Shown in pieces: positions 1-64,000 of a stretch of 64,000 nucleotides of DNA. Position 1 is the stretch's first letter, and every line of letters starts with the position of its first letter. The stretch is from Flavisolibacter longurius (GTDB lineage Bacteria > Bacteroidota > Bacteroidia > Chitinophagales > Chitinophagaceae), in contig JACJGO010000001.1 in NCBI GenBank assembly GCA_014163555.1, positions 124,001 through 188,000 of the forward strand, given 5' to 3'. The notes under the pieces are model-generated. The model worked only from the letters and a program-made list of their open reading frames with translations. It was not told where the DNA came from and did not search any database. The translations under genes were made by a program, and so were the position numbers.

Positions 1-386
1 AAGTATTCCTTCGACATGTCGGGTTTGGGCATTTTCGGCATCTCGTAGAGTTTTGGCGAGAAGCTGGACCCACCTTTTATACCCGGCTGTACCGCTTCGT
101 ACAAACCAACACCGATGTAAGCAAAGGACCTGCTTTGTACAAGTGGTGAAGGTTGGGGTGCTACAAGCCTTTGCAGTTCGGCCATGTAGTTGTACCAATC
201 GTACACAACGTCGGCACTTTCGGCACTGGGTTTTGGTTTTTTACCACCGCCCCTGGCCAGAGCAGCAGCATCGGAAGTTGTATCCGGTAAGTGGTCGGCT
301 TTTTTACAGCTGTTCAGCATACCAAAAAACAAAAAAACAACAAGCGTTTTTGTGAGGGCCTGTTTCTGGAAAACGTGCAGTTTCAT
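1..386 (-). CDS. Vanadium-dependent haloperoxidase-like lipoprotein, N-terminal part (truncated by window edge)
   Basis: Reading the minus strand from an ATG at 384-386 gives 128 codons open to the window edge. The N-terminus is basic and hydrophobic and ends in a lipobox-like LNSC at about residues 25-28, so an outer-membrane or periplasmic lipoprotein is likely. The region after the linker (VYDWYNYMAELQRLV, then a SRSFAYIGVGLYEAV-like stretch) parallels the start of the full-length haloperoxidase-like lipoprotein at 7889-9163 (WNEVAYNAF, then ASRINAMVHLAMHDAL), which is the basis for the family call. The catalytic C-terminal half lies outside the window, so activity cannot be judged. Plus-strand frames here have no signal of being genes. 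Confidence 0.72.
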   Translation of the reverse strand, partial: MKLHVFQKQALTKTLVVFLFFGMLNSCKKADHLPDTTSDAAALARGGGKKPKPSAESADVVYDWYNYMAELQRLVAPQPSPLVQSRSFAYIGVGLYEAVQPGIKGGSSFSPKLYEMPKMPKPDMSKEY

Positions 387-955
387 AATCCTGGTTTTAA
401 TTGTGGAAGTATAGTTTTGATAAAAAAGAACATGGATAAATGATCGTTTGCTTGCGATGACGGTATTGATACGGAGAACCATCGACAGTCGTCGCCAGGC
501 ATTTAATGGCGCCTGCCTTCACGATGCAAACAGGCAAAGCTTCACAGGCAACTGGATCAGGGCATTTTCATGACAGGTGAAGAAGATTCACGTGATAAAA
601 CAAAACTGTTGTTCTCAAGGCAGGATGGCTTTTCTCCTGTTTCATCCGGGGTGGTGTGAAGCGAAACGTATCTGATGAATTAAGCCAAAAAATACAAATG
701 CCGATTACCGGTACGTAAGGAGAAAAAAGAAAAGAGTTACTCTACTAAAGATATAATTTTAATTCTATACATATACAAGAAAATTTCTATCTTTTTTTAT
801 AGAAATGAACAAAATCTGCTACGATCATTTTTATGATAGCGTAGAACACCGAACAGGTATTGTGGTATTTTTAACTGCTACCAATCAGCTACGGTACGCA
901 TATCTCGAATTGCCGTGACGGTAGCGGCACAAAGCGAACAAACCAGGTTGAAAGA
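387..955. other. Gene-free spacer with two hairpins
   Basis: About 570 bases without a convincing reading frame between the divergent lipoprotein gene and the Crp/Fnr gene. The part near 740-810 is strongly AT-rich. Two inverted repeats are visible: 783-790 against 799-806 (ATTTCTAT/ATAGAAAT) and 819-828 against 833-844 (CTACGATCAT against ATGAT-ag-CGTAG, a two-base bulge). Neither has the T-tract of a terminator, so they are more likely regulator sites or leader structure than transcription ends. No clean TAnnTTTG element was found in front of the regulator. Confidence 0.4.
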
Positions 956-1534
956 ATGACAGAAGCCCTCGACAAAATATTAACCGGTTCCGGTATCAGC
1001 TCAAGCACCTCGCGGCAATTGTTTATCAACAAGTCAACGTTTCATACGCAGCAAAAGCTTGCTCATATTTTCGTAGAAGGGAAACAGAACCGGAGCGAAT
1101 ATGTTCTTGTTTCCGGCATTGCCCATCGGTATAATATTTCTTCCAAGGGTGGTGTTGCAACCACCGGTTTTTATATGGCAGGAACCGTCATTACGCCGCA
1201 TTTTGCCCGGACAAAAAATAACAGGAGTCTTTACAGCCTGCAGGTTTTAACCGATGCTGTTGTGGCGGAGATTCCGGTAGACGTTTTAAACCAACTGCGG
1301 GCAGAAAACAAAGAGCTTTACGACTTTGGAAATAACGTAGTGGAAAAAGAGCTTTCCCTTTCCATGCTTCAGGAACTGCACTTTCGTTCCTTCGATGCCA
1401 AAGAACGGCTTCTGGCCATGCGACAACAATATCCCAACCTTGAAAACCTTGTTCCGCACCATATCATTGCTTCCTATCTCGGCATCACACATGTTTCCTT
1501 CAGCCGGCTACGCAAAGAACTTTCCGGCCGATAG
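956..1534 (+). CDS. Crp/Fnr family transcriptional regulator
   Basis: 192 residues, the usual size of the short Bacteroidota Crp/Fnr proteins. Residues about 10-115 fit a cyclic-nucleotide-binding-type beta barrel (FVEGKQNRSEYVLVSGIAHR, then a GFYMAG turn), though the phosphate-binding residues of true cAMP sensors are not evident, so the ligand is unknown. The C-terminus (about 150-190) contains a winged-helix recognition segment ending in THVSFSRLRKEL, the typical Crp-family DNA-binding helix. A purine-rich GAAAGA just upstream of the ATG can serve as a weak ribosome site. The stop is 12 bases before the hydrolase frame, so the two are probably co-transcribed, and a role in regulating that hydrolase or the divergent lipoprotein gene is plausible but unproven. 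Confidence 0.85.
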   Translation: MTEALDKILTGSGISSSTSRQLFINKSTFHTQQKLAHIFVEGKQNRSEYVLVSGIAHRYNISSKGGVATTGFYMAGTVITPHFARTKNNRSLYSLQVLTDAVVAEIPVDVLNQLRAENKELYDFGNNVVEKELSLSMLQELHFRSFDAKERLLAMRQQYPNLENLVPHHIIASYLGITHVSFSRLRKELSGR

Positions 1535-1546
1535 TGATTTTATCAA

Positions 1547-2512
1547 ATGATAACGGCCGCCGTTGTTATCCGCCACAATTTTGTTGCAGAAACTTTTACA
1601 GCTTACAACATGAAAAATTCTTTCATTGCAGATGGGGCTCCGGATGCTTTACCAACCAAAGTCAAAGCGGCTAGGCAGCGAATAACCAACATTGTTGCCA
1701 GCAATGGCGCTGACCTGTTTACAATACTTTATCCTAACGAGGGAAAAGAGACGATTCTGTTATTGCACGGCGGTCCCGGCTTTCCCGATGATTTGCCCGG
1801 TGTGGTTTTGCTCTTGCAGGACCGTTTTCAAATTATTACATTTCACCAAAGAGGCACTGGTAAATCGCCCTGCCGGTCGAAAGACTATTCAATGGATGCT
1901 TATGTGCATGATGTGGAAGCCATCCGGACCTTTTATGGCATTGGAAAGTTTCATTTGTGGGGACATTCCTGGGGCGGGCTCTATGCGCAGATCTATGCGG
2001 CCCGTTATGGTGAAAATCTTTTGAGTTTGTTTTTGTGTTGCCCCGGCTCCGGCACCAATACCCAATGGAAACAAACCGAAAAAGAAGTCCTGCAGTTGAA
2101 CAGAGCAAAATGCACGTCCTGGCAATGGGCAAATATGGGTTGGAACAGTTTTCTGGGATGGCTGGGCAGCGATCAGGCGTACCGGCGTCTTTTTACACAG
2201 GTAATGAAGAACTACAACAATGATTTTGTTGATACAGAATACCTGGAATCCGAATTTAAAAACTTACGGGCAGAACCCATCAACAAAACAAGACCTGAAA
2301 TTGTAAGATACCCTTTGCTGACCCGCCAGGCAGACCTTCCCTACCCTGCCACCATCATATATGGCGCCCAAGATATCTATCAAACCAGCAAAAACTTTGT
2401 ACTCGAACGGTACCCCTCAGCCACCATCATCACCATCGAAAATTGCGGCCATATTCCCTGGCTGCACAATCCGAACCATTACAAAAAGATCCTAGAGGCG
2501 CATTACCGGTAG
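1547..2512 (+). CDS. Alpha/beta hydrolase, proline-iminopeptidase-like
   Basis: 321 residues if translation begins at 1547. An in-frame ATG at 1610 (MKNSF) gives 300 and may be the true start, because the first 21 residues do not look like a conserved part of the fold. Visible landmarks: the oxyanion-hole motif HGGPG at about residue 75, a GHSWGG nucleophile elbow (catalytic Ser), an acid-bearing GAQD loop near 275, and the catalytic His in CGHIPWLHNP near 303. HGGPG followed by GxSWGG is characteristic of prolyl aminopeptidases and related peptidase S33 enzymes. There is no signal peptide, so it is cytoplasmic. It follows the Crp/Fnr gene at 12 bases and is probably in its operon. Confidence 0.8.
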   Translation: MITAAVVIRHNFVAETFTAYNMKNSFIADGAPDALPTKVKAARQRITNIVASNGADLFTILYPNEGKETILLLHGGPGFPDDLPGVVLLLQDRFQIITFHQRGTGKSPCRSKDYSMDAYVHDVEAIRTFYGIGKFHLWGHSWGGLYAQIYAARYGENLLSLFLCCPGSGTNTQWKQTEKEVLQLNRAKCTSWQWANMGWNSFLGWLGSDQAYRRLFTQVMKNYNNDFVDTEYLESEFKNLRAEPINKTRPEIVRYPLLTRQADLPYPATIIYGAQDIYQTSKNFVLERYPSATIITIENCGHIPWLHNPNHYKKILEAHYR

Positions 2513-2634
2513 AGCGTTGAATATACGCGGCAGGCGAACTACCTTTCAGCTTTACAAAAGGCGATTGCAGGAAATCAGTTTAAAGAATGTTCCTTAACCT
2601 TGCACCTGCATCTTTTTTACTGAAAGGCTCCAGT

Positions 2635-3171
2635 ATGCAAAAACTAATTGTAACGCTAATTCTGTGCTTTTTCCTGCTGCCTTCTTTTGCGCAAACAAAA
2701 GGGATTGACCTCAACCTGCAGGTGCAATACACCCGAACATTGCATGATTATACGGCAGGCAACAATCCCTGGGGAATTGGTTTGGGTTTGCAGGCCTTTT
2801 ACCAAAACCAATCAAGGTTTAAACCTACAATTGAGCTCACCGGTGATCTTTACCTGGAAGATGATAAAGTTTTTCGCCTGAACCCTGATGGCAGCTTCCC
2901 GGAAAACAACAATTCCGTTGATGACATGATCAACCTGTTTGCCGGCTCTTCTTTCCAGGCGACGAAAAACATGTATGTATCGTTTGTGGCCGGTCCAAGT
3001 TTCATCAATGGTCAAACCTTTTTGGGCATAAAACCTTCGCTGGGCTTTTTCCTATCCAACAATCAAAAGTGGACAGGAAAAATTTCTTACATCAACATCT
3101 TTAACCGCACCAAACAGACAGGAGAAGATTTTGGCTCCATCAGTCTGGCTGTTGGTGTCAACCTGTTTTAG
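2635..3171 (+). CDS. Secreted outer-membrane beta-barrel-like protein of unknown function
   Basis: 178 residues from the ATG at 2635, chosen over 2587 because it opens directly with a signal peptide (MQKLIVTLILCFFLLPSFA, then Gln at +1) and has AAAGG about 8 bases upstream. The mature part alternates hydrophobic and polar residues with frequent aromatic and glycine positions and ends in VGVNLF, a terminal aromatic typical of outer-membrane barrels. I recognise no specific family. Small Bacteroidota barrels of this sort are often annotated as porin-family proteins. Nothing here points to a substrate. Confidence 0.6.
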   Translation: MQKLIVTLILCFFLLPSFAQTKGIDLNLQVQYTRTLHDYTAGNNPWGIGLGLQAFYQNQSRFKPTIELTGDLYLEDDKVFRLNPDGSFPENNNSVDDMINLFAGSSFQATKNMYVSFVAGPSFINGQTFLGIKPSLGFFLSNNQKWTGKISYINIFNRTKQTGEDFGSISLAVGVNLF

Positions 3172-3302
3172 GCATTAGGATTCTAACAAAATAGATACAG
3201 CAACATCGCTACCTCGTAAAGGGTTTGTGCAATAACTTTTTCGTGAAATAACCAGAATGACTTCTCACAGAATCGAATCACAATCGCCAGTTCTTGCATC
3301 CC

Positions 3303-4910
3303 CTAATTTTTCAAGATGGTAAATTCCACCCGGCGGTTTAATTGCCTGTTTTCATCCGTGTCGTTGGGCACTACCGGTTTGGTTTCACCATAGCCCTGTG
3401 AGCGAATCCGGCCAGGTGCAATGCCCTTGGAAAGAATATATTCCATTACAGACCGGGCCCGGTTATCACTCAGCTTAAAATTGTATTCATCGGAACCACG
3501 GCTATCCGTATGCGCACTCATTTCAATTTCGATGGCGGGGTTTTCCGTTAAGAGTTTTACCACCCTGTCCAGTTCAATATAGGATTCCGGCCGCAGGTCC
3601 CATTTATCAAAATCAAAAAACACGTTGTTCAACCGGAATACCTGCCCCACTTCTATCGGCACCAGGTAAAGGTCTTTGTGAATCTCTTTGTAGCCGGCTT
3701 TTACCAGCGAATCAAGGTTCAGGTTTTCGGAGATGGCAAAAAACTTATCGGCAGTGGCCCGGATGCTGTAGTTCTTATCGTACGGCAACACCACCTTGAA
3801 GGAGCCATCCAATGGACTCGACAACCCATTACCGGCCACAGTTCCATCCGGCAGGGTCTCGTACACCAGGGAAGCACTCAGCGGATCGCCTGTTTTTTTG
3901 TTGTACACGTTCCCGCTCACCAACACCACCGGCGCCGGTTTTTCTTTTTCCATCAGTTTGATCCGCACAATATCGCTGGCACCAAGACTGTTGAGATGCG
4001 TACTCATATAGGCAAATTCGCCGCCGGCATCCATGGTAAAAAAGGCATCCCAGTCTTCGGTGTTGATTGGGCTGCCAAGGTTGACGGGTTCCGTCCAGGC
4101 CTGCCAGGTATCATCCAGGCGCTTCGTCATCCAGATATCGTTGTCGCCCAGTCCACCGGGGCGGTCGCTGCTGAAATAAAGGGTTTTCCCATCCGCTGCC
4201 AGGTAAGGCGTCATTTCATTAAACTTTTTCAGGTTGATTTTCTTTCCCAGGCTTTTGGGCTCCGACCATGAATCGTCTGGCATTAAAAAGCTTACGTAAA
4301 TATCATTGTTGTACCCGCCTTTTTCTTCGCTCATGTACAGCAGGAGGACCTGGCCGTTTTGTGCCATGCTGGCCCCGTTCTGCCGGCCGCGGTCGTACTT
4401 CTCATAGTTGCGAATCCATAAAGCCTGCGGCTTACTCCACCTACCGTTTGCTTTGCGATAACTCATGCTCACACCATTGCCGGCATAATCGCCATCCACA
4501 AACGCATTGCGGATAAGAATGCGGTTATTGTCGGGTGAAATCCAGAATACCGCATTGTAGAAATAAGTATTCAGCGGGTATTCCATATGCATCGCTTCGG
4601 ACCAGTTGCCCGAACTGTCCCGTTCCGAATACCAGATATCCTGCGAGTTGCGAATGGAGTTATACTTTGTATTGTAAGGATGATTTTCGCAGATAAAAAA
4701 CAAAAGGTTGCCGTCAGCCGAAACGGTGGGACGCAGTTCCGCCAAACGGGAGTTGATATTACGTCCGATGTTTTCAACCTGGATGACCGTTTCGGCACCA
4801 ATAACATTTTCTTTTTGCGCCACCAGTTTTACGGCGGTATCGGCAGCATCCTGTGCGATCGCTGCTTGCAGGAGGACAAACGTCAGAAAACAAAGACACC
4901 AATTCTTCAT
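3303..4910 (-). CDS. OmpA-family protein with PD40 repeats
   Basis: 535 residues with a signal peptide (cut at IA|QDAA). Residues about 50-320 hold WD40-like/PD40 beta-propeller repeats (for example ISPDNNRILI, LAADGKTLYFSSDRPGG, MDAGGEFAYMSTH). About 325-405 is a carboxypeptidase-regulatory-like beta sandwich (VSGNVYNKKTGDPLSASLV). About 420-535 is an OmpA peptidoglycan-binding domain: FFDFDKWDLRPES, HTDSRGSDEYN, LSDNRARSV and the closing RRVEF. The Asp and Arg of TDSRG and LSxxRA are the residues that grip diaminopimelate in this fold. A likely role is tethering an outer-membrane assembly to the cell wall. This architecture is common in Bacteroidota, including T9SS-linked PorE-type proteins, but that specific assignment is not shown here. 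Confidence 0.85.
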   Translation of the reverse strand: MKNWCLCFLTFVLLQAAIAQDAADTAVKLVAQKENVIGAETVIQVENIGRNINSRLAELRPTVSADGNLLFFICENHPYNTKYNSIRNSQDIWYSERDSSGNWSEAMHMEYPLNTYFYNAVFWISPDNNRILIRNAFVDGDYAGNGVSMSYRKANGRWSKPQALWIRNYEKYDRGRQNGASMAQNGQVLLLYMSEEKGGYNNDIYVSFLMPDDSWSEPKSLGKKINLKKFNEMTPYLAADGKTLYFSSDRPGGLGDNDIWMTKRLDDTWQAWTEPVNLGSPINTEDWDAFFTMDAGGEFAYMSTHLNSLGASDIVRIKLMEKEKPAPVVLVSGNVYNKKTGDPLSASLVYETLPDGTVAGNGLSSPLDGSFKVVLPYDKNYSIRATADKFFAISENLNLDSLVKAGYKEIHKDLYLVPIEVGQVFRLNNVFFDFDKWDLRPESYIELDRVVKLLTENPAIEIEMSAHTDSRGSDEYNFKLSDNRARSVMEYILSKGIAPGRIRSQGYGETKPVVPNDTDENRQLNRRVEFTILKN

Positions 4911-5015
4911 AGGGTTGGGTTTGACGGAAATGAACCCACAAATACACTAAATAATCCCGATGATTCAAAATAGTAGGGCCACGGTTTTGTGTCGTTACCA
5001 AAAAGCTGGAATTAG

Positions 5016-5023
5016 TACTTTCG
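5016..5023 (+). promoter_or_regulatory. Candidate -7 promoter element of the deacetylase gene
   Basis: TACTTTCG differs from the Bacteroidota consensus TAnnTTTG at one base. Its last G lies 5 bases before the A of the deacetylase ATG at 5028, the same spacing as the perfect elements in front of engB and the FAD oxidoreductase at 54033. Transcription would start at or next to the start codon. Confidence 0.5.
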
Positions 5024-5027
5024 CCTC

Positions 5028-5804
5028 ATGCGGAAACAGCACCTGTTTTGTTTTTTGTTTTTGTTGGGATGTACTGTGACAACGGCCCAGCAAAAAAAGG
5101 CGTTGACCTATGTGCAGGGTGCTATTGTGCGTGGCGACAGTACCCAAAAAGAACTGGCGATCATCTTTACGGCCGATGAATTTGGGGAAGGACTACCGGC
5201 CATTATTACACAATTGAAAGCCCAAAACATCAAAGGAGGCTTTTTCTTTACCGGACGCTTTTACCGCAATCCTCAGTTTCATTCCGCTGTTCAAGAATTG
5301 CAACGGGACGGACATTACCTGGGACCGCATTCCGATAATCACCTGCAGTATAACGACTGGACAAAACGCGACAGCCTATTGGTGACCAAAGACAGTTTCT
5401 TCGTGGACCTGGCAAAAAATATTGCAGTGATGCAATCGCTTTCCCTGCCCATTTATCCGCAGCACTTTTTTATTCCGCCATACGAATGGTGGAATGATTC
5501 CATTGCCGTGTGGAGCCGTGCAGCCGGCGTTCGTCTGTTCAGTTTTACACCCGGTATGCGAACAGCCGCCGATTATACTTATCCTGAAATGGGCACTTCG
5601 TATAAAAGCAGCGAATGGCTCCTGGACTGGCTGCAGGCACTGATTAAAACGTCACCGCAAAAACTGAATGGCGCCGTGCTGCTGGTGCATACCGGCACGG
5701 ATCCACGCAGGCAGGACAAACTTTACGACAGACTAACGGAAATGATCACCCTCTTAAAAAAGGCTGGTTTTACCTTCCGAAGAGTGGATGAATTGTTACA
5801 ATGA
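5028..5804 (+). CDS. Secreted polysaccharide deacetylase (NodB-like) family protein
   Basis: 258 residues with a signal peptide (cut at TTA|QQKK). The fold is carbohydrate esterase family 4-like: motif 1 appears as TADEFGEG instead of TFDDG, motif 2 as HSDNH (the two metal-binding His are kept), followed by a PPYEWW segment where CE4 enzymes have their RxPY/W motif, and a late LLVHTGTD. The first Asp of motif 1 (catalytic base) is kept, while the metal-binding second Asp is Glu, so catalysis is likely but altered chemistry cannot be excluded. Expected to act in the periplasm on N-acetyl sugars of peptidoglycan or an extracellular glycan. It is convergent with the next gene, 15 bases apart. 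Confidence 0.75.
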   Translation: MRKQHLFCFLFLLGCTVTTAQQKKALTYVQGAIVRGDSTQKELAIIFTADEFGEGLPAIITQLKAQNIKGGFFFTGRFYRNPQFHSAVQELQRDGHYLGPHSDNHLQYNDWTKRDSLLVTKDSFFVDLAKNIAVMQSLSLPIYPQHFFIPPYEWWNDSIAVWSRAAGVRLFSFTPGMRTAADYTYPEMGTSYKSSEWLLDWLQALIKTSPQKLNGAVLLVHTGTDPRRQDKLYDRLTEMITLLKKAGFTFRRVDELLQ

Positions 5805-5819
5805 ACGCCACGCTTCGCA

Positions 5820-6638
5820 TCACGAATAAACGGCTCCTGTCCTTTTCGGCTTCTTTGGCTTTTTGCCGGTTTTTAATTTGAAGGCTCCTTTCTCACGGCT
5901 CACATCTTTGAACAATAACATTTCGGTCACTCTTTCGGATGCACCGGGATAAAAACCGGTTTGATGCTGGTATTTCTCAGGATTTACAAAGGTGCCAAAA
6001 AGAATATCAAACAGGGGCAAGTCGGAATAATTGAAGGCATGAATGCCTTTGGCATGATGCACTGCATGGCTTTCGGGACGCTGAACGATATAGCCCAACC
6101 AGGCCGGCGTTTTGATATTGGCATGCTGAAAGATGCTGAAGAAATTCGTCACCAAAAGAATGATGGTTATAGATTGCGGTGGAACACCGGCAACAAATGA
6201 AAAACACACCGTACCCAAAAGCGTAAAGCCAATCATATCAAACGGACTGAAATAAAAAGCACCATAGGTATCCAGGCGTTCGGCACTGTGATGCATCTGG
6301 TGAAAGATCTTCCACAGCCAGTTGTTTTTATGCATGGAACGGTGCCATACATACATGCCTAGCTCGTATAACAAAATACCGGAAACAGCGGCTATCACCA
6401 GGTGCACTCCGGAAAGATCGAGCAGTTGGGAAGTTGGCAGCCACTCTGCATAAAACAGGGGCAGGTAGGTTGACAGGAAGAAAAAGACAAAGAAGAACAA
6501 CAACCCTTTCAACTTCCAAAATTTTACAAACGGAAGCTGGCGGGCAGGGAACAGGGCTTCCCAAACAATCAGTACCGCATACATCGCCAGGATGTAGAGC
6601 GAAACGGGATCCAGCAGAATATCGAGTGGCGTTGGCAT
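5820..6638 (-). CDS. Sterol desaturase / fatty acid hydroxylase family membrane protein
   Basis: 272 residues with several membrane segments (about 10-30, 45-65, 80-105, 140-175). The three histidine clusters of the di-iron fatty acid hydroxylase superfamily are all present: HRSMH near 118, HQMHH near 132 and HAVHH near 210, followed by the usual DLPLFDILFGTF. Such enzymes use a di-iron centre and oxygen to hydroxylate or desaturate a lipid in the membrane. The substrate is not predictable, and bacterial members act on carotenoids, sphingolipids or ether lipids as well as sterols. The C-terminal 20 residues are a basic Lys/Pro tail, probably cytoplasmic. Confidence 0.85.
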   Translation of the reverse strand: MPTPLDILLDPVSLYILAMYAVLIVWEALFPARQLPFVKFWKLKGLLFFFVFFFLSTYLPLFYAEWLPTSQLLDLSGVHLVIAAVSGILLYELGMYVWHRSMHKNNWLWKIFHQMHHSAERLDTYGAFYFSPFDMIGFTLLGTVCFSFVAGVPPQSITIILLVTNFFSIFQHANIKTPAWLGYIVQRPESHAVHHAKGIHAFNYSDLPLFDILFGTFVNPEKYQHQTGFYPGASERVTEMLLFKDVSREKGAFKLKTGKKPKKPKRTGAVYS

Positions 6639-6808
6639 AAATAAAGTTTTAAGATGGATAAAATCAGGTGGGGGGTATCAAAGCATGGTGTCGTCGTACT
6701 GACCGTTAAAATCTGGTACAGGCATAAATCCAAAAGAATTACTGATAAAGCCTTTCAGTTTACGACTGAAACGAATGATTGTCCATACCCATTTTTTTCG
6801 GTGAGGCC

Positions 6809-7732
6809 TCATGGTGATGGAGTTGAAGATTTCTGAATAAAATTGACAAGATCACGGGCAAAACGTTCCGGAGCTTCCCAATGGTTGGCATGACCGATGC
6901 CTTCATGTTTCAGGAACCTTGCCTGCTGCAACACAGCTTGTAGCCGCACCTGGTCATCGAGTGTTGAATACGTATCTTTTTCACCCCAAATGATCAGGGT
7001 TGGTTTTCGAAAAGAAGACAAAGCCTGTAGAAATGTTGCCGATTGCCAGCCAGCCGCTACACCTTTCCAAACATGTGTTGGCACTTTACGGCTTTCAGCA
7101 ATAAATGTCTGCAGCATGTCACCGTCGATTGGCCTTGTCAAAGTGCTTTTCTGAAACTCCGCAATAAAAGTGGAGTCAATGGGATCATGCAAGTCGTCAA
7201 TGACGGTTTTGAATTCTGTCAGGATTGGCTTGTTGTAATCGGCAAACGTTCCAATCAGAACCAGGGCTTTTGCCCGTTGCGGATAGCGGGTAACAAAACA
7301 CTGGGCATTGGTGCTGCCCATCGAATGACCCACAATTATCGCTTGCGCAATTCCTTTTGCCTGCATGAATGCGGAAACATCGTCGGCAAAATCCTGCGGC
7401 CGATACTGCGTGGCATTTTTTGACGAATTGCCATGGCCCCGTTGCGACAGCGCAAACACATGCAACGATGGTGGCAGATAGGGCAACACAGGCGAGAACG
7501 ATTTCCACGAATCAGTAAAGCCATGCAATAAAATAACAGGAACCCCATCTGTTTCGCCCTGTTCGGCATACTCCAGTTCTACGCCGGTTGACAATTTAAT
7601 ATTCCTTATCGCCAGATTATTAACAGCAATGACATGACCCAAGTGTTGTTGTTCGAGTGCCGTATGCTTTGCCTCCTGTGCAACTGTAACTGCAGAAACA
7701 AAACAGCAGGAAATAAAAAGCAGAGTTTTCAT
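6809..7732 (-). CDS. Secreted alpha/beta hydrolase
   Basis: 307 residues with a signal peptide (cut at TVA|QEAK), so periplasmic or secreted. Canonical fold landmarks: HGFTDSW oxyanion loop near residue 70, GHSMGS nucleophile elbow near 137, WGEKDTY acid loop near 249 and GIGHANHWE catalytic His near 280. This is the haloperoxidase/epoxide-hydrolase-like branch (AB hydrolase 1). The substrate is unknown. It lies 156 bases downstream of the haloperoxidase-like lipoprotein gene on the same strand, and the spacer shows no terminator, so co-transcription is possible. Confidence 0.8.
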   Translation of the reverse strand: MKTLLFISCCFVSAVTVAQEAKHTALEQQHLGHVIAVNNLAIRNIKLSTGVELEYAEQGETDGVPVILLHGFTDSWKSFSPVLPYLPPSLHVFALSQRGHGNSSKNATQYRPQDFADDVSAFMQAKGIAQAIIVGHSMGSTNAQCFVTRYPQRAKALVLIGTFADYNKPILTEFKTVIDDLHDPIDSTFIAEFQKSTLTRPIDGDMLQTFIAESRKVPTHVWKGVAAGWQSATFLQALSSFRKPTLIIWGEKDTYSTLDDQVRLQAVLQQARFLKHEGIGHANHWEAPERFARDLVNFIQKSSTPSP

Positions 7733-7888
7733 TGTAAAAAAATTTTAAATGAAGAATTCTTTCGTTCAGTGAAACCAGGCATTTGAAGCCGGTATGAACA
7801 CCTATAAGGAACCGATCACAGAAATGCAGAGAATATTTTATTAAGCAATGTGTTGCCCTATTTCGAAAGCAACACATTACCATTATTT

Positions 7889-9163
7889 CTACCGAAGCGG
7901 TTTCAGGTGCGAATCCACCGTCCAGTGGCCAACTTTATTACCCAACTCCTGCCCTGCTTCACACGAGAAGCGAAAGTGAATGCCAGCCATTACCCTTGAT
8001 TCCGCATTTTCATTGGCGGCTTGGCTAAAGCTGTTGAAAGAGCGAACAGTACCTGACGGTTGTGCTGTTGGCGACGGCATGCTAAATGGCGTGTTGTCAC
8101 CCAGAAGGCGGGCCAACACAGTGGCAGCAGCATTACCCAGGGCACTGTGGGTGGATGGATAATCATGCACCGGTGGCGTGGGTTCAGCCGGCTCCCAGGA
8201 CGCATCGGGCTCCGTAGCACCATTGTCGTCAATTGCTGCCGTGCGAATGGCTGTATAAGGTCGCCAGAAATTGTGGTGAATTTTCGAATCCCATCCGGCA
8301 ATGTAGGCATCGGCAAGTGCCATATCCACGAGGGCAAACAAGCGGGCCGCATCCAGCATATTCAGGTTTTTCTTGATAGCAACCGTACGGGCAACCCGGT
8401 TCCAGCCGGCTTCTGAAAACTCATACCAATACTTGGCAAACGCGGTTTGATCCGGTGTGCGACTTGCACTGTTTTGTTTCCCTACCGATTTTACTTCATT
8501 AAAGGCAGCCGCATAGGCTGGACTGTTGATGGCAGGAAAAGGTTTGCTGCGGAACTGGTCTTTACGCTCCAGTGAAAACAGTTTCACGTTTTCCCAAAAC
8601 GGTGCAAAACAAATATTGAAAGGCGGTACCGGTTGGTAAATGCCTGCCACCGTGGAAGGCGCAATGGGCGCAAACACCTCTCCTGTTGAGCCATCACTGC
8701 CACGCTTTTGCAACAGGGCTTGCGCTGCATCTTTTCCCAATGTTATACCACGGGTTTTGGAATCGCCTTCTGCTAGACCGGACAGCGATTGCGCCAGGGC
8801 CGAATCCAGATAGCCTTTCCGATCAGGTAGTTCATGCAGCAGGATCGTGTGGGCTGCCGCTGCCGATGCTGCAATCGGATTGGCTTTGCTGTCGCTGCCC
8901 TGAAACGCATACCGGCTGTATTTTTCTTCAATGCCGTTCAGGGCATCGTGCATGGCCAGGTGTACCATGGCATTGATGCGGGAGGCCATCAGCGAATGCT
9001 GGTACGCAACACCGCCAAATGCATTGTAGGCAACCTCGTTCCAGAACAGCACCGGCGCAGCGGGTAATTTACTAACAGGATTTTCACTGTTGGCTTTGGA
9101 GCAGGCAACAAAACCTGCTGCGACCATCAGCATAAGTGCGAAGAAGATTTTTTTGAAGATCAT
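7889..9163 (-). CDS. Vanadium-dependent haloperoxidase / PAP2-like lipoprotein
   Basis: 424 residues. A signal sequence ends in a lipobox (GFVAC, Cys21), so it is a lipoprotein. The C-terminal half carries the vanadate/phosphate pocket of the PAP2-haloperoxidase superfamily: Arg301 in FWRPYTAIR, the PSTHSALG segment at 336-343 with His339 (the acid-base or covalent His), and GIHFRFSCEAG with His396 and Arg398. A neighbouring Lys (KIHHNF) completes the set. In this superfamily such pockets either bind vanadate and oxidise halides or hydrolyse phosphate esters, and sequence alone does not decide. The N-terminal helical domain resembles that of the truncated gene at 1-386. It is followed by a secreted hydrolase and preceded by a two-component system. 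Confidence 0.85.
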   Translation of the reverse strand: MIFKKIFFALMLMVAAGFVACSKANSENPVSKLPAAPVLFWNEVAYNAFGGVAYQHSLMASRINAMVHLAMHDALNGIEEKYSRYAFQGSDSKANPIAASAAAAHTILLHELPDRKGYLDSALAQSLSGLAEGDSKTRGITLGKDAAQALLQKRGSDGSTGEVFAPIAPSTVAGIYQPVPPFNICFAPFWENVKLFSLERKDQFRSKPFPAINSPAYAAAFNEVKSVGKQNSASRTPDQTAFAKYWYEFSEAGWNRVARTVAIKKNLNMLDAARLFALVDMALADAYIAGWDSKIHHNFWRPYTAIRTAAIDDNGATEPDASWEPAEPTPPVHDYPSTHSALGNAAATVLARLLGDNTPFSMPSPTAQPSGTVRSFNSFSQAANENAESRVMAGIHFRFSCEAGQELGNKVGHWTVDSHLKPLR

Positions 9164-9435
9164 GGCTTTTAATTTTTATAGCACAAATCTGCGAGCCTGA
9201 AGGCCCGAAAAAAATCACCGGATTTGCCAATAGAGTAACCGATAATGGGGAGAGGTGAATGGTGAGTGGTGAGTAAGAGATGAAAATAAAATTCTGATAT
9301 CGCCTTAGCAATCCAGGTTATAAATTCACTCGTTACATAAATGGAGCTAAAATTTGAAATGCTGTTACAATGCATCAGGATGATGCAGCCCACTTCCGTT
9401 TGATGGAAACAGTTTTAAGCAAATACGCTGTCCCC

Positions 9436-10083
9436 TTAAACAATGCGCTGGTGAATGGCTTTGGCCACGACTTCGGTGAGAGAAGCCACATGCAATTTTT
9501 CGTAGATCTTTTTTACATGCGACCGGACAGTTTCATAGCTGATGTTCAGGTCTGCTGCAATCATTTTATAGCTCAACCCATTTACAAGACAGGACAAGAC
9601 TTCTTTTTCGCGGTTTGTCAGGTGATAATCAGGCGCCACTTCCGGCTTTAAGTAGCCAGAAAACGACTGCATTTTGTTCAACACTTTTCGGGCAATGGAT
9701 GGCGACATGGGTGATCCGCCGAATTGCAATTCGTTAATGGCATCAATGAGTTTTGTATTGAGCTGATTTTTTAAAATGTAGCCCGATGCACCTGCACAGA
9801 TAGAATCGAATACACGATCGTCATCTTCAAACACGGTTTGCATCAGTACCTGTACATGGGGCAAGGTGTTTTTGATTGTTACAACGGCTTCAATGCCACT
9901 CATACCGGGCATTTCAATATCCATGAGTACAATATCCGGTTGACAGCGTTTGATATCATCCACGCAATCCAGCACATGCGAAAAAGAACCTACCACATGA
10001 AATGTGGGCTCTGTGCTCAATAATAAGGTAATGCTTTCGCGGATGTTTTTGTTGTCGTCAAATATGGCAATACGCAGGTTCAT
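9436..10083 (-). CDS. LuxR/NarL-family response regulator
   Basis: 215 residues from the ATG at 10081-10083, preferred over 10119 because the receiver fold begins immediately (MNLRIAIFDDN). Receiver domain about 1-120 with phospho-acceptor Asp55 (VLMDIEMPG), an acidic pocket at Asp9/Asp10, and Lys in the GYILKNQ segment. LuxR-type helix-turn-helix at about 150-215 (LTNREKEVLSCLVNGLSYKMIA, then SYETVRSHVKKIYEKL). It starts 48 bases after the propeller kinase stop, so it is the cognate output protein of that kinase, transcribed in the same operon. Confidence 0.92.
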   Translation of the reverse strand: MNLRIAIFDDNKNIRESITLLLSTEPTFHVVGSFSHVLDCVDDIKRCQPDIVLMDIEMPGMSGIEAVVTIKNTLPHVQVLMQTVFEDDDRVFDSICAGASGYILKNQLNTKLIDAINELQFGGSPMSPSIARKVLNKMQSFSGYLKPEVAPDYHLTNREKEVLSCLVNGLSYKMIAADLNISYETVRSHVKKIYEKLHVASLTEVVAKAIHQRIV

Positions 10084-10131
10084 GCTATGTATCAAAGTTG
10101 CTTGTTTTTGTTCGGGCAACCTATCCCCAAA

Positions 10132-13100
10132 TCAGGGGATAGGAAATTCCAGCTCAACCCGGGTGCCCTTTCCCGGTTCGCTTTGCATATGCAGTGTACC
10201 CTTCATATCCTCTGCCCTTTGCTGCATATTTTTTAACCCGTTGCCGCCACCAAATACATCGGAGGATTTATACCCTTCCGAAGTTTTGGAAAGATCAAAG
10301 CCTTTGCCGTCATCCTGTATATGCATGAGCAGGTGATGCCCTTTTTGCCGGAGCGAAACGTCCATGCGTGTTGCTTCAGCGTACTTTATTACATTGTTCA
10401 CCGTTTCTTTAAATACGGAATAAAAATTTTTGCGCTTTTCCATCTCCAGGTTTAACTCCGAAATGTGAGGATCATACTGCAGGGTAAACTGGATGCCTTG
10501 CGCACTGAGCAGGGGTTTGGCAAACGATTCCATCCGCTGCAGAATCACCTCCATATTATCGTTCCGTGGGTTAATGGCCCACACGGTATCGTTTAATTCG
10601 GAAATCATTTCGGAAGAGGTTGTGCTGATTTTTTCCAGTGTATTGTGCAGTTCACCCTGCCGCGATTGCTGCTGGTAAATGCGGGCTACCTGAGTATAAA
10701 CGGAAATGCTGCTAAGCGTGGACCCCACATTATCATGCAGGTCCTGTGCTATTTTGTTACGAATGGCCTGCCGCTTCAACAACTCGTTAATGCGGTAGCG
10801 ATAAATGGACAGAACAACGAGTGCAATAAGAATTGTAGCCCCCAGAAAAAACCAGGCTTGCTTCCAGTAAGGCGGAATAATCTTCAGCCGTACAGTGGCC
10901 ATCTGCGGGCTCCAGCTACCCGGTGTTGTCGTAACCCTTACCTGGAAAGTATAGTCACCGCCATCAAGGTTCGAATAACTGACGTAACGCCGGTCTCCCG
11001 CATCTACCCAATCGCGGTCAAATCCTGCCAGCTTATAGCTGTATCTCACCTCAGTGCCCGGAGTAAATTCCGGTGCGGCAAATTCAAAACCGAAATGATT
11101 GTCGTCGTGATGAAGCGTGATCTTATCCTGCTGCAAAAAATGGCGGAACGATTGATTAAAGATCTGAAAATCGGTTATGTGTACCCGTGGTTCCGAACGC
11201 ACATCCGTGATTGAGTCGGGATGAAAAGCAACGAAATAATTGTTTCCGGCAACATAAAGCTTGCCCCGGCCGTCTTTGAAGATCGATCCTTTTACACCGC
11301 CGGATTTTTCCATATCGGGCAGTTGAAAACTGGTATAGGTTTTTTGCCCCGGGTCATAGCGGTGCAGGTTTCCGTTGCTGATCATCCACACATGGCCGCG
11401 ATCGTCTAACTGCACGCCTTCGGCCAGGTTGTTGGATGCTGCAATTTGGGTGAAGGTTTTGGTATGGGTATCAAAATAATGGAGGCCGCCCCCGTTTGTG
11501 GTAATCCAAAGGTTTCCTTTTCCGTCCTCGGTCATGTCAAACACATAGTTATTGGCAATGGATGCCGGGTTGCGGGGATCGTGTTTGAAATAAGCAGCTT
11601 TTGGCAGGGATTGTTTTGTCCACAATGCCAGGCCTTCCTTTGCCGTAGCCAGCCAGGCTTCCCCCTTCCGTGTCCTGTAAAACTTTTTGATCAGGTTGTC
11701 TTTTAGGTTAAAGCGTTCGATAATATTCAGCCGATCCAATCGCGATACCCATCGTTGGTCCTTAAAGTCATAATACGTAAGGTAGTGTCCATAAGGAAGG
11801 GTCAACAGAACAGGGTGTCCATTGATGGTATCTTTCTCCATGCATACCACTCGTGAGGTGATTATGCGATTCATGACACCATCCTTTTCCGTGTTGGGCA
11901 ATAACGCTATCTGACCGGAAATTGGATTGTAGCGAAATACAGAATAATCTGTTCCCAGGTAAAACGTGCCTGCATCCTCTTTGAAAAAGCTGGTTACCTG
12001 CAACGGAACACCTTTAAAAGAAAGTGTGCGGTGCTGCAATCGACCATCTGGTCTGCGAATAAAAATTCCCTGACTGGTTCCCATCCAGATGCTATTGTCT
12101 TCATCTTCAAAAAAAGCATAGATGGTCAGATTTGTATTGGCTTCCGGCTGGAGAAACTGCTGTGAAAACTGTTGCCGGCCGGGTTGATAAATGCAAAGGC
12201 CACGGGATGTTCCCAGCCAAATGCGACCATCCCCGTCGCGGTAGATACAATGAATGCGGTTATCGGCAATGGTGCCTTCCCGGGAAGGATCGTACCGAAA
12301 ATTATAAAATCGCTGGCTGGACGGATCGTAAACATGCAGGCCTTTTTCTTTTCCTCCCATCCAGATGCGCCCCCACCTGTCTTCAGCAAAACAATTGATC
12401 TCATCGTTTTGAAAAGAAAAGGGACCTTTTTGCTGGAACGACTCTTCCTGATTACTGAACGCATTGTTGCGGTACAAAATCTTGTCCCACGAGCCATACC
12501 AAATGTTATTTGAAGCATCACGGTATAGAGCCGTTACCGTTGCATGCGGAAGATTTGCATACAGGTTGCTGTACCGTTGGTCTTCCGTTGTTGCCAGTGT
12601 GGCTGGGTTGATTTTTAATATCCCTCCGCCTTGTCTTCCTACCCAAATCATTCCATCTTTGTCCAGACAGAGATCCAGCGCCGTTTTACCGGACTTTGCA
12701 ATGTCGAAGAAGGTCTCAATTTTTTTGTTGAAGTGTAAGACCTGCCGGCCACTGGTTGCCAGCCAAAGATTGCCAAAACGGTCTTCGAGCATACTATTAA
12801 TGCTGTTGACAGGAATGGAAGTGGGTTTACCGGGAATATGTTTGTATTGCTTGAATTGCAGTTGCGGCGCCGCACGGAAATCATAGCGGCTTAATCCGCC
12901 ATCAGCAGTTGCTATCCACAACAAACCGGCCTTGTCTTCCAACAGATCAGTGATGATATTTCCGGAGATGCTGGTACTGTCGCCAGGGCGGTGGCGGAAT
13001 GGAATAAACTGGCTGCCATCGTACCGATTGAGGCCGTCATCTGTACCGATCCACATAAAACCCCGGCGATCCTGTAAAATGCAATTGACCTTGTTGTGTG

Positions 13101-13200
13101 AAAGGCCGTTTTGGACCGTTCGTTTTTCAAAATAAAATGAGGGCTCCTGAGCCCGCAGGCGAGTGGAAAGTAAAATAAATATCAGGAGCAGTACCCGCAT
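10132..13200 (-). CDS. Propeller-type sensor histidine kinase
   Basis: 1022 residues. Signal peptide (cut at LRA|QEPS), then repeated two-component-regulator propeller blades to about 690 (MWIGTDDGLNRYDGS, LLWIATADGGLSRYD, IWMGGKEKGLHVYD and others), a Y_Y_Y domain at about 705-765 (YSYKLAGFDRDWVDAG), a transmembrane helix at about 778-799, a HisKA_3 dimerisation domain with His822 (QDLHDNVGSTLSS), and a GHKL ATPase domain to the end (NNVIKYA N box, DDGKGFD, GGGNGLKNM). The N-terminal periplasmic part senses a ligand, often a glycan fragment in other Bacteroidota. Unlike hybrid systems there is no fused receiver: the regulator is the separate LuxR-type gene just downstream. Confidence 0.92.
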   Translation of the reverse strand: MRVLLLIFILLSTRLRAQEPSFYFEKRTVQNGLSHNKVNCILQDRRGFMWIGTDDGLNRYDGSQFIPFRHRPGDSTSISGNIITDLLEDKAGLLWIATADGGLSRYDFRAAPQLQFKQYKHIPGKPTSIPVNSINSMLEDRFGNLWLATSGRQVLHFNKKIETFFDIAKSGKTALDLCLDKDGMIWVGRQGGGILKINPATLATTEDQRYSNLYANLPHATVTALYRDASNNIWYGSWDKILYRNNAFSNQEESFQQKGPFSFQNDEINCFAEDRWGRIWMGGKEKGLHVYDPSSQRFYNFRYDPSREGTIADNRIHCIYRDGDGRIWLGTSRGLCIYQPGRQQFSQQFLQPEANTNLTIYAFFEDEDNSIWMGTSQGIFIRRPDGRLQHRTLSFKGVPLQVTSFFKEDAGTFYLGTDYSVFRYNPISGQIALLPNTEKDGVMNRIITSRVVCMEKDTINGHPVLLTLPYGHYLTYYDFKDQRWVSRLDRLNIIERFNLKDNLIKKFYRTRKGEAWLATAKEGLALWTKQSLPKAAYFKHDPRNPASIANNYVFDMTEDGKGNLWITTNGGGLHYFDTHTKTFTQIAASNNLAEGVQLDDRGHVWMISNGNLHRYDPGQKTYTSFQLPDMEKSGGVKGSIFKDGRGKLYVAGNNYFVAFHPDSITDVRSEPRVHITDFQIFNQSFRHFLQQDKITLHHDDNHFGFEFAAPEFTPGTEVRYSYKLAGFDRDWVDAGDRRYVSYSNLDGGDYTFQVRVTTTPGSWSPQMATVRLKIIPPYWKQAWFFLGATILIALVVLSIYRYRINELLKRQAIRNKIAQDLHDNVGSTLSSISVYTQVARIYQQQSRQGELHNTLEKISTTSSEMISELNDTVWAINPRNDNMEVILQRMESFAKPLLSAQGIQFTLQYDPHISELNLEMEKRKNFYSVFKETVNNVIKYAEATRMDVSLRQKGHHLLMHIQDDGKGFDLSKTSEGYKSSDVFGGGNGLKNMQQRAEDMKGTLHMQSEPGKGTRVELEFPIP

Positions 13201-13552
13201 GAAGATTTGGTCATTACTAAGCTAAACAAATTCCGGCAACCTTGGGCAGCGGTACTTTTTTCAGAAATTTTCATCAGCCATTTCTATTGTAATGCATCAT
13301 AAAGCCGGGCTTCCGTTTTGAAATAAGTCAATTGGCAGAAGCCTGTTTTTTTGTTCGATAGAAAGCATCAAATATGCTGGCTTTCACCAACATCACCTAT
13401 CACCAAATCCGGGGATATTTCGCCTTCTTTCCTTTTGATTAAAAACAAAAACCCCCGCTGCAAAAACAGCGGGGGAACAACTAAAAACACAAGCCTATTC
13501 TAGTGTTCCGCAGTTCAACAGCTACGGAACGGTGGCTTCATTGGAACAACGG
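13201..13552. other. Spacer between ftsZ and the sensor kinase gene
   Basis: About 350 bases without a reading frame of note. It contains the intrinsic terminator of the dcw cluster (13441-13475) and must contain the promoter of the kinase gene, although no clean TAnnTTTG element was found on the minus strand. Confidence 0.5.
13441..13475 (-). terminator. Intrinsic terminator after ftsZ
   Basis: Perfect 9-bp GC-rich stem, 13452-13460 with 13467-13475 (CCCCCGCTG/CAGCGGGGG), and a 6-base loop. On the minus strand it is followed by two runs of five T, the classic rho-independent form. It lies 78 bases past the ftsZ stop and closes the dcw cluster. Confidence 0.92.
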
Positions 13553-15427
13553 TTAATCCGGCTTTTTGCCGTCTAAGAACGTATTGATGGTGCTGATGGT
13601 AGCGTTGTTTTTGCCATCAGTCTTCACCGTGTAATTGCTGTAAAAATTCTCTACGGACGAACTGCCCTGGTACAGCTCCATGTTACGGCGGATGTACGCC
13701 GGCACATTTTCAAACTCGTTGTTGGGATCGGCAGCATTCAGATTGAACGACAGGTTACGCAGTTTCTGTAGGCGTTCTGTTGCACGCTGCTTGTCAACGG
13801 CCGCGTTCCCGCTTTGGGACTCATCAGCCTGGGGAGTTTGAGATGTTTGTGACGCCGGCGCATCCGCAGTTGAAAAGTCGTTGCGTATGACCAGTTGCAT
13901 GTCGGCAGATTCATCCTGCTCCATTTTTGTTTGCTGGTTACGAACCGGTTCTTCCGATTTGGATGACTGTTGCTTGTTCTCTGTATAGATATTGGATGGC
14001 CTTGACAGGTACCCTCCGGCGGCCGGTGGCTGCGAAGGCGAATTGCCTGTCATGTTCTGGCCCAGGATATTCTGGCGCAGGGCTTCGAATTTGTCTTCCA
14101 GCGCTTTTTTCTGGCGCTCAAGCTCTTTCTTTTCCCAGTCCATTTCTGGTTCTGCTTTTTCTTCCTTGAACTTCATCTGCAGGCCTGTTGTTGGCACTTC
14201 TTCTTTCTCTTCCTTCGGTGCCGGCTTTTCGGTGCCACCCAGTTCAAAATACTGGATCGGGGCTTCTTCTTTCGGCTCCTCTTCTTCCGTCATCTGCGGG
14301 GCTTCCACATAACTGTCCTCATCTACCAGCGTAGGCGCCAGCACATCTTCCACTTTCGGCTCAACAGGCGCCGGTTTGCGAGGCTGTTCATCGCCCAGCG
14401 TCATCACAATTCTTTCTTCCTGCGGTTGTTGTTTAATGGCCAGTTTTTTCACAAACGGATCTTTGTGTTCAAATCCGGTAGCGATCAGGGTAATGCCGAT
14501 CTCGTCACCAAGGGTATTGTCGTAACCAAGACCGAGGATTACATCGGTATGCTCACCAGCCTGGCTCAACAGGTGTGTTTGAATGATCTCTACTTCATCC
14601 ATCGTAAACTCGTGTTCGCCCTCGGCTGAGTTGATGTTGATGAGGATCCACTTGGCACCGCGGATATCGTTATCATTCAGTAACGGTGAATTCAATGCTT
14701 CTTCAATGGCACGCTGGGCACGGTCTTCGCCGGAGCAGGATGCATTACCCAGAATGGCTACACCACCGTTCTTCATAACCGTACATACATCGGCAAAGTC
14801 AACGTTGATCTGGCCGGTGCTGTTGATTACATCGGTAATACATTTCGCGGCTGTTGCCAGTACATTATCGGCCTTGGCAAACGCTTCCCGCATTTTCAGG
14901 TTGCCAAACTGGTGGCGCAGTTTGTCGTTGCTTATTACCAGCAGCGTATCCACATATTGCTTCAGGTTTTTGATTCCTTCTTCTGCCTGCATCTGGCGCT
15001 TCTTTCCTTCATAGGAAAATGGTGTGGTGACGATACCTACTGTCAGAATGCCGAGGTCTTTACAAATTTTTGAAATGATAGGCGCACCACCGGTACCGGT
15101 ACCACCACCCATGCCGGCAGTAACAAAAGCCATCTTGGTGTTCACTTCCAGCATGCGCTTGATTTCCTCAAGGCTTTCTTCGGTGGCCTGGCGACCAATT
15201 TCAGGATTGGCGCCGGCACCCAGGCCCTGTGTCAGGTGTGGACCGAGCTGCACTTTGTTGGGCACATTGCTTTGTGCAATGGCTTGTGCATCCGTATTAC
15301 AAATAATAAAGTTGACGCCTTCAATTTTCTGGCTATACATGTGGTTAACGGCGTTGCTTCCGCCACCACCAATACCAATTACCTTGAGTATGGAGGACTG
15401 TTCTTTGGGCAAATCAAAATGGATCAT
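13553..15427 (-). CDS. ftsZ: Cell division protein FtsZ
   Basis: Tubulin-like GTPase that polymerises into the Z ring. 624 residues, far longer than the about 380 of E. coli. The core is about 1-325, with the nucleotide loop GIGGGGSNAVNHM near 18-30, tubulin signature GGGTGTG at 107-113, and the T7-loop NVDFADV region near 205. Residues about 330-570 are a low-complexity linker rich in Glu, Pro, Lys and Gln, probably disordered. ENVPAYIRRNMEL at about 573-585 fits the conserved C-terminal peptide that binds FtsA, followed by a 39-residue tail ending in FLDGKKPD, a form seen in other Bacteroidota. Last gene of the cluster, about 150 bases after ftsA. Confidence 0.98.
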   Translation of the reverse strand: MIHFDLPKEQSSILKVIGIGGGGSNAVNHMYSQKIEGVNFIICNTDAQAIAQSNVPNKVQLGPHLTQGLGAGANPEIGRQATEESLEEIKRMLEVNTKMAFVTAGMGGGTGTGGAPIISKICKDLGILTVGIVTTPFSYEGKKRQMQAEEGIKNLKQYVDTLLVISNDKLRHQFGNLKMREAFAKADNVLATAAKCITDVINSTGQINVDFADVCTVMKNGGVAILGNASCSGEDRAQRAIEEALNSPLLNDNDIRGAKWILININSAEGEHEFTMDEVEIIQTHLLSQAGEHTDVILGLGYDNTLGDEIGITLIATGFEHKDPFVKKLAIKQQPQEERIVMTLGDEQPRKPAPVEPKVEDVLAPTLVDEDSYVEAPQMTEEEEPKEEAPIQYFELGGTEKPAPKEEKEEVPTTGLQMKFKEEKAEPEMDWEKKELERQKKALEDKFEALRQNILGQNMTGNSPSQPPAAGGYLSRPSNIYTENKQQSSKSEEPVRNQQTKMEQDESADMQLVIRNDFSTADAPASQTSQTPQADESQSGNAAVDKQRATERLQKLRNLSFNLNAADPNNEFENVPAYIRRNMELYQGSSSVENFYSNYTVKTDGKNNATISTINTFLDGKKPD

Positions 15428-15499
15428 AAAACGTTTTTTGTGCTATCACCTACAGCGATAGCGGTTGAGAATTTTTTGGTGGAGGATGGTTTGTTCAGT

Positions 15500-15578
15500 T
15501 CCCAGTTTGCAGTCTAAAGTTCAAAGTCGTTATATACATTGCTTTGGCTTTGAACTTTGGACTTTCAACTTTGAACTA
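15500..15578. repeat. ftsA-ftsZ spacer with reiterated AAAGTTCAAAGT-like word
   Basis: The spacer contains four to five imperfect copies, in both orientations, of a word close to ACTTTGAACTTT. The minus-strand ftsA stop (TAG, 15576-15578) is the first triplet of the array, so the repeat begins exactly where the gene ends. Comparable arrays with different words occupy many other spacers in this window. Confidence 0.7.
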
Positions 15579-16955
15579 GAACCGGCTGTCTTCTTCTTCT
15601 TTGAACATTTCAATTAAACTGGTCTTGAATTTTCCCCAGAAGTTAGAGATACTCTTGCGGGGGGCTGTTTTCACAACCGTGATGTTCGATCCCGCTTCCA
15701 CCATTTCTTCTTCTTCCTGAAGGTCGTCGGCTTTCAATCCTTCGGGCACTTCCACACGTCTGAAATCCGTTTCAAACTGCTTACGGTTGTGCTCGAAATC
15801 ATCATAACCTTTCAGGATAAGGCCCAAACAGGTTGCGTATGTTGGTTTGGCCAGCTCGTCGATATGATTCGGTGCCAGGTGCTCATTGGGCAGACCAATG
15901 CGTGCATTCAGGCCTGTTACATATTCGGTAAGCTGAATCAGGTGTTTTAATTGTGAACCACCACCGGTAAGGATGATGCCGCCATTGAGCATTTTGTTAT
16001 CCAGTCCGACCTGCTTCAGGTGGTAGGTAACAAAATCCAAAATCTCACTCATACGTGCCTGGATGATATGCGCCAAGTTCTTCACGCTGATTTCTTTCGG
16101 TGGCATGCCACGCAGGCCGGGAATGGTGATGTAGGCATTTGCTTTTGCCTCGTTGGCCAGCGCACTACCAAACTGCACTTTCATTTGCTCGGCCTGGGTT
16201 TTCAATACACCCAATCCGGTTTTGATGTCATTGGTGATGTTTTCACCGGCAAACGGAATAACGGCCGTGTGTTTCAAAATACCCTCGTAGAAGATGGCCA
16301 GGTCAGTGGTACCTCCGCCAATGTCAACGATGGCCACACCGGCTTCCATGTCTTCCTGCGCCATGACGGCAGAAGCGGAAGCCAGCGGTTGTAACACCAG
16401 GTCTTTTGTATCCAGTGCTGACTTTTCAACGGAACGTTTGATGTTCCGGATAGCATTTTTATCGCCGGTGATGATGTGGAAGTTGGCTCCCACCTTCACT
16501 CCGCTGTACCCGATGGGATCCTGGATGTTCTGGAAATTATCAACCGTAAATTCCTGAGGAATGACATCGATGATCTGGTCACCGGCCGGAATATAGGTCT
16601 TGTATTGATCAGCAATTAACTGGTCGATTTCTTTTTGCGAAATTTCGTTTTCGGTTTCCTGACGCACAATATCGCCGCGGGTCTGCAGGCTCTTGATGTG
16701 ATGGCCGGCAATGCCTACGTACACTTCGTTGATCACCAGGCTTGGATTGGAAGAATAGCAGGCATCCAGCGCCTGCCGGATGGCCTTGATGGTTTCATCA
16801 ATGTTCAGTACCTGCCCATGTTTGACGCCGTTAGAATTGGCCCGACCAAAACCCAAAATTTCCAGCTTGCCAAACTCGTTCTTGCGTCCGGCAATGACGG
16901 CAATTTTGGTGGTTCCAATGTCAAGCCCCACAATAATTGGTTGCTCGTTGTTCAT
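15576..16955 (-). CDS. ftsA: Cell division protein FtsA
   Basis: Actin-fold ATPase that tethers FtsZ to the membrane. 459 residues. Phosphate 1 motif GLDIGTTKIAVIAGR at about 10-24, the SHS2 (1C) domain at about 85-165, phosphate 2 motif VAIVDIGGGTTDLAIF near 205, adenosine motif GGIILTGGGSQLKHL near 333. The C-terminus (NFWGKFKTSLIEMFKEEEDSRF) contains an amphipathic helix with a basic/hydrophobic face, the expected membrane anchor, ahead of an acidic end. Follows ftsQ in the cluster with a 162-base spacer that carries a reiterated GTCAAA/GGAG-type word. Confidence 0.97.
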   Translation of the reverse strand: MNNEQPIIVGLDIGTTKIAVIAGRKNEFGKLEILGFGRANSNGVKHGQVLNIDETIKAIRQALDACYSSNPSLVINEVYVGIAGHHIKSLQTRGDIVRQETENEISQKEIDQLIADQYKTYIPAGDQIIDVIPQEFTVDNFQNIQDPIGYSGVKVGANFHIITGDKNAIRNIKRSVEKSALDTKDLVLQPLASASAVMAQEDMEAGVAIVDIGGGTTDLAIFYEGILKHTAVIPFAGENITNDIKTGLGVLKTQAEQMKVQFGSALANEAKANAYITIPGLRGMPPKEISVKNLAHIIQARMSEILDFVTYHLKQVGLDNKMLNGGIILTGGGSQLKHLIQLTEYVTGLNARIGLPNEHLAPNHIDELAKPTYATCLGLILKGYDDFEHNRKQFETDFRRVEVPEGLKADDLQEEEEMVEAGSNITVVKTAPRKSISNFWGKFKTSLIEMFKEEEDSRF

Positions 16956-16974
16956 GTTGTATGTTGTTTTTAGT

Positions 16975-17040
16975 TGTTGACAGTTTTCAAAGAGGTCAAA
17001 GGAGGAAAGGAGTCAAAAGAGTCAAACTCTTTCTACTCAT
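16975..17040. repeat. ftsQ-ftsA spacer with reiterated GAGTCAAA word
   Basis: Short imperfect direct repeats of the type AGAGTCAAA/GAGGTCAAAGG and a reverse copy (CTCTTT) occur within this part of the spacer. Same class of element as the other spacer-specific arrays, with a different word. Confidence 0.5.
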
Positions 17041-17117
17041 TTTCTCTTTCAGCTCTTAGCTTTAAAAGAACACATCGTTCATCCTTCGCTACTGCCCTGT
17101 TGAAGAGGCAGAAGCAT

Positions 17118-18260
17118 TCAATACTCGTTCGACGCGGTAGCCGGCATCAAAGCTTTTGGCTTTGGTGCGGCAGCTTTTTTTGCGACGACTGGTTTTCTTT
17201 CGGGTTTGGATTCCTTGCTTGTGGTTTTCTTAGGAATGGATTGTTGAACGGCCGGCTTCTTTGCCGTTTGGATAGGATCTGGAGTCACCGCTTTCTCTGT
17301 TGCGGATGTTTTTGCTAAAGCTTCTGTTTCACTGGCTGCAGGTCCCGGCTCAAAATCACCGTTTGACATCACCGGCGCCGGTTGAACGGTTTGCACCAGG
17401 TCTGTTGGCTCCTGCTCCGCCATTTTTTTCTCCATCAGTTCTTTTATATTCTTCTGCAACTGGATGGAGTCTACTTTAGACGTTGGTCCTCTGCGAACGG
17501 CCACTACCTGCTCGTTGAACTGTACATCCAACGCACTGTATTTGGCCAGGCCCGCTTTGGGCAATACCTGCCGGTAAAACACCATCAGCCTGTCCAGTTT
17601 TTCTTCGGTATTGTATCCCGATCCTAACTTGATCACATGATTGCCAACCACCGGTATCAGTTCAAACTTGCGATCCGGCGTGATATCGATCTGACCGATC
17701 TGCATATTCCAGAAAACATCCTCGCTGATGTTACGCACCACACTTTTTGTCTCCTGGAGCAAAGCACTGTCGGCTGCTTTCAATTTTTTGGCAGGCGTAA
17801 ATCCTGTCACAACCGGCAGCTTTGCGCTGTAGTTGTCGAGCAGGGGTAACTGGAAACCTGAACTGTCGATATAAAACGAATTTCCAGAGGTAGTGAACAC
17901 CCGGGCAAACGGCACTCTTTCGGTAATGGATACGTGCAAAACATCTTTTGTGTCAAAGTATAGTTCTGCATCCCGGATCCATGGATTTTTTTCCAGGCCC
18001 TTTTCCAGCCCGGCCAGGTTTACATTGCCACTGTTGCGGGAAAGCAGCTTTCCGCCAGCCGTTTTTTCGATAGTCTTCAGCACGTCTTCCTTTTCCACAT
18101 AGATCCGGTCGCCGCCATTGTTTACCGAAACCACTATACCTTTCACCGTACGGGTTTTGGATTTGCTGTTGGCAGACACCAGCAGAAATACAATCCCACC
18201 TACCGCGGCAATCCAGGCAGTATAAAACAAGTAACGGTATATGGGTCTTTTAAATCGCAA
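17118..18260 (-). CDS. ftsQ: Cell division protein FtsQ/DivIB
   Basis: 380 residues. Short cytoplasmic start, one membrane helix at about 10-28, POTRA domain at about 40-115 (GIVVSVNNGGDRIYVEKEDV, NPWIRDAELYFD), then the FtsQ beta domain to about 260 (VPFARVFTTSGNSFYIDSSG, ALDVQFNEQVVAVR). It scaffolds FtsL and FtsW/FtsI in the divisome. Residues about 270-380 form a Lys/Ala/Pro/Thr-rich tail that is periplasmic by topology and is not part of the usual FtsQ fold. Its cationic character suggests contact with the cell wall, as inference. Position between murC and ftsA is standard for the cluster. Confidence 0.92.
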   Translation of the reverse strand: MRFKRPIYRYLFYTAWIAAVGGIVFLLVSANSKSKTRTVKGIVVSVNNGGDRIYVEKEDVLKTIEKTAGGKLLSRNSGNVNLAGLEKGLEKNPWIRDAELYFDTKDVLHVSITERVPFARVFTTSGNSFYIDSSGFQLPLLDNYSAKLPVVTGFTPAKKLKAADSALLQETKSVVRNISEDVFWNMQIGQIDITPDRKFELIPVVGNHVIKLGSGYNTEEKLDRLMVFYRQVLPKAGLAKYSALDVQFNEQVVAVRRGPTSKVDSIQLQKNIKELMEKKMAEQEPTDLVQTVQPAPVMSNGDFEPGPAASETEALAKTSATEKAVTPDPIQTAKKPAVQQSIPKKTTSKESKPERKPVVAKKAAAPKPKALMPATASNEY

Positions 18261-18278
18261 TTTTTATCTGTTTGATAA

Positions 18279-18343
18279 GACATGCCAGGAGCATGTCCCT
18301 ACCTATTTTTATTTTACCAAGACACGCCACGGCGTGTCCCTAC
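18279..18343. repeat. Bipartite palindromic repeat, murC-ftsQ spacer
   Basis: Two palindromes in tandem: GACATGC-n5-GCATGTC-CCTAC at 18279-18302 and GACACGCC-AC-GGCGTGTC-CCTAC at 18321-18343. The same pair in the same order and orientation is found at 20904-20957, and a degenerate first half at 28840-28856. The last base is shared with the murC stop codon (TAG on the minus strand, 18343-18345). Confidence 0.85.
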
Positions 18344-19770
18344 TAATTACCCAATAACTCTTTTACCGGTTCTACCAGTGCGTCAATATCACCGGCGCCG
18401 GCCATCACAATCACTTCTCCAAACTCCTTGTTCAGGTGTTCGGCATGGTCCTTCATCCACTGCAGCATTTCCTCCTTCGATAAAACCTGCTTGTCGGTCC
18501 TGTCTACTTTTTCCAGGATCATCTCGCTGCTCACGCCTTCCATGGGCAATTCTCTCGCCGGGTAAATGGGCAATAGAATCACCCTGTCGGCAATGGAAAG
18601 CACCTCGGCAAATCCATCGGCGAAGTCGCGGGTTCTCGAGTATAAATGCGGCTGAAAGATGACGGTCACCACTCTTTGCGGAAACAAAGTCCTGATACTC
18701 GAGAGCAAAGCTCTTAACTCCTCGGGATGATGCGCATAATCATCGACCAACACCGGTTGCACAAAGGTGCTTCCGCTGATATTTTTCGGTGGAATGATGT
18801 ATTCAAACCGACGCTTCACTCCTTTAAAGTCAGCCAGGGCCGCTTTGATCTTTTCACCATCAATGTCAAGCGCATCGGCTACGGCAATGGCCGCTACCGC
18901 GTTTTCTACATTGTGCATGCCGCCTATACGAAGGCTGCAACCTTCAATAATCCGTTCCTTCAGGTGCACATCAAAACGATAACCGCCGTCTTCTATTTTA
19001 ATATTGGCCGCAAAAATATCGGCCGCATCATTTTGCAGGCTATAGGTCCATCGCCGGGCCACACCGGTTTCTTTTAAGCGGGCAAGTCCAAACTTGCCAA
19101 TCAGCAAACCGCCTTCTTTTACGTTGCTACCAAACTCCACGTAGGTATCCTGCAAGGTTTTTTCATCGCCATAAATGTCGAGATGATCGGCATCCATAGC
19201 GGTGATGATGGCGATATCAGGCTGTAATTTCAAAAAGCTCCGGTCGTATTCATCTGCTTCAATCACACTCATATTGTTCTCGCTGCTCCAGAAATTGGTA
19301 CCGTAGTTTGTGGCAATGCCGCCTAAAAAAGCATTGCAGCCATAACCGCTATGACGAAGCAGGTGTGCTGTCATGGTGGTGATGGTTGTTTTGCCGTGCG
19401 TGCCGCCAATGCAGATATTGAACGAATGCTCACTGATACTCTGCAACACATCACTGCGCTTCACAACCGGGTAACCATTTGTTTGGTAATACACCAATTC
19501 AGCCTGGTCTTTCGGCACAGCAGGCGTATATACAACCAGCGCCACTTCTTTCGGAATGGCATTAACATCTTCTGTATAATGAATCGCCATTCCCTCTTTT
19601 GCCAATTCTTTCGTCAGCGCCGTTTCGGTTTTATCATACCCACTAACCTGAACGCCCAGCGAATGGAAATAGCGGGCAAGGGCACTCATGCCTATACCAC
19701 CTATTCCTATAAAATAAACATGCTTTGAAGCAGCGTTTACAATGTCCTTTATGTTTACAATCGCCTTCAT
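18343..19770 (-). CDS. murC: UDP-N-acetylmuramate-L-alanine ligase
   Basis: ATP-dependent ligase that adds L-Ala to UDP-MurNAc in the cytoplasm, the first amino acid of the stem peptide. 475 residues, normal length. N-terminal Rossmann domain with YFIGIGGIGMSALARYF at about 19-35, P-loop GGTHGKTTITTM near 121-132, central-domain EADEYDRSFL near 172, and C-terminal ligase domain with VDDYAHHPEEL near 343, the MurC signature. Starts 7 bases after the murG stop, indicating tight coupling. Confidence 0.97.
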   Translation of the reverse strand: MKAIVNIKDIVNAASKHVYFIGIGGIGMSALARYFHSLGVQVSGYDKTETALTKELAKEGMAIHYTEDVNAIPKEVALVVYTPAVPKDQAELVYYQTNGYPVVKRSDVLQSISEHSFNICIGGTHGKTTITTMTAHLLRHSGYGCNAFLGGIATNYGTNFWSSENNMSVIEADEYDRSFLKLQPDIAIITAMDADHLDIYGDEKTLQDTYVEFGSNVKEGGLLIGKFGLARLKETGVARRWTYSLQNDAADIFAANIKIEDGGYRFDVHLKERIIEGCSLRIGGMHNVENAVAAIAVADALDIDGEKIKAALADFKGVKRRFEYIIPPKNISGSTFVQPVLVDDYAHHPEELRALLSSIRTLFPQRVVTVIFQPHLYSRTRDFADGFAEVLSIADRVILLPIYPARELPMEGVSSEMILEKVDRTDKQVLSKEEMLQWMKDHAEHLNKEFGEVIVMAGAGDIDALVEPVKELLGN

Positions 19771-19777
19771 CCAGCAG

Positions 19778-20878
19778 TTAGTTACGTCCTATTGTTTTTA
19801 AAATCTCCCCGGCTACTCTTTCATCTGCATCACTTACGCCCAAACCGGCTATATTATTTTTTAGATCTGCTTGTTTTTTTTCGTCGCCTGCCAGCACAAT
19901 GATGGCAGGTAGCACTTTCTCTTTCGCTTCACTGTCTTTAACCATCAGGGCTGCGCCTTTTGAAACCAGGTGCTGCGCATTCACCGTTTGGTGGTCTTCC
20001 GCTGCAAAGGGATAAGGAACAAAAAGCACCGGCTTTTTTACCAGACAGAGTTCGGCAATGGCCATGGCACCTGCCCGTGAGATCACGATGTCTGCAGCGG
20101 CATAGGCTTGCTGCATGTTCGTGATAAAGTCGCCAACCCAGATTCCTTCTTTTCCTTCCGCAAGAGACTTCCATTTGGAAGCATCTGTTTTTCCTGTTTG
20201 CCAGATCAGTTGCAGGCCAGCACCCAGGAGCTGCTCCAATCCCGCCGCAATGGCTTCGTTAATGGACCGGGCGCCTAAACTGCCGCCTACCACCAGCACC
20301 GTTTTTTTACCGGGCCGCAAGTTAAAAAAGCGAAGGGCATCTTCCCTGTTGGCCGTTGTCACATTGACAATGTCCGGCCGAACGGGGTTTCCAGTTATCA
20401 CAATTTTTTCCTGCGGAAAAAACTGGTTCATCCCATCACTGGCCACGAAAATCTTTGTAGCCTTTTTACCCAGCAACATGTTCGATTTTCCCGCGAAAGA
20501 ATTGCTTTCGTGAATAAACGAAGGCACTCCTTTTGCCTGTGCATACCGCAGCACGGGGAACGAAGAATAACCGCCAACGCCAACCACCGCATCGGGTTGA
20601 AAGCGATTGAAAATTCCCCGCACCTGCAAAAAACTTTTTACAAGCTTGAGTGGCAAACCCAGATTTTTTATCAAAGAACTCCGGTTGAATCCTGCGATGT
20701 CCAACCCTTCTATTTTATAGCCTGCCTGTGGTACTTTTTCCATCTCCATTTTTCCCTTCGCTCCTACAAACAGCACTTCAATAGAACTGTCCGCCTTTTT
20801 CAACGCATTAGCAATGGCAATGGCCGGAAATATATGTCCACCGGTTCCGCCTCCTGCCATGATGATTCGTTTTGCCAT
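19778..20878 (-). CDS. murG: UDP-GlcNAc:undecaprenyl-PP-MurNAc-pentapeptide GlcNAc transferase
   Basis: Peripheral membrane glycosyltransferase (family GT28) that turns lipid I into lipid II. 366 residues. N-terminal loop AGGGTGGHIFPAIAIA at about 8-23 is the hallmark that binds lipid I phosphate; VGVGGYSSFP near 99; TGNPVRPDI near 160; VVGGSLGARSINEA near 197; and the donor-binding ISRAGAMAIAEL segment near 273 with PYPFAAEDHQTVNA after it. Located between ftsW and murC, as in most dcw clusters. Confidence 0.97.
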   Translation of the reverse strand: MAKRIIMAGGGTGGHIFPAIAIANALKKADSSIEVLFVGAKGKMEMEKVPQAGYKIEGLDIAGFNRSSLIKNLGLPLKLVKSFLQVRGIFNRFQPDAVVGVGGYSSFPVLRYAQAKGVPSFIHESNSFAGKSNMLLGKKATKIFVASDGMNQFFPQEKIVITGNPVRPDIVNVTTANREDALRFFNLRPGKKTVLVVGGSLGARSINEAIAAGLEQLLGAGLQLIWQTGKTDASKWKSLAEGKEGIWVGDFITNMQQAYAAADIVISRAGAMAIAELCLVKKPVLFVPYPFAAEDHQTVNAQHLVSKGAALMVKDSEAKEKVLPAIIVLAGDEKKQADLKNNIAGLGVSDADERVAGEILKTIGRN

Positions 20879-20903
20879 GCTGTTGTTTTCTTCTCTTTAC
20901 GAG

Positions 20904-20957
20904 GACATGCCAAGAGCATGTCCCTACGGAATCGGACACGCCACGGCGTATCCCTAC
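20904..20957. repeat. Bipartite palindromic repeat, ftsW-murG spacer
   Basis: GACATGC-n5-GCATGTC-CCTAC at 20904-20927, then GACACGCC-AC-GGCGTATC-CCTAC at 20935-20957 (one mismatch in the second arm). It is the same two-part element as at 18279-18343 with a shorter internal spacer (7 against 18 bases). The final CCCTAC supplies the ftsW stop codon TAG (20954-20956, minus strand). Confidence 0.85.
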
Positions 20958-22357
20958 GCGACTACCGGTTTTTGATTTTTGTTCTCCACCTCTGCCACAG
21001 TCTCATCCTCAACTTCGTCCTCTTCTTCCTCATCCACTTCGTCACCATCAATTTCATTGTACTCTTTGTTGGCCTCGGCCGCTTCCTGCGCTTTCTTTCC
21101 TTCTAGTTGTTCTACGTTACGGGCCACACTTAAAATGATCCCGATGGACAAACACGTAAACAGGAAGCTGCTTCCACCCATACTCACCAGCGGCAGCGTA
21201 ACTCCCGTAACCGGGAACAGGTTCACATTCACTGCCATGTTGGCCATCGCCTGTATCACCAGCGTAAAGCTGAGACCGAGCGCCAGGAAAGCCCCAAAGG
21301 CAAACGGACATTTTTGAAACAACCGGATGCTCCTGTATAGGAACACCAGGTAAATAAATATGATAAAAGCACCACCGATCAAACCGTATTCTTCAATCAG
21401 CGTCGCATAGATATAATCGTTATAGGCCTGCGGCAGAAAATTCGGCGCTTCGCCGTTGCCGGGACCTTCACCCAGTAAGCCGCCACGGGCAATGGCGATT
21501 TTGGCCTGGTTTACCTGGTAATGATCATCGTCAGCCGCATCTGTCGAGCCGTACATGAAATTCTCCACGCGGCCGATCCAGGTATTCACCCGAGCCGTGA
21601 GTTTGGAAGAAGCTTCTTTTTTTACGGCCGTTGTGCCGGCCGCCAGTTCTTCTTCGGCATCGCCGGATTTGTGCTTAATCACCGCTGCCATGATCAGCAA
21701 CGAAACCGGGATCATGGCGCAACCGATGGTCAGCAAAATATGTTTGGTGCTTACACGCCCAATGAACATCAGCAGCAGGCAGCTTGCTCCCAGGAGCAGC
21801 GCAGTGGATAGGTTGGCCGGCGCAATGAGCATACAGATAATCCCAACGGGGATGATAACAGGAAGAAACCCTTTTTTGAAATCCTTGATCTTGGCCTGCT
21901 TGCGGCTTAAGGTGCGGGCCAGGAACATGAACAGGGCCAGCTTAGCAAGGTCGGAGGTCTGCATGGTAAGATTGATGATGGGCAGACGAATCCACCGGCT
22001 TCCTTCGTTCATAGTCACCCCGAAAAACAATGTATAAAGTAGCAAAGGAATGGACAGGAGAAACAGGATCTTGGCCACCCTTGAATACAGCGAATAATTG
22101 ACGCGGTGGGCAAAATAGATGATGACAAAACCAATGGCAATAAAAGCGATCTGCTTGAACAGGTAGACCTCGGTATTGCCCTTGTACATTTTATAGGCCA
22201 GTGAACTGGTGGCACTGTACACCACCAACAGCGACATCAGCCCAAGCAGAAGTACCAGGGCCCAGATCACCCGGTCGCCCTGCGTTTTTTGCAGCAGCGC
22301 TTTGCCCTTAAAGTTCTGGGCGATATCGGTGAATTTTATGTCTTGCTGTTCGTTCAT
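20954..22357 (-). CDS. ftsW: Lipid II polymerase FtsW (SEDS family)
   Basis: 467 residues with about ten membrane helices between 28 and 425. SEDS peptidoglycan glycosyltransferase of the septum, working with the FtsI transpeptidase encoded upstream. Diagnostic pieces: NEGSRWIRLP near 125, QTSDLAKLALF near 142, GLLGEGPGNGEAP near 293 and LPLVSMGGSS near 392. The large extracytoplasmic loop at about 215-290 is longer than in E. coli. The cytoplasmic C-terminus is a strongly acidic tail (about 30 residues, mostly Glu and Asp, EEEEDEVEDE). The stop codon lies inside a palindromic repeat. Confidence 0.96.
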   Translation of the reverse strand: MNEQQDIKFTDIAQNFKGKALLQKTQGDRVIWALVLLLGLMSLLVVYSATSSLAYKMYKGNTEVYLFKQIAFIAIGFVIIYFAHRVNYSLYSRVAKILFLLSIPLLLYTLFFGVTMNEGSRWIRLPIINLTMQTSDLAKLALFMFLARTLSRKQAKIKDFKKGFLPVIIPVGIICMLIAPANLSTALLLGASCLLLMFIGRVSTKHILLTIGCAMIPVSLLIMAAVIKHKSGDAEEELAAGTTAVKKEASSKLTARVNTWIGRVENFMYGSTDAADDDHYQVNQAKIAIARGGLLGEGPGNGEAPNFLPQAYNDYIYATLIEEYGLIGGAFIIFIYLVFLYRSIRLFQKCPFAFGAFLALGLSFTLVIQAMANMAVNVNLFPVTGVTLPLVSMGGSSFLFTCLSIGIILSVARNVEQLEGKKAQEAAEANKEYNEIDGDEVDEEEEDEVEDETVAEVENKNQKPVVA

Positions 22358-22375
22358 TTTTCACTAACCGTTTGC

Positions 22376-22442
22376 AGTTAACAGTTCACTGTTTACCGTT
22401 GAGAAACTCAACTGTAAACTGGAAACTGTAAACAGAGAACTA
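22376..22442. repeat. ftsW-murD spacer with reiterated AACTGTAAACTG word
   Basis: Five or more imperfect copies of a word near AACTGTAAAC, in direct and inverted orientation, fill the spacer. The murD stop (TAG on the minus strand, 22440-22442) is the first triplet of the array. Confidence 0.75.
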
Positions 22443-23777
22443 TAAACTTTTTACTGCGTCTTTAAATTGCTTGCCCCTGTCTTCGTAATTTTTAAAGAGG
22501 TCGAAGGAAGCGCAGGCTGGGCTCAGCAATACCACATCGCCAGGTGCCGCTAGGCTGAAAGAAGCCTGCACAGCCGCTTCGGCATTGGCTGTATCTACCA
22601 GCTTTACCACACCATCAAACGCCTCATGTATCTTGCTATTGTCTGTTCCCATACAAACAATTGCTTTTACTTTTTCTTCCACCAAATCTTTAATCAAAGA
22701 GTAGTCATTTCCTTTATCCACGCCACCCAGGATCAGGATCGTTGGCTTGGTCATGCTCTCCAGTGCATACCAGGTTGAGTTCACATTGGTGGCTTTGCTG
22801 TCGTTCACAAACTCCACGCCTCTTACCGTAGCCACAGGCTCCATGCGGTGTTCAAGGTTTTCGAAGGTTTGCACGGCTTCGCGGATCTTGTTTTTCCGGA
22901 TGTCCATTGTGGCACCGGCAATGCTTGCTGCCATGGTGTTGTATTGGTTATGCTTTCCTTTTAATGCAAAGTCATAAACGCTCATGCTTTGCTCTTCCGA
23001 ACCAGCTTTGATGTGCAGATTATCCTGCTGAATGTAACCGCCTTGAGACACTTTCTGCTTCATACTCATTGGTAATTGAATTGAGTGAATTGGGTTTCGT
23101 TCCATGTACCGGGTGATGACCTCATCATCCTGGTTATAAATAAAATAATCGTTCGTTGTTTGGGCCATCGTAATGCGAAACTTGCTCCGGATATAATTCT
23201 CAAACTTGTAGTCGTAGCGGTCGAGGTGGTCTTCGGTGATATTCAACAACACCGCCACATCGGGCCGGAACGTTACAATGTCATCCAGTTGAAAAGAGCT
23301 GATCTCTGCTACGTACAGCGGCTTGGGATCTTCCGCTACCTGTTTGGCAAAGGAGTAACCGATGTTCCCCACCAGTGCACAATCCAGCCCTGCTTCTTTG
23401 CAGATGTGATACGTAAGTGCTGTGGTGGTACTCTTACCGTTGCTGCCTGTGATGGCAATGATCTTGCTCTCACCTTTGTGCCGGTACGCCAGCTCAATCT
23501 CGCTGATTACAGGAATGTTTTTCTGCCGCAGCTTTTGTATCCAGTTGTTCTTTTCCGGTATGCCCGGACTTTTCACCACTTCATCAGCCTGCAGCAGCGT
23601 TGCTTCGTCAATGCTTCCTTCCACGAAAAGAATTCCTGCGCTCTTTATTTCATTACGATACCCGTCTTTCAAAGAACCTTCATCCATCAGTACCACATCA
23701 TAGCCTTCCTTTTTTGCGAGGAGGGCAGCGCCTACGCCACTTTCGCCTCCACCTAAAATCACCAGTTTTCGTTTCAT
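22440..23777 (-). CDS. murD: UDP-N-acetylmuramoyl-L-alanine-D-glutamate ligase
   Basis: Cytoplasmic Mur ligase that adds D-Glu. 445 residues. N-terminal ILGGGESGVGAALLAKKEG at about 6-24, KSPGIPEKN near 69 (typical of MurD), P-loop GSNGKSTTTALT near 110, ITEDHLDRY near 180, GVDKGNDY near 345 and LLSPACASFDLFKNYEDRG near 415, the MurD C-terminal signature. The gene lies between mraY and ftsW in the conserved order. Confidence 0.97.
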   Translation of the reverse strand: MKRKLVILGGGESGVGAALLAKKEGYDVVLMDEGSLKDGYRNEIKSAGILFVEGSIDEATLLQADEVVKSPGIPEKNNWIQKLRQKNIPVISEIELAYRHKGESKIIAITGSNGKSTTTALTYHICKEAGLDCALVGNIGYSFAKQVAEDPKPLYVAEISSFQLDDIVTFRPDVAVLLNITEDHLDRYDYKFENYIRSKFRITMAQTTNDYFIYNQDDEVITRYMERNPIHSIQLPMSMKQKVSQGGYIQQDNLHIKAGSEEQSMSVYDFALKGKHNQYNTMAASIAGATMDIRKNKIREAVQTFENLEHRMEPVATVRGVEFVNDSKATNVNSTWYALESMTKPTILILGGVDKGNDYSLIKDLVEEKVKAIVCMGTDNSKIHEAFDGVVKLVDTANAEAAVQASFSLAAPGDVVLLSPACASFDLFKNYEDRGKQFKDAVKSL

Positions 23778-23868
23778 CGGTCAAGGGTGGTTTGGTTCTT
23801 CATACATATTCCCATTTTCAATCGGTTCACCAGTTTTTCGATAGGTCCTCTTTATGGTGGTTTTTCGC

Positions 23869-25146
23869 TTATCGTATCTTCAGAGTTACAATGGAAAGGA
23901 TGGCACATAGGATGGTGATGATCCAAAACCTTGTTACAATCTTTGCTTCATGATACCCTTTCTTTTGATAATGGTGATGCAGCGGGCTCATTAAAAGAAT
24001 CCGTCTTCCTTCACCATATTTTCGTTTTGTGTATTTGAAATAGGCAACCTGCGTTACCACGCTGAGGTTCTCCGCCAGGAAAACACCGCAGATCAGTGGT
24101 ATCAATAATTCTTTGTGAATGATAAACGCCAGCGCAGCGATGATACCACCCAGTGTCAGGCTTCCCGTATCGCCCATGAACACTTGCGCCGGATATGAAT
24201 TGTACCACAGAAAACCCACACAGGCCCCCACCAGCGCCCCAATAAAAATGGACAGTTCACCAAGGTTGGGGATGTACATGATATTGAGATAATCGGCAAT
24301 CAGCAAGCTGCCGCTGGCATAAGCAAACACACCAAACGTAGCGCAGATGACAGCCGATGTTCCCGTTGCCAGGCCATCCAACCCATCGGTAATGTTGGCA
24401 CCGTTGGAAACGGCGGTCACTATAAAGATGGTTACCAGGATGTAGAGAATCCAGGTGTAGTCACGCCAGGATTCGGGCAACAGTTTCGAATAGTTGAACT
24501 CGTGATTTTTTACAAACGGAATGGTGGTTACAAAGGATTTTGCATCTACAAAGTTGCGCTGCTTACCGTTGATAAAGGTCTTGTGAACAGGCACACTGGA
24601 TTCAGACGGATTGCCGGTATACTCACGCCAGATCTTTACATTTGGATTGAAGTAAAGCGTGGCGCCCACAACAATCCCTAGCATAACCTGCCCGAAAATT
24701 TTGAACTTACCGGCCAGCCCATCATCATCGCCTTTTTTATACGGAATGCCTTTTTGCTGCGCAATGCGTTTGGCCCGGATTTTAAAATAGTCATCCAGGA
24801 AACCGATAGCACCGAGCCAGATGGTACAAAAGATCATCAGCCTTACATACACTTTTGTAAGGTCTGCTAACAATATTGTTGGGATCAGGATAGCGGCAAT
24901 GATGATAAGACCTCCCATGGTTGGCGTGCCTTTCTTTTGCTGCTCACCCGCCAACCCTAAATCGCGGACGCTTTCACCAATCTGCGCCTTCTGCAACAGG
25001 CGGATCAGCTTTTTGCCATAGATCAGGCTTATAAACAAAGAAAACAGGATGGCTATCAGAACACGGGAGGTAATGAACTGCAACAGTCCCATCCCCGGGA
25101 ACCGAATCCCTTCCGCCTGTAACCATTCTGTGATGTGATAAAGCAT
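23869..25146 (-). CDS. mraY: Phospho-N-acetylmuramoyl-pentapeptide transferase
   Basis: Integral membrane enzyme that makes lipid I from UDP-MurNAc-pentapeptide and undecaprenyl phosphate. 425 residues against about 360 in E. coli. Key parts: KKGTPTMGG near 71, [13 protein letters not shown] near 117 (catalytic Asp pair), [10 protein letters not shown] near 250, [10 protein letters not shown] near 324 and [11 protein letters not shown] near 393. The extra length is a periplasmic-side insert at about 165-235 ([16 protein letters not shown] and following), a feature shared with other Bacteroidota MraY as far as I know. The order murE-mraY-murD is conserved. Confidence 0.97.
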
Positions 25147-25167
25147 TTACGTTTCTTTCTTTTTTGT

Positions 25168-25235
25168 ATTTGAGCTATGAGCTTCGAGCTTTGAGCCTTT
25201 TCTGCTCGTAGCGCATTGCTCATGGCTCGCCGCTA
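25168..25235. repeat. mraY-murE spacer with reiterated GAGCTATGAGC word
   Basis: Copies of a word near GAGCTTTGAGC/GAGCTATGAGC and its complement (GCTCATGGCTC) occur in both orientations. The array again begins at the stop codon of the upstream gene, murE (TAG, 25233-25235 on the minus strand). Confidence 0.7.
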
Positions 25236-26699
25236 CTTTCCTAATAATTCAAACATTTCCTGCACCACTTCCTTGTCGTCGAAATGATGCTTCACGCCGT
25301 TGATCTCCTGGTATTTTTCGTGGCCTTTGCCTGCCACCAGTACAATATCTTCGGGCCCCGCCATGGTGATAGCTGTTTTAATAGCCTGCTTGCGATCGGC
25401 AATGGAGACAAACTTTCTGCGGGCCGAAACCGGCAGGCCTTCTTCCATATCAGCCAGTATCTGCATGGGGTCTTCCGTACGCGGATTGTCGCTGGTGAAG
25501 ATTACCTTATCACTGTGCTCACAGGCCACCTCTCCCATCACAGGCCGCTTGGTTTTGTCCCTGTCACCGCCGCAGCCTACCACAGTAATCACCTGCTCGG
25601 TTCCCTGCCGCAACTTTTTGATGGTGGCCAAAACATTAATAAGCGCATCCGGCGTGTGTGCATAATCCACAATGGCAATCACCTTTTCTTTTGGCGATAC
25701 GCTGTAATCAAACCGCCCTTCGGCACCGGTTATATTGCTCAGGAATTGCAACACTTCCTGCTTGTTTTCGCCCAGTGAGACCGCTGCCCCATATACGGCC
25801 AGAAGGTTGTATGCATTGAATTCACCAATCAGCCGAAAATGCACTTCCTGCTCATTGATGGTCATCACCAGGCCCTCCAGGCTGTTTTCCAGGATTTTAC
25901 CTTTGAAATCGGCTACCGTACGCAAGCTGTACGTAAGCTTTTTCGCTGCCGTGTTCTGCAACATCACTGCACCGCGTTTGTCGTCGATGTTGGTGATGGC
26001 AAACGCATGGGCGGAAAGGCCATCAAAGAATCCTTTCTTTGCCTTTATATATTCGTCAAAGGTTTTATGATAATCCAGGTGATCATGGGTAATGTTGCTG
26101 AACAGGGCGCCGGCAAACTCGAGGCCTGCAATCCGACGCTGATGCACGGCATGCGAGCTGACTTCCATAAATGCATACTCACAGCCTTCCTCCACCATCT
26201 GCTTCAGCAGTTCGTTCAGGCTAACCGCATCCGGTGTGGTATGCGTTGACGGCACAACCCTTCCGGCAATCATATTTTCTACTGTACTGATCAACCCGCA
26301 TTGATAACCAAGCGCATTGAACAATTTATAGAGCAGCGTGGCAATGGTTGTTTTACCATTGGTGCCGGTAACGCCTACCAGTTTCAGCCTAGAAGAAGGC
26401 TGGCCATAAAAATTATGCGCCAGTATCCCTGCCGCTTCGGCACTGCTGGCTGTTTGCACATAGGTGATACCATCACGCATTTGTGTCGGCACTTCTTCAC
26501 ACACAATCGCTACAGCCCCCAGTTCTATGGCCTTATCAATATACAGGTGACCATCCGCTGCCGCGCCTCTCACAGCCACGAACACACTCCGGTGTGACAC
26601 CTTTCGGCTGTCAATCTGCACACCGCTCACCACCACATCGGTTGTTCCCGATATGGCCACCATCTGCACCTTGTATAATATGTCAGCAAGCGTTTTCAC
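25233..26699 (-). CDS. murE: UDP-MurNAc-tripeptide synthetase, meso-diaminopimelate-adding
   Basis: 488 residues, a normal MurE. P-loop GVTGTNGKTTIATLLYKL near 110, ITHDHLDYHKTF near 206 with the following LKxK-type Lys (YIKAKKGFF) that is carbamylated in this family, and AHTPDAL near 346. The specificity loop reads FTSDNPRTEDP near 405: DNPR is the signature of meso-diaminopimelate-specific MurE enzymes, so the peptidoglycan of this organism should be of the A1-gamma type. Zero-base junction with ftsI: the murE start directly follows the ftsI stop. Confidence 0.97.
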   Translation of the reverse strand: MKTLADILYKVQMVAISGTTDVVVSGVQIDSRKVSHRSVFVAVRGAAADGHLYIDKAIELGAVAIVCEEVPTQMRDGITYVQTASSAEAAGILAHNFYGQPSSRLKLVGVTGTNGKTTIATLLYKLFNALGYQCGLISTVENMIAGRVVPSTHTTPDAVSLNELLKQMVEEGCEYAFMEVSSHAVHQRRIAGLEFAGALFSNITHDHLDYHKTFDEYIKAKKGFFDGLSAHAFAITNIDDKRGAVMLQNTAAKKLTYSLRTVADFKGKILENSLEGLVMTINEQEVHFRLIGEFNAYNLLAVYGAAVSLGENKQEVLQFLSNITGAEGRFDYSVSPKEKVIAIVDYAHTPDALINVLATIKKLRQGTEQVITVVGCGGDRDKTKRPVMGEVACEHSDKVIFTSDNPRTEDPMQILADMEEGLPVSARRKFVSIADRKQAIKTAITMAGPEDIVLVAGKGHEKYQEINGVKHHFDDKEVVQEMFELLGK

Positions 26700-28814
26700 C
26701 TAGTTCAATAAAATGGTTACGGTTGTATTTTTCGTGATTGGTGTTCCCGGCAACACATCCTGTGCCGCCACTTTACCCCTGCCCTTTACCGTTACTTTTA
26801 TGTTCCGGCTTTCCAACTCATGCAGCGCATCCCGCAGGGTCATGTACCGCACATCCGGCATCAGATTTTTGGTACCGTAGTAGGCCGCCTTTGCCACGGG
26901 CTTATCGTTCACTGATTGCACCTGGCTCAGCGAAGCGCCTTTGCTCATGGAATCGACATAGCGGATATTCAGGGATTTCAATACTTTTTGCATTTCTTCT
27001 CTTGTGCCAGCAAAAACATAAGACGAACTGTCCGGAACCACATTCACGATACCGGCATTTCTTTCGCGACCATATTGCGCATAAATGCTGGCAACAATTT
27101 CTTTAAACACAGGAGCTGCCAGTTGACCGCCGTAGTGCATAGCCGCATGTGGTTTTGTCTTGATCACCACCACGCAGGTATACTCCGGTTTATCGGCCGG
27201 AAAATAACCGGCAAACGAAGCCTGGTACACGCCGGCGCCATAGCCAACCGTTCCATCACTCACATGCGCCGTTCCGGTTTTACCGGCAACAGGTATGGGA
27301 AAATCTTTAAATACATTCATGGCCGTCCCTTCAGTTACAACAGCCTCCATGCTTCTTCTCGCCGCTTCAATAACGGAAGGCTTTACCAGGTTCTCATCCA
27401 GCACAACCGGAGAGTATTCTTTACGGGTAACGCCATTTGCCTTGACGCTGTTAACGAGATAAGGCCGCATCATTTTGCCATCGTTGGCAACTGCATTGTA
27501 CAGCATCAGTGTTTGCAGCGGGCTTACCTGGATGGCATAACCAAAGGCCGCCGTCAGCATGGCATGCAGGCCCTCTTTGTTGCGCTTGATTTTTGGCAGA
27601 CGGGGAGCTGCTTCTCCCAACAGGTCAATACCCGTGGGCTTGTCCATGTGAAATTTCTGCAGGTAACTTTTGTATACGTCCGGCTTATCGACAAATGCTT
27701 TCAACGCAATTTTAGCCATGCCCACGTTGGAGCTATGGGCAAAACATTCCCGCACGGTTAGCATCGGCTTCGGTGATCGTTCTGCATCGTTGATGTTCCG
27801 CACACCCACGTACTGACGGCCGGCAGAACCTACTTCGATAAGATCGTTTTCTTTACTGGTACCATGATCAAGAACCGCCAGCAATGTAGCCAACTTAATG
27901 GTCGATCCCGGCTCTGTAGTTTGCAGGGCATAGTTCATGGTTTCGCTATAGCTGCCGTCTTTCAGGCGGCCCAGATTGGCAATGGCCTTAATCTTTCCTG
28001 TTTTGGTTTCCATCAGGATAGCCGTACCTGTTTGCGATTCGCTCTGCACCATCATCTTCATCAGCGCCGTTTCCACAATGTCCTGCATGTGAATATCCAG
28101 CGTTGTATATACATCCTTGCCGTTTTCGGGCTCAATCTCGTATCCTTCTACCGGAACGGCCGCACCGCCGGCCATCATTCGCACCAAACGTTTGCCTTTC
28201 TGTCCTACCAGCAGGCTGTCATAGGTTCTTTCCAATCCGACATTCTGTGCATTTTCTCTTGAAAGACCAATGGTTCTGCGGGCCAGCAGGCCAAAGGGGT
28301 TTAAGCGCTTGCTGCGCTCTTCTACGATCACACCACTTTTGTTGCGACCCAGGCGAACCAGCGGAAAGGTTCTGAACTCTTTGTACTCTTCAAACGAAAG
28401 CCCTTTGCGCAATTGGAAATAGCGGCGTTTTTTATTGTACCCCTGCTTTAATTCTGCCTTGTACGTTGCCACTGATTTATCCTTGAAAAGACCTGCAACA
28501 GCAATGGCAAACGAGTCCAGGTTTTCGCGGAACCGCTTTCCATTTTTGTCGCGAAGGCCTTCAGCACCAAAATCAATATAGATATCGTAGTAAGGGATAG
28601 ACGTACTGAGCATCTGGCCGTCTTCAGTAAAAATGGTTCCCCGCTCAGCATCCAGTTCTACGTATTTCTGGTGCATACTGTCGGAAAGACTGCGCCAGTG
28701 TTCACCCTGTACGTTCTGGATATAAAAAGCACGACCCAGCACAAAAAAGCTGAAAACCACAACCCCGAGAAAACTCAGGTATGCCCGCCACAATATGTCC
28801 TTTTTAATTTCCAC
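26700..28814 (-). CDS. ftsI: Septal penicillin-binding protein / FtsI transpeptidase with PASTA domain
   Basis: 704 residues. One N-terminal membrane helix (about 12-30), class B dimerisation domain (about 45-230), transpeptidase domain with the active serine in GSTIKLA near 303 (SxxK), SSNVG near 363 (SxN) and GKTGTAH near 512 (KTG). Residues about 645-704 form one PASTA domain (LMPDVRYMTLRDALHELESR), as in Spo0VD/PBP2x-type proteins; E. coli FtsI lacks it. Cross-links septal peptidoglycan with FtsW. A degenerate palindromic repeat lies between it and ftsL. Confidence 0.96.
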   Translation of the reverse strand: MEIKKDILWRAYLSFLGVVVFSFFVLGRAFYIQNVQGEHWRSLSDSMHQKYVELDAERGTIFTEDGQMLSTSIPYYDIYIDFGAEGLRDKNGKRFRENLDSFAIAVAGLFKDKSVATYKAELKQGYNKKRRYFQLRKGLSFEEYKEFRTFPLVRLGRNKSGVIVEERSKRLNPFGLLARRTIGLSRENAQNVGLERTYDSLLVGQKGKRLVRMMAGGAAVPVEGYEIEPENGKDVYTTLDIHMQDIVETALMKMMVQSESQTGTAILMETKTGKIKAIANLGRLKDGSYSETMNYALQTTEPGSTIKLATLLAVLDHGTSKENDLIEVGSAGRQYVGVRNINDAERSPKPMLTVRECFAHSSNVGMAKIALKAFVDKPDVYKSYLQKFHMDKPTGIDLLGEAAPRLPKIKRNKEGLHAMLTAAFGYAIQVSPLQTLMLYNAVANDGKMMRPYLVNSVKANGVTRKEYSPVVLDENLVKPSVIEAARRSMEAVVTEGTAMNVFKDFPIPVAGKTGTAHVSDGTVGYGAGVYQASFAGYFPADKPEYTCVVVIKTKPHAAMHYGGQLAAPVFKEIVASIYAQYGRERNAGIVNVVPDSSSYVFAGTREEMQKVLKSLNIRYVDSMSKGASLSQVQSVNDKPVAKAAYYGTKNLMPDVRYMTLRDALHELESRNIKVTVKGRGKVAAQDVLPGTPITKNTTVTILLN

Positions 28815-28839
28815 CTCTGCTTTGTACTGCTTTTTGAAA

Positions 28840-28860
28840 ACATGCCTGAAGCATGTCGCT
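28840..28860. repeat. Degenerate copy of the dcw palindromic repeat, ftsI-ftsL spacer
   Basis: ACATGC-CTGAA-GCATGT matches the first half of the bipartite element seen at 18279 and 20904. The flanking CCTAC is decayed to CGCTG and no second palindrome follows. Confidence 0.6.
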
Positions 28861-28864
28861 GTTA

Positions 28865-29188
28865 CTATTCGTTAATTACACTGTCAATCAAAATCGTCGG
28901 TTCGATGGTCAGTTCCTGCAAACCCAGGGGCTTTACCGCCTCCACCAACTCACTTTGCCGGCTGCGCAGGAGCACATCACCTGTGACCGATTTGTATTCG
29001 CTTTTCAGATCCTTCAACTCCCGTGTTGCCTTGCTGGTTTTGCGAATCAACTTATCGGCATTGTGACCATTATAGATATATACCACCGCCAGCGCCGATA
29101 AAAACAACAGGAATGGAACCTGCTTTACAACGGCCCCGTAATTGAGCCATCGCTTCCACCTGTATTTTCGTTTCTTCACCTGCTCCAT
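28865..29188 (-). CDS. ftsL: FtsL-like cell division protein
   Basis: 107 residues. A basic cytoplasmic start (KKRKYRWKRW), one membrane helix at about 22-40, then a heptad-rich periplasmic segment (KLIRKTSKATRELKDLKSEYKS) suited to a coiled coil with DivIC/FtsB. Sequence identity in this family is too low for motif proof. Size, topology and position between rsmH and ftsI carry the call. It starts 91 bases after rsmH. Confidence 0.82.
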   Translation of the reverse strand: MEQVKKRKYRWKRWLNYGAVVKQVPFLLFLSALAVVYIYNGHNADKLIRKTSKATRELKDLKSEYKSVTGDVLLRSRQSELVEAVKPLGLQELTIEPTILIDSVINE

Positions 29189-29282
29189 CTTGTATTTTTG
29201 AGTTAATGATTATTGAGTTACTGTGTTATTTAAAGCAACTCCAATCCTTCAGTATCATCCAATAACCAATAACTAATAACTA
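29189..29282. repeat. ftsL-rsmH spacer with reiterated TTATTGGTTATT word
   Basis: Imperfect repeats of a word near TTATTGGTTATTAG/GAGTTAATGATTATTGAGTTA fill the spacer. The rsmH stop (TAG, 29280-29282, minus strand) is the first triplet of the array. Confidence 0.65.
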
Positions 29283-30212
29283 TATTTTCTCCGCAACCCG
29301 AAGCTTGGCGCTTCGCGACCGCGGATTTCGTTTTAATTCCTCCTGCGATGCCTCGATCGGTTTTTTATTCACCGGTTTCAGCACCCGCAATTTTTCTTTT
29401 GTTTGAAAAGGATGATCTTCCTCCTTTTCGAACGTATTCGCTTTAAAGAACTGTTTCACCAATCGGTCTTCAATCGAATGAAAGGTGATGATAGCTGCCC
29501 TGCCGCCTGTTTTCAGCACTTGCGGCAACTGTGTCAGAAGCTCTTTCAGCGCTCCCATTTCATCGTTCACTTCAATGCGCAACGCCTGAAAGACCTGGGC
29601 AAAATATTTGGCTGGATTCCCTTTAACGATACCACTCAAAGCCCCTTTAAAATCTTCAATGGTCTGAAGCGGCATCACGGCTCTTTTCTCCACTATGGTT
29701 TTTGCAAGTGTTTTGGAGTTGGTCACTTCACCCCACTGCTCAAACAGAATATGCAGTTCACGCTCCGAATAGGTTTTCACCACATCCGCCGCCGTTTTAT
29801 CCTGCCGCTGATCCATTCGCATGTCCAGCGCCGCATCAAAGCGGGTAGAGAAACCACGGCTCCCTTCATCAAACTGGTGGCTGCTGACACCGAGATCAGC
29901 CAGCAACCCATCAACTTCCGCGATGCCGTGCAGCCGGAGAAAGCGATGCAGGTGCCTGAAATTCTGCGGCACGAAGATCACCCGGTCGTCTTCCGGCAGG
30001 TTTCGCCGGGCATCCGCATCCTGGTCAAACGCAACCAGCCTGCCCGTTTCATCCAGTTTTTTCAGGATGGCCCGGGAGTGGCCGCCACCGCCAAAGGTGC
30101 AGTCGACATAAACACCGGATGGCCGAATGGCCAACCCTTCTATCACTTCGTTGAGCAAAACAGGAACATGGTAAACCGCATCAGAAGACACTATTTTCTT
30201 TTCTTCTTTCAT
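29280..30212 (-). CDS. rsmH: 16S rRNA (cytosine(1402)-N(4))-methyltransferase
   Basis: 310 residues, normal for RsmH (formerly MraW). SAM-binding motif DCTFGGGGHSRAIL at about 36-49, FDQDADA near 73, DGLLADLGVSSHQFDEGSRGFS near 113 and ITFHSIEDRLVKQFF near 242, all family hallmarks. Methylates C1402 in the ribosomal P site. It starts 2 bases after the mraZ stop, so translation is coupled. Confidence 0.97.
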   Translation of the reverse strand: MKEEKKIVSSDAVYHVPVLLNEVIEGLAIRPSGVYVDCTFGGGGHSRAILKKLDETGRLVAFDQDADARRNLPEDDRVIFVPQNFRHLHRFLRLHGIAEVDGLLADLGVSSHQFDEGSRGFSTRFDAALDMRMDQRQDKTAADVVKTYSERELHILFEQWGEVTNSKTLAKTIVEKRAVMPLQTIEDFKGALSGIVKGNPAKYFAQVFQALRIEVNDEMGALKELLTQLPQVLKTGGRAAIITFHSIEDRLVKQFFKANTFEKEEDHPFQTKEKLRVLKPVNKKPIEASQEELKRNPRSRSAKLRVAEKI

Positions 30213-30214
30213 TT

Positions 30215-30670
30215 TTACTGCGGCTCGCCTCCCATTACTTTTTGCGCCAGCGAACTGAATTCGGAAGGCGAATAACTATCAAAGAACTGCTGGTAGGCTT
30301 CCTTGCTCCAGATTTCAATTTTATCCACGCCAGAAGTTAGCACCACATCCTTTTGCAAACCCGCATACTCCCGCAGGTTAGGCGGCAACAGGATGCGTCC
30401 GGCCGAATCAATTTCCACCTCCAGGGCGCCATTCAGAAAATACCTGACAAAACTTCTGACCTCCGGATCGAAGGTGTTCAGGGAGCGGATGCGGTTGAAA
30501 ACCGGCTCCCAGCTTTGTTTTGGATAAAGGCTCAGGCATTTTTCGAAGCCACGGTTGATGACAAAATGCGTATTTTCACCCTCCGGCAGTTGCTTTTTTA
30601 AGCCAGCCGGAAGAAGAAAGCGACCTTTTGTGTCAAGTGTAACTTCGTATTCGCCGAGAAAGCCTGTCAT
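30215..30670 (-). CDS. mraZ: Transcriptional regulator MraZ
   Basis: 151 residues from the ATG at 30668-30670, preferred over a GTG at 30727 that would give 170 residues and would place the coding start across the operator repeats. Two AbrB-like half domains: LDTKGRFLLPAGLKKQL near 10-26 and IDSAGRILLPPNLREYAG near 85-102, the tandem motif of MraZ, which forms a ring that binds phased direct repeats. It is the first gene of the dcw cluster and is expected to repress its own promoter. Candidate binding sites lie immediately upstream at 30704-30730. Confidence 0.96.
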   Translation of the reverse strand: MTGFLGEYEVTLDTKGRFLLPAGLKKQLPEGENTHFVINRGFEKCLSLYPKQSWEPVFNRIRSLNTFDPEVRSFVRYFLNGALEVEIDSAGRILLPPNLREYAGLQKDVVLTSGVDKIEIWSKEAYQQFFDSYSPSEFSSLAQKVMGGEPQ

Positions 30671-30703
30671 TTTCAATGGTTTGGGAAAAGTGGCTTTGAT
30701 TTG

Positions 30704-30730
30704 ACACAAAATAACACTTTTTACCACTTT
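30704..30730 (-). promoter_or_regulatory. Candidate MraZ operator: three 10-bp-phased repeats
   Basis: On the minus strand the sequence reads AAAGTGG, AAAGTGT and TTTGTGT, at 30724-30730, 30714-30720 and 30704-30710, with exactly three bases between units. This is the (AAAGTG[T/G]N3)x3 arrangement described for MraZ of Mollicutes, and the 10-bp phasing also matches the E. coli sites. It lies 34-60 bases upstream of the mraZ ATG, where a repressor should sit. Confidence 0.8.
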
Positions 30731-30847
30731 CGTTTATGAAATTGGTTGGCTTTAGTTTTCCACTTGTCTATGAGGGGTCAAACTGGGCTATTTCACTATG
30801 TTTCACGGCAAAAAATAATTTTTTACAAATTTGCCATGTGTATTAGT

Positions 30848-30866
30848 TGTGGATAACTGTGGAAAA
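30848..30866 (-). promoter_or_regulatory. Two tandem DnaA-box-like sites
   Basis: On the minus strand TTATCCACA (30848-30856) equals the strict DnaA-box consensus, and TTTTCCACA (30858-30866) fits TTWTNCACA. They are 10 bases apart on the same face of the helix. A one-mismatch site (TTTTCCACT) lies at 30756-30764 on the plus strand and an AT-rich tract at 30809-30833. Such boxes may regulate mraZ or queA. An origin function is not supported by anything else here. Confidence 0.5.
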
Positions 30867-30922
30867 CTCAAGAGTAATTCACATTTACGTTTAAAATTGT
30901 CGCAGCAGTTAGCTGCCAGACT

Positions 30923-32149
30923 ATGAAAAAAGAAGAAATCCTGATTCAGGACTATACGTATAGCCTGCCCGACGAGCGGATTGCCCATCATCCCCTGCCC
31001 AAAAGAGACGATTCCAGGGTATTGGTGTATAAAAGTGGGAGGATAAAAGAAGACCGGTTTTACCACTTACCCGAACACCTCTCTGAGGATTCAACCCTGA
31101 TCCTGAACAATACCCGTGTATTGGAGGCCCGGATCTTTTTTACCAAACCAACCGGCGGGGTCATTGAAATCTTTTGCTTGGAACCGGCCGGGCAGAGCAT
31201 GGAACTTTCCCTTCAGCAAAAAGGCGAAGCGGCATGGGCCTGTATGATTGGCGGGGCTTCCAAGTGGAAACCCGGTCAGGTTCTGACAAAAGAGCTTATC
31301 GTTGAAGGCGAACGGGTAATTCTGGAAGCCCACTACAAGGAAAAACTGGCGGATGCTTTTGTGATCCGGTTTTCGTGGACGCCAGCGCATCTACCTTTCA
31401 TCCAGGTTTTGCATACGGCGGGAAACATGCCCCTGCCCCCCTACATTAAGCGGAGCACCGAGCTGGCCGATGCGGATCGCTATCAAACCATCTTCGCTCA
31501 AAAGGAAGGCTCCGTGGCAGCCCCAACGGCTTCACTACATTTTACGGATGAGGTATTTGCTAATCTGTCACAGAAAGGCATTACACCTACATATATTACG
31601 TTGAATGTTGGCGCCGGAACCTTTAAGCCGGTGAAAACTGCTTCCATTGCCGACCACACCATGCACAGCGAAACCTTTTCGGTGGCCCGCTCCACGCTGG
31701 TAGCCATCCTCGAAGCAAAAACAATTGTAGCAGCCGGCACCACCTCACTTCGTACCCTGGAAAGCCTGCACTGGATGGGAGTGAAACTGCTCACCGGGAA
31801 ACATACGGAAGACTTCCAGCTTTCGCAGTGGGAAGCGTACGAACTCGACAATACGATCACCTACCAGGAAAGTATCGGTGCTTTGCTACAATGGATGCGG
31901 GAAAAGGAAAGGGAGACACTGGATTGCCGGACAGCCTTGCTGATTGTGCCGGGGTATGAATTCAAGATTCCATCTGCCATCATCACCAATTTCCATCAAC
32001 CGCAGTCGACGCTTTTATTATTAATAGCTGCCTTTATTGGTGAGGACTGGAAAAAAGTTTATCAATATGCGCTGGAAAATGACTTCCGGTTTTTGAGCTA
32101 TGGGGATAGCAGTTTGCTTTGGCGCAAACAGATGACAGATAATGGCTGA
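30923..32149 (+). CDS. queA: tRNA preQ1(34) S-adenosylmethionine ribosyltransferase-isomerase
   Basis: 408 residues. Makes epoxyqueuosine in tRNA from preQ1 by transferring and isomerising the ribosyl part of SAM. Family stretches: DYTYSLPDERIAHHPLPKRDDSRVL at the start (within it IAxxP and RDxSRL-like), LILNNTRVLEARIF near 55, TASLHFTDE near 195, LNVGAGTFKPV near 218, and IVAAGTTSLRTLES near 268. Somewhat longer than the about 350 of Proteobacteria. The last seven codons and the stop are made of a TGACAGAT-type repeat continuing into the spacer, so the C-terminus has probably been recruited from that repeat. Confidence 0.95.
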   Translation: MKKEEILIQDYTYSLPDERIAHHPLPKRDDSRVLVYKSGRIKEDRFYHLPEHLSEDSTLILNNTRVLEARIFFTKPTGGVIEIFCLEPAGQSMELSLQQKGEAAWACMIGGASKWKPGQVLTKELIVEGERVILEAHYKEKLADAFVIRFSWTPAHLPFIQVLHTAGNMPLPPYIKRSTELADADRYQTIFAQKEGSVAAPTASLHFTDEVFANLSQKGITPTYITLNVGAGTFKPVKTASIADHTMHSETFSVARSTLVAILEAKTIVAAGTTSLRTLESLHWMGVKLLTGKHTEDFQLSQWEAYELDNTITYQESIGALLQWMREKERETLDCRTALLIVPGYEFKIPSAIITNFHQPQSTLLLLIAAFIGEDWKKVYQYALENDFRFLSYGDSSLLWRKQMTDNG

Positions 32150-32205
32150 CAGATGATAATATAAACTTGAACACCACCATCTGTCATCTGTCAACCGTCA
32201 TCTAA
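32129..32205. repeat. Inverted TGACAGATGACAG repeat at the 3' end of queA
   Basis: CAGATGACAGAT at 32129-32140 is perfectly inverted at 32179-32190, with further partial copies at 32146-32156 and 32194-32204. The first copy encodes the last residues of QueA and the stop TGA (32147-32149). It may fold as a transcript-end hairpin between the convergent queA and histidine kinase genes, but there is no T-tract. Confidence 0.75.
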
Positions 32206-33530
32206 CTCTCCTGGAGCGGTAATTCAATCGTAAAAACGCTGCCCTTACCTAAAGTGCTTTCGGGTTTGATGGCGCCTTCGTGCGAATCCACCACGGTTTT
32301 TACATAACTCAATCCCAGCCCGAAGCCTTTTACGTTGTGGATATTACCGGTATGGGCCCGGTAGAATTTTTCGAAGATGCGCTTGACGGTTTCCCTTGTC
32401 ATGCCAATGCCATTGTCTTCAATGCGGAGAATAAACTTCTTGGCTGTGGATGATGTTGACAATACAATATGCGGCGGCACATTTTCTTTTGAATATTTTA
32501 CCGCATTGTCCAGCAGGTTGTTTACAATATTGTTGATGTGAACTTCGTCACCTTCAATCAGGTCGTTTTCCGCATCCAGGTGAACTTCCATATCGCCACC
32601 TTTCTCCTGCAAACGCAACACAAAATTGTCGGCAACATCTTCAATGATCTTGTGAATGTGCAGCGGTCTTTTGTTGAGCTGAATTTCCTGCCGGTCCATG
32701 AGCGCTGACTTCAGGATAGTTTCCACCTGCCGGTTCATGCGTTGGTTTTCTTCCTTAATGATACTGCTGAAATAGTTGAGCTTTTCAGGATTACAGATCA
32801 CTTTCGGATTTTTTAGCGCATCTACGGCCAGTGAGATGGTGGCAATAGGTGTTTTAAACTCATGCGTCATATTGTTGATGAAATCGTTTTTGATAACATT
32901 CAACTTTTTCTGACGAATCATGGTGTATACCGTTAGTCCGAATGCACTAAAGATGACAAGGGTAAAAAGAATAGCTGCGATCATACGGGGCCGCAGGTCC
33001 TGGTAAACAATTTTTTTAATGGGAACCACCAGGATAATCACTTCATCGGGACTCAGGTTTTCCCCTGCAGAGCCACTGGGCGGACTGATATAGCCAAGAA
33101 TGGAAAAATAACTCGTGGTATCATAATACCATTTTTCGAATTCCGGTGATTTGCGTTCGATCTGGCTGTTAACCCCATCGCCTACCAGCACCAGTCCAAA
33201 CTGGTAAGGAATATTGTCCATCTTATGCGTGGCCAGTACCGCATCAATTTTTGCTTTGATATCATCGGCCGTCAGCCGGCTACCCAATGTATAAGGCTTT
33301 TGGTTTTCCAGCGAAAACTCATCAAAGCCCGGGAAACTTTTGGTGGTGATATTATAGCCTTTCGCCTGTGAGAGTTCGTACGCTACCCGTTCGGTCAGGT
33401 CCTGCAGTTTTTCCCGCACCTGTTCTTCGCGGGCCAGCAACATGTTGTTCAGCCAGGAGATCTGGATAAAGATGATACCGATTAACGAGATACAAATCAG
33501 GAAGATGATTATGGGGAAAATCCGTTTCAC
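32202..33530 (-). CDS. Sensor histidine kinase without adjacent regulator
   Basis: The frame is open from 33626 (474 residues), but a GTG at 33528-33530 starts directly at the first membrane helix (VKRIFPIIIFLICISLIGI) and leaves about 108 bases for promoters between this gene and the divergent YqgE gene, so it is preferred (442 residues). A periplasmic sensor region (about 35-215) is followed by a second helix near 220-240, a HisKA domain with the phospho-acceptor His in NNMTHEFKTPIATIS, and a HATPase domain (LLDNAVKYS, DNGIGM, GFGLGLSYV). No response regulator is adjacent, so its partner lies elsewhere. Confidence 0.9.
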   Translation of the reverse strand: MKRIFPIIIFLICISLIGIIFIQISWLNNMLLAREEQVREKLQDLTERVAYELSQAKGYNITTKSFPGFDEFSLENQKPYTLGSRLTADDIKAKIDAVLATHKMDNIPYQFGLVLVGDGVNSQIERKSPEFEKWYYDTTSYFSILGYISPPSGSAGENLSPDEVIILVVPIKKIVYQDLRPRMIAAILFTLVIFSAFGLTVYTMIRQKKLNVIKNDFINNMTHEFKTPIATISLAVDALKNPKVICNPEKLNYFSSIIKEENQRMNRQVETILKSALMDRQEIQLNKRPLHIHKIIEDVADNFVLRLQEKGGDMEVHLDAENDLIEGDEVHINNIVNNLLDNAVKYSKENVPPHIVLSTSSTAKKFILRIEDNGIGMTRETVKRIFEKFYRAHTGNIHNVKGFGLGLSYVKTVVDSHEGAIKPESTLGKGSVFTIELPLQES

Positions 33531-33638
33531 TGGCAGCAAGATGAGAAAAAAATTGTTCCAAACAAAAATAGCGTTCAACCGTTGCTTATTTTGTGGCACA
33601 AGATTGTTATACATTGGATTTAACACAATAGCCTGAAT

Positions 33639-34190
33639 ATGGTAGAACCTGCAGCCGGCGTGTTGTTAATAGCTGACCCTTTTTTAAAGGACCCGAACTT
33701 CATGCGAACCGTAGTTTTATTAACGGAACACCGCGATGATGGAACGATCGGCTTTGTCATCAACCGTCAATTTGAAAACACCCTCGATGAACTGTTACCT
33801 GAAGTGGAAGGACACCAGTTGCCTGTATATTACGGCGGCCCTGTGCAAATGAATACCATTCATTTTCTTCATCGCTACCCCGATGAAATCCCGGGTGGCG
33901 TGGAAGTGATGAAAGGTGTGTACTGGGGAGGCGATTTTGATTCGGTGGTAAAATTGATCAATGCCGGCAATGCCGACCCCGAGAAGATCCGCTTTTTTAT
34001 CGGCTACTCGGGATGGAGTTCCGGCCAGTTGGAAACCGAGATGGCAGAGAAAACCTGGCTAACGGTGGAAGCGGCCCGTAAACTGGTCTTTCATGCCAAT
34101 GCTGAAGAAATCTGGAAAGACAGCCTGAAGCACCTGGGAGGCGACTATGAAATGATGAAGAACTTTCCAATCGATCCGCAGTTAAATTAG
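33639..34190 (+). CDS. YqgE/AlgH family protein
   Basis: 183 residues, the usual length. The family pattern is clear: GVLLIADPFLKDPNFMRTVVLL at about 7-28, DGTIGFVINR near 34, YYGGPVQMNTIHFLH near 65, VYWGGDFD near 93 and FIGYSGWSSGQLETEM near 118. The molecular function is unsettled: AlgH was named as an alginate regulator in Pseudomonas, but most members have no proven role. Transcribed divergently from the histidine kinase and followed by an intrinsic terminator. Confidence 0.92.
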   Translation: MVEPAAGVLLIADPFLKDPNFMRTVVLLTEHRDDGTIGFVINRQFENTLDELLPEVEGHQLPVYYGGPVQMNTIHFLHRYPDEIPGGVEVMKGVYWGGDFDSVVKLINAGNADPEKIRFFIGYSGWSSGQLETEMAEKTWLTVEAARKLVFHANAEEIWKDSLKHLGGDYEMMKNFPIDPQLN

Positions 34191-34238
34191 TCTGTCTGAA
34201 CCGGGATTTGTGGGATGTGTGGGATAAAAAGGATTTAT

Positions 34239-34276
34239 AAGAGGCGTTCAAAAGTGAACGCCTCTTCTATTTATCC
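34239..34276 (+). terminator. Intrinsic terminator after the YqgE gene
   Basis: A 12-bp stem, 34239-34250 with 34255-34266 (AAGAGGCGTTCA/TGAACGCCTCTT), a four-base loop, and a T-rich tail (TCTATTTAT), 49 bases after the stop codon. Confidence 0.8.
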
Positions 34277-34316
34277 CAAACATCTTACAATCTAATAAAT
34301 CTCAGATCAGATATTT

Positions 34317-36179
34317 TTACTCCAAAATCACCGTTCGGTCTTTTGGATACTTTACCGCATAGCGCAGCTTCAGCTTTTTCTCCTGGCCGGGTTGAAGAGC
34401 CAGGTTCCAGGTAATAAGCCCGCTTTCTTTATCAATCTGGGCATCAGGTGCCACTACATCATCCACGCTGATCTCTTTGTTAATAGATACCGGGTATTGG
34501 TCGCGAACCACTACCGTTACCGGAACTTTCTTGGTATTCATCACCGAGATTTCGTATTCTTTGGTTTCCGTTTTGTTGCTGCCCAGGAATTTTTTGGCGC
34601 TGAATTCTTTCAGCAGTTTGCGGGCAACCCGTATGCTGTTGTCTTTGCCCAGCGATAGCGAAAGCGTATCATTTACCGTGGAAAGATCAAGGTAAGTTTT
34701 GCCCAAAAATGTGCCTTCGTAATAAAGGTTGGTTTCACCGGATTGCAGGTCAAAATCCTGCCAGCCCACAACCTTTGCGGTAAGAAAAGCTGACGGATCA
34801 ACTTTGGGCGCCGAATAATATTCATACAAGGCAGGCATTGTAAAGTTTTTGATGCCGATGGTAGTTGTTTTGCCATCGGTCTCCAGTGTGTATTTTTCAT
34901 CAATGGAATAAATGACAGCCGTGGGTTGGTACTGCATGGCAACAGCTACATTTTGCATTTCTTCCCTTTTATCGCTCACAGAATTGACACCCCGGATTCG
35001 AACTCCCGGTGCACGTCCTTCTACACTGTAGCCGGTCACGACTACTTCCTGCAGCGCCATGCTTTGTGGTTCCAGCGTTACGGTCAGGTAGCCCGGCGCC
35101 GCCTTAATTTCTTTTGATTCAAAGCCAACCGAGGAGATCGCCACCACGCTGTTCACAGGAAGATTTTGCAATTTGAAAAATCCATTGGCATCGGTTACTG
35201 TGGCCATTGTGCTGGCTTTTACTGCCACCGTAGCACCGGAAACCGGAGTACCGTCTTTATCCACTACTCTCCCGCTGATCACACCCGGAACCGTAGCCTT
35301 GCTTTTTGCCCAGGCAACGGAGGGGTCGTAAAAACCCAGCATCCAGGGCTGCAATGCCGATGGCGTGGCGTTATCGCCCGGATTACCGGTACTGAGTTGT
35401 ATCGCGACATCTTTCCAGGTCTCGCCACTGCGTTGAAATACGTTCGCATTCATCAGTACTTGCAGAGGTTTTGTAATGTCGGCCACCCGCATATCATAGG
35501 TCGGGTACCACCCGGCATCCTTTACCGTGTACGATAACTGGAATTTGACATTCTGCGTCTGGCGGCTATCAATCAGTGCGGTAACGGTAAAGGCTACACT
35601 ATCCCGCTTTTTCCCGACTTCCGCAATCTGCATATTCATCCTTTGCAGTTCCCGGTCCTGCGCAGCAATCCGTTTTTCTATCTCCAGTTGCTTTTGCAAA
35701 ACTTCCGTCATCCGGGCCCGCTGCAGGTCCAGGGCCTGGCGCAATTCTTCCGGCTTCACACCGGTTTGCCCACCAATTGCCTGGTTTTTTTCCAGCATCG
35801 CCTCTTCTTTTTTGTAAACCTGCAAAAGACGGTTGTCGGAGGCAATCTTGTCCTGCAGGTCCACTCTACGGTCAAGTAATCCCCGCTCATCGGCTTCCAG
35901 TTTGCGCTGACTTGAAAAATCACGAATAGCCTGTACCGAAAGAAGCGTGATGTTGGCGTCGGCTTTTAGCTGCAAACTTTGTTGTTCCAACTGGTTACTC
36001 AGGCCGGTGAAAATAACTTCGGTGCGCCCCGGTAAAACAGACGTATTGGCTGTGCGAAGGATCTGGGCTCCCGAAGCAAAAACGGTTACACCGGCAATGG
36101 TACTTTCCATAGGTAGCTTCCGGACTTGTGCCAGCAAAAAGCAGGGGCACGAAAAAAGGAGAAAGAAAAATAATCTCAT
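34317..36179 (-). CDS. DUF4139 (mucoidy-inhibitor-like) protein with SusC-like insert
   Basis: 620 residues from the ATG at 36177-36179, which opens a signal peptide (MRLFFFLLFSCPCFLLA, then Gln). Starts further upstream (to 36263) would precede it with an unrelated leader. Domains: DUF4140 at about 20-95 (STIAGVTVFASGAQI), a coiled coil at about 100-195, and DUF4139 from about 205 (YTVKDAGWYPTYDMRV, NANVFQRSGETW). The DUF4139 region is interrupted at about 290-380 by a carboxypeptidase-regulatory-like sandwich (GVISGRVVDKDGTPVSGATV) ending in LQEVVVTGYS, the transition seen in SusC-type TonB-dependent receptors, after which DUF4139 resumes. No enzymatic function is known. Possibly an envelope assembly or adhesion role. 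Confidence 0.82.
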   Translation of the reverse strand: MRLFFFLLFSCPCFLLAQVRKLPMESTIAGVTVFASGAQILRTANTSVLPGRTEVIFTGLSNQLEQQSLQLKADANITLLSVQAIRDFSSQRKLEADERGLLDRRVDLQDKIASDNRLLQVYKKEEAMLEKNQAIGGQTGVKPEELRQALDLQRARMTEVLQKQLEIEKRIAAQDRELQRMNMQIAEVGKKRDSVAFTVTALIDSRQTQNVKFQLSYTVKDAGWYPTYDMRVADITKPLQVLMNANVFQRSGETWKDVAIQLSTGNPGDNATPSALQPWMLGFYDPSVAWAKSKATVPGVISGRVVDKDGTPVSGATVAVKASTMATVTDANGFFKLQNLPVNSVVAISSVGFESKEIKAAPGYLTVTLEPQSMALQEVVVTGYSVEGRAPGVRIRGVNSVSDKREEMQNVAVAMQYQPTAVIYSIDEKYTLETDGKTTTIGIKNFTMPALYEYYSAPKVDPSAFLTAKVVGWQDFDLQSGETNLYYEGTFLGKTYLDLSTVNDTLSLSLGKDNSIRVARKLLKEFSAKKFLGSNKTETKEYEISVMNTKKVPVTVVVRDQYPVSINKEISVDDVVAPDAQIDKESGLITWNLALQPGQEKKLKLRYAVKYPKDRTVILE

Positions 36180-36221
36180 GAGCGTTTTTTTGGTGTAGAT
36201 GCAAATCCTCTTTGGATGACA

Positions 36222-36259
36222 TAAAAGAAAGAAAAAAAGCTGCCCAACGGACAGCTTTT
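36222..36259 (-). terminator. Intrinsic terminator of the atpD-atpC operon
   Basis: Stem of about 11 bp, 36235-36245 with 36249-36259 (AAAAGCTGCCC/GGACAGCTTTT, one wobble pair), followed on the minus strand by a long T-rich run. It lies 20 bases after the atpC stop and separates it from the DUF4139 gene. Confidence 0.82.
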
Positions 36260-36279
36260 CCACAAAAAAAGATTTACGG

Positions 36280-36537
36280 TTATTCTATTTCGGTAGCCCC
36301 TTCTACCAGGACGGTTACCTTGTTGTTCAGCACTTCTACAAAACCACCCTGGATCTGGTAGCTGGTGGAGTGCGACTGCTTGTCACGTAACACCTTTACA
36401 CGACCGGCCTTTAAAGCACTCACCAAGGGTGCGTGTTTGTCCAGCACTTCAAACGATCCGCTGATGCCTGGCATTTGCACGCCGTACACTTCGCCGCTGA
36501 ATAGTTTCCGTTCCGGAGTTAATATTTCTAAAGTCAT
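36280..36537 (-). CDS. atpC: F0F1 ATP synthase epsilon subunit (short form)
   Basis: 85 residues. Only the N-terminal beta-sandwich is present (MTLEILTPERKLFSGEV, GSFEVLDKHAPLVSALKAG, GGFVEVLNNKVTVLVEGA). The helical C-terminal domain that inhibits ATP hydrolysis in E. coli and Bacillus is missing altogether. This short form is usual in Bacteroidota, so it is not a truncation. It couples the gamma shaft to the c-ring. Follows atpD by about 93 bases and ends before a strong terminator. Confidence 0.93.
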   Translation of the reverse strand: MTLEILTPERKLFSGEVYGVQMPGISGSFEVLDKHAPLVSALKAGRVKVLRDKQSHSTSYQIQGGFVEVLNNKVTVLVEGATEIE

Positions 36538-36630
36538 AAATGCAATATGATAATGTGAAAATGTGATAATGTGATAATTCAGAACAAAGCACTTCCCATT
36601 ATCAAATTATCACATTATCGAATTAGCTAA

Positions 36631-36633
<3 letters not shown>
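36538..36633. repeat. atpC-atpD spacer with reiterated GATAATGTGATAAT word
   Basis: About six imperfect copies of GATAATGTGATAAT and its complement (ATTATCACATTATC) fill the spacer in both orientations, so the transcript could fold into a hairpin between the two genes. The array starts at the atpD stop (TAA, 36631-36633, minus strand). Confidence 0.75.
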
Positions 36634-38491
<1,858 letters not shown>

Positions 38492-40120
38492 ATGAAACGA
38501 TTTTTTATCTACCTGACCGTAATCAGCACCCTTTTTACCGCCTGCCAGGACGCTGGCTCCACCAGTGGTAACGACGATGACGAAAAAGAAGAAAAGAAAA
38601 ACATTAGCAAGCGGAATTATTTCATCAACAAAGAAAATTCCTATTCTGACCTTTTCCTGGACAGCGCCGGCATGGAAAAATATATCGCGGAGCGCCAAAT
38701 CCCGGATTCTATTTCGCGACGGATGCGCAGTTTTTACAATACCCGCAACTACCAGTTTGCCTGGTTTAGTTCCGATGGTTTGACCGAACAGGCCCGTGCC
38801 TTCTGGAACCTTCACGATTATGTTACCACTTACGACCGCGATACATCGCTTCGGGACAAGGCCCTGCAAAAAAGAATGGATGCCTTGGTAGCGGAAGAAA
38901 ACCTTTCGGCCAGCGCTTCCCCCAATTATATTGAAACGGAACTGACGCTGACACAGCACTTTCTTCGCTATATGCTGAACAACTACGAAAAAGGTTATGT
39001 AAAGCGCAAGGAAATGGAGCGCTTTATTCCCTATGTCAAACATGATCCGCTGGAAGTGGCCGACTCGCTCCTTACCAAAAAGCACAAAGATGGTAAATAT
39101 TTTGAAGACGTTCACGAGCCCTATCGCCTGCTGAAAGAAAAGCTGGCACAATATCACAACGTGGTGAAAAATGGTGGATGGACTGAGATTCCAACCGTCA
39201 AGTCCCTGAAAAAAGGAGATTCATCAGCAACCGTAACGCTCATCAAACGTCGCCTGCAGTTGAGTGGCGATATGGCTGGAAAGGATACGTCACGACTCTT
39301 TAATGATACGCTGGATGCTGCTGTACGCCGTTTTCAGCAAAGCATGGGTTATACACCTTCCGGCGTTGTCAATGCGCAACTGGTTAAAGACTTAAATGTG
39401 CCTGCCCGCCTGCGGCTGGAACAGATCCTTATCAACATGGAGCGGATGCGCTGGATCCCGACGGAACCTACAGGCCAACTAATCATGGTAAACATACCGG
39501 AGTTTATCCTGCATGTATATGAAGGAAAACAGAAAGCATTTACGATGAATGTGGTGGTAGGCAAAGAGGGACACAACACGGTAAGTTTCACCGGAGACCT
39601 CAGCACCATTGTATTCAGCCCTTACTGGAATGTTCCGCCCAGTATTGTGAAAAATGAGATTTTGCCGGCAATGGAAAATAACCCGGGTTATCTGGCTAGT
39701 CAGAACATGGAGCAGACCGGAACCGAAGGTGGTCTGCCGGTGATACGGCAAAAACCGGGACCCAAAAACTCATTGGGCAGAGTGAAGTTCCTGTTCCCAA
39801 ACAGTTTTAATATTTATTTCCACGATACGCCGGCGAAAAGCCTTTTTGAACGCGACAAGCGGGCTTACAGCCATGGCTGTATACGACTGGCCGAGCCCGA
39901 AAAAATGGCTAATTATCTCCTTCGGAACAATCCCGAATGGACACCTGAAAAAATAAGCGAAGCCATGCAGGGCACAACCGAAAAATATGTGAAACTAAAC
40001 AAACCCATCCCGGTGATTATTACATATTACACGGCCTGGGTGGATGAAACAGGCCTGCTCAACTTCCGCGATGATATTTACGATCACGATGAGGACCTGA
40101 TTAAAAAAGCCTTTCTGTAA
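38492..40120 (+). CDS. L,D-transpeptidase (YcbB-like) lipoprotein
   Basis: 542 residues from the ATG at 38492; an upstream TTG at 38474 is less likely because MKRFFIYLTVISTLFTAC is a complete lipoprotein signal with Cys at about residue 18. An N-terminal scaffold region is followed by a peptidoglycan-binding-like segment at about 235-300 (KKGDSSATVTLIKRRL, AVRRFQQSMGY) and a YkuD catalytic domain at about 325-500 with the active-site string AYSHGCIRL (catalytic Cys near 464) and FHDTP earlier. Such enzymes form 3-3 cross-links between diaminopimelate residues in the periplasm, consistent with the predicted peptidoglycan type. It ends at an unusually strong terminator. Confidence 0.9.
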   Translation: MKRFFIYLTVISTLFTACQDAGSTSGNDDDEKEEKKNISKRNYFINKENSYSDLFLDSAGMEKYIAERQIPDSISRRMRSFYNTRNYQFAWFSSDGLTEQARAFWNLHDYVTTYDRDTSLRDKALQKRMDALVAEENLSASASPNYIETELTLTQHFLRYMLNNYEKGYVKRKEMERFIPYVKHDPLEVADSLLTKKHKDGKYFEDVHEPYRLLKEKLAQYHNVVKNGGWTEIPTVKSLKKGDSSATVTLIKRRLQLSGDMAGKDTSRLFNDTLDAAVRRFQQSMGYTPSGVVNAQLVKDLNVPARLRLEQILINMERMRWIPTEPTGQLIMVNIPEFILHVYEGKQKAFTMNVVVGKEGHNTVSFTGDLSTIVFSPYWNVPPSIVKNEILPAMENNPGYLASQNMEQTGTEGGLPVIRQKPGPKNSLGRVKFLFPNSFNIYFHDTPAKSLFERDKRAYSHGCIRLAEPEKMANYLLRNNPEWTPEKISEAMQGTTEKYVKLNKPIPVIITYYTAWVDETGLLNFRDDIYDHDEDLIKKAFL

Positions 40121-40133
40121 GGATATATAGTTG

Positions 40134-40178
40134 AATGGCGGATCAGTTGCGCGGCAACAGATCCGCCATTCTCTTTTT
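40134..40178 (+). terminator. Strong intrinsic terminator after the L,D-transpeptidase gene
   Basis: An 11-bp stem (40134-40144 with 40160-40170, AATGGCGGATC and complement), an A/A mismatch, a further 5-bp stem (GTTGC/GCAAC) and a three-base loop, then TCTCTTTTT. It lies 13 bases past the stop. An apparent ATG at 40135 belongs to this hairpin, not to the next gene. Confidence 0.93.
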
Positions 40179-40206
40179 ACGGAAGCCATCAATGCCCGGC
40201 ACGTCC

Positions 40207-40214
40207 TACATTTG
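40207..40214 (+). promoter_or_regulatory. -7 promoter element of the GNAT-like gene
   Basis: TACATTTG fits TAnnTTTG exactly and ends 8 bases before the ATG at 40222. Being inside the longer frame that begins at 40135, it argues for the start at 40222. Confidence 0.7.
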
Positions 40215-40221
40215 CCGCGTT

Positions 40222-41397
40222 ATGCCAAATGTCCTGCAACTCATTGAGGTTACCGATGCGAAAACGGCGAAGGCCTTTATTTCGGTCAACGTACAAGTAA
40301 ATAAAGACAACCCGAATTATATCCGTCCGCTCGACAAAGACATCGAGGATGTATTTGATGAAAAAAAGAACAAGACTTTCCGCTACGGAACGGTAAAGCG
40401 CTGGCTGTTGCAGAACGGCAACAGAGAATGGATCGGCCGCATTGCAGCGTTTACCAACAAACGCTATAAGAATAAAGGTGATGATGTGACCGTTGGTGGT
40501 GTCGGCTTTTTTGATTGCATCAATAACCAGGAAGCAGCCAACCTTCTTTTTGATACAGCCAAACAATGGCTGCAGGCGCAGGGTGCAGAAGCCATGGATG
40601 GACCCATTAATTTTGGTGAACGCGACCGCTGGTGGGGACTGGTGGTAGAAGGTTTTCAGCCACCACTCTATGGCATGAATTATAACCCGCCCTATTACCA
40701 AAAGCTGTTTGAGACCTATGGCTTCCAGCCTTTTTTTCACCAGATCTGCTTTGGCAAAAAGCCAAAAGATAAATTAAATGATAAAATACTGGAGCGTCAT
40801 GCCGTGTATGAAAAAGATCCGGCGTTTTCGGTTCGCACCATTGAGAAGAGCAAGCTTGAAAAATACGCGGAAGATTTTACCACTGTTTACAACGCCGCCT
40901 GGGCAGGGCATGGTGGCCTGAAGCAAATGCGAAAAGAGCAGGTGGTGCAGATGTTCAAAAAAATGAAACCGGTGATGGATGAAAGAATCATCTGGTTTGC
41001 CTACAAGGATGAACAGCCCATTTCCATCTTCGTCAATTTGCCCGACCTGAACCAATGGTTCAAACACCTGAACGGAAAGTTTGGACTTTTGCAGAAATTG
41101 AAATTCCTGTGGGTGAAAAAAACAGTTCCCTGTACAAAGTTTACCGGATTGGTGTTTGGCATTGTTCCCGAATGGCAGGGAAAAGGGCTTGATTCGTTTA
41201 TGGTAGGCGAAGCATACAAAGGTGTTTTAAAAAACCCTTATGAAGAATACGAGATGCAGTGGATCGGTGATTTCAATCCGAAAATGCTGAACGTAGCACA
41301 GGGCCTGGGCGATGTGTACCAAAGCCGTAAGCTCACCACGTATCGCTACCTGTTCGACCGGACAAAAGAGTTCAAGCGTCACCCGATTCTATCGTAA
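40222..41397 (+). CDS. GNAT-like acyltransferase-fold protein of unknown function
   Basis: 391 residues from 40222. Starts at 40135 or 40192 are rejected because they lie in the preceding terminator or upstream of the -7 element. Two GNAT-like halves can be made out: about 20-190 (GGVGFFDCINNQEAANLLFDTA, then AMDGPINFGERDRWWGLVVEGF) and about 200-390 with a PEWQGKGLDSFM segment that resembles the acetyl-CoA loop (Q/RxxGxG). Similar cytoplasmic proteins are widespread in Bacteroidota without known substrate. No signal peptide or membrane helix. Ends at a bidirectional terminator shared with the NamZ-like gene. Confidence 0.68.
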   Translation: MPNVLQLIEVTDAKTAKAFISVNVQVNKDNPNYIRPLDKDIEDVFDEKKNKTFRYGTVKRWLLQNGNREWIGRIAAFTNKRYKNKGDDVTVGGVGFFDCINNQEAANLLFDTAKQWLQAQGAEAMDGPINFGERDRWWGLVVEGFQPPLYGMNYNPPYYQKLFETYGFQPFFHQICFGKKPKDKLNDKILERHAVYEKDPAFSVRTIEKSKLEKYAEDFTTVYNAAWAGHGGLKQMRKEQVVQMFKKMKPVMDERIIWFAYKDEQPISIFVNLPDLNQWFKHLNGKFGLLQKLKFLWVKKTVPCTKFTGLVFGIVPEWQGKGLDSFMVGEAYKGVLKNPYEEYEMQWIGDFNPKMLNVAQGLGDVYQSRKLTTYRYLFDRTKEFKRHPILS

Positions 41398-41406
41398 CGT
41401 AACGAA

Positions 41407-41439
41407 AAAATGGCTGTATCAACATGACACAGCCATTTT
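41407..41439. terminator. Bidirectional intrinsic terminator
   Basis: An 11-bp stem, 41407-41417 with 41429-41439 (AAAATGGCTGT/ACAGCCATTTT), and an 11-base loop. It is flanked by A/T runs so that both the plus-strand GNAT-like gene and the minus-strand NamZ-like gene can end here. Confidence 0.85.
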
Positions 41440-41465
41440 CATTGTTATCAGAAAACGTTTGTCCC

Positions 41466-42680
41466 CTACGGGTAGAGCAGGTATTTTTTACGCATGGTTT
41501 TGTATTGCGACAGGCCGGGCTCCCAGCTATCCCGGATTTCCTTTTCAGATTTTCCTTCGATGATCTGCTGACGGAAGGCAGCCGTGCCGGCAAGCCTTTC
41601 AATCGTACCCATTTCTTTACTCAGCTTCGAATCAAAGAACTGCTCTTTATTCGGCGAAGCCCGGTAAAGCTCCATCATCCACTGCAGGTTCAGTTGTTTT
41701 TTCTTTCGCAACGCTGCTACATCATAGTTACGCAGGTCAAGGCCATAACAAACCTGGTTCATGAACAGCGGTGTTTCGGCCATGCCCTTGATGCCTTTTG
41801 GTGTATAGGAAAAAGAGTACTTTCCTTTTAAAGCAGGGCTGCCGATAACAGTGAAAGGGAAATAAGTGCCGCGACCATGATTCAGATAGGTTCCTTCAAA
41901 CAGGCAGGTGGAAGGATAAAGCAACACGGCCTGTTGGGAGTTTAAATTTGGCGAAGGACTTACCGGCAATTCATATGGCATGTCGTGCTGGTAGTTGGCC
42001 ACCTTTATTACTTTCAGCTTGCATTTGACTTTATTGGCCAGCCAGCCTTCGCCATTGGCCATCTGCGCAAATTCTCCTACCGTGAGGCCGTGCGAAATGG
42101 GAAGGGGAAACATCCCTATGCCGGATTTAAACTGCATATCCAGAATGGGTCCGTCAATCAGGTAACCGTTTGGATTGGGACGGTCCAGGATAACCAGCTC
42201 CTTTCCGTTTTCATGACAGGCTTCCATCAGCCGGGCCAGGGCATTGATGTTGGTGTAAAAGCGGCAACCCACATCCTGCAGGTCGTACAGCACCACATCC
42301 ACATTGGAGAGATCTTCTTTTGAAGGCTTGTTCTTTTTCCCGTATAAGGAAATCACGGGAATACCGGTTGAAGGATCGGTTTCATCGGAAACCGCCACAC
42401 CGGCACTGGCATTGCCACGAAAACCGTGTTCGGGGCCGAATACTTTTACAATCGTAACACCGAGGGATTGCAGGCTGTCTACAAGGTGTTTTTTCCCGAT
42501 AACGGTTGTTTGGTTGGCAAGCATTGCCACCCGCTTGCCTTTCAGGTAAGGCAGGTATTTTTCCGTTTGGTCAGCACCGGTTCTGATGGGTGCAGGGTTA
42601 TTGTTGGCGTTGGCAACCCGCGCATCCTGTTTCAGGGAGAAAAAGCTTCCAATCAGAAACAATGAGAAAAAAAGTTTCAT
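41466..42680 (-). CDS. Exo-beta-N-acetylmuramidase NamZ-like (DUF1343) protein
   Basis: 404 residues. Hydrophobic N-terminus (MKLFFSLFLIGSFFS), so exported. The whole length fits DUF1343: KRVAMLANQTTVIGKKHLVDSL near 49, VFGPEHGFRGNASAG near 80, VDVVLYDLQDVGCRFYT near 126, LDRPNPNGYLIDGPILD near 164, ISHGLTVGEFAQM near 194, and GTYLNHGRGTYFPF near 262. The founding enzyme NamZ of Bacillus removes terminal MurNAc from peptidoglycan fragments, and NamZ is also known in Bacteroidota such as Tannerella. A periplasmic role in wall-fragment salvage is likely. Confidence 0.88.
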   Translation of the reverse strand: MKLFFSLFLIGSFFSLKQDARVANANNNPAPIRTGADQTEKYLPYLKGKRVAMLANQTTVIGKKHLVDSLQSLGVTIVKVFGPEHGFRGNASAGVAVSDETDPSTGIPVISLYGKKNKPSKEDLSNVDVVLYDLQDVGCRFYTNINALARLMEACHENGKELVILDRPNPNGYLIDGPILDMQFKSGIGMFPLPISHGLTVGEFAQMANGEGWLANKVKCKLKVIKVANYQHDMPYELPVSPSPNLNSQQAVLLYPSTCLFEGTYLNHGRGTYFPFTVIGSPALKGKYSFSYTPKGIKGMAETPLFMNQVCYGLDLRNYDVAALRKKKQLNLQWMMELYRASPNKEQFFDSKLSKEMGTIERLAGTAAFRQQIIEGKSEKEIRDSWEPGLSQYKTMRKKYLLYP

Positions 42681-42769
42681 TCGAAATGTTTTTATCGTGT
42701 GGCAGAAAACAGGAAAGCAGTCATTCGTTTCTAAAAACAGCTTTTAAAAAATTCACGGTTTCCACGTTT

Positions 42770-42777
42770 TATTTTTG
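42770..42777 (+). promoter_or_regulatory. -7 promoter element upstream of dnaX
   Basis: TATTTTTG fits TAnnTTTG. A transcript starting about 6 bases downstream would carry about 195 bases of leader before the dnaX ATG at 42980, including the structured segment at 42814-42946. Confidence 0.6.
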
Positions 42778-42813
42778 ACGCCGATAAAGATAAGTTTTAT
42801 CCTACTCGTCATG

Positions 42814-42946
42814 CCGGCACACTGGGCAGACCCAGGCAGTCTTAAAAATTTTCAGCAACGATGCCCTCTTGGATCCCCCAGAAAAATTTTCAGGCCCGAT
42901 ACAGGTTCAGCATGCCCTATGCCATTGCCGGTCTGCCCAAATCCGG
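42814..42946 (+). ncRNA. Candidate structured RNA or dnaX leader
   Basis: A long-range stem joins 42824-42832 (GGGCAGACC) to 42930-42938 and 42835-42840 (GGCAGT) to 42924-42929: 15 pairs with one 2-base bulge, plus outer CCGG/CCGG pairs (42814-42817 with 42943-42946). Inside, two copies of AAAAATTTTCAG (42844-42855, 42882-42893) can pair through their self-complementary core. The rod shape, the promoter just upstream and the lack of a reading frame suggest a small RNA or a regulatory leader. It does not show the conserved hairpin of SRP RNA, and identity with 6S RNA is not demonstrated. Confidence 0.4.
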
Positions 42947-42979
42947 TCGCTTTTCCCTACCTTGCAAGCCAAGTTTACC

Positions 42980-44824
42980 ATGGAAAAATTTATTGTTTCG
43001 GCCCGTAAATACCGCCCCCAAACCTTTGATACGGTTGTGGGGCAACAGCACATCACCACGACCCTGAAAAACGCTATCCGCAGCAATCACCTGGCGCATG
43101 CCTTCCTGTTTTGTGGTCCGCGGGGCGTTGGCAAAACAACCTGTGCCCGTATCCTTGCCAAGACCATCAACTGCGAGAACCTGCAACCCGATGGCGAGGC
43201 CTGTAACCAGTGTCATTCCTGCGTATCGTTCAACAACGGCACCAGCATGAACATACACGAGCTGGATGCCGCTTCCAACAACTCGGTGGACGACATCCGG
43301 GCCCTGGTAGAGCAGGTACGCTTTGCGCCGCAGGCCGGTCAGTACAAAGTATATATCATCGACGAGGTGCACATGCTCTCCGCTTCGGCCTTCAACGCCT
43401 TTCTGAAAACGCTGGAAGAGCCGCCCTCCTATGCCAAGTTTATCCTGGCTACTACGGAAAAACACAAGATCCTGCCGACGATTTTAAGCCGCTGCCAGAT
43501 CTTCGATTTTAAACGCATTACCCTGCAGGATACGGTTGATCACCTGGCCGGCATTGCTAAAAAAGAAGGCATCAAGGCAGAAGAAGCCGCCCTGCAACTG
43601 ATCTCGCAAAAAAGCGAAGGCTGCATGCGGGATGCGTTGAGCATCCTTGACAAGATTGTTTCCTTCACCAATGCCGAAGTCACCTACGAAAACACCATTG
43701 AGCACCTGAACATCCTGGATGCCGATTATTACTTCAAACTCTTTGATTGCATGCTGGCCCAGGACCTGGCCGGCGCCATGCTTCTTTTTGATGACATCAA
43801 CAAAAAAGGCTTTGAAGGCGACATGGTGCTGAACGGCTTTGCTGAATTTATGCGCAACCTGCTTATCTGTAAAGATGAACGGGTGGCAGGTTTGCTGGAA
43901 GTCGTCGAAAGCTTCCGGGTGAAATATGCCGAAACGGCCAAAAAAGTATCGCCTTCATACATCATCAGTGCGCTGAATCTTTTGAATGAAGCCGAGATCA
44001 ACTTCCGGTCGGCCCGCAACAAACGCCTGCATGTGGAGCTAGCCCTGGTAAAGCTTTGTTACCTCTCACAAGCTCTGGAACTGACGGCAACCGCCGGCGG
44101 TATTGATAAAAAAAAACTCGTTGACGGAACAAAGGCGGTAGCATTTAAGGCCATTCAGCCGATATTGTTGTCGCCAAAACCAATAGCCGAAGCGGTTCCC
44201 GAAGAAAGGCATTCACAGCCGCAACCCAAACCGCAAACAGTTCCGCAATATCAACAGGAAGCAAAGCTGGTGATAGAGACGCCGGCACCGCCACAAAGCC
44301 CGAAACCGGCTGTAGTGGAGGAGCAAAAAGAAACCTATAAACCAGCGGAAAAAAAGCCGGTAAAAAACGGCAGCAAACTCTCCTCCTTGGATGCACTGCG
44401 ACAAAAAGTAGCTGCTGAAAACGGGCAGCAGGCCATTGCCGACAAACCGCTGGAAATGGAAGCCCTAAAGGCGGCCTGGAAAAAATTCATTGACTACCTG
44501 AAAGAACAAAAACGGCCTGCCTGGCAGAGTTACGAACTGGCGGAGTTGAAGATCAAGGATGCGGCTTCGTTTGAAGTGACTGTTCACAACAAGATCAACG
44601 AAAAATTCATTGAGCTGGAACGCAAGGAAGCTGGTGAGTTTTTCCAGAAAGAACTTTGCAACCGGGTGTTGCAGTTTTCCATTTTGCTCATTGAGCCGCC
44701 AAAGGATCAACTGGAAAAGATTGAAGCACCTATGACAGCAAAGGACCAGTACCTGAAACTGATTGAAGAATACCCGATGGTAAAAGAACTCAAAGACAGG
44801 TTGCGGCTGGAGTTGGACTTTTAG
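42980..44824 (+). CDS. dnaX: DNA polymerase III gamma/tau subunit
   Basis: 614 residues from the ATG at 42980 (MEKFIVSARKYRPQTFD, the normal DnaX start). The frame is open to 42869 but that part lies in the leader. AAA+ clamp-loader ATPase: Walker A GPRGVGKTT near 42-50, zinc-binding cysteines CENL...CNQCHSC near 62-78, Walker B DEVHMLSASAFNAFLK near 122, sensor 1 ATTEKHKILPTILSRCQ near 148. About 370-500 is a Pro/Lys/Gln linker, and the C-terminal 110 residues form a tau-like domain. Nothing resembling a ribosomal frameshift site was noted. Ends before an intrinsic terminator. Confidence 0.96.
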   Translation: MEKFIVSARKYRPQTFDTVVGQQHITTTLKNAIRSNHLAHAFLFCGPRGVGKTTCARILAKTINCENLQPDGEACNQCHSCVSFNNGTSMNIHELDAASNNSVDDIRALVEQVRFAPQAGQYKVYIIDEVHMLSASAFNAFLKTLEEPPSYAKFILATTEKHKILPTILSRCQIFDFKRITLQDTVDHLAGIAKKEGIKAEEAALQLISQKSEGCMRDALSILDKIVSFTNAEVTYENTIEHLNILDADYYFKLFDCMLAQDLAGAMLLFDDINKKGFEGDMVLNGFAEFMRNLLICKDERVAGLLEVVESFRVKYAETAKKVSPSYIISALNLLNEAEINFRSARNKRLHVELALVKLCYLSQALELTATAGGIDKKKLVDGTKAVAFKAIQPILLSPKPIAEAVPEERHSQPQPKPQTVPQYQQEAKLVIETPAPPQSPKPAVVEEQKETYKPAEKKPVKNGSKLSSLDALRQKVAAENGQQAIADKPLEMEALKAAWKKFIDYLKEQKRPAWQSYELAELKIKDAASFEVTVHNKINEKFIELERKEAGEFFQKELCNRVLQFSILLIEPPKDQLEKIEAPMTAKDQYLKLIEEYPMVKELKDRLRLELDF

Positions 44825-45171
44825 CCCCCTCAATCCCCCAAAGGACTTGGCACAGCGCAACCCCTTGCTTCTGCACGATACAAAAAAGCCTCAGGCATTC
44901 CATATGACTGAGGCTTTTATTTATCTGGTACCAACATTAGCGATCTTCTTAACTCCTGTGAAGTTTATGCTAAGAAAATTTGAAGCTTCACAACCTTGGG
45001 CTTGAGAATATGTTTGTGTAAAAAGGGTTCACGCAGAGACGCGGTGTATGCGGTGACAAAACCTCGGCGATCCCTGCGCTTCCGCGAGAAACCAAACCAC
45101 CTGTCAAATAAAATGTCGAATAAGGCAGGCCTTGTGCCCTGGCCAATCCCCCCTTTGGGGGCAGGGGGGCT
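44823..45171. repeat. C-rich inverted pair flanking the dnaX-engB spacer
   Basis: AGCCCCCTCAATCCCCCAAAGG at the left edge (44823-44844) recurs in inverted, slightly changed form at the right edge (about 45152-45171, complement AGCCCCCCTGCCCCCAAAGG). The 300 bases between hold the dnaX terminator and a TTCACGCAGAGACGCGG-type stretch near 45030. The layout resembles a decayed mobile spacer element but no target duplication was identified. The right copy also provides the TTTG -33 box of engB. Confidence 0.5.
44884..44924 (+). terminator. Intrinsic terminator after dnaX
   Basis: An 11-bp stem, 44884-44894 with 44908-44918 (AAAAGCCTCAG/CTGAGGCTTTT), followed by a T-rich tail (TTTTATTTAT), about 60 bases after the stop codon. 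Confidence 0.9.
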
Positions 45172-45184
45172 GGCGTTATCTTTG
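45154..45184 (+). promoter_or_regulatory. Promoter of engB (TTTG-N19-TATCTTTG)
   Basis: A -33 box TTTG (45154-45157), exactly 19 bases, then TATCTTTG (45177-45184): a complete match to the Bacteroidota vegetative promoter. The last G is 5 bases before the engB ATG (45189), so the message should be leaderless or nearly so. Confidence 0.85.
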
Positions 45185-45188
45185 CGCC

Positions 45189-45821
45189 ATGGAAATTATC
45201 CAGGCTTCGTATCTGATCAGCAGTCCGTCCATTGACAACTGCCCGGCACCCGACCGGCCCGAGTATGCGTTTATCGGCCGCAGCAACGTGGGCAAGTCTT
45301 CGCTCATCAACATGCTTTGCAGCAAAAAAGAGGTAGCCAAGGTTTCTTCTTCCCCCGGCAAAACGCAAATGATCAACCATTTCACGGTAACAGGAAGCGA
45401 TAAAAAAGAATGGTACCTGGTGGATCTTCCCGGATACGGTTTTGCCAAAGTATCGCAGAACCAGCGAAAGTCCTGGCAGAAGATGATCAAAGACTACATT
45501 CAAAAGCGGGAGAACCTGGTGAACCTTTTTGCGTTGGTGGATAGCCGTCATGAACCCCAGAAAGCCGACCTGGAATTCATCAATCAACTGGGTGAATGGC
45601 AGATACCCTTTGCCATTGTTTTTACAAAGGCGGATAAAACCACCCAACGGGAAACGGCCAAAAACGTTGATCTTTTCCTCAAAGCCCTGTTGGAAACCTG
45701 GGAAGAAGCGCCACCCCATTTTGTAACCTCGGCCGTTAAGCACCTGGGCAAAAAACAAATCCTGAATTTTGTGGCCGAGCAAAATGAAGTCTTTGCACAA
45801 CACAAAAAGGGTCTGGATTAA
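45189..45821 (+). CDS. engB: Ribosome biogenesis GTP-binding protein EngB/YsxC (YihA)
   Basis: 210 residues from the ATG at 45189, fixed by the promoter 5 bases upstream; earlier codons (45132) lie in the C-rich repeat. TRAFAC GTPase: G1 GRSNVGKSS near 30-38, switch region PGKTQMINHF near 56, G3 DLPGYGFAKV near 80, G4 FTKADK near 147, G5 TSAV near 180. An essential factor for 50S subunit assembly in most bacteria. Monocistronic or followed by the small secreted genes. Confidence 0.95.
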   Translation: MEIIQASYLISSPSIDNCPAPDRPEYAFIGRSNVGKSSLINMLCSKKEVAKVSSSPGKTQMINHFTVTGSDKKEWYLVDLPGYGFAKVSQNQRKSWQKMIKDYIQKRENLVNLFALVDSRHEPQKADLEFINQLGEWQIPFAIVFTKADKTTQRETAKNVDLFLKALLETWEEAPPHFVTSAVKHLGKKQILNFVAEQNEVFAQHKKGLD

Positions 45822-45854
45822 TCTCTATTTCGATTTATATTGCAGCCGATTTGC

Positions 45855-46052
45855 ATGGGTATGAACAGAAACGGTATTGAAAGAAACCTGGTGGTTTTCC
45901 TGTTTGTTATGGTCCTTGTGGTTTTTTCTTTTGCACAAAGAGATACGCAGAAGCTTGACCGTATTTATAAAACGGCAACCCTGATTCAAAAACAAAAGCC
46001 CGTGCAAACGGTTCAAACGCCGCCCTCTCCAGCAAAGGCTTCACACAACTAA
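45855..46052 (+). CDS. Small secreted or membrane protein, unknown
   Basis: 65 residues from the ATG at 45855 (or 63 from 45861). A basic start and a single hydrophobic segment (LVVFLFVMVLVVFSFA) followed by Gln look like a signal peptide of the same Q+1 type as in neighbouring genes, leaving a mature peptide of about 38 residues rich in Gln, Lys and Pro. It could instead be a one-helix membrane protein. The next gene starts three bases after its stop, so the two form a unit. No family recognised. Confidence 0.5.
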   Translation: MGMNRNGIERNLVVFLFVMVLVVFSFAQRDTQKLDRIYKTATLIQKQKPVQTVQTPPSPAKASHN

Positions 46053-46055
46053 AGC

Positions 46056-46391
46056 ATGCGATTTTTTCTGAGACTTATTTTAAGTCTTTCTCTCTTCTTT
46101 TCGCAAACAGCATTCACGCAATCCACGGAGTCACTGGCAAAACGCATCGATTCCAACGCCCGGGCAATCGACCAATCTGCAAAGGAAATTCAACGCTGGA
46201 AAGACAGTCTCGAAAAAGAAAGAATTTACCGCAACCTGGAGCAGCACGGTCAGCCCCTTAATGATTTTTTACAGGAAATGCGGGAAGCCGAGGAAAAGCG
46301 CAAGCGCAATGTGTACATCCGCATTGGCCTGGGTGTATTGTTTCTTCTTATTCTACTAATTGGATTCATCCGGCGCCGGCGGAAAGGGTAG
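46056..46391 (+). CDS. Small envelope protein with coiled coil and C-terminal membrane helix, unknown
   Basis: 111 residues: signal peptide (SQTAFT, then Gln), a charged helical region at about 24-80 likely to form a coiled coil (SLAKRIDSNARAIDQSAKEI, KDSLEKERIYRNLEQ), a membrane helix at about 88-104 and a basic end (RRRRKG). The topology places the helical part in the periplasm with a C-terminal anchor. It lies three bases after the 65-residue gene. No function can be assigned. Confidence 0.6.
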   Translation: MRFFLRLILSLSLFFSQTAFTQSTESLAKRIDSNARAIDQSAKEIQRWKDSLEKERIYRNLEQHGQPLNDFLQEMREAEEKRKRNVYIRIGLGVLFLLILLIGFIRRRRKG

Positions 46392-46496
46392 AAATATGAT
46401 ACTGCGATATTGTGATCGTTGGATATTGCGTTAGGGGGACAATGTTTCTTTCCCTTTCCATCAATGAAGGAAAACCTATTTAAAAGCAGTAAAACT

Positions 46497-46530
46497 TACT
46501 ACTCGCTACTTACAACTCACCACTTCCTAG
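46497..46530. repeat. Reiterated GTGGTGAGTTGTAAGTAG word at the 3' end of the YkuK-like gene
   Basis: On the minus strand the array starts with GGTGAACTAGGAAGTGGTGAG and continues with GTAAGTAGCGAGTAGT. It includes the stop TAG (46527-46529) and the codons for the last residues (KMVN) of the YkuK-like protein. A related array without a gene end lies at 9246-9286 (GGTGAATGGTGAGTGGTGAGT). Confidence 0.65.
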
Positions 46531-47000
46531 TTCACCATCTTGTTGGCACAACTGCTGCTGGCAAACGCCTCCGGTTTGGCTTTAAAGGCAAAACCCATTC
46601 CCAAAATGTACCCCATGGCTTCTTTCAGGGCATCGTTGCTTTTAAAGGCAGGATTGGTGTTGATATCGGCATGCACTTCCATATCGACATTGTATAAAGT
46701 AAAAAGATTGCATAGTTCGTATGCAATCTCTATACTCTTGGCGACCTCCACCAGCATCCGCTCTTTGATGGAATACTGCTGGAGGGTTTTTTCGTTATGG
46801 ATAAACATGAAGCCTCCGTGCCCTTCGCGTAAAAAAACAATGACCGTGGCAAATTCCGTTTCACTGCCTTTTACCTGGCTGTCGGTACCAATGCAAACCT
46901 TTAAGCGATACCCGGCGCCGGATTCGCGTTTGATGGCGTTTTCTACGGCGTTGTAAATGGGTAATCCAATTGGCTCACCATTAAATTTTCTCCATTTCAT
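46527..47000 (-). CDS. Ribonuclease H-like YkuK family protein
   Basis: 157 residues, cytoplasmic. Recognised from the RNase H-like YkuK (DUF458) pattern: VCIGTDSQVKGSETEFATVIVF near 36-57 with the first acidic residue of an RNase H-type site, RMLVEVAKSIEIAYEL near 84-99 with a conserved Glu, and MEVHADINTNPAFKSN near 110-125 with HxD and a downstream segment GYILGMGFAFKAKPEAFASS. Nuclease activity is inferred from the fold only. The gene ends within a spacer-type repeat. Confidence 0.75.
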   Translation of the reverse strand: MKWRKFNGEPIGLPIYNAVENAIKRESGAGYRLKVCIGTDSQVKGSETEFATVIVFLREGHGGFMFIHNEKTLQQYSIKERMLVEVAKSIEIAYELCNLFTLYNVDMEVHADINTNPAFKSNDALKEAMGYILGMGFAFKAKPEAFASSSCANKMVN

Positions 47001-47342
47001 ACAGAAAAAGGTTTCTTCAAGTTACAAAAAAACCGCTTGCGAAACGAAATTCCCAATTACGAAACTGTTAATAACTAAGGGTTTCCTGTCAATTCGGCTA
47101 TCCGTTACAGTAACAAACAAGGCGGGCTTTTGAAAGAAAGTAAACGGTTTCCCCCTGAAGAAAATGTACAGGGATGGCTAGATAGTAAGGAGCCATTATT
47201 AGCACAATGTGGAAAAAAAAGAGAATATATGAGGCAATCACCGGCTGATGCAGGCTTCTACTCTCCCCAAATAAAAAAAGGTTTTCCCAATAAAGGGAAA
47301 ACCTTGGTACCAATAGAGCACGGATTAAAAGGCGATTGTTTA
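47001..47342. other. Divergent-side spacer upstream of the YkuK-like gene
   Basis: About 340 bases without a convincing gene. Short frames exist on both strands but show no family features. Contains the terminator of the reprolysin-like gene (47271-47305). Confidence 0.45.
47265..47305 (-). terminator. Intrinsic terminator after the reprolysin-like protease gene
   Basis: An 11-bp stem, 47278-47288 with 47295-47305 (AAGGTTTTCCC/GGGAAAACCTT), a 6-base loop, and on the minus strand a run of seven T. It lies 38 bases past the stop codon. Confidence 0.9.
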
Positions 47343-48929
47343 CTATTTCTTCATGAACTTTTCTGAGAATTGCTCACCATTGCTGGTATAGTGCATGATG
47401 TACATACCATTCGTCATAAAGCCTGCTGACAGCGTATTAAGGCCTTGTAGTAGGCGGCCTTTGGAAACCTGCCGGCCATTCATGTCGAAGATGGTATAAT
47501 CAAATGCAGCAGGACTGCTAACGGTGATGGTGCTGTTGATCAAATTGCCAACGAGGAAAGGTTTGCTGACGGCCTGGCCTCCACGCAGCACAGCCACATT
47601 GGAGTAGTGCGTCCGACCATTGTCGAACAACACCCGAACCCGGTAAAAATGCACAGCGGCTTTTGCTGGCAGTGCACTAAACGTACGGGCCGCAGCCGCC
47701 ACAGGGGACAGGGCTTCAAATACCCGTCCATCAGCAGAAGTTTCAAGGATTTGCTCCACTACAGTTTCATCGGCAACAATATCCCAGGCCAGGTTATGGC
47801 GGTTGTTGGCGGATGTTGCTTTCAGCTCCAGCTTGTGCACCGGCAACGCAATGGAAGTAATGTTAACATCCAGGGCATAAGAGCCCAGCATGGCATAATT
47901 GGGAGCATATTCGTTACCACGGCTCAACACCTGCAGGTAGTAGGTGCCGGCCTGTAAAGTTGTATCGATAGAAGCCCGCAAGGAATTCTCGGGGTTATAA
48001 GTAACCGTATCACCCTGGGCATTCACCAGTTCCATTTGCAGGTCGATATTGGCGCCAACATAGCCAGAAGACACGCTGTAAGGCAGGGCGTTCAACGAAA
48101 CTTTACCCGCAGATGTCAGATCGAAGCGGATAACATCCACATCATTCGGACGCTCGATCACACCATCCATGGAAAAACGGTTATTGATGAACGAAGCTTT
48201 GGTGGCTTCGGCAGGGGTATTCCTGTGATCATCAGTTCTGTAACCAAAACCATTGGCCGTACGGGTGATGATACCAAGATCATCCTGCATATACGAACAA
48301 CCGAAAGGGTTGCTACCGTAGTGCCAAAGGGTCAGGTTGCGGTAATAACCGACGCCCATGATCGGCGCCCAGCCAATTTCACCGCTACCGGTTCCGCTGT
48401 TGTATTCCGATGTTTTGTTACAGATATTATCATAGGCTGACTGGTGGTTCAGTCCCAGTGTATGACCGGCTTCATGCGAGGCAGCTTCGGCAATATTCTT
48501 TACGTTGTAATTAAGCAGGGCTGTGAACACAAAACAAGGTGTATTGTCACCCCAGGTAAAGGAATTGTTGAAAGCTACACCTCCGGCGCTGCCGTACCAA
48601 GAAGAAGAAGTGGTCAGTACAACACGGATCCGGCGTTTGGCCGGTGCCGCTGCATATACAGTAGAATCGGTTGTAACATTGATATTGAACGGACGGTAGT
48701 CTTCAGCTACACGGTTAAACACTTCGGTAAGTTGAGTGCTGTTAAGGTTAGAACCGTTACACACCACAGGACCATCATAGTTCCAGCTGGTGCCTTGAAC
48801 AATATGACCGTCAAAATCGAGAAATATTACTGCAGCGGCAGAAGGATAACTGTTGTAGTTGGGAACCTGGGCGGATACATTTGTTGCCAGGAAAAAAACA
48901 GTGCAAAGGAGTACGTAAAAAGTTTTCAT
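47343..48929 (-). CDS. Secreted reprolysin-like zinc metalloprotease with T9SS sorting domain
   Basis: 528 residues. Signal peptide (cut at VSA|QVPN), then a catalytic domain: FLDFDGHIVQGTSWN near 34, and the metzincin zinc site HEAGHTLGLNH near 150-160 (three His ligands, catalytic Glu). A beta-sandwich at about 250-350 resembles bacterial pre-peptidase C-terminal domains (DVDVIRFDLTSAGKVSLNA, LQAGTYYLQVLSRG), then a fibronectin-like part and a C-terminal sorting domain (DYTIFDMNGRQVSKGRLLQG, NGMYIMHYTSNGEQFSEKFMKK). The C-terminus directs export by the type IX system and cell-surface attachment or release. No Met-turn was pinpointed. Preceded by a small secreted gene in the same operon. Confidence 0.88.
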   Translation of the reverse strand: MKTFYVLLCTVFFLATNVSAQVPNYNSYPSAAAVIFLDFDGHIVQGTSWNYDGPVVCNGSNLNSTQLTEVFNRVAEDYRPFNINVTTDSTVYAAAPAKRRIRVVLTTSSSWYGSAGGVAFNNSFTWGDNTPCFVFTALLNYNVKNIAEAASHEAGHTLGLNHQSAYDNICNKTSEYNSGTGSGEIGWAPIMGVGYYRNLTLWHYGSNPFGCSYMQDDLGIITRTANGFGYRTDDHRNTPAEATKASFINNRFSMDGVIERPNDVDVIRFDLTSAGKVSLNALPYSVSSGYVGANIDLQMELVNAQGDTVTYNPENSLRASIDTTLQAGTYYLQVLSRGNEYAPNYAMLGSYALDVNITSIALPVHKLELKATSANNRHNLAWDIVADETVVEQILETSADGRVFEALSPVAAAARTFSALPAKAAVHFYRVRVLFDNGRTHYSNVAVLRGGQAVSKPFLVGNLINSTITVSSPAAFDYTIFDMNGRQVSKGRLLQGLNTLSAGFMTNGMYIMHYTSNGEQFSEKFMKK

Positions 48930-48984
48930 ACGAGTTGGATTGGGATGGATGAAAATGGATAGAATAGGCGTAGGACTGCTTCGT

Positions 48985-49449
48985 TTACTCGTTCACGATA
49001 GCAGCGGCTTGTTGTTTACGGATAACATAACCGTTTCCTTCACGGGTGATTTCAAGAGCGTCGCCGGAAGCCCGGTTCAGCATACGACCCAGGTAGGAAA
49101 CTGTTCCGTTAGTATCCGTTGTACGGGTGAATGTAAAGATGGTTCCCTGGCGGGTAAGACTTTTGATCACCACACTTTGTACGGATTTATCAGCCGGGTC
49201 CGATTTGCTCACAACCGTTCCGAAAATGGAAATGTTTTTGGCGATGTTGGCCGATACTTTTGAACCCACTTTCAGCGAAAGAAGATTTTCCAGCTCCGTT
49301 ACATGAATTGTTGCCTTCTCGGGCAAATCAGCAAAAAGACGGGGTTTGTTGTGGTTTGTTTCGTTAAGCGGCACATTATTCTGTGCAGTAGCCTGGATCG
49401 TGCATGCCAGACAAAAAGCCAGATGGGCAACAGCTTTAATTAGTTTCAT
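48985..49449 (-). CDS. Small secreted protein upstream of the protease, possible partner
   Basis: 154 residues from the ATG at 49447-49449, which starts a clear signal peptide (MKLIKAVAHLAFCLACTIQATA, then Gln); the frame is open to 49533 but the upstream part has no secretion signal. The mature protein is predicted beta-rich (TIHVTELENLLSLKVGSKVS, GTVVSKSDPADKSVQSVVIK, TNGTVSYLGRMLNRASGDAL). No family recognised. It is 55 bases upstream of the reprolysin-like gene on the same strand, so it could be a detached propeptide, inhibitor or chaperone of the protease. That is inference from context. Confidence 0.6.
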   Translation of the reverse strand: MKLIKAVAHLAFCLACTIQATAQNNVPLNETNHNKPRLFADLPEKATIHVTELENLLSLKVGSKVSANIAKNISIFGTVVSKSDPADKSVQSVVIKSLTRQGTIFTFTRTTDTNGTVSYLGRMLNRASGDALEITREGNGYVIRKQQAAAIVNE

Positions 49450-49658
49450 AGAATTGGACGGTTTGGGGCAGTGATGAACTACCCGGATTTTCAATTGGTA
49501 CGCAATGCAATATTTGCAAAAATCTGCAGGCAATCAAAGCATCTGAAAAGCTTTTTTTGAAAATCGGGCAGAACTACGCCGCAACCATGGGAAAACTGCG
49601 AACCCCTATCGAAAATCTACAAAACGGGCTTCGGAAGAACCCTACGGGAAGACCACTT

Positions 49659-50027
49659 TTAGTATTGACCGGTGGCCAGCATCACCAGTGTGCAGGCCAC
49701 TACCGGCTCTATTCCCTGCTCTCTCGCCATCTTCATCAGCTCGGGGTTTTCAGTGCCCGGATTAAAGATGATGCGTTTGGGTTTCAGGTCCAGGATATAA
49801 TTGTAATATTCTTTTTGATGTGTTGGATTCAGATATAACGTTACCGTATCCACGTCTTTTTCTTCTACCGGTGATTTCGAGATGGCAATGCCAGCCACTT
49901 CGGACGCCTTTCGTCCAACCGCTACCACCGGGTGGTCATGTGCTTTCAGACGGTTCATCGCGAGATAACTGTAACGGGAAGGATTGTCCGATGCGCCTAA
50001 AACCAGTGTTTTTTTTGCTGCTGTCAT
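49659..50027 (-). CDS. CoA-binding domain protein (YccU-like)
   Basis: 122 residues, a single Rossmann-like CoA-binding domain: TLVLGASDNPSRYSYLAMNRL at about 7-27, HPVVAVGRKASEVAG near 32, VDTVTLYLNPTHQKEYY near 59 and IIFNPGTENPELMKMAREQGI near 85. Stand-alone proteins of this kind are widespread and functionally undefined; the fold is shared with succinyl-CoA synthetase alpha. Its start is 40 bases downstream of the FAD hydroxylase stop of the polyketide operon, so it might be co-transcribed with it, although nothing ties it to that pathway. Confidence 0.85.
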   Translation of the reverse strand: MTAAKKTLVLGASDNPSRYSYLAMNRLKAHDHPVVAVGRKASEVAGIAISKSPVEEKDVDTVTLYLNPTHQKEYYNYILDLKPKRIIFNPGTENPELMKMAREQGIEPVVACTLVMLATGQY

Positions 50028-50067
50028 ATGTTATGGATTCCTGAGCTGAAGGTACAAAGGCTGTGCC

Positions 50068-51204
50068 TTAAAATGATTTTCCATGGGTTAGGCGAATCAC
50101 GGGCCGGGCAAGGAAAGGAGCTATGCGAAAAAGATTGACAAAACCATTGCTATGGCTGTTGCTGCCGAAAAAAGCCTGCAAGGCCCTTCCGGTGCGCAAA
50201 CGAAACGCAAATTGGGACCTCCACTCCTGCTGATATTGCTTTTCCATTTCCTGTTGCGAAAGGTTACCAGCCAGAAAAGCATCACCCAGTTCAGCCGCTA
50301 TTTTGGCGGTATGCAGGGCAATGCTCATGCCGTTGCCACAAAGCGGTGTGATCATGCCCGCCGTGTCACCCAGCATCAACAAGCCGTTTTCAACGGTTGA
50401 TTTTTGCGCAAAACTTATTTGCGAAATGGTAACAGGAAATTCCGCCATCACTTCACTACCGGTGAAAAGTTTACGCAGGTATTGATTTTTAAAAAGAATT
50501 TCCTTCTGCATACGATCAATGCTGTTGCCACTGCGATGCAAGTTTTCGGCACGGGTCATATAGCACAGGCAATACTTCTCACCCTCGATTTTTGAAATGC
50601 CGCAATACCCGTTTTCAAAATTGTGCAACCCAATAATGTTTGGCGGCCAGTCGGCTTTTACATGGTACTTCACTCCCACATAATTGTTCAGCCGCTTGTT
50701 TTGCTGCTGCAAAAAAGGTCGTTTCCATTTTACATCCAGATTGCCGCGTTTTCCATACGCCGCCAGGCAAAGTCTTGCGTTGATGGATTGTTGGGTGAAA
50801 TGAACCATACCCCTCTCTCCACTCACAATATCATCTACCCTTGTCTTTTCCATCAGGTGCACACCACTGGCTTTTGCTATCTGCGCCAATGCGTGGTCAA
50901 GTGTATACCGGCTGATGCCAAAGCCTCCAAAGGGCAAGGGCGTGCTGAACAAGCGGCCATTGGGCGCGGTTAACTGCAAAGTATCGATGCGTGGCAGGTT
51001 CCACTCTTCTAATGGCAACCCAAGCGAAAGCAAAAAATTCCAGCTTTCCATGCTGATATATTCACCGCAAACCTTGTGAAAGGGATAAGCTTCTTTTTCG
51101 AAAAGAACCACGCTGTGTCCCCTTTTTCGCAGGCAGATAGCACTGGCCAGTCCGGCCAGGCCACCACCAACAATGGCAACATCATATTGCGGCTGCATGT
51201 GCAT
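50068..51204 (-). CDS. FAD-dependent monooxygenase of the type III PKS operon
   Basis: 378 residues. Dinucleotide fold VAIVGGGLAGLASAICLRKRGHSVVLFEKE at about 9-38, a conserved FHKVCGEYIS near 43-52, and a GD motif MLGDTAGMITPLCGNGMSIAL near 275-295 of the p-hydroxybenzoate hydroxylase/geranylgeranyl reductase superfamily. In the srsABC operon of Streptomyces the third gene is a flavoprotein that hydroxylates a methylated alkylresorcinol to a quinone, and gene order and neighbours here match that role. Its start overlaps the methyltransferase end by 23 bases, so it is translationally coupled. Confidence 0.82.
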   Translation of the reverse strand: MHMQPQYDVAIVGGGLAGLASAICLRKRGHSVVLFEKEAYPFHKVCGEYISMESWNFLLSLGLPLEEWNLPRIDTLQLTAPNGRLFSTPLPFGGFGISRYTLDHALAQIAKASGVHLMEKTRVDDIVSGERGMVHFTQQSINARLCLAAYGKRGNLDVKWKRPFLQQQNKRLNNYVGVKYHVKADWPPNIIGLHNFENGYCGISKIEGEKYCLCYMTRAENLHRSGNSIDRMQKEILFKNQYLRKLFTGSEVMAEFPVTISQISFAQKSTVENGLLMLGDTAGMITPLCGNGMSIALHTAKIAAELGDAFLAGNLSQQEMEKQYQQEWRSQFAFRLRTGRALQAFFGSNSHSNGFVNLFRIAPFLARPVIRLTHGKSF

Positions 51205-51907
51205 GTGTACGACAAATAATTAACCAGCGAAAGGCCCATTGCCAGGTGCAGCGTGCATCCCTGATTCCTGCTTTTTGAAATAGTGCCATCCAGTCCCGCT
51301 TTTGGAAACCACGAAGCACAGACAGCGGTGCATCATTGCGTACTAAATAACTTTTCGAAAAAACAGCCGTTAAAAGTTTGATCGAATAATAGGCAAGCGG
51401 GTGCCGGTGAAGATCATTAATGAAAAAACCGGTGGCGCTGTTTTCCTGCATCCACTGTAATTGCTCCACCAATTCTTCATCTGTAAAATGGTGACAAAAA
51501 AGGGAAGAGAATACAATATCCGGTTTTACCGGAAAGGCGGCATCCTTGTAATCAGACTGGATAAACGTTATGCTCTCATTTTTTTTCTGCGCCTTTGCAT
51601 ATGCAATGCATTCAGGATTTATATCAATTCCGGTAAGCATCACCGGTAGCTTGTTCTTTTTTGCCCAAACGTTTATGGCTTTCAGGTTATCGCCGCCCCC
51701 ACAGCCAATTTCTACAATATGAATGGGCCGGTGATTGAGTGTTGAACTTTTCAGCAGAAGTTTTACGCCTTTCTGTGTGATGCGGTGGCCACCCAAACGG
51801 CGATTAATAACATCCAGTTCATACATATTACGAGCAATGTCCGGGAACGGAATAACATCCCGGTCGAGCAGTTCTTTTTGATAGGAGCGTTTTGTAAAGA
51901 ATGCCAT
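51182..51907 (-). CDS. SAM-dependent methyltransferase of the type III PKS operon
   Basis: 241 residues from the ATG at 51905-51907 (MAFFTKRSYQKELLDRD); earlier ATGs at 51937 and after add ten unpatterned residues. Class I fold: motif I VEIGCGGGDNL near 66, acidic end of beta 2 GIDINPECIAYA near 91, motif II-like PDIVFSSLFCHHFTDEEL near 123, and FFINDLHRHPLAYYSIKLL near 153. Probably O- or C-methylates the phenolic lipid made by the adjacent polyketide synthase. Starts 101 bases after the synthase stop and overlaps the next gene. Confidence 0.85.
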   Translation of the reverse strand: MAFFTKRSYQKELLDRDVIPFPDIARNMYELDVINRRLGGHRITQKGVKLLLKSSTLNHRPIHIVEIGCGGGDNLKAINVWAKKNKLPVMLTGIDINPECIAYAKAQKKNESITFIQSDYKDAAFPVKPDIVFSSLFCHHFTDEELVEQLQWMQENSATGFFINDLHRHPLAYYSIKLLTAVFSKSYLVRNDAPLSVLRGFQKRDWMALFQKAGIRDARCTWQWAFRWLIICRTHAHAAAI

Positions 51908-52008
51908 TGTTTCCATTGCCATTGTGTAAGGAGGCATCTCCAGTGCGTTTCCAAAAGATACAGCACATTCTTGCTTTTTGCGATTGAATTTGTCAACGCC
52001 AGGACAAA

Positions 52009-53088
52009 CTATGCATGGGCCGTAAACGTTTCCACGGTCAGGCCGGGGCCAAAAGCGGCTCCAAACAGTTTCGGAACTTTTTTCTGCTGCAGCATTCGTT
52101 TCAGCACAAACAAAACAGTAGCGGAAGAAAGGTTGCCGGTTTCCCGAAGCACAGCATGGGAGTCCTGGAGTTGGCCATCGGTAAATGCCATTGTTTTTTC
52201 AATGGCCTGCAACAGGCGCTTTCCTCCGGGATGAATGCACCAGTGTGAAACAGCAGCCGCGTCCAAACCTTCTTTTGCCAAAGCCCTCGATACTATGGCG
52301 CTAAAATCTTCTTCTATGAGGTCAGGAATATAGCCGCTCAGGGTCATTAAAAACCCCGATGACGACAGTTCCCAGGCCATATCGCGTTTTCCTTTCGGGT
52401 TGATCTCGCTGTAAAAATGATCGATAGTCAATCCGGACGGTGTGGCATCAGCATGCATCACAAGGGCGGCTGCGGCACCATCGCCAAACAAGAGTGAGGA
52501 GGCCATGTTATCCATGGTTGCCTCTCGCTGAAAATGAAGGGTACACAACTCCGTGCAAACCATCAGCACCTGCGCGGTTTTGTCGCTGCGGCAGATGGCA
52601 TCCGCAATCTTTAATGCATGAATGGCGGCATAGCAACCCATAAAATTCACCGATGTGCGAAAGATCGTTTTTTCAAAATCCATCAGTTCCATCACCTGCA
52701 GATCAAGTCCAGGAGCACTCATGCCGGTACAGCTCACGGTAATAAGATGAGTGACACGGTTTTTCTGGTGCGTATGATTCAGGCAATCACGAATGGCATC
52801 CACGGAAAGTAATGGCGCCTGTTTTTGAAAAACAGCCATGCGTTGCTCCAACGTAGGAAACGGTTCGAGATTTTCGGAAGGTGCATAGAACTTCCAGTCA
52901 GAAGGGGGCTTTGTATAATCCGGCAACACGGAATAACGTTGATCAATACCTGATTTTGCGTACAGAAATCGAAGCTTCCTGGCTTCTACCTCCGGCAGTG
53001 CATACACCTGTTGCATAAACGGCAGTATCTCCATTTGAGAATGGCAATAAGGCGGTAATGCTGTGCCAATTGAAACAATCTTACTCAC
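52009..53088 (-). CDS. Type III polyketide synthase (chalcone/alkylresorcinol synthase family)
   Basis: 359 residues from a GTG at 53086-53088, giving the family-typical start VSKIVSIGTALPPYCHSQ. The GTG shares the stop of the UbiA gene in a GTGA overlap, a classic coupling signal, so this is preferred over an ATG at 53130 inside that gene. Catalytic triad visible: Cys in TVSCTGMSAPGLD (near 131), His in WCIHPGGKRLL (near 277), and Asn in ETGNLSSATVLFVL (near 310). GFGPGLTVE-type end reads GAAFGPGLTVE. Such enzymes extend a fatty acyl starter with malonyl-CoA to alkylresorcinols or alkylpyrones. Chain length and product are not predictable by eye. Confidence 0.93.
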   Translation of the reverse strand: MSKIVSIGTALPPYCHSQMEILPFMQQVYALPEVEARKLRFLYAKSGIDQRYSVLPDYTKPPSDWKFYAPSENLEPFPTLEQRMAVFQKQAPLLSVDAIRDCLNHTHQKNRVTHLITVSCTGMSAPGLDLQVMELMDFEKTIFRTSVNFMGCYAAIHALKIADAICRSDKTAQVLMVCTELCTLHFQREATMDNMASSLLFGDGAAAALVMHADATPSGLTIDHFYSEINPKGKRDMAWELSSSGFLMTLSGYIPDLIEEDFSAIVSRALAKEGLDAAAVSHWCIHPGGKRLLQAIEKTMAFTDGQLQDSHAVLRETGNLSSATVLFVLKRMLQQKKVPKLFGAAFGPGLTVETFTAHA

Positions 53089-53939
53089 GTATTGTGTATG
53101 ATAAGCGTAATAAAAAAAGCGATGGTGCAAAGCGTGGACAGGACATTCATCCGCAAACTGTTCCGGAAATCGGCAGCCGCTTCATCCTTCCATACCCTGA
53201 CCATCCAATACAGAAAAAACAATACCACGGGCAGGAGGTACAACAAGTAGAGGTTGAAAAAGTTGAGGCGTTCCTGCTGGCGAAAAAGCAGGTACATACC
53301 GGCAGTAGCCAAAAGAAACAGCGCCATACTGAACAGGAAGGTACCCCGTTTGCCCAACCGATAGCTTAGTGTTATCACCCCATCTTTCCGGTCTTCTTCG
53401 TGCTGGTAGATCTGTGTCAGCGGATACAGGGCGCCAATCAGCAGGCTCGATAGGCACAGCGGGATCAGGGGCGGAACCTGTGACGGAACGGTAACAGCAC
53501 TATAGGTAAGATAAAATACAAGGGCTCCCTGGAAAATAAAGACGGTAAGAAAGCCCAGTACAGGATATTTTTTTAACCGTATGCCCCGGTAACTGTAGGC
53601 TCGGGAAGCCAGAATGTACAATAGAATACCCAGCGCAAACAGCGGTGAAAAAAGGAAGGACAATGCTACAGCCACCACATCCATGATCACCGTTGTAACA
53701 AACAACTGGCGGGTGGGCTGTAAGGGCGATCGCAATCCTCCGATGGGGGTTTCATCCCTGTCCATAAAGGAATTGTAGCCATTGCTGGCCGGGTAAACCA
53801 AAAGATGCAGGATCAGGAAGACCGCAACGGCCCGGCCTGTATCTATGGCAGGCGCCTGGCTCAGGGCAAACAGGTAAACCGGCAGGAGAAACAATGAAAA
53901 ATGAAAACGCAGGAGTTGTATGGTGGAGCGGTGGAGCAT
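53085..53939 (-). CDS. UbiA-family prenyltransferase, first gene of the PKS operon
   Basis: 284 residues with about eight membrane helices. The first Asp-rich motif reads NSFMDRDETPIGG near 53-65 (in place of NDxxDxxxD), and the second reads HEEDRKDGVITL near 182-193, matching DxxxDrxxGvxTL. UbiA enzymes attach isoprenoid chains to aromatic acceptors in the membrane. Its position overlapping the type III synthase start (4 bases) makes an aromatic product of that synthase the natural acceptor, as inference. A decarboxylated or unusual first motif means activity should be confirmed. It is divergent from the FAD oxidoreductase gene at 54033. Confidence 0.85.
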   Translation of the reverse strand: MLHRSTIQLLRFHFSLFLLPVYLFALSQAPAIDTGRAVAVFLILHLLVYPASNGYNSFMDRDETPIGGLRSPLQPTRQLFVTTVIMDVVAVALSFLFSPLFALGILLYILASRAYSYRGIRLKKYPVLGFLTVFIFQGALVFYLTYSAVTVPSQVPPLIPLCLSSLLIGALYPLTQIYQHEEDRKDGVITLSYRLGKRGTFLFSMALFLLATAGMYLLFRQQERLNFFNLYLLYLLPVVLFFLYWMVRVWKDEAAADFRNSLRMNVLSTLCTIAFFITLIIHNT

Positions 53940-54020
53940 GGTTGTGGGTGGGGTTATAACTCACCTAAATTACACAACCCTTTCCGAAGGCTTGTCACAA
54001 ATAAGGCTTTCTGCGTAGCG

Positions 54021-54028
54021 TATCTTTG
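54021..54028 (+). promoter_or_regulatory. -7 promoter element of the DadA-like oxidoreductase gene
   Basis: TATCTTTG, identical to that of engB, ends 5 bases before the ATG at 54033. No TTTG was found at the ideal -33 distance. A leaderless transcript is expected. Confidence 0.7.
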
Positions 54029-54032
54029 TCAC

Positions 54033-55172
54033 ATGGCTTACCAGTATTCAATTTGGGAAAAAGAAACCTTCTTTTCCCACCAGGATGTGATCATTGTGGG
54101 CAGCGGCTTTACCGGTTTGTGGTCGGCACTCTTTCTAAAAAAAAGACGGCCTAATCTAAAGATTACGATCGTGGAAAGAGGGTTGATTCCTACCGGCGCC
54201 AGTACCCGCAATGCCGGCTTTGCCTGCTTTGGAAGCCCGAGTGAACTGGTATGGGATGCGCAGGCCATGGGCGTGGAAAAAATGCTGGAAGTGGCCGAAA
54301 TGCGTTTCAAAGGCCTTCGACGCATTCAAAAATATTTTCGTAAGGAAGCCATCGATTTCAGTCTTTGCGGCGGTTACGAATTGTATGAAGAAGGAAAAAT
54401 AACAACGGAGAAACTGGAAGACAATATTTCCTACCTGAATACCATTTTAAAACCCATTACCGACAGCAAAAAAACCTATCGTCTTGCCGACAAAAAGATC
54501 AGCCGGTTTGGCTTTGGCCACACGGCGCACCTTGTCGAAAACCGGCTGGAAGGATACCTGCATTCCGGCAAACTGCTTCAGGCGCTCCTGCAAAAAGTTC
54601 AGGGCATGGGGGTAACGGTTCTCACCAACGTTGAGATCAACTATCTGCAGCCCTACAACGACAGCGTTTCCATTGAAACCGCCAATGGCTTTCTCCTGAC
54701 CGGTGACAAGGTTTTGCTTTGTACCAATGCTTTTACCAAACAATTACTTCCTAAAGAAGATATTGTACCGGCCAGGGGGCAGGTGATCCTCACCTCTCCT
54801 ATCCGCGATCTTCCTTTCAACGGAACCTTTCATGCCGACGAGGGCTTTTATTATTTCCGCAACCTTGGCAAGCGGGTTCTATTGGGCGGAGCCAGGAACA
54901 AAGCATTTGAAGAAGAAAGGACAACTTCGCTGGAAACCTCCGAAACCATTCAGCAGGAACTGGAACGTTATCTTGCCGACGTTGTTCTTCCCAGGTTTCA
55001 AAACCAGTACACCATCGAACACCGCTGGGCAGGCATCATGGCATTTGGAAAAGAGAAAAGCCCGATTGTAAAGCAGCTTTCTCCCACCCTTTTCTGCGCC
55101 GTTCGCATGAGTGGCATGGGGGTAGCCCTGGCGCCGGTAGTGGCCGAAAACGTAGCCGGTTTAATGGATTAA
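54033..55172 (+). CDS. FAD-dependent oxidoreductase (D-amino-acid oxidase/DadA family)
   Basis: 379 residues from the ATG at 54033, fixed by the -7 element just upstream; the frame is open from 53901 but that part overlaps the divergent UbiA gene. FAD-binding DVIIVGSGFTGLWSALFLKKR at about 18-38, ERGLIPTGASTRNAGFACFG near 48-67, and C-terminal GIMAFGKEKSPIVKQL and RMSGMGVALAPVVAENVAG, all DAO-family features. The usual reaction is oxidation of amines or amino acids with FAD. Substrate unknown. It ends in a four-base TTAA overlap with the convergent M43 protease gene. Confidence 0.87.
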   Translation: MAYQYSIWEKETFFSHQDVIIVGSGFTGLWSALFLKKRRPNLKITIVERGLIPTGASTRNAGFACFGSPSELVWDAQAMGVEKMLEVAEMRFKGLRRIQKYFRKEAIDFSLCGGYELYEEGKITTEKLEDNISYLNTILKPITDSKKTYRLADKKISRFGFGHTAHLVENRLEGYLHSGKLLQALLQKVQGMGVTVLTNVEINYLQPYNDSVSIETANGFLLTGDKVLLCTNAFTKQLLPKEDIVPARGQVILTSPIRDLPFNGTFHADEGFYYFRNLGKRVLLGGARNKAFEEERTTSLETSETIQQELERYLADVVLPRFQNQYTIEHRWAGIMAFGKEKSPIVKQLSPTLFCAVRMSGMGVALAPVVAENVAGLMD

Positions 55173-56368
55173 AGCTTGATGAATTTCTGCAGAAAATTTT
55201 CACCCCGGAGAAAATAAAGGCCGGGCTTCAGGGCTGCAATGTTGATGGTATGCTGGGTCGATCGCACCACAACGGCTTGCTGTAATTGCCCGTTATGGTT
55301 GTAGATGTTGATTGTTTTTCCAACCAGTGCTTCGGTTACCACAACCGTTACTTTATCAGAAGCCGGGTTGGGATACAACGAAGTTTCAGGCAGCGTAACC
55401 GGGGATTCCTGCAGGTAAGGTTCCTGCAGCCCGCGGCTGTCTAAAAGCGAAGCCCGTGGACCGCCTTCTGCAAAAGCAGCCCGCATCCGCTGGCGCTGTC
55501 CCAGGGTAAACAGGTTCATGCAATCATCGTTGGTGTAATCCATGTAGTTCATATACATGTCACCCTGTTCGCCATTTTCGCAGGAGGTGCGGAAACCAGT
55601 TGGGCATCCTTTGGTAAAATACCCCTGGCGTGGGGTATCATCCACGGCATCATCGCCACATTGTGTATCACCCCAGATGTGTTTCAGTCCCAGCCAGTGC
55701 CCTACTTCGTGCACGGCCGTTCTTCCCCGGTGAAAGGGCGCCACCGTATTGAACGTACCAAAAGCGGCGGCGTTGATCACAATGCCATCGGTAGCTGCAG
55801 CGCTACCGGGAACGGTAGCATATCCGCTGCTGCCAATAATATTGCCGATCCAGATGTTGAGGTATTGTTTGCTGTTCCAGCCATCCAATCCGCCCTGGGC
55901 CGAAAGTTTTATTTTATCATCCGGCGCCCATCCTCCACGTGAGGTGTATTTGCGGTTGATACCCGTTGTGGCCCGTCCACGGGGATCCGACTTGGCCAAG
56001 TAAAATTCGATCATTACATCAGCCGCCAGGTGACGGAACCGTACTGGTGTATTTGCGGTATCGCCATTGCGTTTGCGAAAATCACGGTTCAGGGCATCCA
56101 CACCGCTTTGGATCTGTGCATCGGAAATATTTTGCGAAGGCTGATTATACAGAACATGAACGACAACCGGGATGCGGATGATCTCATCTTCGGCAACAGT
56201 GCTTAAAGAAGATTTATTTTTTTGAAAGGATTCTGCTTTGCGGATATTTTGGGCTTCTGGTGTACCGGCAATATTGTTTGATTCCAGGTAGGCCGACGTA
56301 AGGCAACGCTCCTGCGCACGGGCGAGAAAGGCGATAGAAAAGAAAACAATAAAGAATAGCGTCCTCAT
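55169..56368 (-). CDS. Secreted M43-type (pappalysin/cytophagalysin) zinc metalloprotease with T9SS sorting domain
   Basis: 399 residues. Signal peptide (cut at ARA|QERC), a short propeptide region to about 60, catalytic domain with RIPVVVHVLYN near 65, zinc site AVHEVGHWLGLKHIWGD near 220-235 (His-Glu-His-His pattern), the family's CGDDAVDDTP segment near 240 and the Met-turn region MYMNYMDYTNDDCMNLFT near 275. The last 75 residues form a Por-type sorting domain (LYPNPASDKVTVVV, NIYNHNGQLQQAVVV, LKPGLYFLRG). Secreted through the type IX system as an extracellular protease. Confidence 0.92.
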   Translation of the reverse strand: MRTLFFIVFFSIAFLARAQERCLTSAYLESNNIAGTPEAQNIRKAESFQKNKSSLSTVAEDEIIRIPVVVHVLYNQPSQNISDAQIQSGVDALNRDFRKRNGDTANTPVRFRHLAADVMIEFYLAKSDPRGRATTGINRKYTSRGGWAPDDKIKLSAQGGLDGWNSKQYLNIWIGNIIGSSGYATVPGSAAATDGIVINAAAFGTFNTVAPFHRGRTAVHEVGHWLGLKHIWGDTQCGDDAVDDTPRQGYFTKGCPTGFRTSCENGEQGDMYMNYMDYTNDDCMNLFTLGQRQRMRAAFAEGGPRASLLDSRGLQEPYLQESPVTLPETSLYPNPASDKVTVVVTEALVGKTINIYNHNGQLQQAVVVRSTQHTINIAALKPGLYFLRGENFLQKFIKL

Positions 56369-56559
56369 AGTTGCCGGTTAGCGGAAACCATAGGTGGATT
56401 GAATTTTTAGGTTTTTGAAACGATATCGGAAAGTGGTTAGAGGAAATGGATAGTGCGGTCTTAGAGAGGATAGCTGAATACGTCGTAAATATAGAATGGG
56501 CATTTCAGAATTACAAGCTTTCTTCCAAACCTGTTAACATTTGCTTTGTTGTCAAAGCT

Positions 56560-56567
56560 TATTTTTG
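56560..56567 (+). promoter_or_regulatory. -7 promoter element of the glutaminyl cyclase gene
   Basis: TATTTTTG fits TAnnTTTG and ends 6 bases before the ATG at 56573, which supports this start over 56546. A TTTG lies 16 bases upstream (56540-56543), shorter than the usual 19. Confidence 0.7.
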
Positions 56568-56572
56568 ACGGC

Positions 56573-57373
56573 ATGAAAAAAATTTCCTGGCTGCCTTTGA
56601 TTTTTTTGGCCTTGTTTTTTACCCGTTGTGCCAACAACGATGCCGGTTCTTCTGACGCAACCACGCCGGCACCCCAAACACCTTCCATCAGCTATACGGT
56701 GGTTAGCACCTACCCGCACGACACTTCTTATTTTACCCAGGGATTTGAATTCTACAAAGGCGATATTATTGAAGGCACGGGAATGGAAGGAAGATCCAAA
56801 CTGGTGCAATACAACATGGAAACCGGATCTGTCAAGAAAAAAATTGACCTTCCGGCCAGCTCGTTTGGCGAAGGTGTAACTGTTTTTCGCGATACGGTGT
56901 ACCAACTCACCTACCGCGAAAGCAAAGTGAACATGTATCGCGTTAGCGATTTTCAAAAGATCGGCGAGCTGCCGTTTACCGGTGAAGGCTGGGGCCTTAC
57001 CAACGACAGTACAGCCCTGATTGCCAGCAACGGCAGCAATAATCTTTATTACTACGAACCCGGGACCTTCAAGCTGTTGAAAAAAGTGGCGATCACGGAA
57101 AACGACGCCCCGGCCGTAAACCTGAACGAACTGGAATACATCAATGGCTTTGTGTATGCCAACCAATGGCAGATGAATTATATCCTAAAGATCGATCCGG
57201 CTGCCGGTGCAGTCGTAGCCAAACTTGATCTCAGCGGCGTAGTTCAGCAGGAAAAAACGCTGAATCCCTATGCTGAATTCATTAACGGCATTGCCTTCAA
57301 CAAGGAAACCGGTAAGGTGTACATCACCGGGAAAAACTGGTCGAAGATTTACCAGTTGCAGTTCCATTTTTAA
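56573..57373 (+). CDS. Glutaminyl-peptide cyclotransferase lipoprotein
   Basis: 266 residues from the ATG at 56573. Signal ending in FTRC (Cys near 18) suggests a lipoprotein, though Arg before the Cys is unusual. The rest fits the plant-type/bacterial glutaminyl cyclase five-bladed propeller: VVSTYPHDTSYFTQGFEF near 42, IIEGTGMEGRSKL near 63, SSFGEGVTVFRDTVYQLTYRE near 93, GEGWGLTNDS near 134, LNELEYINGFVYANQW near 184 and INGIAFNKETGKVYITGKNW near 235. It converts N-terminal Gln of exported proteins to pyroglutamate, which fits the Gln +1 rule of signal peptides in this window. Confidence 0.9.
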   Translation: MKKISWLPLIFLALFFTRCANNDAGSSDATTPAPQTPSISYTVVSTYPHDTSYFTQGFEFYKGDIIEGTGMEGRSKLVQYNMETGSVKKKIDLPASSFGEGVTVFRDTVYQLTYRESKVNMYRVSDFQKIGELPFTGEGWGLTNDSTALIASNGSNNLYYYEPGTFKLLKKVAITENDAPAVNLNELEYINGFVYANQWQMNYILKIDPAAGAVVAKLDLSGVVQQEKTLNPYAEFINGIAFNKETGKVYITGKNWSKIYQLQFHF

Positions 57374-57444
57374 GCTGTTTCCATCCTGCGGATTTTTGGA
57401 TAATAGATAGTGGATAATGGATATTTTCTACCCGGCTTATCTTA

Positions 57445-58338
57445 TCAGGCTTTTTCTACCACATAAATTAATGAACTGCAACGATCGTTGTTCAGTAATG
57501 CCGTCAGGTTGGATTTGAGGCCTGTCAGGCCGGCTCCGATCCACGAGGTTTTGCCGCGATGGTATTGACTGCTCAGCAGGGAAATGTAAAACGAATCAAA
57601 CCACATGGGCTTTTTTGCCTTTACTTTCAACCCATGCGACTGCATTAAAACAGCAATGGCTTCCGGTGTAAAATGATACAGGTGACGCGGCACATCATAC
57701 GCCGCCCAGTAATTGCGATAGGCTGCCGCATCAGCCGATGTATAATTTGGTACCGCAATAAATAGCTTCCCATTCTGCGCCAGCAATTCTTTTATCCTTG
57801 CAACATAAGGATGCAATTGGTGAACATGTTCCAGCACATGCCAGAGCGTGATGGCATCAAACCGGCCGGCCGGAAGTTTATAAAGCGCTTCGGGTTGCTG
57901 CAGCGAAAGGCCAAAAAGCTCCTGTGCATTTTTTCGGGCGGTGGCGTCAGGCTCAATCCCAGTTACCTCCCAGCCCCGTTGCTGCATGCCAGAAATGAAA
58001 GCGCCGATGCCGGCACCAATATCCAGGATCTTGCCGGTTTCTTTGGTATGTGAAATAATGAGTTTTGCCTTTTGGTTCAACGTATGACGTCTTACCCCTT
58101 GGTAAAGTTTATTAAGCAGGCCTTTGTTGGTATTGCTGTGCGATATATAATCGGGAGATTGGTAGTAACGGTCAATGCTTTCTTCGTCGGGCACATCCTG
58201 CGTAAACCGCAACGTACACTGCCGGCACTGCCACAAAACAAAATCCTCTTTGCTTACCGAATGGTCTTTCGCGGTTAGCAGGGGATCAATAGCGGCACTG
58301 CAACAAACCGGGCACTGCGAGTAATGAATTCGATTCAT
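57445..58338 (-). CDS. Class I SAM-dependent methyltransferase with N-terminal zinc ribbon
   Basis: 297 residues from the ATG at 58336-58338 (MNRIHYSQCPVC); an upstream ATG at 58362 adds eight residues. CPVC and CRQC pairs about 30 residues apart at the start look like a zinc ribbon, common in methyltransferases acting on sugars or in polysaccharide loci. Methyltransferase core: ILDIGAGIGAFISGM near 98, VTGIEPDATARKNA near 118, FDAITLWHVLEHVHQLHPYV near 160 and GKLFIAVPNYTSADA near 190. No linked biosynthetic genes hint at its substrate. Confidence 0.82.
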   Translation of the reverse strand: MNRIHYSQCPVCCSAAIDPLLTAKDHSVSKEDFVLWQCRQCTLRFTQDVPDEESIDRYYQSPDYISHSNTNKGLLNKLYQGVRRHTLNQKAKLIISHTKETGKILDIGAGIGAFISGMQQRGWEVTGIEPDATARKNAQELFGLSLQQPEALYKLPAGRFDAITLWHVLEHVHQLHPYVARIKELLAQNGKLFIAVPNYTSADAAAYRNYWAAYDVPRHLYHFTPEAIAVLMQSHGLKVKAKKPMWFDSFYISLLSSQYHRGKTSWIGAGLTGLKSNLTALLNNDRCSSLIYVVEKA

Positions 58339-58360
58339 AAAAGAAGGCAAAAGTAGTTTC

Positions 58361-58400
58361 AAAAATGAAAAGCGAGTCCTGTTTCTGCAGGCTCGCTTTC
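58361..58400 (-). terminator. Intrinsic terminator after the HU-CCDC81-like gene
   Basis: Inverted repeat AAAGCGAG/CTCGCTTT (58369-58376 with 58392-58399), with an inner CCTG/CAGG pair, followed on the minus strand by TTTTCATTTTTG. It ends the 63770-58423 gene group, 23 bases after the last stop. Confidence 0.75.
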
Positions 58401-58422
58401 GAAAGTTCTTTTAGTAACTTAC

Positions 58423-59052
58423 CTACCTATATTGGTAAGAAGGGGCAGAAAGATAACTGGTGGGTGATTGCCGTGAACCCGTAGCGCCTATCCTGAATTT
58501 ACCCTGGTAAAGCATGAATACAATAAACAGGATGGCCAATGCAAGCATAATCCAACCGACAATCATGAAAACGGAACGCTTCTTCTCCGGCATCATCTCT
58601 CCTGCTTCTTTTCGCTCCCACAGGTGACGAGAGGTTAACTCCTGGTCGCCAACCAGCACATTGTGTTCGGCGTTCTGGCGCAGCACTCTTTCGGCACGAA
58701 CCGGCTGCAGCATGCCAGGTGCTATCACTCCCGATTCACCGGAAGATCCAATCCAGCCAATGCCTTTCCAGTCAAAACCGTTGCCATCTATTTTTTCACG
58801 GAGACGCTCCCCAATCAAAGAAAGCCGTTCCATGACATTACTCTTTTCTTCCTGTAAAGCTGCAGACAAGAAAGCCAGTTGATGTTCTGAAACCGTTTCG
58901 TCGCTGCTGAAGGCAGTTGTATACGAAGGGGGTGTGATGATCTTATCGGCCACATCCAGTTGCGCCGGCTGTTGCACAAGCCGTATCGTTCCCACCGAAG
59001 GAATACTGACCTGCCTGTATTGTAAAAGATAATTAGTTAGCTGTTTGAACAC
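58423..59052 (-). CDS. HU-CCDC81-like domain membrane protein
   Basis: 209 residues if started at the GTG at 59050-59052, one base after the stop codon of the barrel protein gene. The frame stays open to 59106 but that part overlaps the barrel gene. The N-terminal 60 residues (QLTNYLLQYRQVSIPSVGTIRLVQQPAQ) fit the HU-CCDC81-type domain found in Bacteroidota envelope proteins, usually joined to a SPOR domain. Here the rest is a linker, one membrane helix at about 160-182 and a short tail, with no SPOR domain seen. The name of the domain is recalled from pattern and is moderately certain. Confidence 0.6.
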   Translation of the reverse strand: MFKQLTNYLLQYRQVSIPSVGTIRLVQQPAQLDVADKIITPPSYTTAFSSDETVSEHQLAFLSAALQEEKSNVMERLSLIGERLREKIDGNGFDWKGIGWIGSSGESGVIAPGMLQPVRAERVLRQNAEHNVLVGDQELTSRHLWERKEAGEMMPEKKRSVFMIVGWIMLALAILFIVFMLYQGKFRIGATGSRQSPTSYLSAPSYQYR

Positions 59053-59053
59053 A

Positions 59054-60676
59054 CTATTTGGATTGAGCGAACGAAAATACAACTCCACCCAAAAAGTTGA
59101 AGCCATAAACCGGATATTGGTTCCAGCGCTGGTATTCTTTGTTCAGCATGTTGTTGAACTGAGCCCAAAGTTTCAGGTTGGGAATGATCTTGAATTCCAG
59201 CCCGGCATTCAGGTCAAGTGCACTGGGCAGGTTGCCGCGGCTGCCGTCTTTGCGCTGGTACAGCGGACCGTCAAACGTGTACAGGTCGGTAGTCAGGTAC
59301 AGGTCTTTCAGCACCTGTAAACGCAGGTTGGTTCTGAACTCGATCGGCAACAAACCCCAGGCTTTATCCGCCACTTTTGTTTTGTACTGATTGAACTGAA
59401 TATTCGAGATCAGCGAAAAGGTTTCACCAATCGTATATCCCAGTTCGCCGCCAAAGTTGAAAACTTTCAGTTCCGGCTCGTTGATCACCATAAAGGATTT
59501 GCCACCATGTGACGTATCGTTTGTGAACAGGGGCTGGTTGGTGATTTTGTTGTAACCAATCTTAGCGCTGTAGTTCAGGTGGTCACCGGCAGAACCTTTA
59601 AAGCCGGCATAACGTTCATCCACACCCGAATTGTATACGGCATTCGGCGCCCAGATCCAGGGGTTGATGCCAGCCATGTACTGGAAGCCTGCATTGCGGT
59701 AATACCCAACCCATCCTGCCTGGAAAGAAAAGCGCTGATCCGATGTTGCAATTTCAGCCGTGATGTTCGGGAAAAGCCTTGATTCGCCTTTGCTCCAGGC
59801 CGGCCGGATACCCGCCTGCAGGTTGATGTTGGCCGTGCGGTACAACAACGAAGGTGAAATGGCAAAAAAGTTATTGGAGATGGCCTCTCGCTTTTCGGGT
59901 TTGTAGCGGCTAAGGCTGGCCGTTAGTGCCAGGTCCACGGCAAACGTTTGTCCCAGCGTTTTTTGCACCGGAATATTCAGGTAGGTATTGCTTTCGGAAT
60001 TGCTCAACCCATCATTAAACACATCCACCCGCAATTCAGGTGCATACGAAAGCCCAAGGTCCGTACGATTGATGTTATGGAAGGAAATACGGCCCCGCCA
60101 TGTTTGCAGCTTTACGTTGATCGAATCTTCCGGGAAGGTCAGGTTTTTGTCAAAACCATATTTGTTGTAATTCTCCTGGAGGCCACCCAGGCGGGCATTC
60201 CACTCAATGTTGTTGCTTGATTTTAAGAACGAATTAAGCTCAAAATTAGTAGTGCTGTAATCCTGGAATTGAATCTTCCCTTTTGAAGACGTATGCCGTC
60301 CGTACAAATTGATCCCTGCCTTTTGGCCATCACCCACAGAAAGTCCAACCTGCGCAAACGGTGTTTTCAGGTTGCCAAAACCAACTTTTACATAGCTTTC
60401 GTTTGTCCACTGGCTGCCCGTATCTGCCTGCAAGGCCAGCGGCCGCAGCGAGCCGGGTTGAAAGGCAAAATTCAGATTCTGGTTAGGAATATTGTATTGC
60501 AGCCTTGGCCGGGTGGTATCTGTGGTAGGGGGTGCTGCATTGAAGTTCACTTTGGCGGCTTCTTTTAGTACCGGTTTGAAGCTGGAAGTAATACGAACTT
60601 TCTTACCGGTTGTATCCTGTGCTGCTGCTCCCATGCCGATCATCAAAAGCGAAAGACTAAGAATGGAAAACTTCAT
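59054..60676 (-). CDS. Outer-membrane beta-barrel protein (TonB-receptor-like barrel without plug)
   Basis: 540 residues. Signal peptide (cut at GAAA|QDTT), a short proline-rich segment to about 90, then amphipathic beta strands with alternating aromatic residues to the end (for example SYVKVGFGNLKTPFAQVGLS, LWAQFNNMLNKEYQRWNQYP and FNFLGGVVFSFAQSK). The stretch LNKEYQRW and the closing strand resemble TonB-dependent receptor barrels, but no plug domain, no TonB box and a length well under 700 argue against active transport. It lies 58 bases after the TPR gene and one base before the HU-CCDC81-like gene, so an envelope complex is likely. Confidence 0.72.
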   Translation of the reverse strand: MKFSILSLSLLMIGMGAAAQDTTGKKVRITSSFKPVLKEAAKVNFNAAPPTTDTTRPRLQYNIPNQNLNFAFQPGSLRPLALQADTGSQWTNESYVKVGFGNLKTPFAQVGLSVGDGQKAGINLYGRHTSSKGKIQFQDYSTTNFELNSFLKSSNNIEWNARLGGLQENYNKYGFDKNLTFPEDSINVKLQTWRGRISFHNINRTDLGLSYAPELRVDVFNDGLSNSESNTYLNIPVQKTLGQTFAVDLALTASLSRYKPEKREAISNNFFAISPSLLYRTANINLQAGIRPAWSKGESRLFPNITAEIATSDQRFSFQAGWVGYYRNAGFQYMAGINPWIWAPNAVYNSGVDERYAGFKGSAGDHLNYSAKIGYNKITNQPLFTNDTSHGGKSFMVINEPELKVFNFGGELGYTIGETFSLISNIQFNQYKTKVADKAWGLLPIEFRTNLRLQVLKDLYLTTDLYTFDGPLYQRKDGSRGNLPSALDLNAGLEFKIIPNLKLWAQFNNMLNKEYQRWNQYPVYGFNFLGGVVFSFAQSK

Positions 60677-60721
60677 ATTGATTTGTTGCTGTGCTGATTT
60701 GAAAATTTGATTCTCCTGTTT

Positions 60722-60738
60722 GACGTCTCACGTCTCAG
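60722..60738. repeat. GAGACGTGAGACGT repeat at the 3' end of the TPR gene
   Basis: On the minus strand the TPR stop codon begins TGAGACGTGAGACGTCA, two and a half copies of TGAGACG. Same behaviour as the other spacer-specific arrays, with its own word. Confidence 0.6.
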
Positions 60739-63700
60739 GTTCCGATTTTGCTTTCCTTCGCCTCTTCTTCATTCACCCGGGTTAGTTTTTCCTGCGCCTC
60801 TGCTTTCAGTTCGGCATTCAGGCTGTTTTGCACAATGCTCTGGAAGGTGGCTTTGGCGTTGAAATAATCTTTTTGTTTGAAATAAATATCCCCCAACAGA
60901 ATGTAGGCTTTCGTTACCCAGTAATCGTACGACCCGCTTTTGTTGACCACATCAAAGGCCGCTTTTTCGGCATCGCTTAGCCGATCGGTGATAAACCAGG
61001 TGTTGGCAATCTCGTACCGGGCTTCGGCGCCCACGGCGGCCTTGTTCACGGCTACAACAGCCTTGAATGCATTCAGCGCTTCGTCGTAGCGACCGGCAAT
61101 TTGTGCCGATTTTCCAATGGCCATATTGGCAAGCGATTTATCGTCGGTGCTGGCACCTTTTTGTGCAATCAGCTCTTTCGCATTGTCTACCGCTTCGCTC
61201 CATTTCTTTTGCAGGTACTGGCTTCGCAAAAGACCACGCATCGCCTCCAAACGGTTTTCCTGCGAAGATGTGATCTGCTTTAACTGCGCATAATACTGTT
61301 CTGCCTCGGGGTAAGCTTTCAGCTCAAAGAAATTCAACCGGGCGGCCTGCAACACTGCCGCTTCAGCATATTGATTGGGTGCACGGCGGGCCACTTCTGC
61401 ATAATTGCTCACCGCATTTGTCCAGTCTTTTCGGCTGTTATAAATCTCGGCCCGATAGAAATAGGCATTCACGGCCCTGTTGCCATTGGGGAAGCGCTGC
61501 AGGTAACTGTTCATGGCTTCCAGGGCTGCGGCCAGGTTGTTGTTTTCGTATTGCCGTTCGGCTGCAGCAAACGTAAGCGAATCTTCTGCTGAAACAGAGA
61601 TGGGTTTGCCGGCCTCACGGGCTACGTTGGCATACTCACCGGGTTGTCCTTTTTCAACATAGATGATGCGCAGGTTGTCGAGCGCCACATCCGCTTCAGG
61701 TGAATTGGGATAGGTAGTCACCAGTTTACGGTATTGCGTAATGGCACCATCGCTGTTGTTGGCGTTGTAATAAGCAATCCCCAATTTCAGATGGGCCTGT
61801 GGTTTTAAGCTGTTGTTTCCTGAAGCGTTGATTACGTTATTGAGTGCAGGAATGGCTTCGCTGAAACGCTCCTGCGCCAGGTAGGTATTGGCAATTTCCA
61901 TGTTGGCATCATTGACTAGAATGGACGAAGGGAACTTGCGAATAAGATTATTCATCAGGGAAACCTTCTCATTTGGGCTGTTGATGCCGGCGATCATGGC
62001 TTTTTGAAACGTAGCATAATCCTCTGCCGGCCAGGAATAACTGATCACCCTGTCGTACATCGACCGTGCCTGTGTAAAATTTCGGTTCATGTAATACACA
62101 TCGGCCGTACGCACATAGGCATCTTGGGTAATAGGATCGGAATTGAGAGCAGCCCCTCTGGACAGCGGCTCAAAAAACGTTTGCGCTACCGGATAATTTT
62201 CTTTGCGATAATAGGTATAGCCAAGATTGTATTTGACACTTCTTTCATTGGCCTCCCCATTTGCCGGCGCACCTGCGGATAAGTAAGCGTTGTAATAACG
62301 AATGGCATCATCAACGCGGTTGTTGCGATAGGCCAGCTCGCCTTTCCAGAAGTTTATAAACGGAAGCACGGAAGCATTGTTTGGATCCCGAAGGGCTCTG
62401 TCCAGCAAGGCTTCTGCATCCTGCAACTGTCCGTCGTTGATCAACTCCGTTGCCCGGCCGTAAAGGATCCGCGGCAAGAGGCGCCGAACATTTTGCGTGG
62501 GGTTGCGAATGTTATCCAGTATAGCCAGGGCATCGCGGTAATTGTTGGTATTGGCCAAAGCTCCAACCAGCAGTTCCGTAGCCTCGCCCCGGTACGGCGA
62601 ATCGGGATAATCGTTAAGAAAAGAACGCAGGTTATTCAGGGCTTCATCCTGGTAACCCAGTTCATAGGAAAGCTTGGCATAATTGAAACGGGCAATCTGC
62701 TGCTGTTCCGCGTTGCTGGTGTTGGATGACGAAAACAAAAACGCATTACGGGCATTGGCCTTCTGTCCTGTTTTCAGGTATGCATCGGCCAGCAAATACA
62801 TGGCATGCTGACTCAGCGAATCTTCTTTTCCACTCAGTTGCTTGAAACCGTCAATGGCCTTGTTGAAATCGCCGCCCTGGTAATAGGCATACGATAATTC
62901 ATACAAATCTTCGCGGCGCACTTTCTTGGAACGGTTCACATAATCGGCCAGGTAAGGAAGCGCTTTGCTGTATTGTTTTTTTTCAAAATAAGCGTGGCCC
63001 AACAACTGCTTTAATTCCAGGTCATAAAACTGAGTTTGCCCTTTGCTCATTTTGCTTTCGGCATAGGCCACAGCTTCATCTTTTTTGCCCTGCACATAAT
63101 AGATCTGCGCAATGTAATAAGGTACGATGGGCGAATACTGCGGCTCGTTCTCTACCACACGAAAGGATGCCAGAGCATCGGTGTATTGCCGGTCGCGGAA
63201 GGCGATAAATCCATAATAATAATTGGCATCAACGTAGTTCGGGTCACTGGGTACCTGCCGAATGGCATCGAGCAACGGTTTTGCTTTGGCAAACTGCTGC
63301 ATGGTAAAGTACGCATAGCCCTGGTGAAATTTCATGTCGGCAGCCTCACGGTTATTGAGGTTGGCTACGTTGGCACCTTCGTACAGGGGCAGGGCATCGT
63401 TATAACGTTGCTGGCGGAAATAATATTCGGCCAGTTGAAACCGCATCATTTGTGCTCTTGCATTGTTTTTGGTGACATCAACAAACACCAGCGCATCCTG
63501 CTCGGCACGGGTTTCGTTTTGTTTCAGCGCACAGGCAATGGCATAATAATCCACTTCCTGCGCAACAATGGTATTGTTGATCTTATCGCTTTGCGTATAG
63601 GTTTGCTGTAATTCTTTTAAGATGGGATAAGCAAGGTTGTATTGCTCTTTCTGGTAATATTCCTTTGCTTCATAAAAGCGGTCCTGCGGGGCTTTGTAAA

Positions 63701-63770
63701 AAACAGTTTGCTGGGCGTAAGAAGAGAAAAAAACAACAAGGCCAAATGCAGAGGAGCAAAGTTTCTTCAT
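60735..63770 (-). CDS. Large secreted tetratricopeptide-repeat protein
   Basis: 1011 residues with a signal peptide (cut at SYA|QQTV). Almost the whole mature chain is made of TPR/Sel1-like helical hairpins, recognisable by repeats such as YYFRQQRYNDALPLYEGA, AHAYFEKKQYSKALPYLADYV, ELSYAYYQGGDFNKAIDGF, AYYNANNSDGAITQYRKLV and GDIYFKQKDYFNAKATFQSI. Comparable to YbgF/BamD-like periplasmic scaffolds in the C-terminal part. Expected to be a periplasmic or outer-membrane-associated scaffold for the barrel protein encoded next. The stop TGA (60735-60737) begins a GAGACGTGAGACGT-type repeat. Confidence 0.88.
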   Translation of the reverse strand: MKKLCSSAFGLVVFFSSYAQQTVFYKAPQDRFYEAKEYYQKEQYNLAYPILKELQQTYTQSDKINNTIVAQEVDYYAIACALKQNETRAEQDALVFVDVTKNNARAQMMRFQLAEYYFRQQRYNDALPLYEGANVANLNNREAADMKFHQGYAYFTMQQFAKAKPLLDAIRQVPSDPNYVDANYYYGFIAFRDRQYTDALASFRVVENEPQYSPIVPYYIAQIYYVQGKKDEAVAYAESKMSKGQTQFYDLELKQLLGHAYFEKKQYSKALPYLADYVNRSKKVRREDLYELSYAYYQGGDFNKAIDGFKQLSGKEDSLSQHAMYLLADAYLKTGQKANARNAFLFSSSNTSNAEQQQIARFNYAKLSYELGYQDEALNNLRSFLNDYPDSPYRGEATELLVGALANTNNYRDALAILDNIRNPTQNVRRLLPRILYGRATELINDGQLQDAEALLDRALRDPNNASVLPFINFWKGELAYRNNRVDDAIRYYNAYLSAGAPANGEANERSVKYNLGYTYYRKENYPVAQTFFEPLSRGAALNSDPITQDAYVRTADVYYMNRNFTQARSMYDRVISYSWPAEDYATFQKAMIAGINSPNEKVSLMNNLIRKFPSSILVNDANMEIANTYLAQERFSEAIPALNNVINASGNNSLKPQAHLKLGIAYYNANNSDGAITQYRKLVTTYPNSPEADVALDNLRIIYVEKGQPGEYANVAREAGKPISVSAEDSLTFAAAERQYENNNLAAALEAMNSYLQRFPNGNRAVNAYFYRAEIYNSRKDWTNAVSNYAEVARRAPNQYAEAAVLQAARLNFFELKAYPEAEQYYAQLKQITSSQENRLEAMRGLLRSQYLQKKWSEAVDNAKELIAQKGASTDDKSLANMAIGKSAQIAGRYDEALNAFKAVVAVNKAAVGAEARYEIANTWFITDRLSDAEKAAFDVVNKSGSYDYWVTKAYILLGDIYFKQKDYFNAKATFQSIVQNSLNAELKAEAQEKLTRVNEEEAKESKIGT

Positions 63771-63910
63771 GATATTCAGTTAACCGTTGGTGGATAAACG
63801 TCGTAAATATTCAAATTATTTCAGGGCCTGCCAAACTTCATTCCAAACAGAAACCTAAAATTTGGAATAGGGCAAGTTTAACAATTTCACTTTTTTAAAA
63901 TGTTTTCGAA

Positions 63911-63918
63911 TAGTTTTG
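63911..63918 (+). promoter_or_regulatory. -7 promoter element of the last gene
   Basis: TAGTTTTG fits TAnnTTTG and lies 19 bases before the ATG at 63938, which leaves a short leader. Confidence 0.6.
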
Positions 63919-63937
63919 CGGCCGATAAAATCAATCT

Positions 63938-64000
63938 ATGAAAAAACTGTTCAGCACCAAAGTTTCGGAGAGTACATTAAGCGTGGCCCTGTTTCTCTTG
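63938..64000 (+). CDS. N-terminus of a probable DoxX-family membrane protein (cut by window edge)
   Basis: 21 codons from the ATG at 63938 to the edge. The start MKKLFSTKVSES followed by a beginning hydrophobic helix (LSVALFLL) is like the start of DoxX-family proteins of Bacteroidota. With so little sequence the family call is weak. The -7 element upstream and the absence of other frames support a real gene. Confidence 0.4.
   Translation, partial: MKKLFSTKVSESTLSVALFLL

Follow-up and report, generated by a model that had tools for sequence, protein, structure and literature searches.

A conserved four-gene operon with a UbiA-family protein and a type III polyketide synthase in Flavisolibacter longurius, a candidate pathway for a prenylated phenolic lipid

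Layout of the four-gene locus

We analysed a 64,000-nucleotide stretch of the Flavisolibacter longurius genome (contig JACJGO010000001.1; hereafter, the window), in which four open reading frames (ORFs) lie together on the minus strand at 50068-53939. Their coordinates matched the initial annotation, which had placed a UbiA protein, a type III polyketide synthase (T3PKS; PKS below), a methyltransferase and an FAD enzyme there in this order. The features of the locus are as follows.

53085-53939, minus strand: UbiA-superfamily integral membrane protein, first gene (284 aa, ATG start; PF01040, E 2.5e-21)
53085-53088, minus strand: GTGA stop/start overlap, in which the UbiA stop overlaps the PKS GTG start
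52009-53088, minus strand: type III PKS (359 aa, GTG start; PF00195/PF02797)
51182-51937, minus strand: class I SAM-dependent methyltransferase (251 aa, ATG start; PF13649/PF08241; PRK06202-like)
50068-51204, minus strand: FAD-dependent oxidoreductase/monooxygenase-like protein (378 aa, ATG start; PF01266/PF01494)

Both overlaps described in that annotation were present, namely the GTGA at the UbiA-PKS junction and the 23 bases (51182-51204) shared by the methyltransferase and FAD genes, which become 17 with the second ATG. The gap between the PKS and methyltransferase genes is 71 bases. A mechanical ORF list starts the PKS at TTG 53130; homologues align from GTG 53088.

Conservation of gene order and co-occurrence

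In the same family, Chitinophagaceae, the three partners were found near the PKS and on its strand in 53 of 73 fetched PKS loci. These 73, out of 78 PKS places in the family, were fetched with wide flanks or lie inside the window; the others are both places of genome G033 and one each of G030, G075 and G105. A survey of the four-gene order, which had been proposed as a check, recovered the identical order in 54 of the 71 loci in which UbiA accompanies a PKS scoring 430 bits or more. All four genes are present in the named strains Niastella yeongjuensis DSM 17621, Segetibacter koreensis DSM 18137 and Cnuella takakiae RG1-1. Spacing was similarly constrained: of the 80 best named UbiA loci, 79 had the PKS 3′ of UbiA on the same strand and within 139 bases, and the distance from the last aligned UbiA codon to the first aligned PKS codon was 11 bases or less in 53 of 61 co-directional loci. 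Because the order is conserved across loci, chance adjacency was rejected; the four genes form a conserved unit, most simply read as one operon. A larger gene cluster was also rejected, as no other neighbour group occurred in more than 18 of 72 UbiA+PKS loci within 6.5 kb; the commonest such group was antisense and placed over the PKS, and a CoA-binding gene lay downstream in 17 of the 72. Outside Chitinophagaceae, UbiA was often divergent from the PKS or unlinked. The description of UbiA as first and coupled to the PKS holds in Chitinophagaceae but not in every other family.

We then examined how often the two genes occur in the same genome. Of the 147 family genomes, 65 had the UbiA subfamily, and each of these 65 carries the PKS; the subfamily was present in 65/75 PKS-positive and 0/72 PKS-negative genomes. 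In the phylum sample, which partly overlaps with the family sample, the corresponding values were 47/135 and 0/161. This UbiA was found without the PKS in none of the sampled genomes of either set. Absence of co-occurrence in relatives had been set beforehand as the point that would undo the proposed link; co-occurrence was found in 65/65 family and 47/47 phylum-sample UbiA genomes, which indicates that this UbiA belongs with the PKS. The p-values of the Fisher tests on these counts carry no kinship correction and ignore the relatedness of the genomes. The PKS was still present in the 31 of the 47 phylum-sample genomes whose UbiA lay at a distance from it or on a different contig. Conversely, 88 of the 135 PKS genomes had no such UbiA at the thresholds used (E ≤1e-25, with at most eight candidates per genome scored in the phylum search, so that members may be missed), and the PKS therefore often works without UbiA. 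Neighbourhoods were fetched for a part of these 135 genomes.

Predicted product of the synthase and its tailoring enzymes

The Cys-His-Asn triad, earlier read as intact, was found in the PKS as Cys152-His286-Asn319. Among the 131 of 161 homologue rows kept for residue counts (rows below 400 bits were left out), C152 and H286 were conserved in 131/131 and N319 in 130/131, with one gap. The PKS profile matched Pks18 and others in the PDB, and C182 aligns with Cys205, an acyl-tunnel residue of Pks18. All 131 close homologues have W239, which occupies the position of ArsB Trp281 as placed through the alignment of Pks18 Leu266 and a Streptomyces PKS (locus L337, in another tree branch than the window PKS) and through the literature. 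ArsB reportedly requires a Trp here to form resorcinols, and the residue is reported as conserved in SrsA, FtpA, PKS10 and PKS11; W239 suggests, at the level of sequence, a resorcinol-type cyclisation in the window PKS.

The methyltransferase is PRK06202-like, with a score of 130.7 bits that lies below the model cut-off of 243, and belongs to class I, as do those of Deinococcus and Sphingobium triads. The initial annotation had called the locus srsABC-like. Streptomyces srsABC likewise combines a T3PKS that has the Trp with a methyltransferase and a flavoprotein hydroxylase, and the comparison stands for these functions. It does not extend to the methyltransferase class: an srsB gene whose operon shares 51-63 % identity with the S. 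griseus one has been described as encoding an isoprenylcysteine carboxyl methyltransferase (ICMT) (PMC6669644), and PF04140 occurs in the srs-like Streptomyces PKS-methyltransferase-FAD locus L337, whereas the window enzyme is not of this type. The best NCBIfam match of the FAD protein was TIGR02032, at 104.8 bits against a cut-off of 158.8. A role as a geranylgeranyl (prenyl) reductase was rejected on this sub-threshold score and on the occurrence of the subfamily without this UbiA; because it lies beside the PKS and methyltransferase in UbiA-less genomes (G001, G006 and G101), a ring hydroxylase is favoured. Conservation counts for the FAD protein used 92 of 126 rows, after those below 300 bits were dropped.

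A precedent in function is agqABCD of Actinoplanes missouriensis, which directs the synthesis of alkyl-O-dihydrogeranyl-methoxyhydroquinones, with the UbiA relative AgqD O-prenylating an alkyl-methoxyhydroquinone (PMC7692728, PMC3227686). Like the window, it unites a T3PKS, a methyltransferase, a hydroxylase and a UbiA-type prenyltransferase in one cluster; unlike the window, it is actinomycete, and as we compared it by description rather than by sequence, the likeness is one of function. AgqB and AgqC act as methyltransferase and monooxygenase, respectively. The combination is accordingly not new as a set of four functions. The initial annotation knew of no description of such a meroterpenoid-like lipid in this phylum, and a literature search, mostly without full texts, likewise found the four-gene set unreported in Bacteroidota. 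In Phytohabitans, strains that have orthologues of agqA-D showed no agq masses in culture.

Other clusters share fewer elements with the window. Both hidABC of picocyanobacteria, responsible for hierridin, and the planctomycete operon combine a synthase of long-chain alkylresorcinols with the same two tailoring functions as the window, where the T3PKS adjoins a methyltransferase and an oxidoreductase; in contrast to the window, no UbiA is mentioned in the characterised clusters, which were compared by description. In Planctomycetota, four of six T3PKSs tested made C15 and/or C17 alkylresorcinols, and the producers include both T3PKSs from methyltransferase-oxidoreductase-PKS operons, which by analogy supports the resorcinol reading. 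A hierridin-like cluster of Raphidiopsis mediterranea has been reported with a prenyltransferase and an unassigned product. The losA locus of Micromonospora endolithica also has UbiA, methyltransferase and T3PKS genes within four consecutive genes, but with an acyl-CoA dehydrogenase gene in between. Its loseolamycins were reported as plain alkylresorcinols despite the UbiA near losA; only losA had been given a new promoter in the host.

Taken together, we consider it probable that the operon serves a long-chain phenolic membrane lipid of the prenylated alkylresorcinol or hydroquinone type. The PKS would condense a fatty acyl starter with three malonyl units and close the ring by C2-C7 aldol cyclisation to give an alkylresorcinol. 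Ring hydroxylation by the FAD enzyme and methylation of one oxygen by the methyltransferase would then yield the kind of alkyl-methoxyhydroquinone known from the hierridin and agq pathways. Located in the membrane that would also contain the lipid, the UbiA protein would add an isoprenyl group; the acceptor would most likely be a phenolic oxygen, by analogy with AgqD, and possibly a ring carbon. The conserved order, the tight UbiA-PKS spacing, the occurrence of UbiA only with the PKS, W239 and C182 all speak for such a lipid operon, and agqABCD supports it by analogy, being a characterised pathway with these four functions. Against a prenylated lipid stand the motif losses in UbiA described below, the occurrence of the Trp in other PKSs, the plain loseolamycins, the many PKS genomes without UbiA and the absence of agq masses in Phytohabitans. 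If the proposal is correct, more than two fifths of the sampled family genomes (65/147) carry an uncharacterised, probably prenylated phenolic-lipid pathway that shares its functions with actinomycete agq. Plant cannabinoid routes, in which a type III PKS and a UbiA prenyltransferase likewise work together, offer a loose parallel.

The UbiA-family protein and alternative readings

The first reading took UbiA to be a prenyltransferase. The protein belongs to PF01040 (76.6 bits against a curated cut-off of 34.2); its active-site motifs, overlooked at that time, are non-canonical. A phmmer search of the PDB with the single sequence returned only three GABA-receptor matches (E about 0.1), whereas the UbiA-subfamily profile matched ApUbiA (4od4, E 7e-5); a search for UbiA matches in plasmids found none. 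In place of the canonical NxxxDxxxD and DxxxD, the window protein has N56xxxD60xD62 and Q176xxQ179xxxD183, with T at position 64 and with Q179xxxD183 placed by alignment to ApUbiA 4od4. At the third Asp position of motif 1, just 6/73 subfamily members have D; the others have G, E, T, S, A, K or L. A loose DxxxD pattern fired in 7/73 rows, always away from the Q179 place; the control for the motif scan is approximate, as the ORF chosen was a neighbouring gene at least for locus L348 and perhaps for L371. Since DxxxD is absent and the third Asp is mostly lost, diphosphate-dependent transfer is not assured.

UbiA might instead act on the same hierridin-type lipid without being a diphosphate-dependent prenyltransferase, through a different donor, a cyclisation, or transport or binding. 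The altered motif is nearly invariant, [TS]QxxQxxxD being found in 72/73 subfamily members (the remaining row has X there) and in each of the 14 distant unlinked members that were read, out of 26 found, which points to a specific function that has been retained. On the other hand, the acidic metal ligands are partly retained (N56, D60 and D62 in 73/73 and D183 in 72/73), and the first Asp of DxxxD may be dispensable, given that this residue is also missing from chlorophyll synthase, which is active although it belongs to the UbiA enzymes. We regard this alternative as unlikely. In a broader and tentative interpretation, Bacteroidota would have a widespread phenolic-lipid pathway with a UbiA-fold enzyme that carries QxxQxxxD instead of DxxxD; either UbiA prenyl transfer would then require fewer Asp ligands than previously supposed, or this subfamily would perform a different reaction on the alkylresorcinol or hydroquinone lipid. 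Because its members always accompany the PKS in the sampled genomes and their active site is divergent, the subfamily would allow a clean test of the motif residues that UbiA enzymes require. Another Bacteroidota UbiA-like prenyltransferase in a conserved operon, Ubi-297/EboC of marine Flavobacteria, differs in its operon (eboA-E) and in its motif, described as similar to the DXXDXXXD of E. coli UbiA.

A less likely alternative is that UbiA works on a different lipid, such as a quinone precursor, and that the two genes are linked by shared membrane regulation rather than by a single product. This would fit the 31 of 47 phylum-sample genomes in which UbiA is not near the PKS, and its position beside another methyltransferase-like gene at L329 and L331 (the Pfam match at L329 is below cut-off), but not its confinement to PKS-positive genomes. 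Also against it, the window genome has four further UbiA-family genes; on inspection by eye, two of these would be assigned to the synthesis of quinone and haem O.

Returning to the prenylated phenolic lipid as the preferred reading, the least probable challenge is that the PKS yields alkylpyrones or resorcylic acids instead of resorcinols, with the tailoring enzymes acting on these products. The Trp occurs at the W239 column in 10 of 13 reference PKSs, including DpgA, a PKS from a Bacillus T3PKS-ICMT locus (L341), which has relatives known for alkylpyrones, and the R. etli p42d PKS. As RePKS of R. etli is reviewed as a pyrone former, the Trp is no proof of a resorcinol product. However, in Planctomycetota and picocyanobacteria, alkylresorcinols are the products linked to triads that contain a methyltransferase and an oxidoreductase, and a hydroxylase would suit a phenol ring better than a pyrone. 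Same-strand triads of PKS, methyltransferase and oxidoreductase genes were also present in named records of Deinococcus, Roseomonas and Sphingobium, and in a Psychrobacter triad the two tailoring genes were convergent.

Operon layout and conservation of the gene order

The operon lies within a genome of 58 contigs (5.66 Mb) and comprises four consecutive genes:

53939 to 50068, minus strand: UbiA-superfamily gene, then type III polyketide synthase (PKS), then class I methyltransferase, then FAD oxidoreductase

The structure described in the initial annotation (four genes, their order, strand, overlaps and active-site triad) proved right on re-reading the window. The GTG start of the PKS gene overlaps the UbiA stop codon (GTGA), the methyltransferase and FAD genes overlap by 23 bases, and the PKS triad residues are C152-H286-N319.

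We searched with the PKS protein (E <= 1e-10) and obtained matches in 75 of 147 Chitinophagaceae genomes (family sample) and in 135 of 296 Bacteroidota genomes (phylum sample), and wide neighbourhoods were retrieved for 160 PKS loci. The family set, drawn from 78 PKS places, contained 73 loci including the window, and at 53 of these the PKS had UbiA, methyltransferase and FAD genes close by, all on its own strand. Across all kin, UbiA and PKS were co-directional at 61 of 73 loci, with a spacing, measured from the last aligned UbiA codon to the first aligned PKS codon, of 11 bases or less in 53 of the 61. UbiA occurred together with a PKS scoring at least 430 bits at 71 loci of all kin, and the complete order UbiA-PKS-methyltransferase-FAD was found at 54 of them. 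The remaining 17 included 11 with UbiA on the opposite strand and 6 without one or both tailoring genes (methyltransferase and FAD oxidoreductase) in the stretch, three of which (L063, L079 and L183) sit at a contig end. Among the best 80 of 575 relatives in named genomes, the nearest UbiA matches were from Chitinophagaceae, led by a Flaviaesturariibacter metagenome-assembled genome (67 % identity), and the window was assigned to this family on that basis; PKS followed UbiA at 79 of these 80 loci, with a gap of at most 139 bases in 79 and at most 100 in 78, and all four genes were present at 70.

A CoA_binding_2 (PF13380) gene (49659-50027, minus strand) follows the FAD gene on the same strand, 40 bases after its stop codon. 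It is probably not part of the pathway, because such a gene occurred within the fetched stretch at only 17 of the 80 named loci (best 80 of 575 relatives), at varying distances. The operon region is flanked at 47343-48929 and 55169-56368 (minus strand) by two putative secreted proteins that, judged by eye, resemble zinc metalloproteases and seem to carry C-terminal sorting domains.

Co-occurrence of the UbiA subfamily with the PKS

With a profile built from 60 UbiA sequences of the subfamily (A1; match threshold E <= 1e-25 in family genomes), UbiA was detected in 65 of the 147 family genomes, all 65 of which were among the 75 PKS genomes, and in none of the 72 PKS-less ones. Ten family PKS genomes lack UbiA: G062, G069 and eight in which the PKS matches are all distant (<= 33 % identity). 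In the phylum sample, UbiA was found in 47 of 296 genomes, all 47 with a PKS, while 88 genomes had a PKS without UbiA. The initial annotation had stated that a lack of co-occurrence in relatives would speak against its pathway reading; the two co-occurred in both samples, which supports the view that UbiA belongs with the PKS. The corresponding Fisher p-values (1.9e-31 and 4.9e-19 for the family and phylum samples) exaggerate the significance, since genomes that share ancestry do not count as independent observations.

Of the 47 UbiA-bearing phylum-sample genomes, 31 have the UbiA gene well away from the PKS or on a separate contig. Five of these (G215, G287, G298, G306 and G330) carried the close version, and the other 26, every one in a single Bacteroidota family (f23), carried a divergent version (94 to 135 bits), again with a PKS in 26 of 26. 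In all 14 of the 26 divergent proteins that were read (L314-L327), the motifs of the subfamily are kept, as YNSxxDKDEGPIGGL and SQxxQxxxD. At two loci (L329:4870-5655 and L331:6583-7389), an unlinked UbiA gene directly adjoins a different methyltransferase-like gene on the same strand, the one in L329 having a Pfam match below the cut-off.

UbiA motifs and PKS residues

The window UbiA protein scores above the Pfam UbiA cut-off, yet by motif it is not a canonical UbiA prenyltransferase. Positions were set against the ApUbiA structure (4od4; E 7e-5). The first motif is N56xxxD60xD62; the third Asp of the canonical motif would fall at position 64, where just 6 of 73 members have D and the rest have G, E, T, S, A, K or L. 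In the second motif, the canonical DxxxD is replaced by Q176xxQ179xxxD183. [TS]QxxQxxxD was present in 72 of 73 members, the last row having undetermined residues at the site, and a loose DxxxD pattern also fired in 7 of the 73 rows, never at the Q179 place. For a rough comparison, 31 further UbiA-family loci were taken from the window genome and from 11 genomes of the order to which it belongs, with the wrong ORF picked for at least L348; 21 of them had DxxxD in the second half, and the other 10 had N[QE]xxExxxD. We read these ten as putative haem O synthases; one of them (L002) adjoins a COX1-like gene. A UbiA-family paralogue in the window's own genome (L005, contig C57) keeps DxxxD, and no NxxxDxxxD first motif was found in it. 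The non-canonical motifs may reflect a metal site with relaxed requirements, or a different reaction.

In a midpoint-rooted PKS tree of 63 rows, the window PKS homologues formed a set of 27 (support 98/93), with UbiA linked in 21, elsewhere in the genome in 3 and absent in 2, the last being a Psychrobacter plasmid PKS. The Streptomyces PKS L337, Bacillus and Sulfitobacter loci pairing a PKS with an isoprenylcysteine carboxyl methyltransferase (ICMT), and the R. etli PKS fell in another branch. W239 is shared by all 131 close homologues and lines up with Pks18 Leu266, through which, together with the literature, it was indirectly equated with ArsB Trp281. That residue is reported to set resorcinol cyclisation (PMC6274091), and Trp at its place is retained in SrsA, FtpA, PKS10 and PKS11 (PMC5916927). 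W should not be over-read as a sign of resorcinol formation, because it occupies this column in 10 of 13 reference PKSs, including the Bacillus PKS-ICMT locus, DpgA and the R. etli p42d PKS, and RePKS has been reviewed as a pyrone former. C182 aligns with Pks18 Cys205, reported as part of the acyl tunnel. A further 30 Bacteroidota PKS rows of greater distance split into 19 with W and 11 with Phe at the W239 position and Pro at 182; these 11 (L096, L150 and similar, PKS < 400 bits) form a separate group with the order FAD-methyltransferase-PKS and perhaps a different product.

Tailoring genes, precedents and proposed pathway

The methyltransferase is of class I (PF13649, PF08241), with a PRK06202-like match below the cut-off. 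We read the FAD protein as a putative ring hydroxylase, because it scores below the geranylgeranyl-reductase cut-off and its subfamily also adjoins PKS and methyltransferase genes in genomes without this UbiA (G001, G006 and G101). In family f23, the FAD gene that follows the PKS is of another type (PF01494 in L213).

The proposed likeness to srsABC holds for the presence of PKS, methyltransferase and FAD genes but not for the type of methyltransferase: an srsB gene, whose operon shares 51-63 % identity with the srs operon of S. griseus, is described as an ICMT (PMC6669644), and in the Streptomyces locus L337 a PF04140 gene lies between the PKS and FAD genes. The arrangement of PKS, class I methyltransferase and FAD genes seen in the window also occurs on Deinococcus and Sphingobium plasmids, in Roseomonas (by annotation and profile), and in Psychrobacter, where, however, the two tailoring genes are convergent. 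At the level of functions it is matched by the hierridin cluster (PMC8086630) and by 58 planctomycete operons (PMC10896814). Six planctomycete PKSs are reported as tested: C15 and/or C17 alkylresorcinols were produced by four, with both enzymes from three-gene operons in this group, and two from outside such operons gave no product (PMC10896814).

In the proposed pathway, an acyl starter and three malonyl units would yield an alkylresorcinol, hydroxylation and O-methylation would give an alkyl-methoxyhydroquinone, and UbiA would add an isoprenyl group to it, with the step order, prenyl donor and prenylation site as we infer them. This kind of pathway, in which a UbiA prenyltransferase accompanies alkylresorcinol synthesis, is already known from an actinomycete, and agqABCD of Actinoplanes missouriensis is the nearest characterised precedent. 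There, agqA to agqD are assigned to alkyl-O-dihydrogeranyl-methoxyhydroquinones; in Phytohabitans, the same source reports orthologues of all four with agq masses not observed (PMC7692728). 'AqgD' is described as resembling UbiA and O-prenylating an alkyl-methoxyhydroquinone (PMC3227686). Type III PKS clusters are already recorded in Bacteroidota, for example as antiSMASH calls in Marivirga (PMC11225308), and no description of a UbiA-PKS operon in this phylum was found in text searches of an open-licence library, which omits most subscription journals. What is new is the wide UbiA-PKS coupling in Bacteroidota, exclusive in the samples, and the non-canonical UbiA motif. The literature offers two more hints: a UbiA gene lies near losA, where the products described are plain alkylresorcinols, although losA alone was activated in that work, and one cyanobacterial hierridin-like cluster holds a prenyltransferase gene (PMC8086630).
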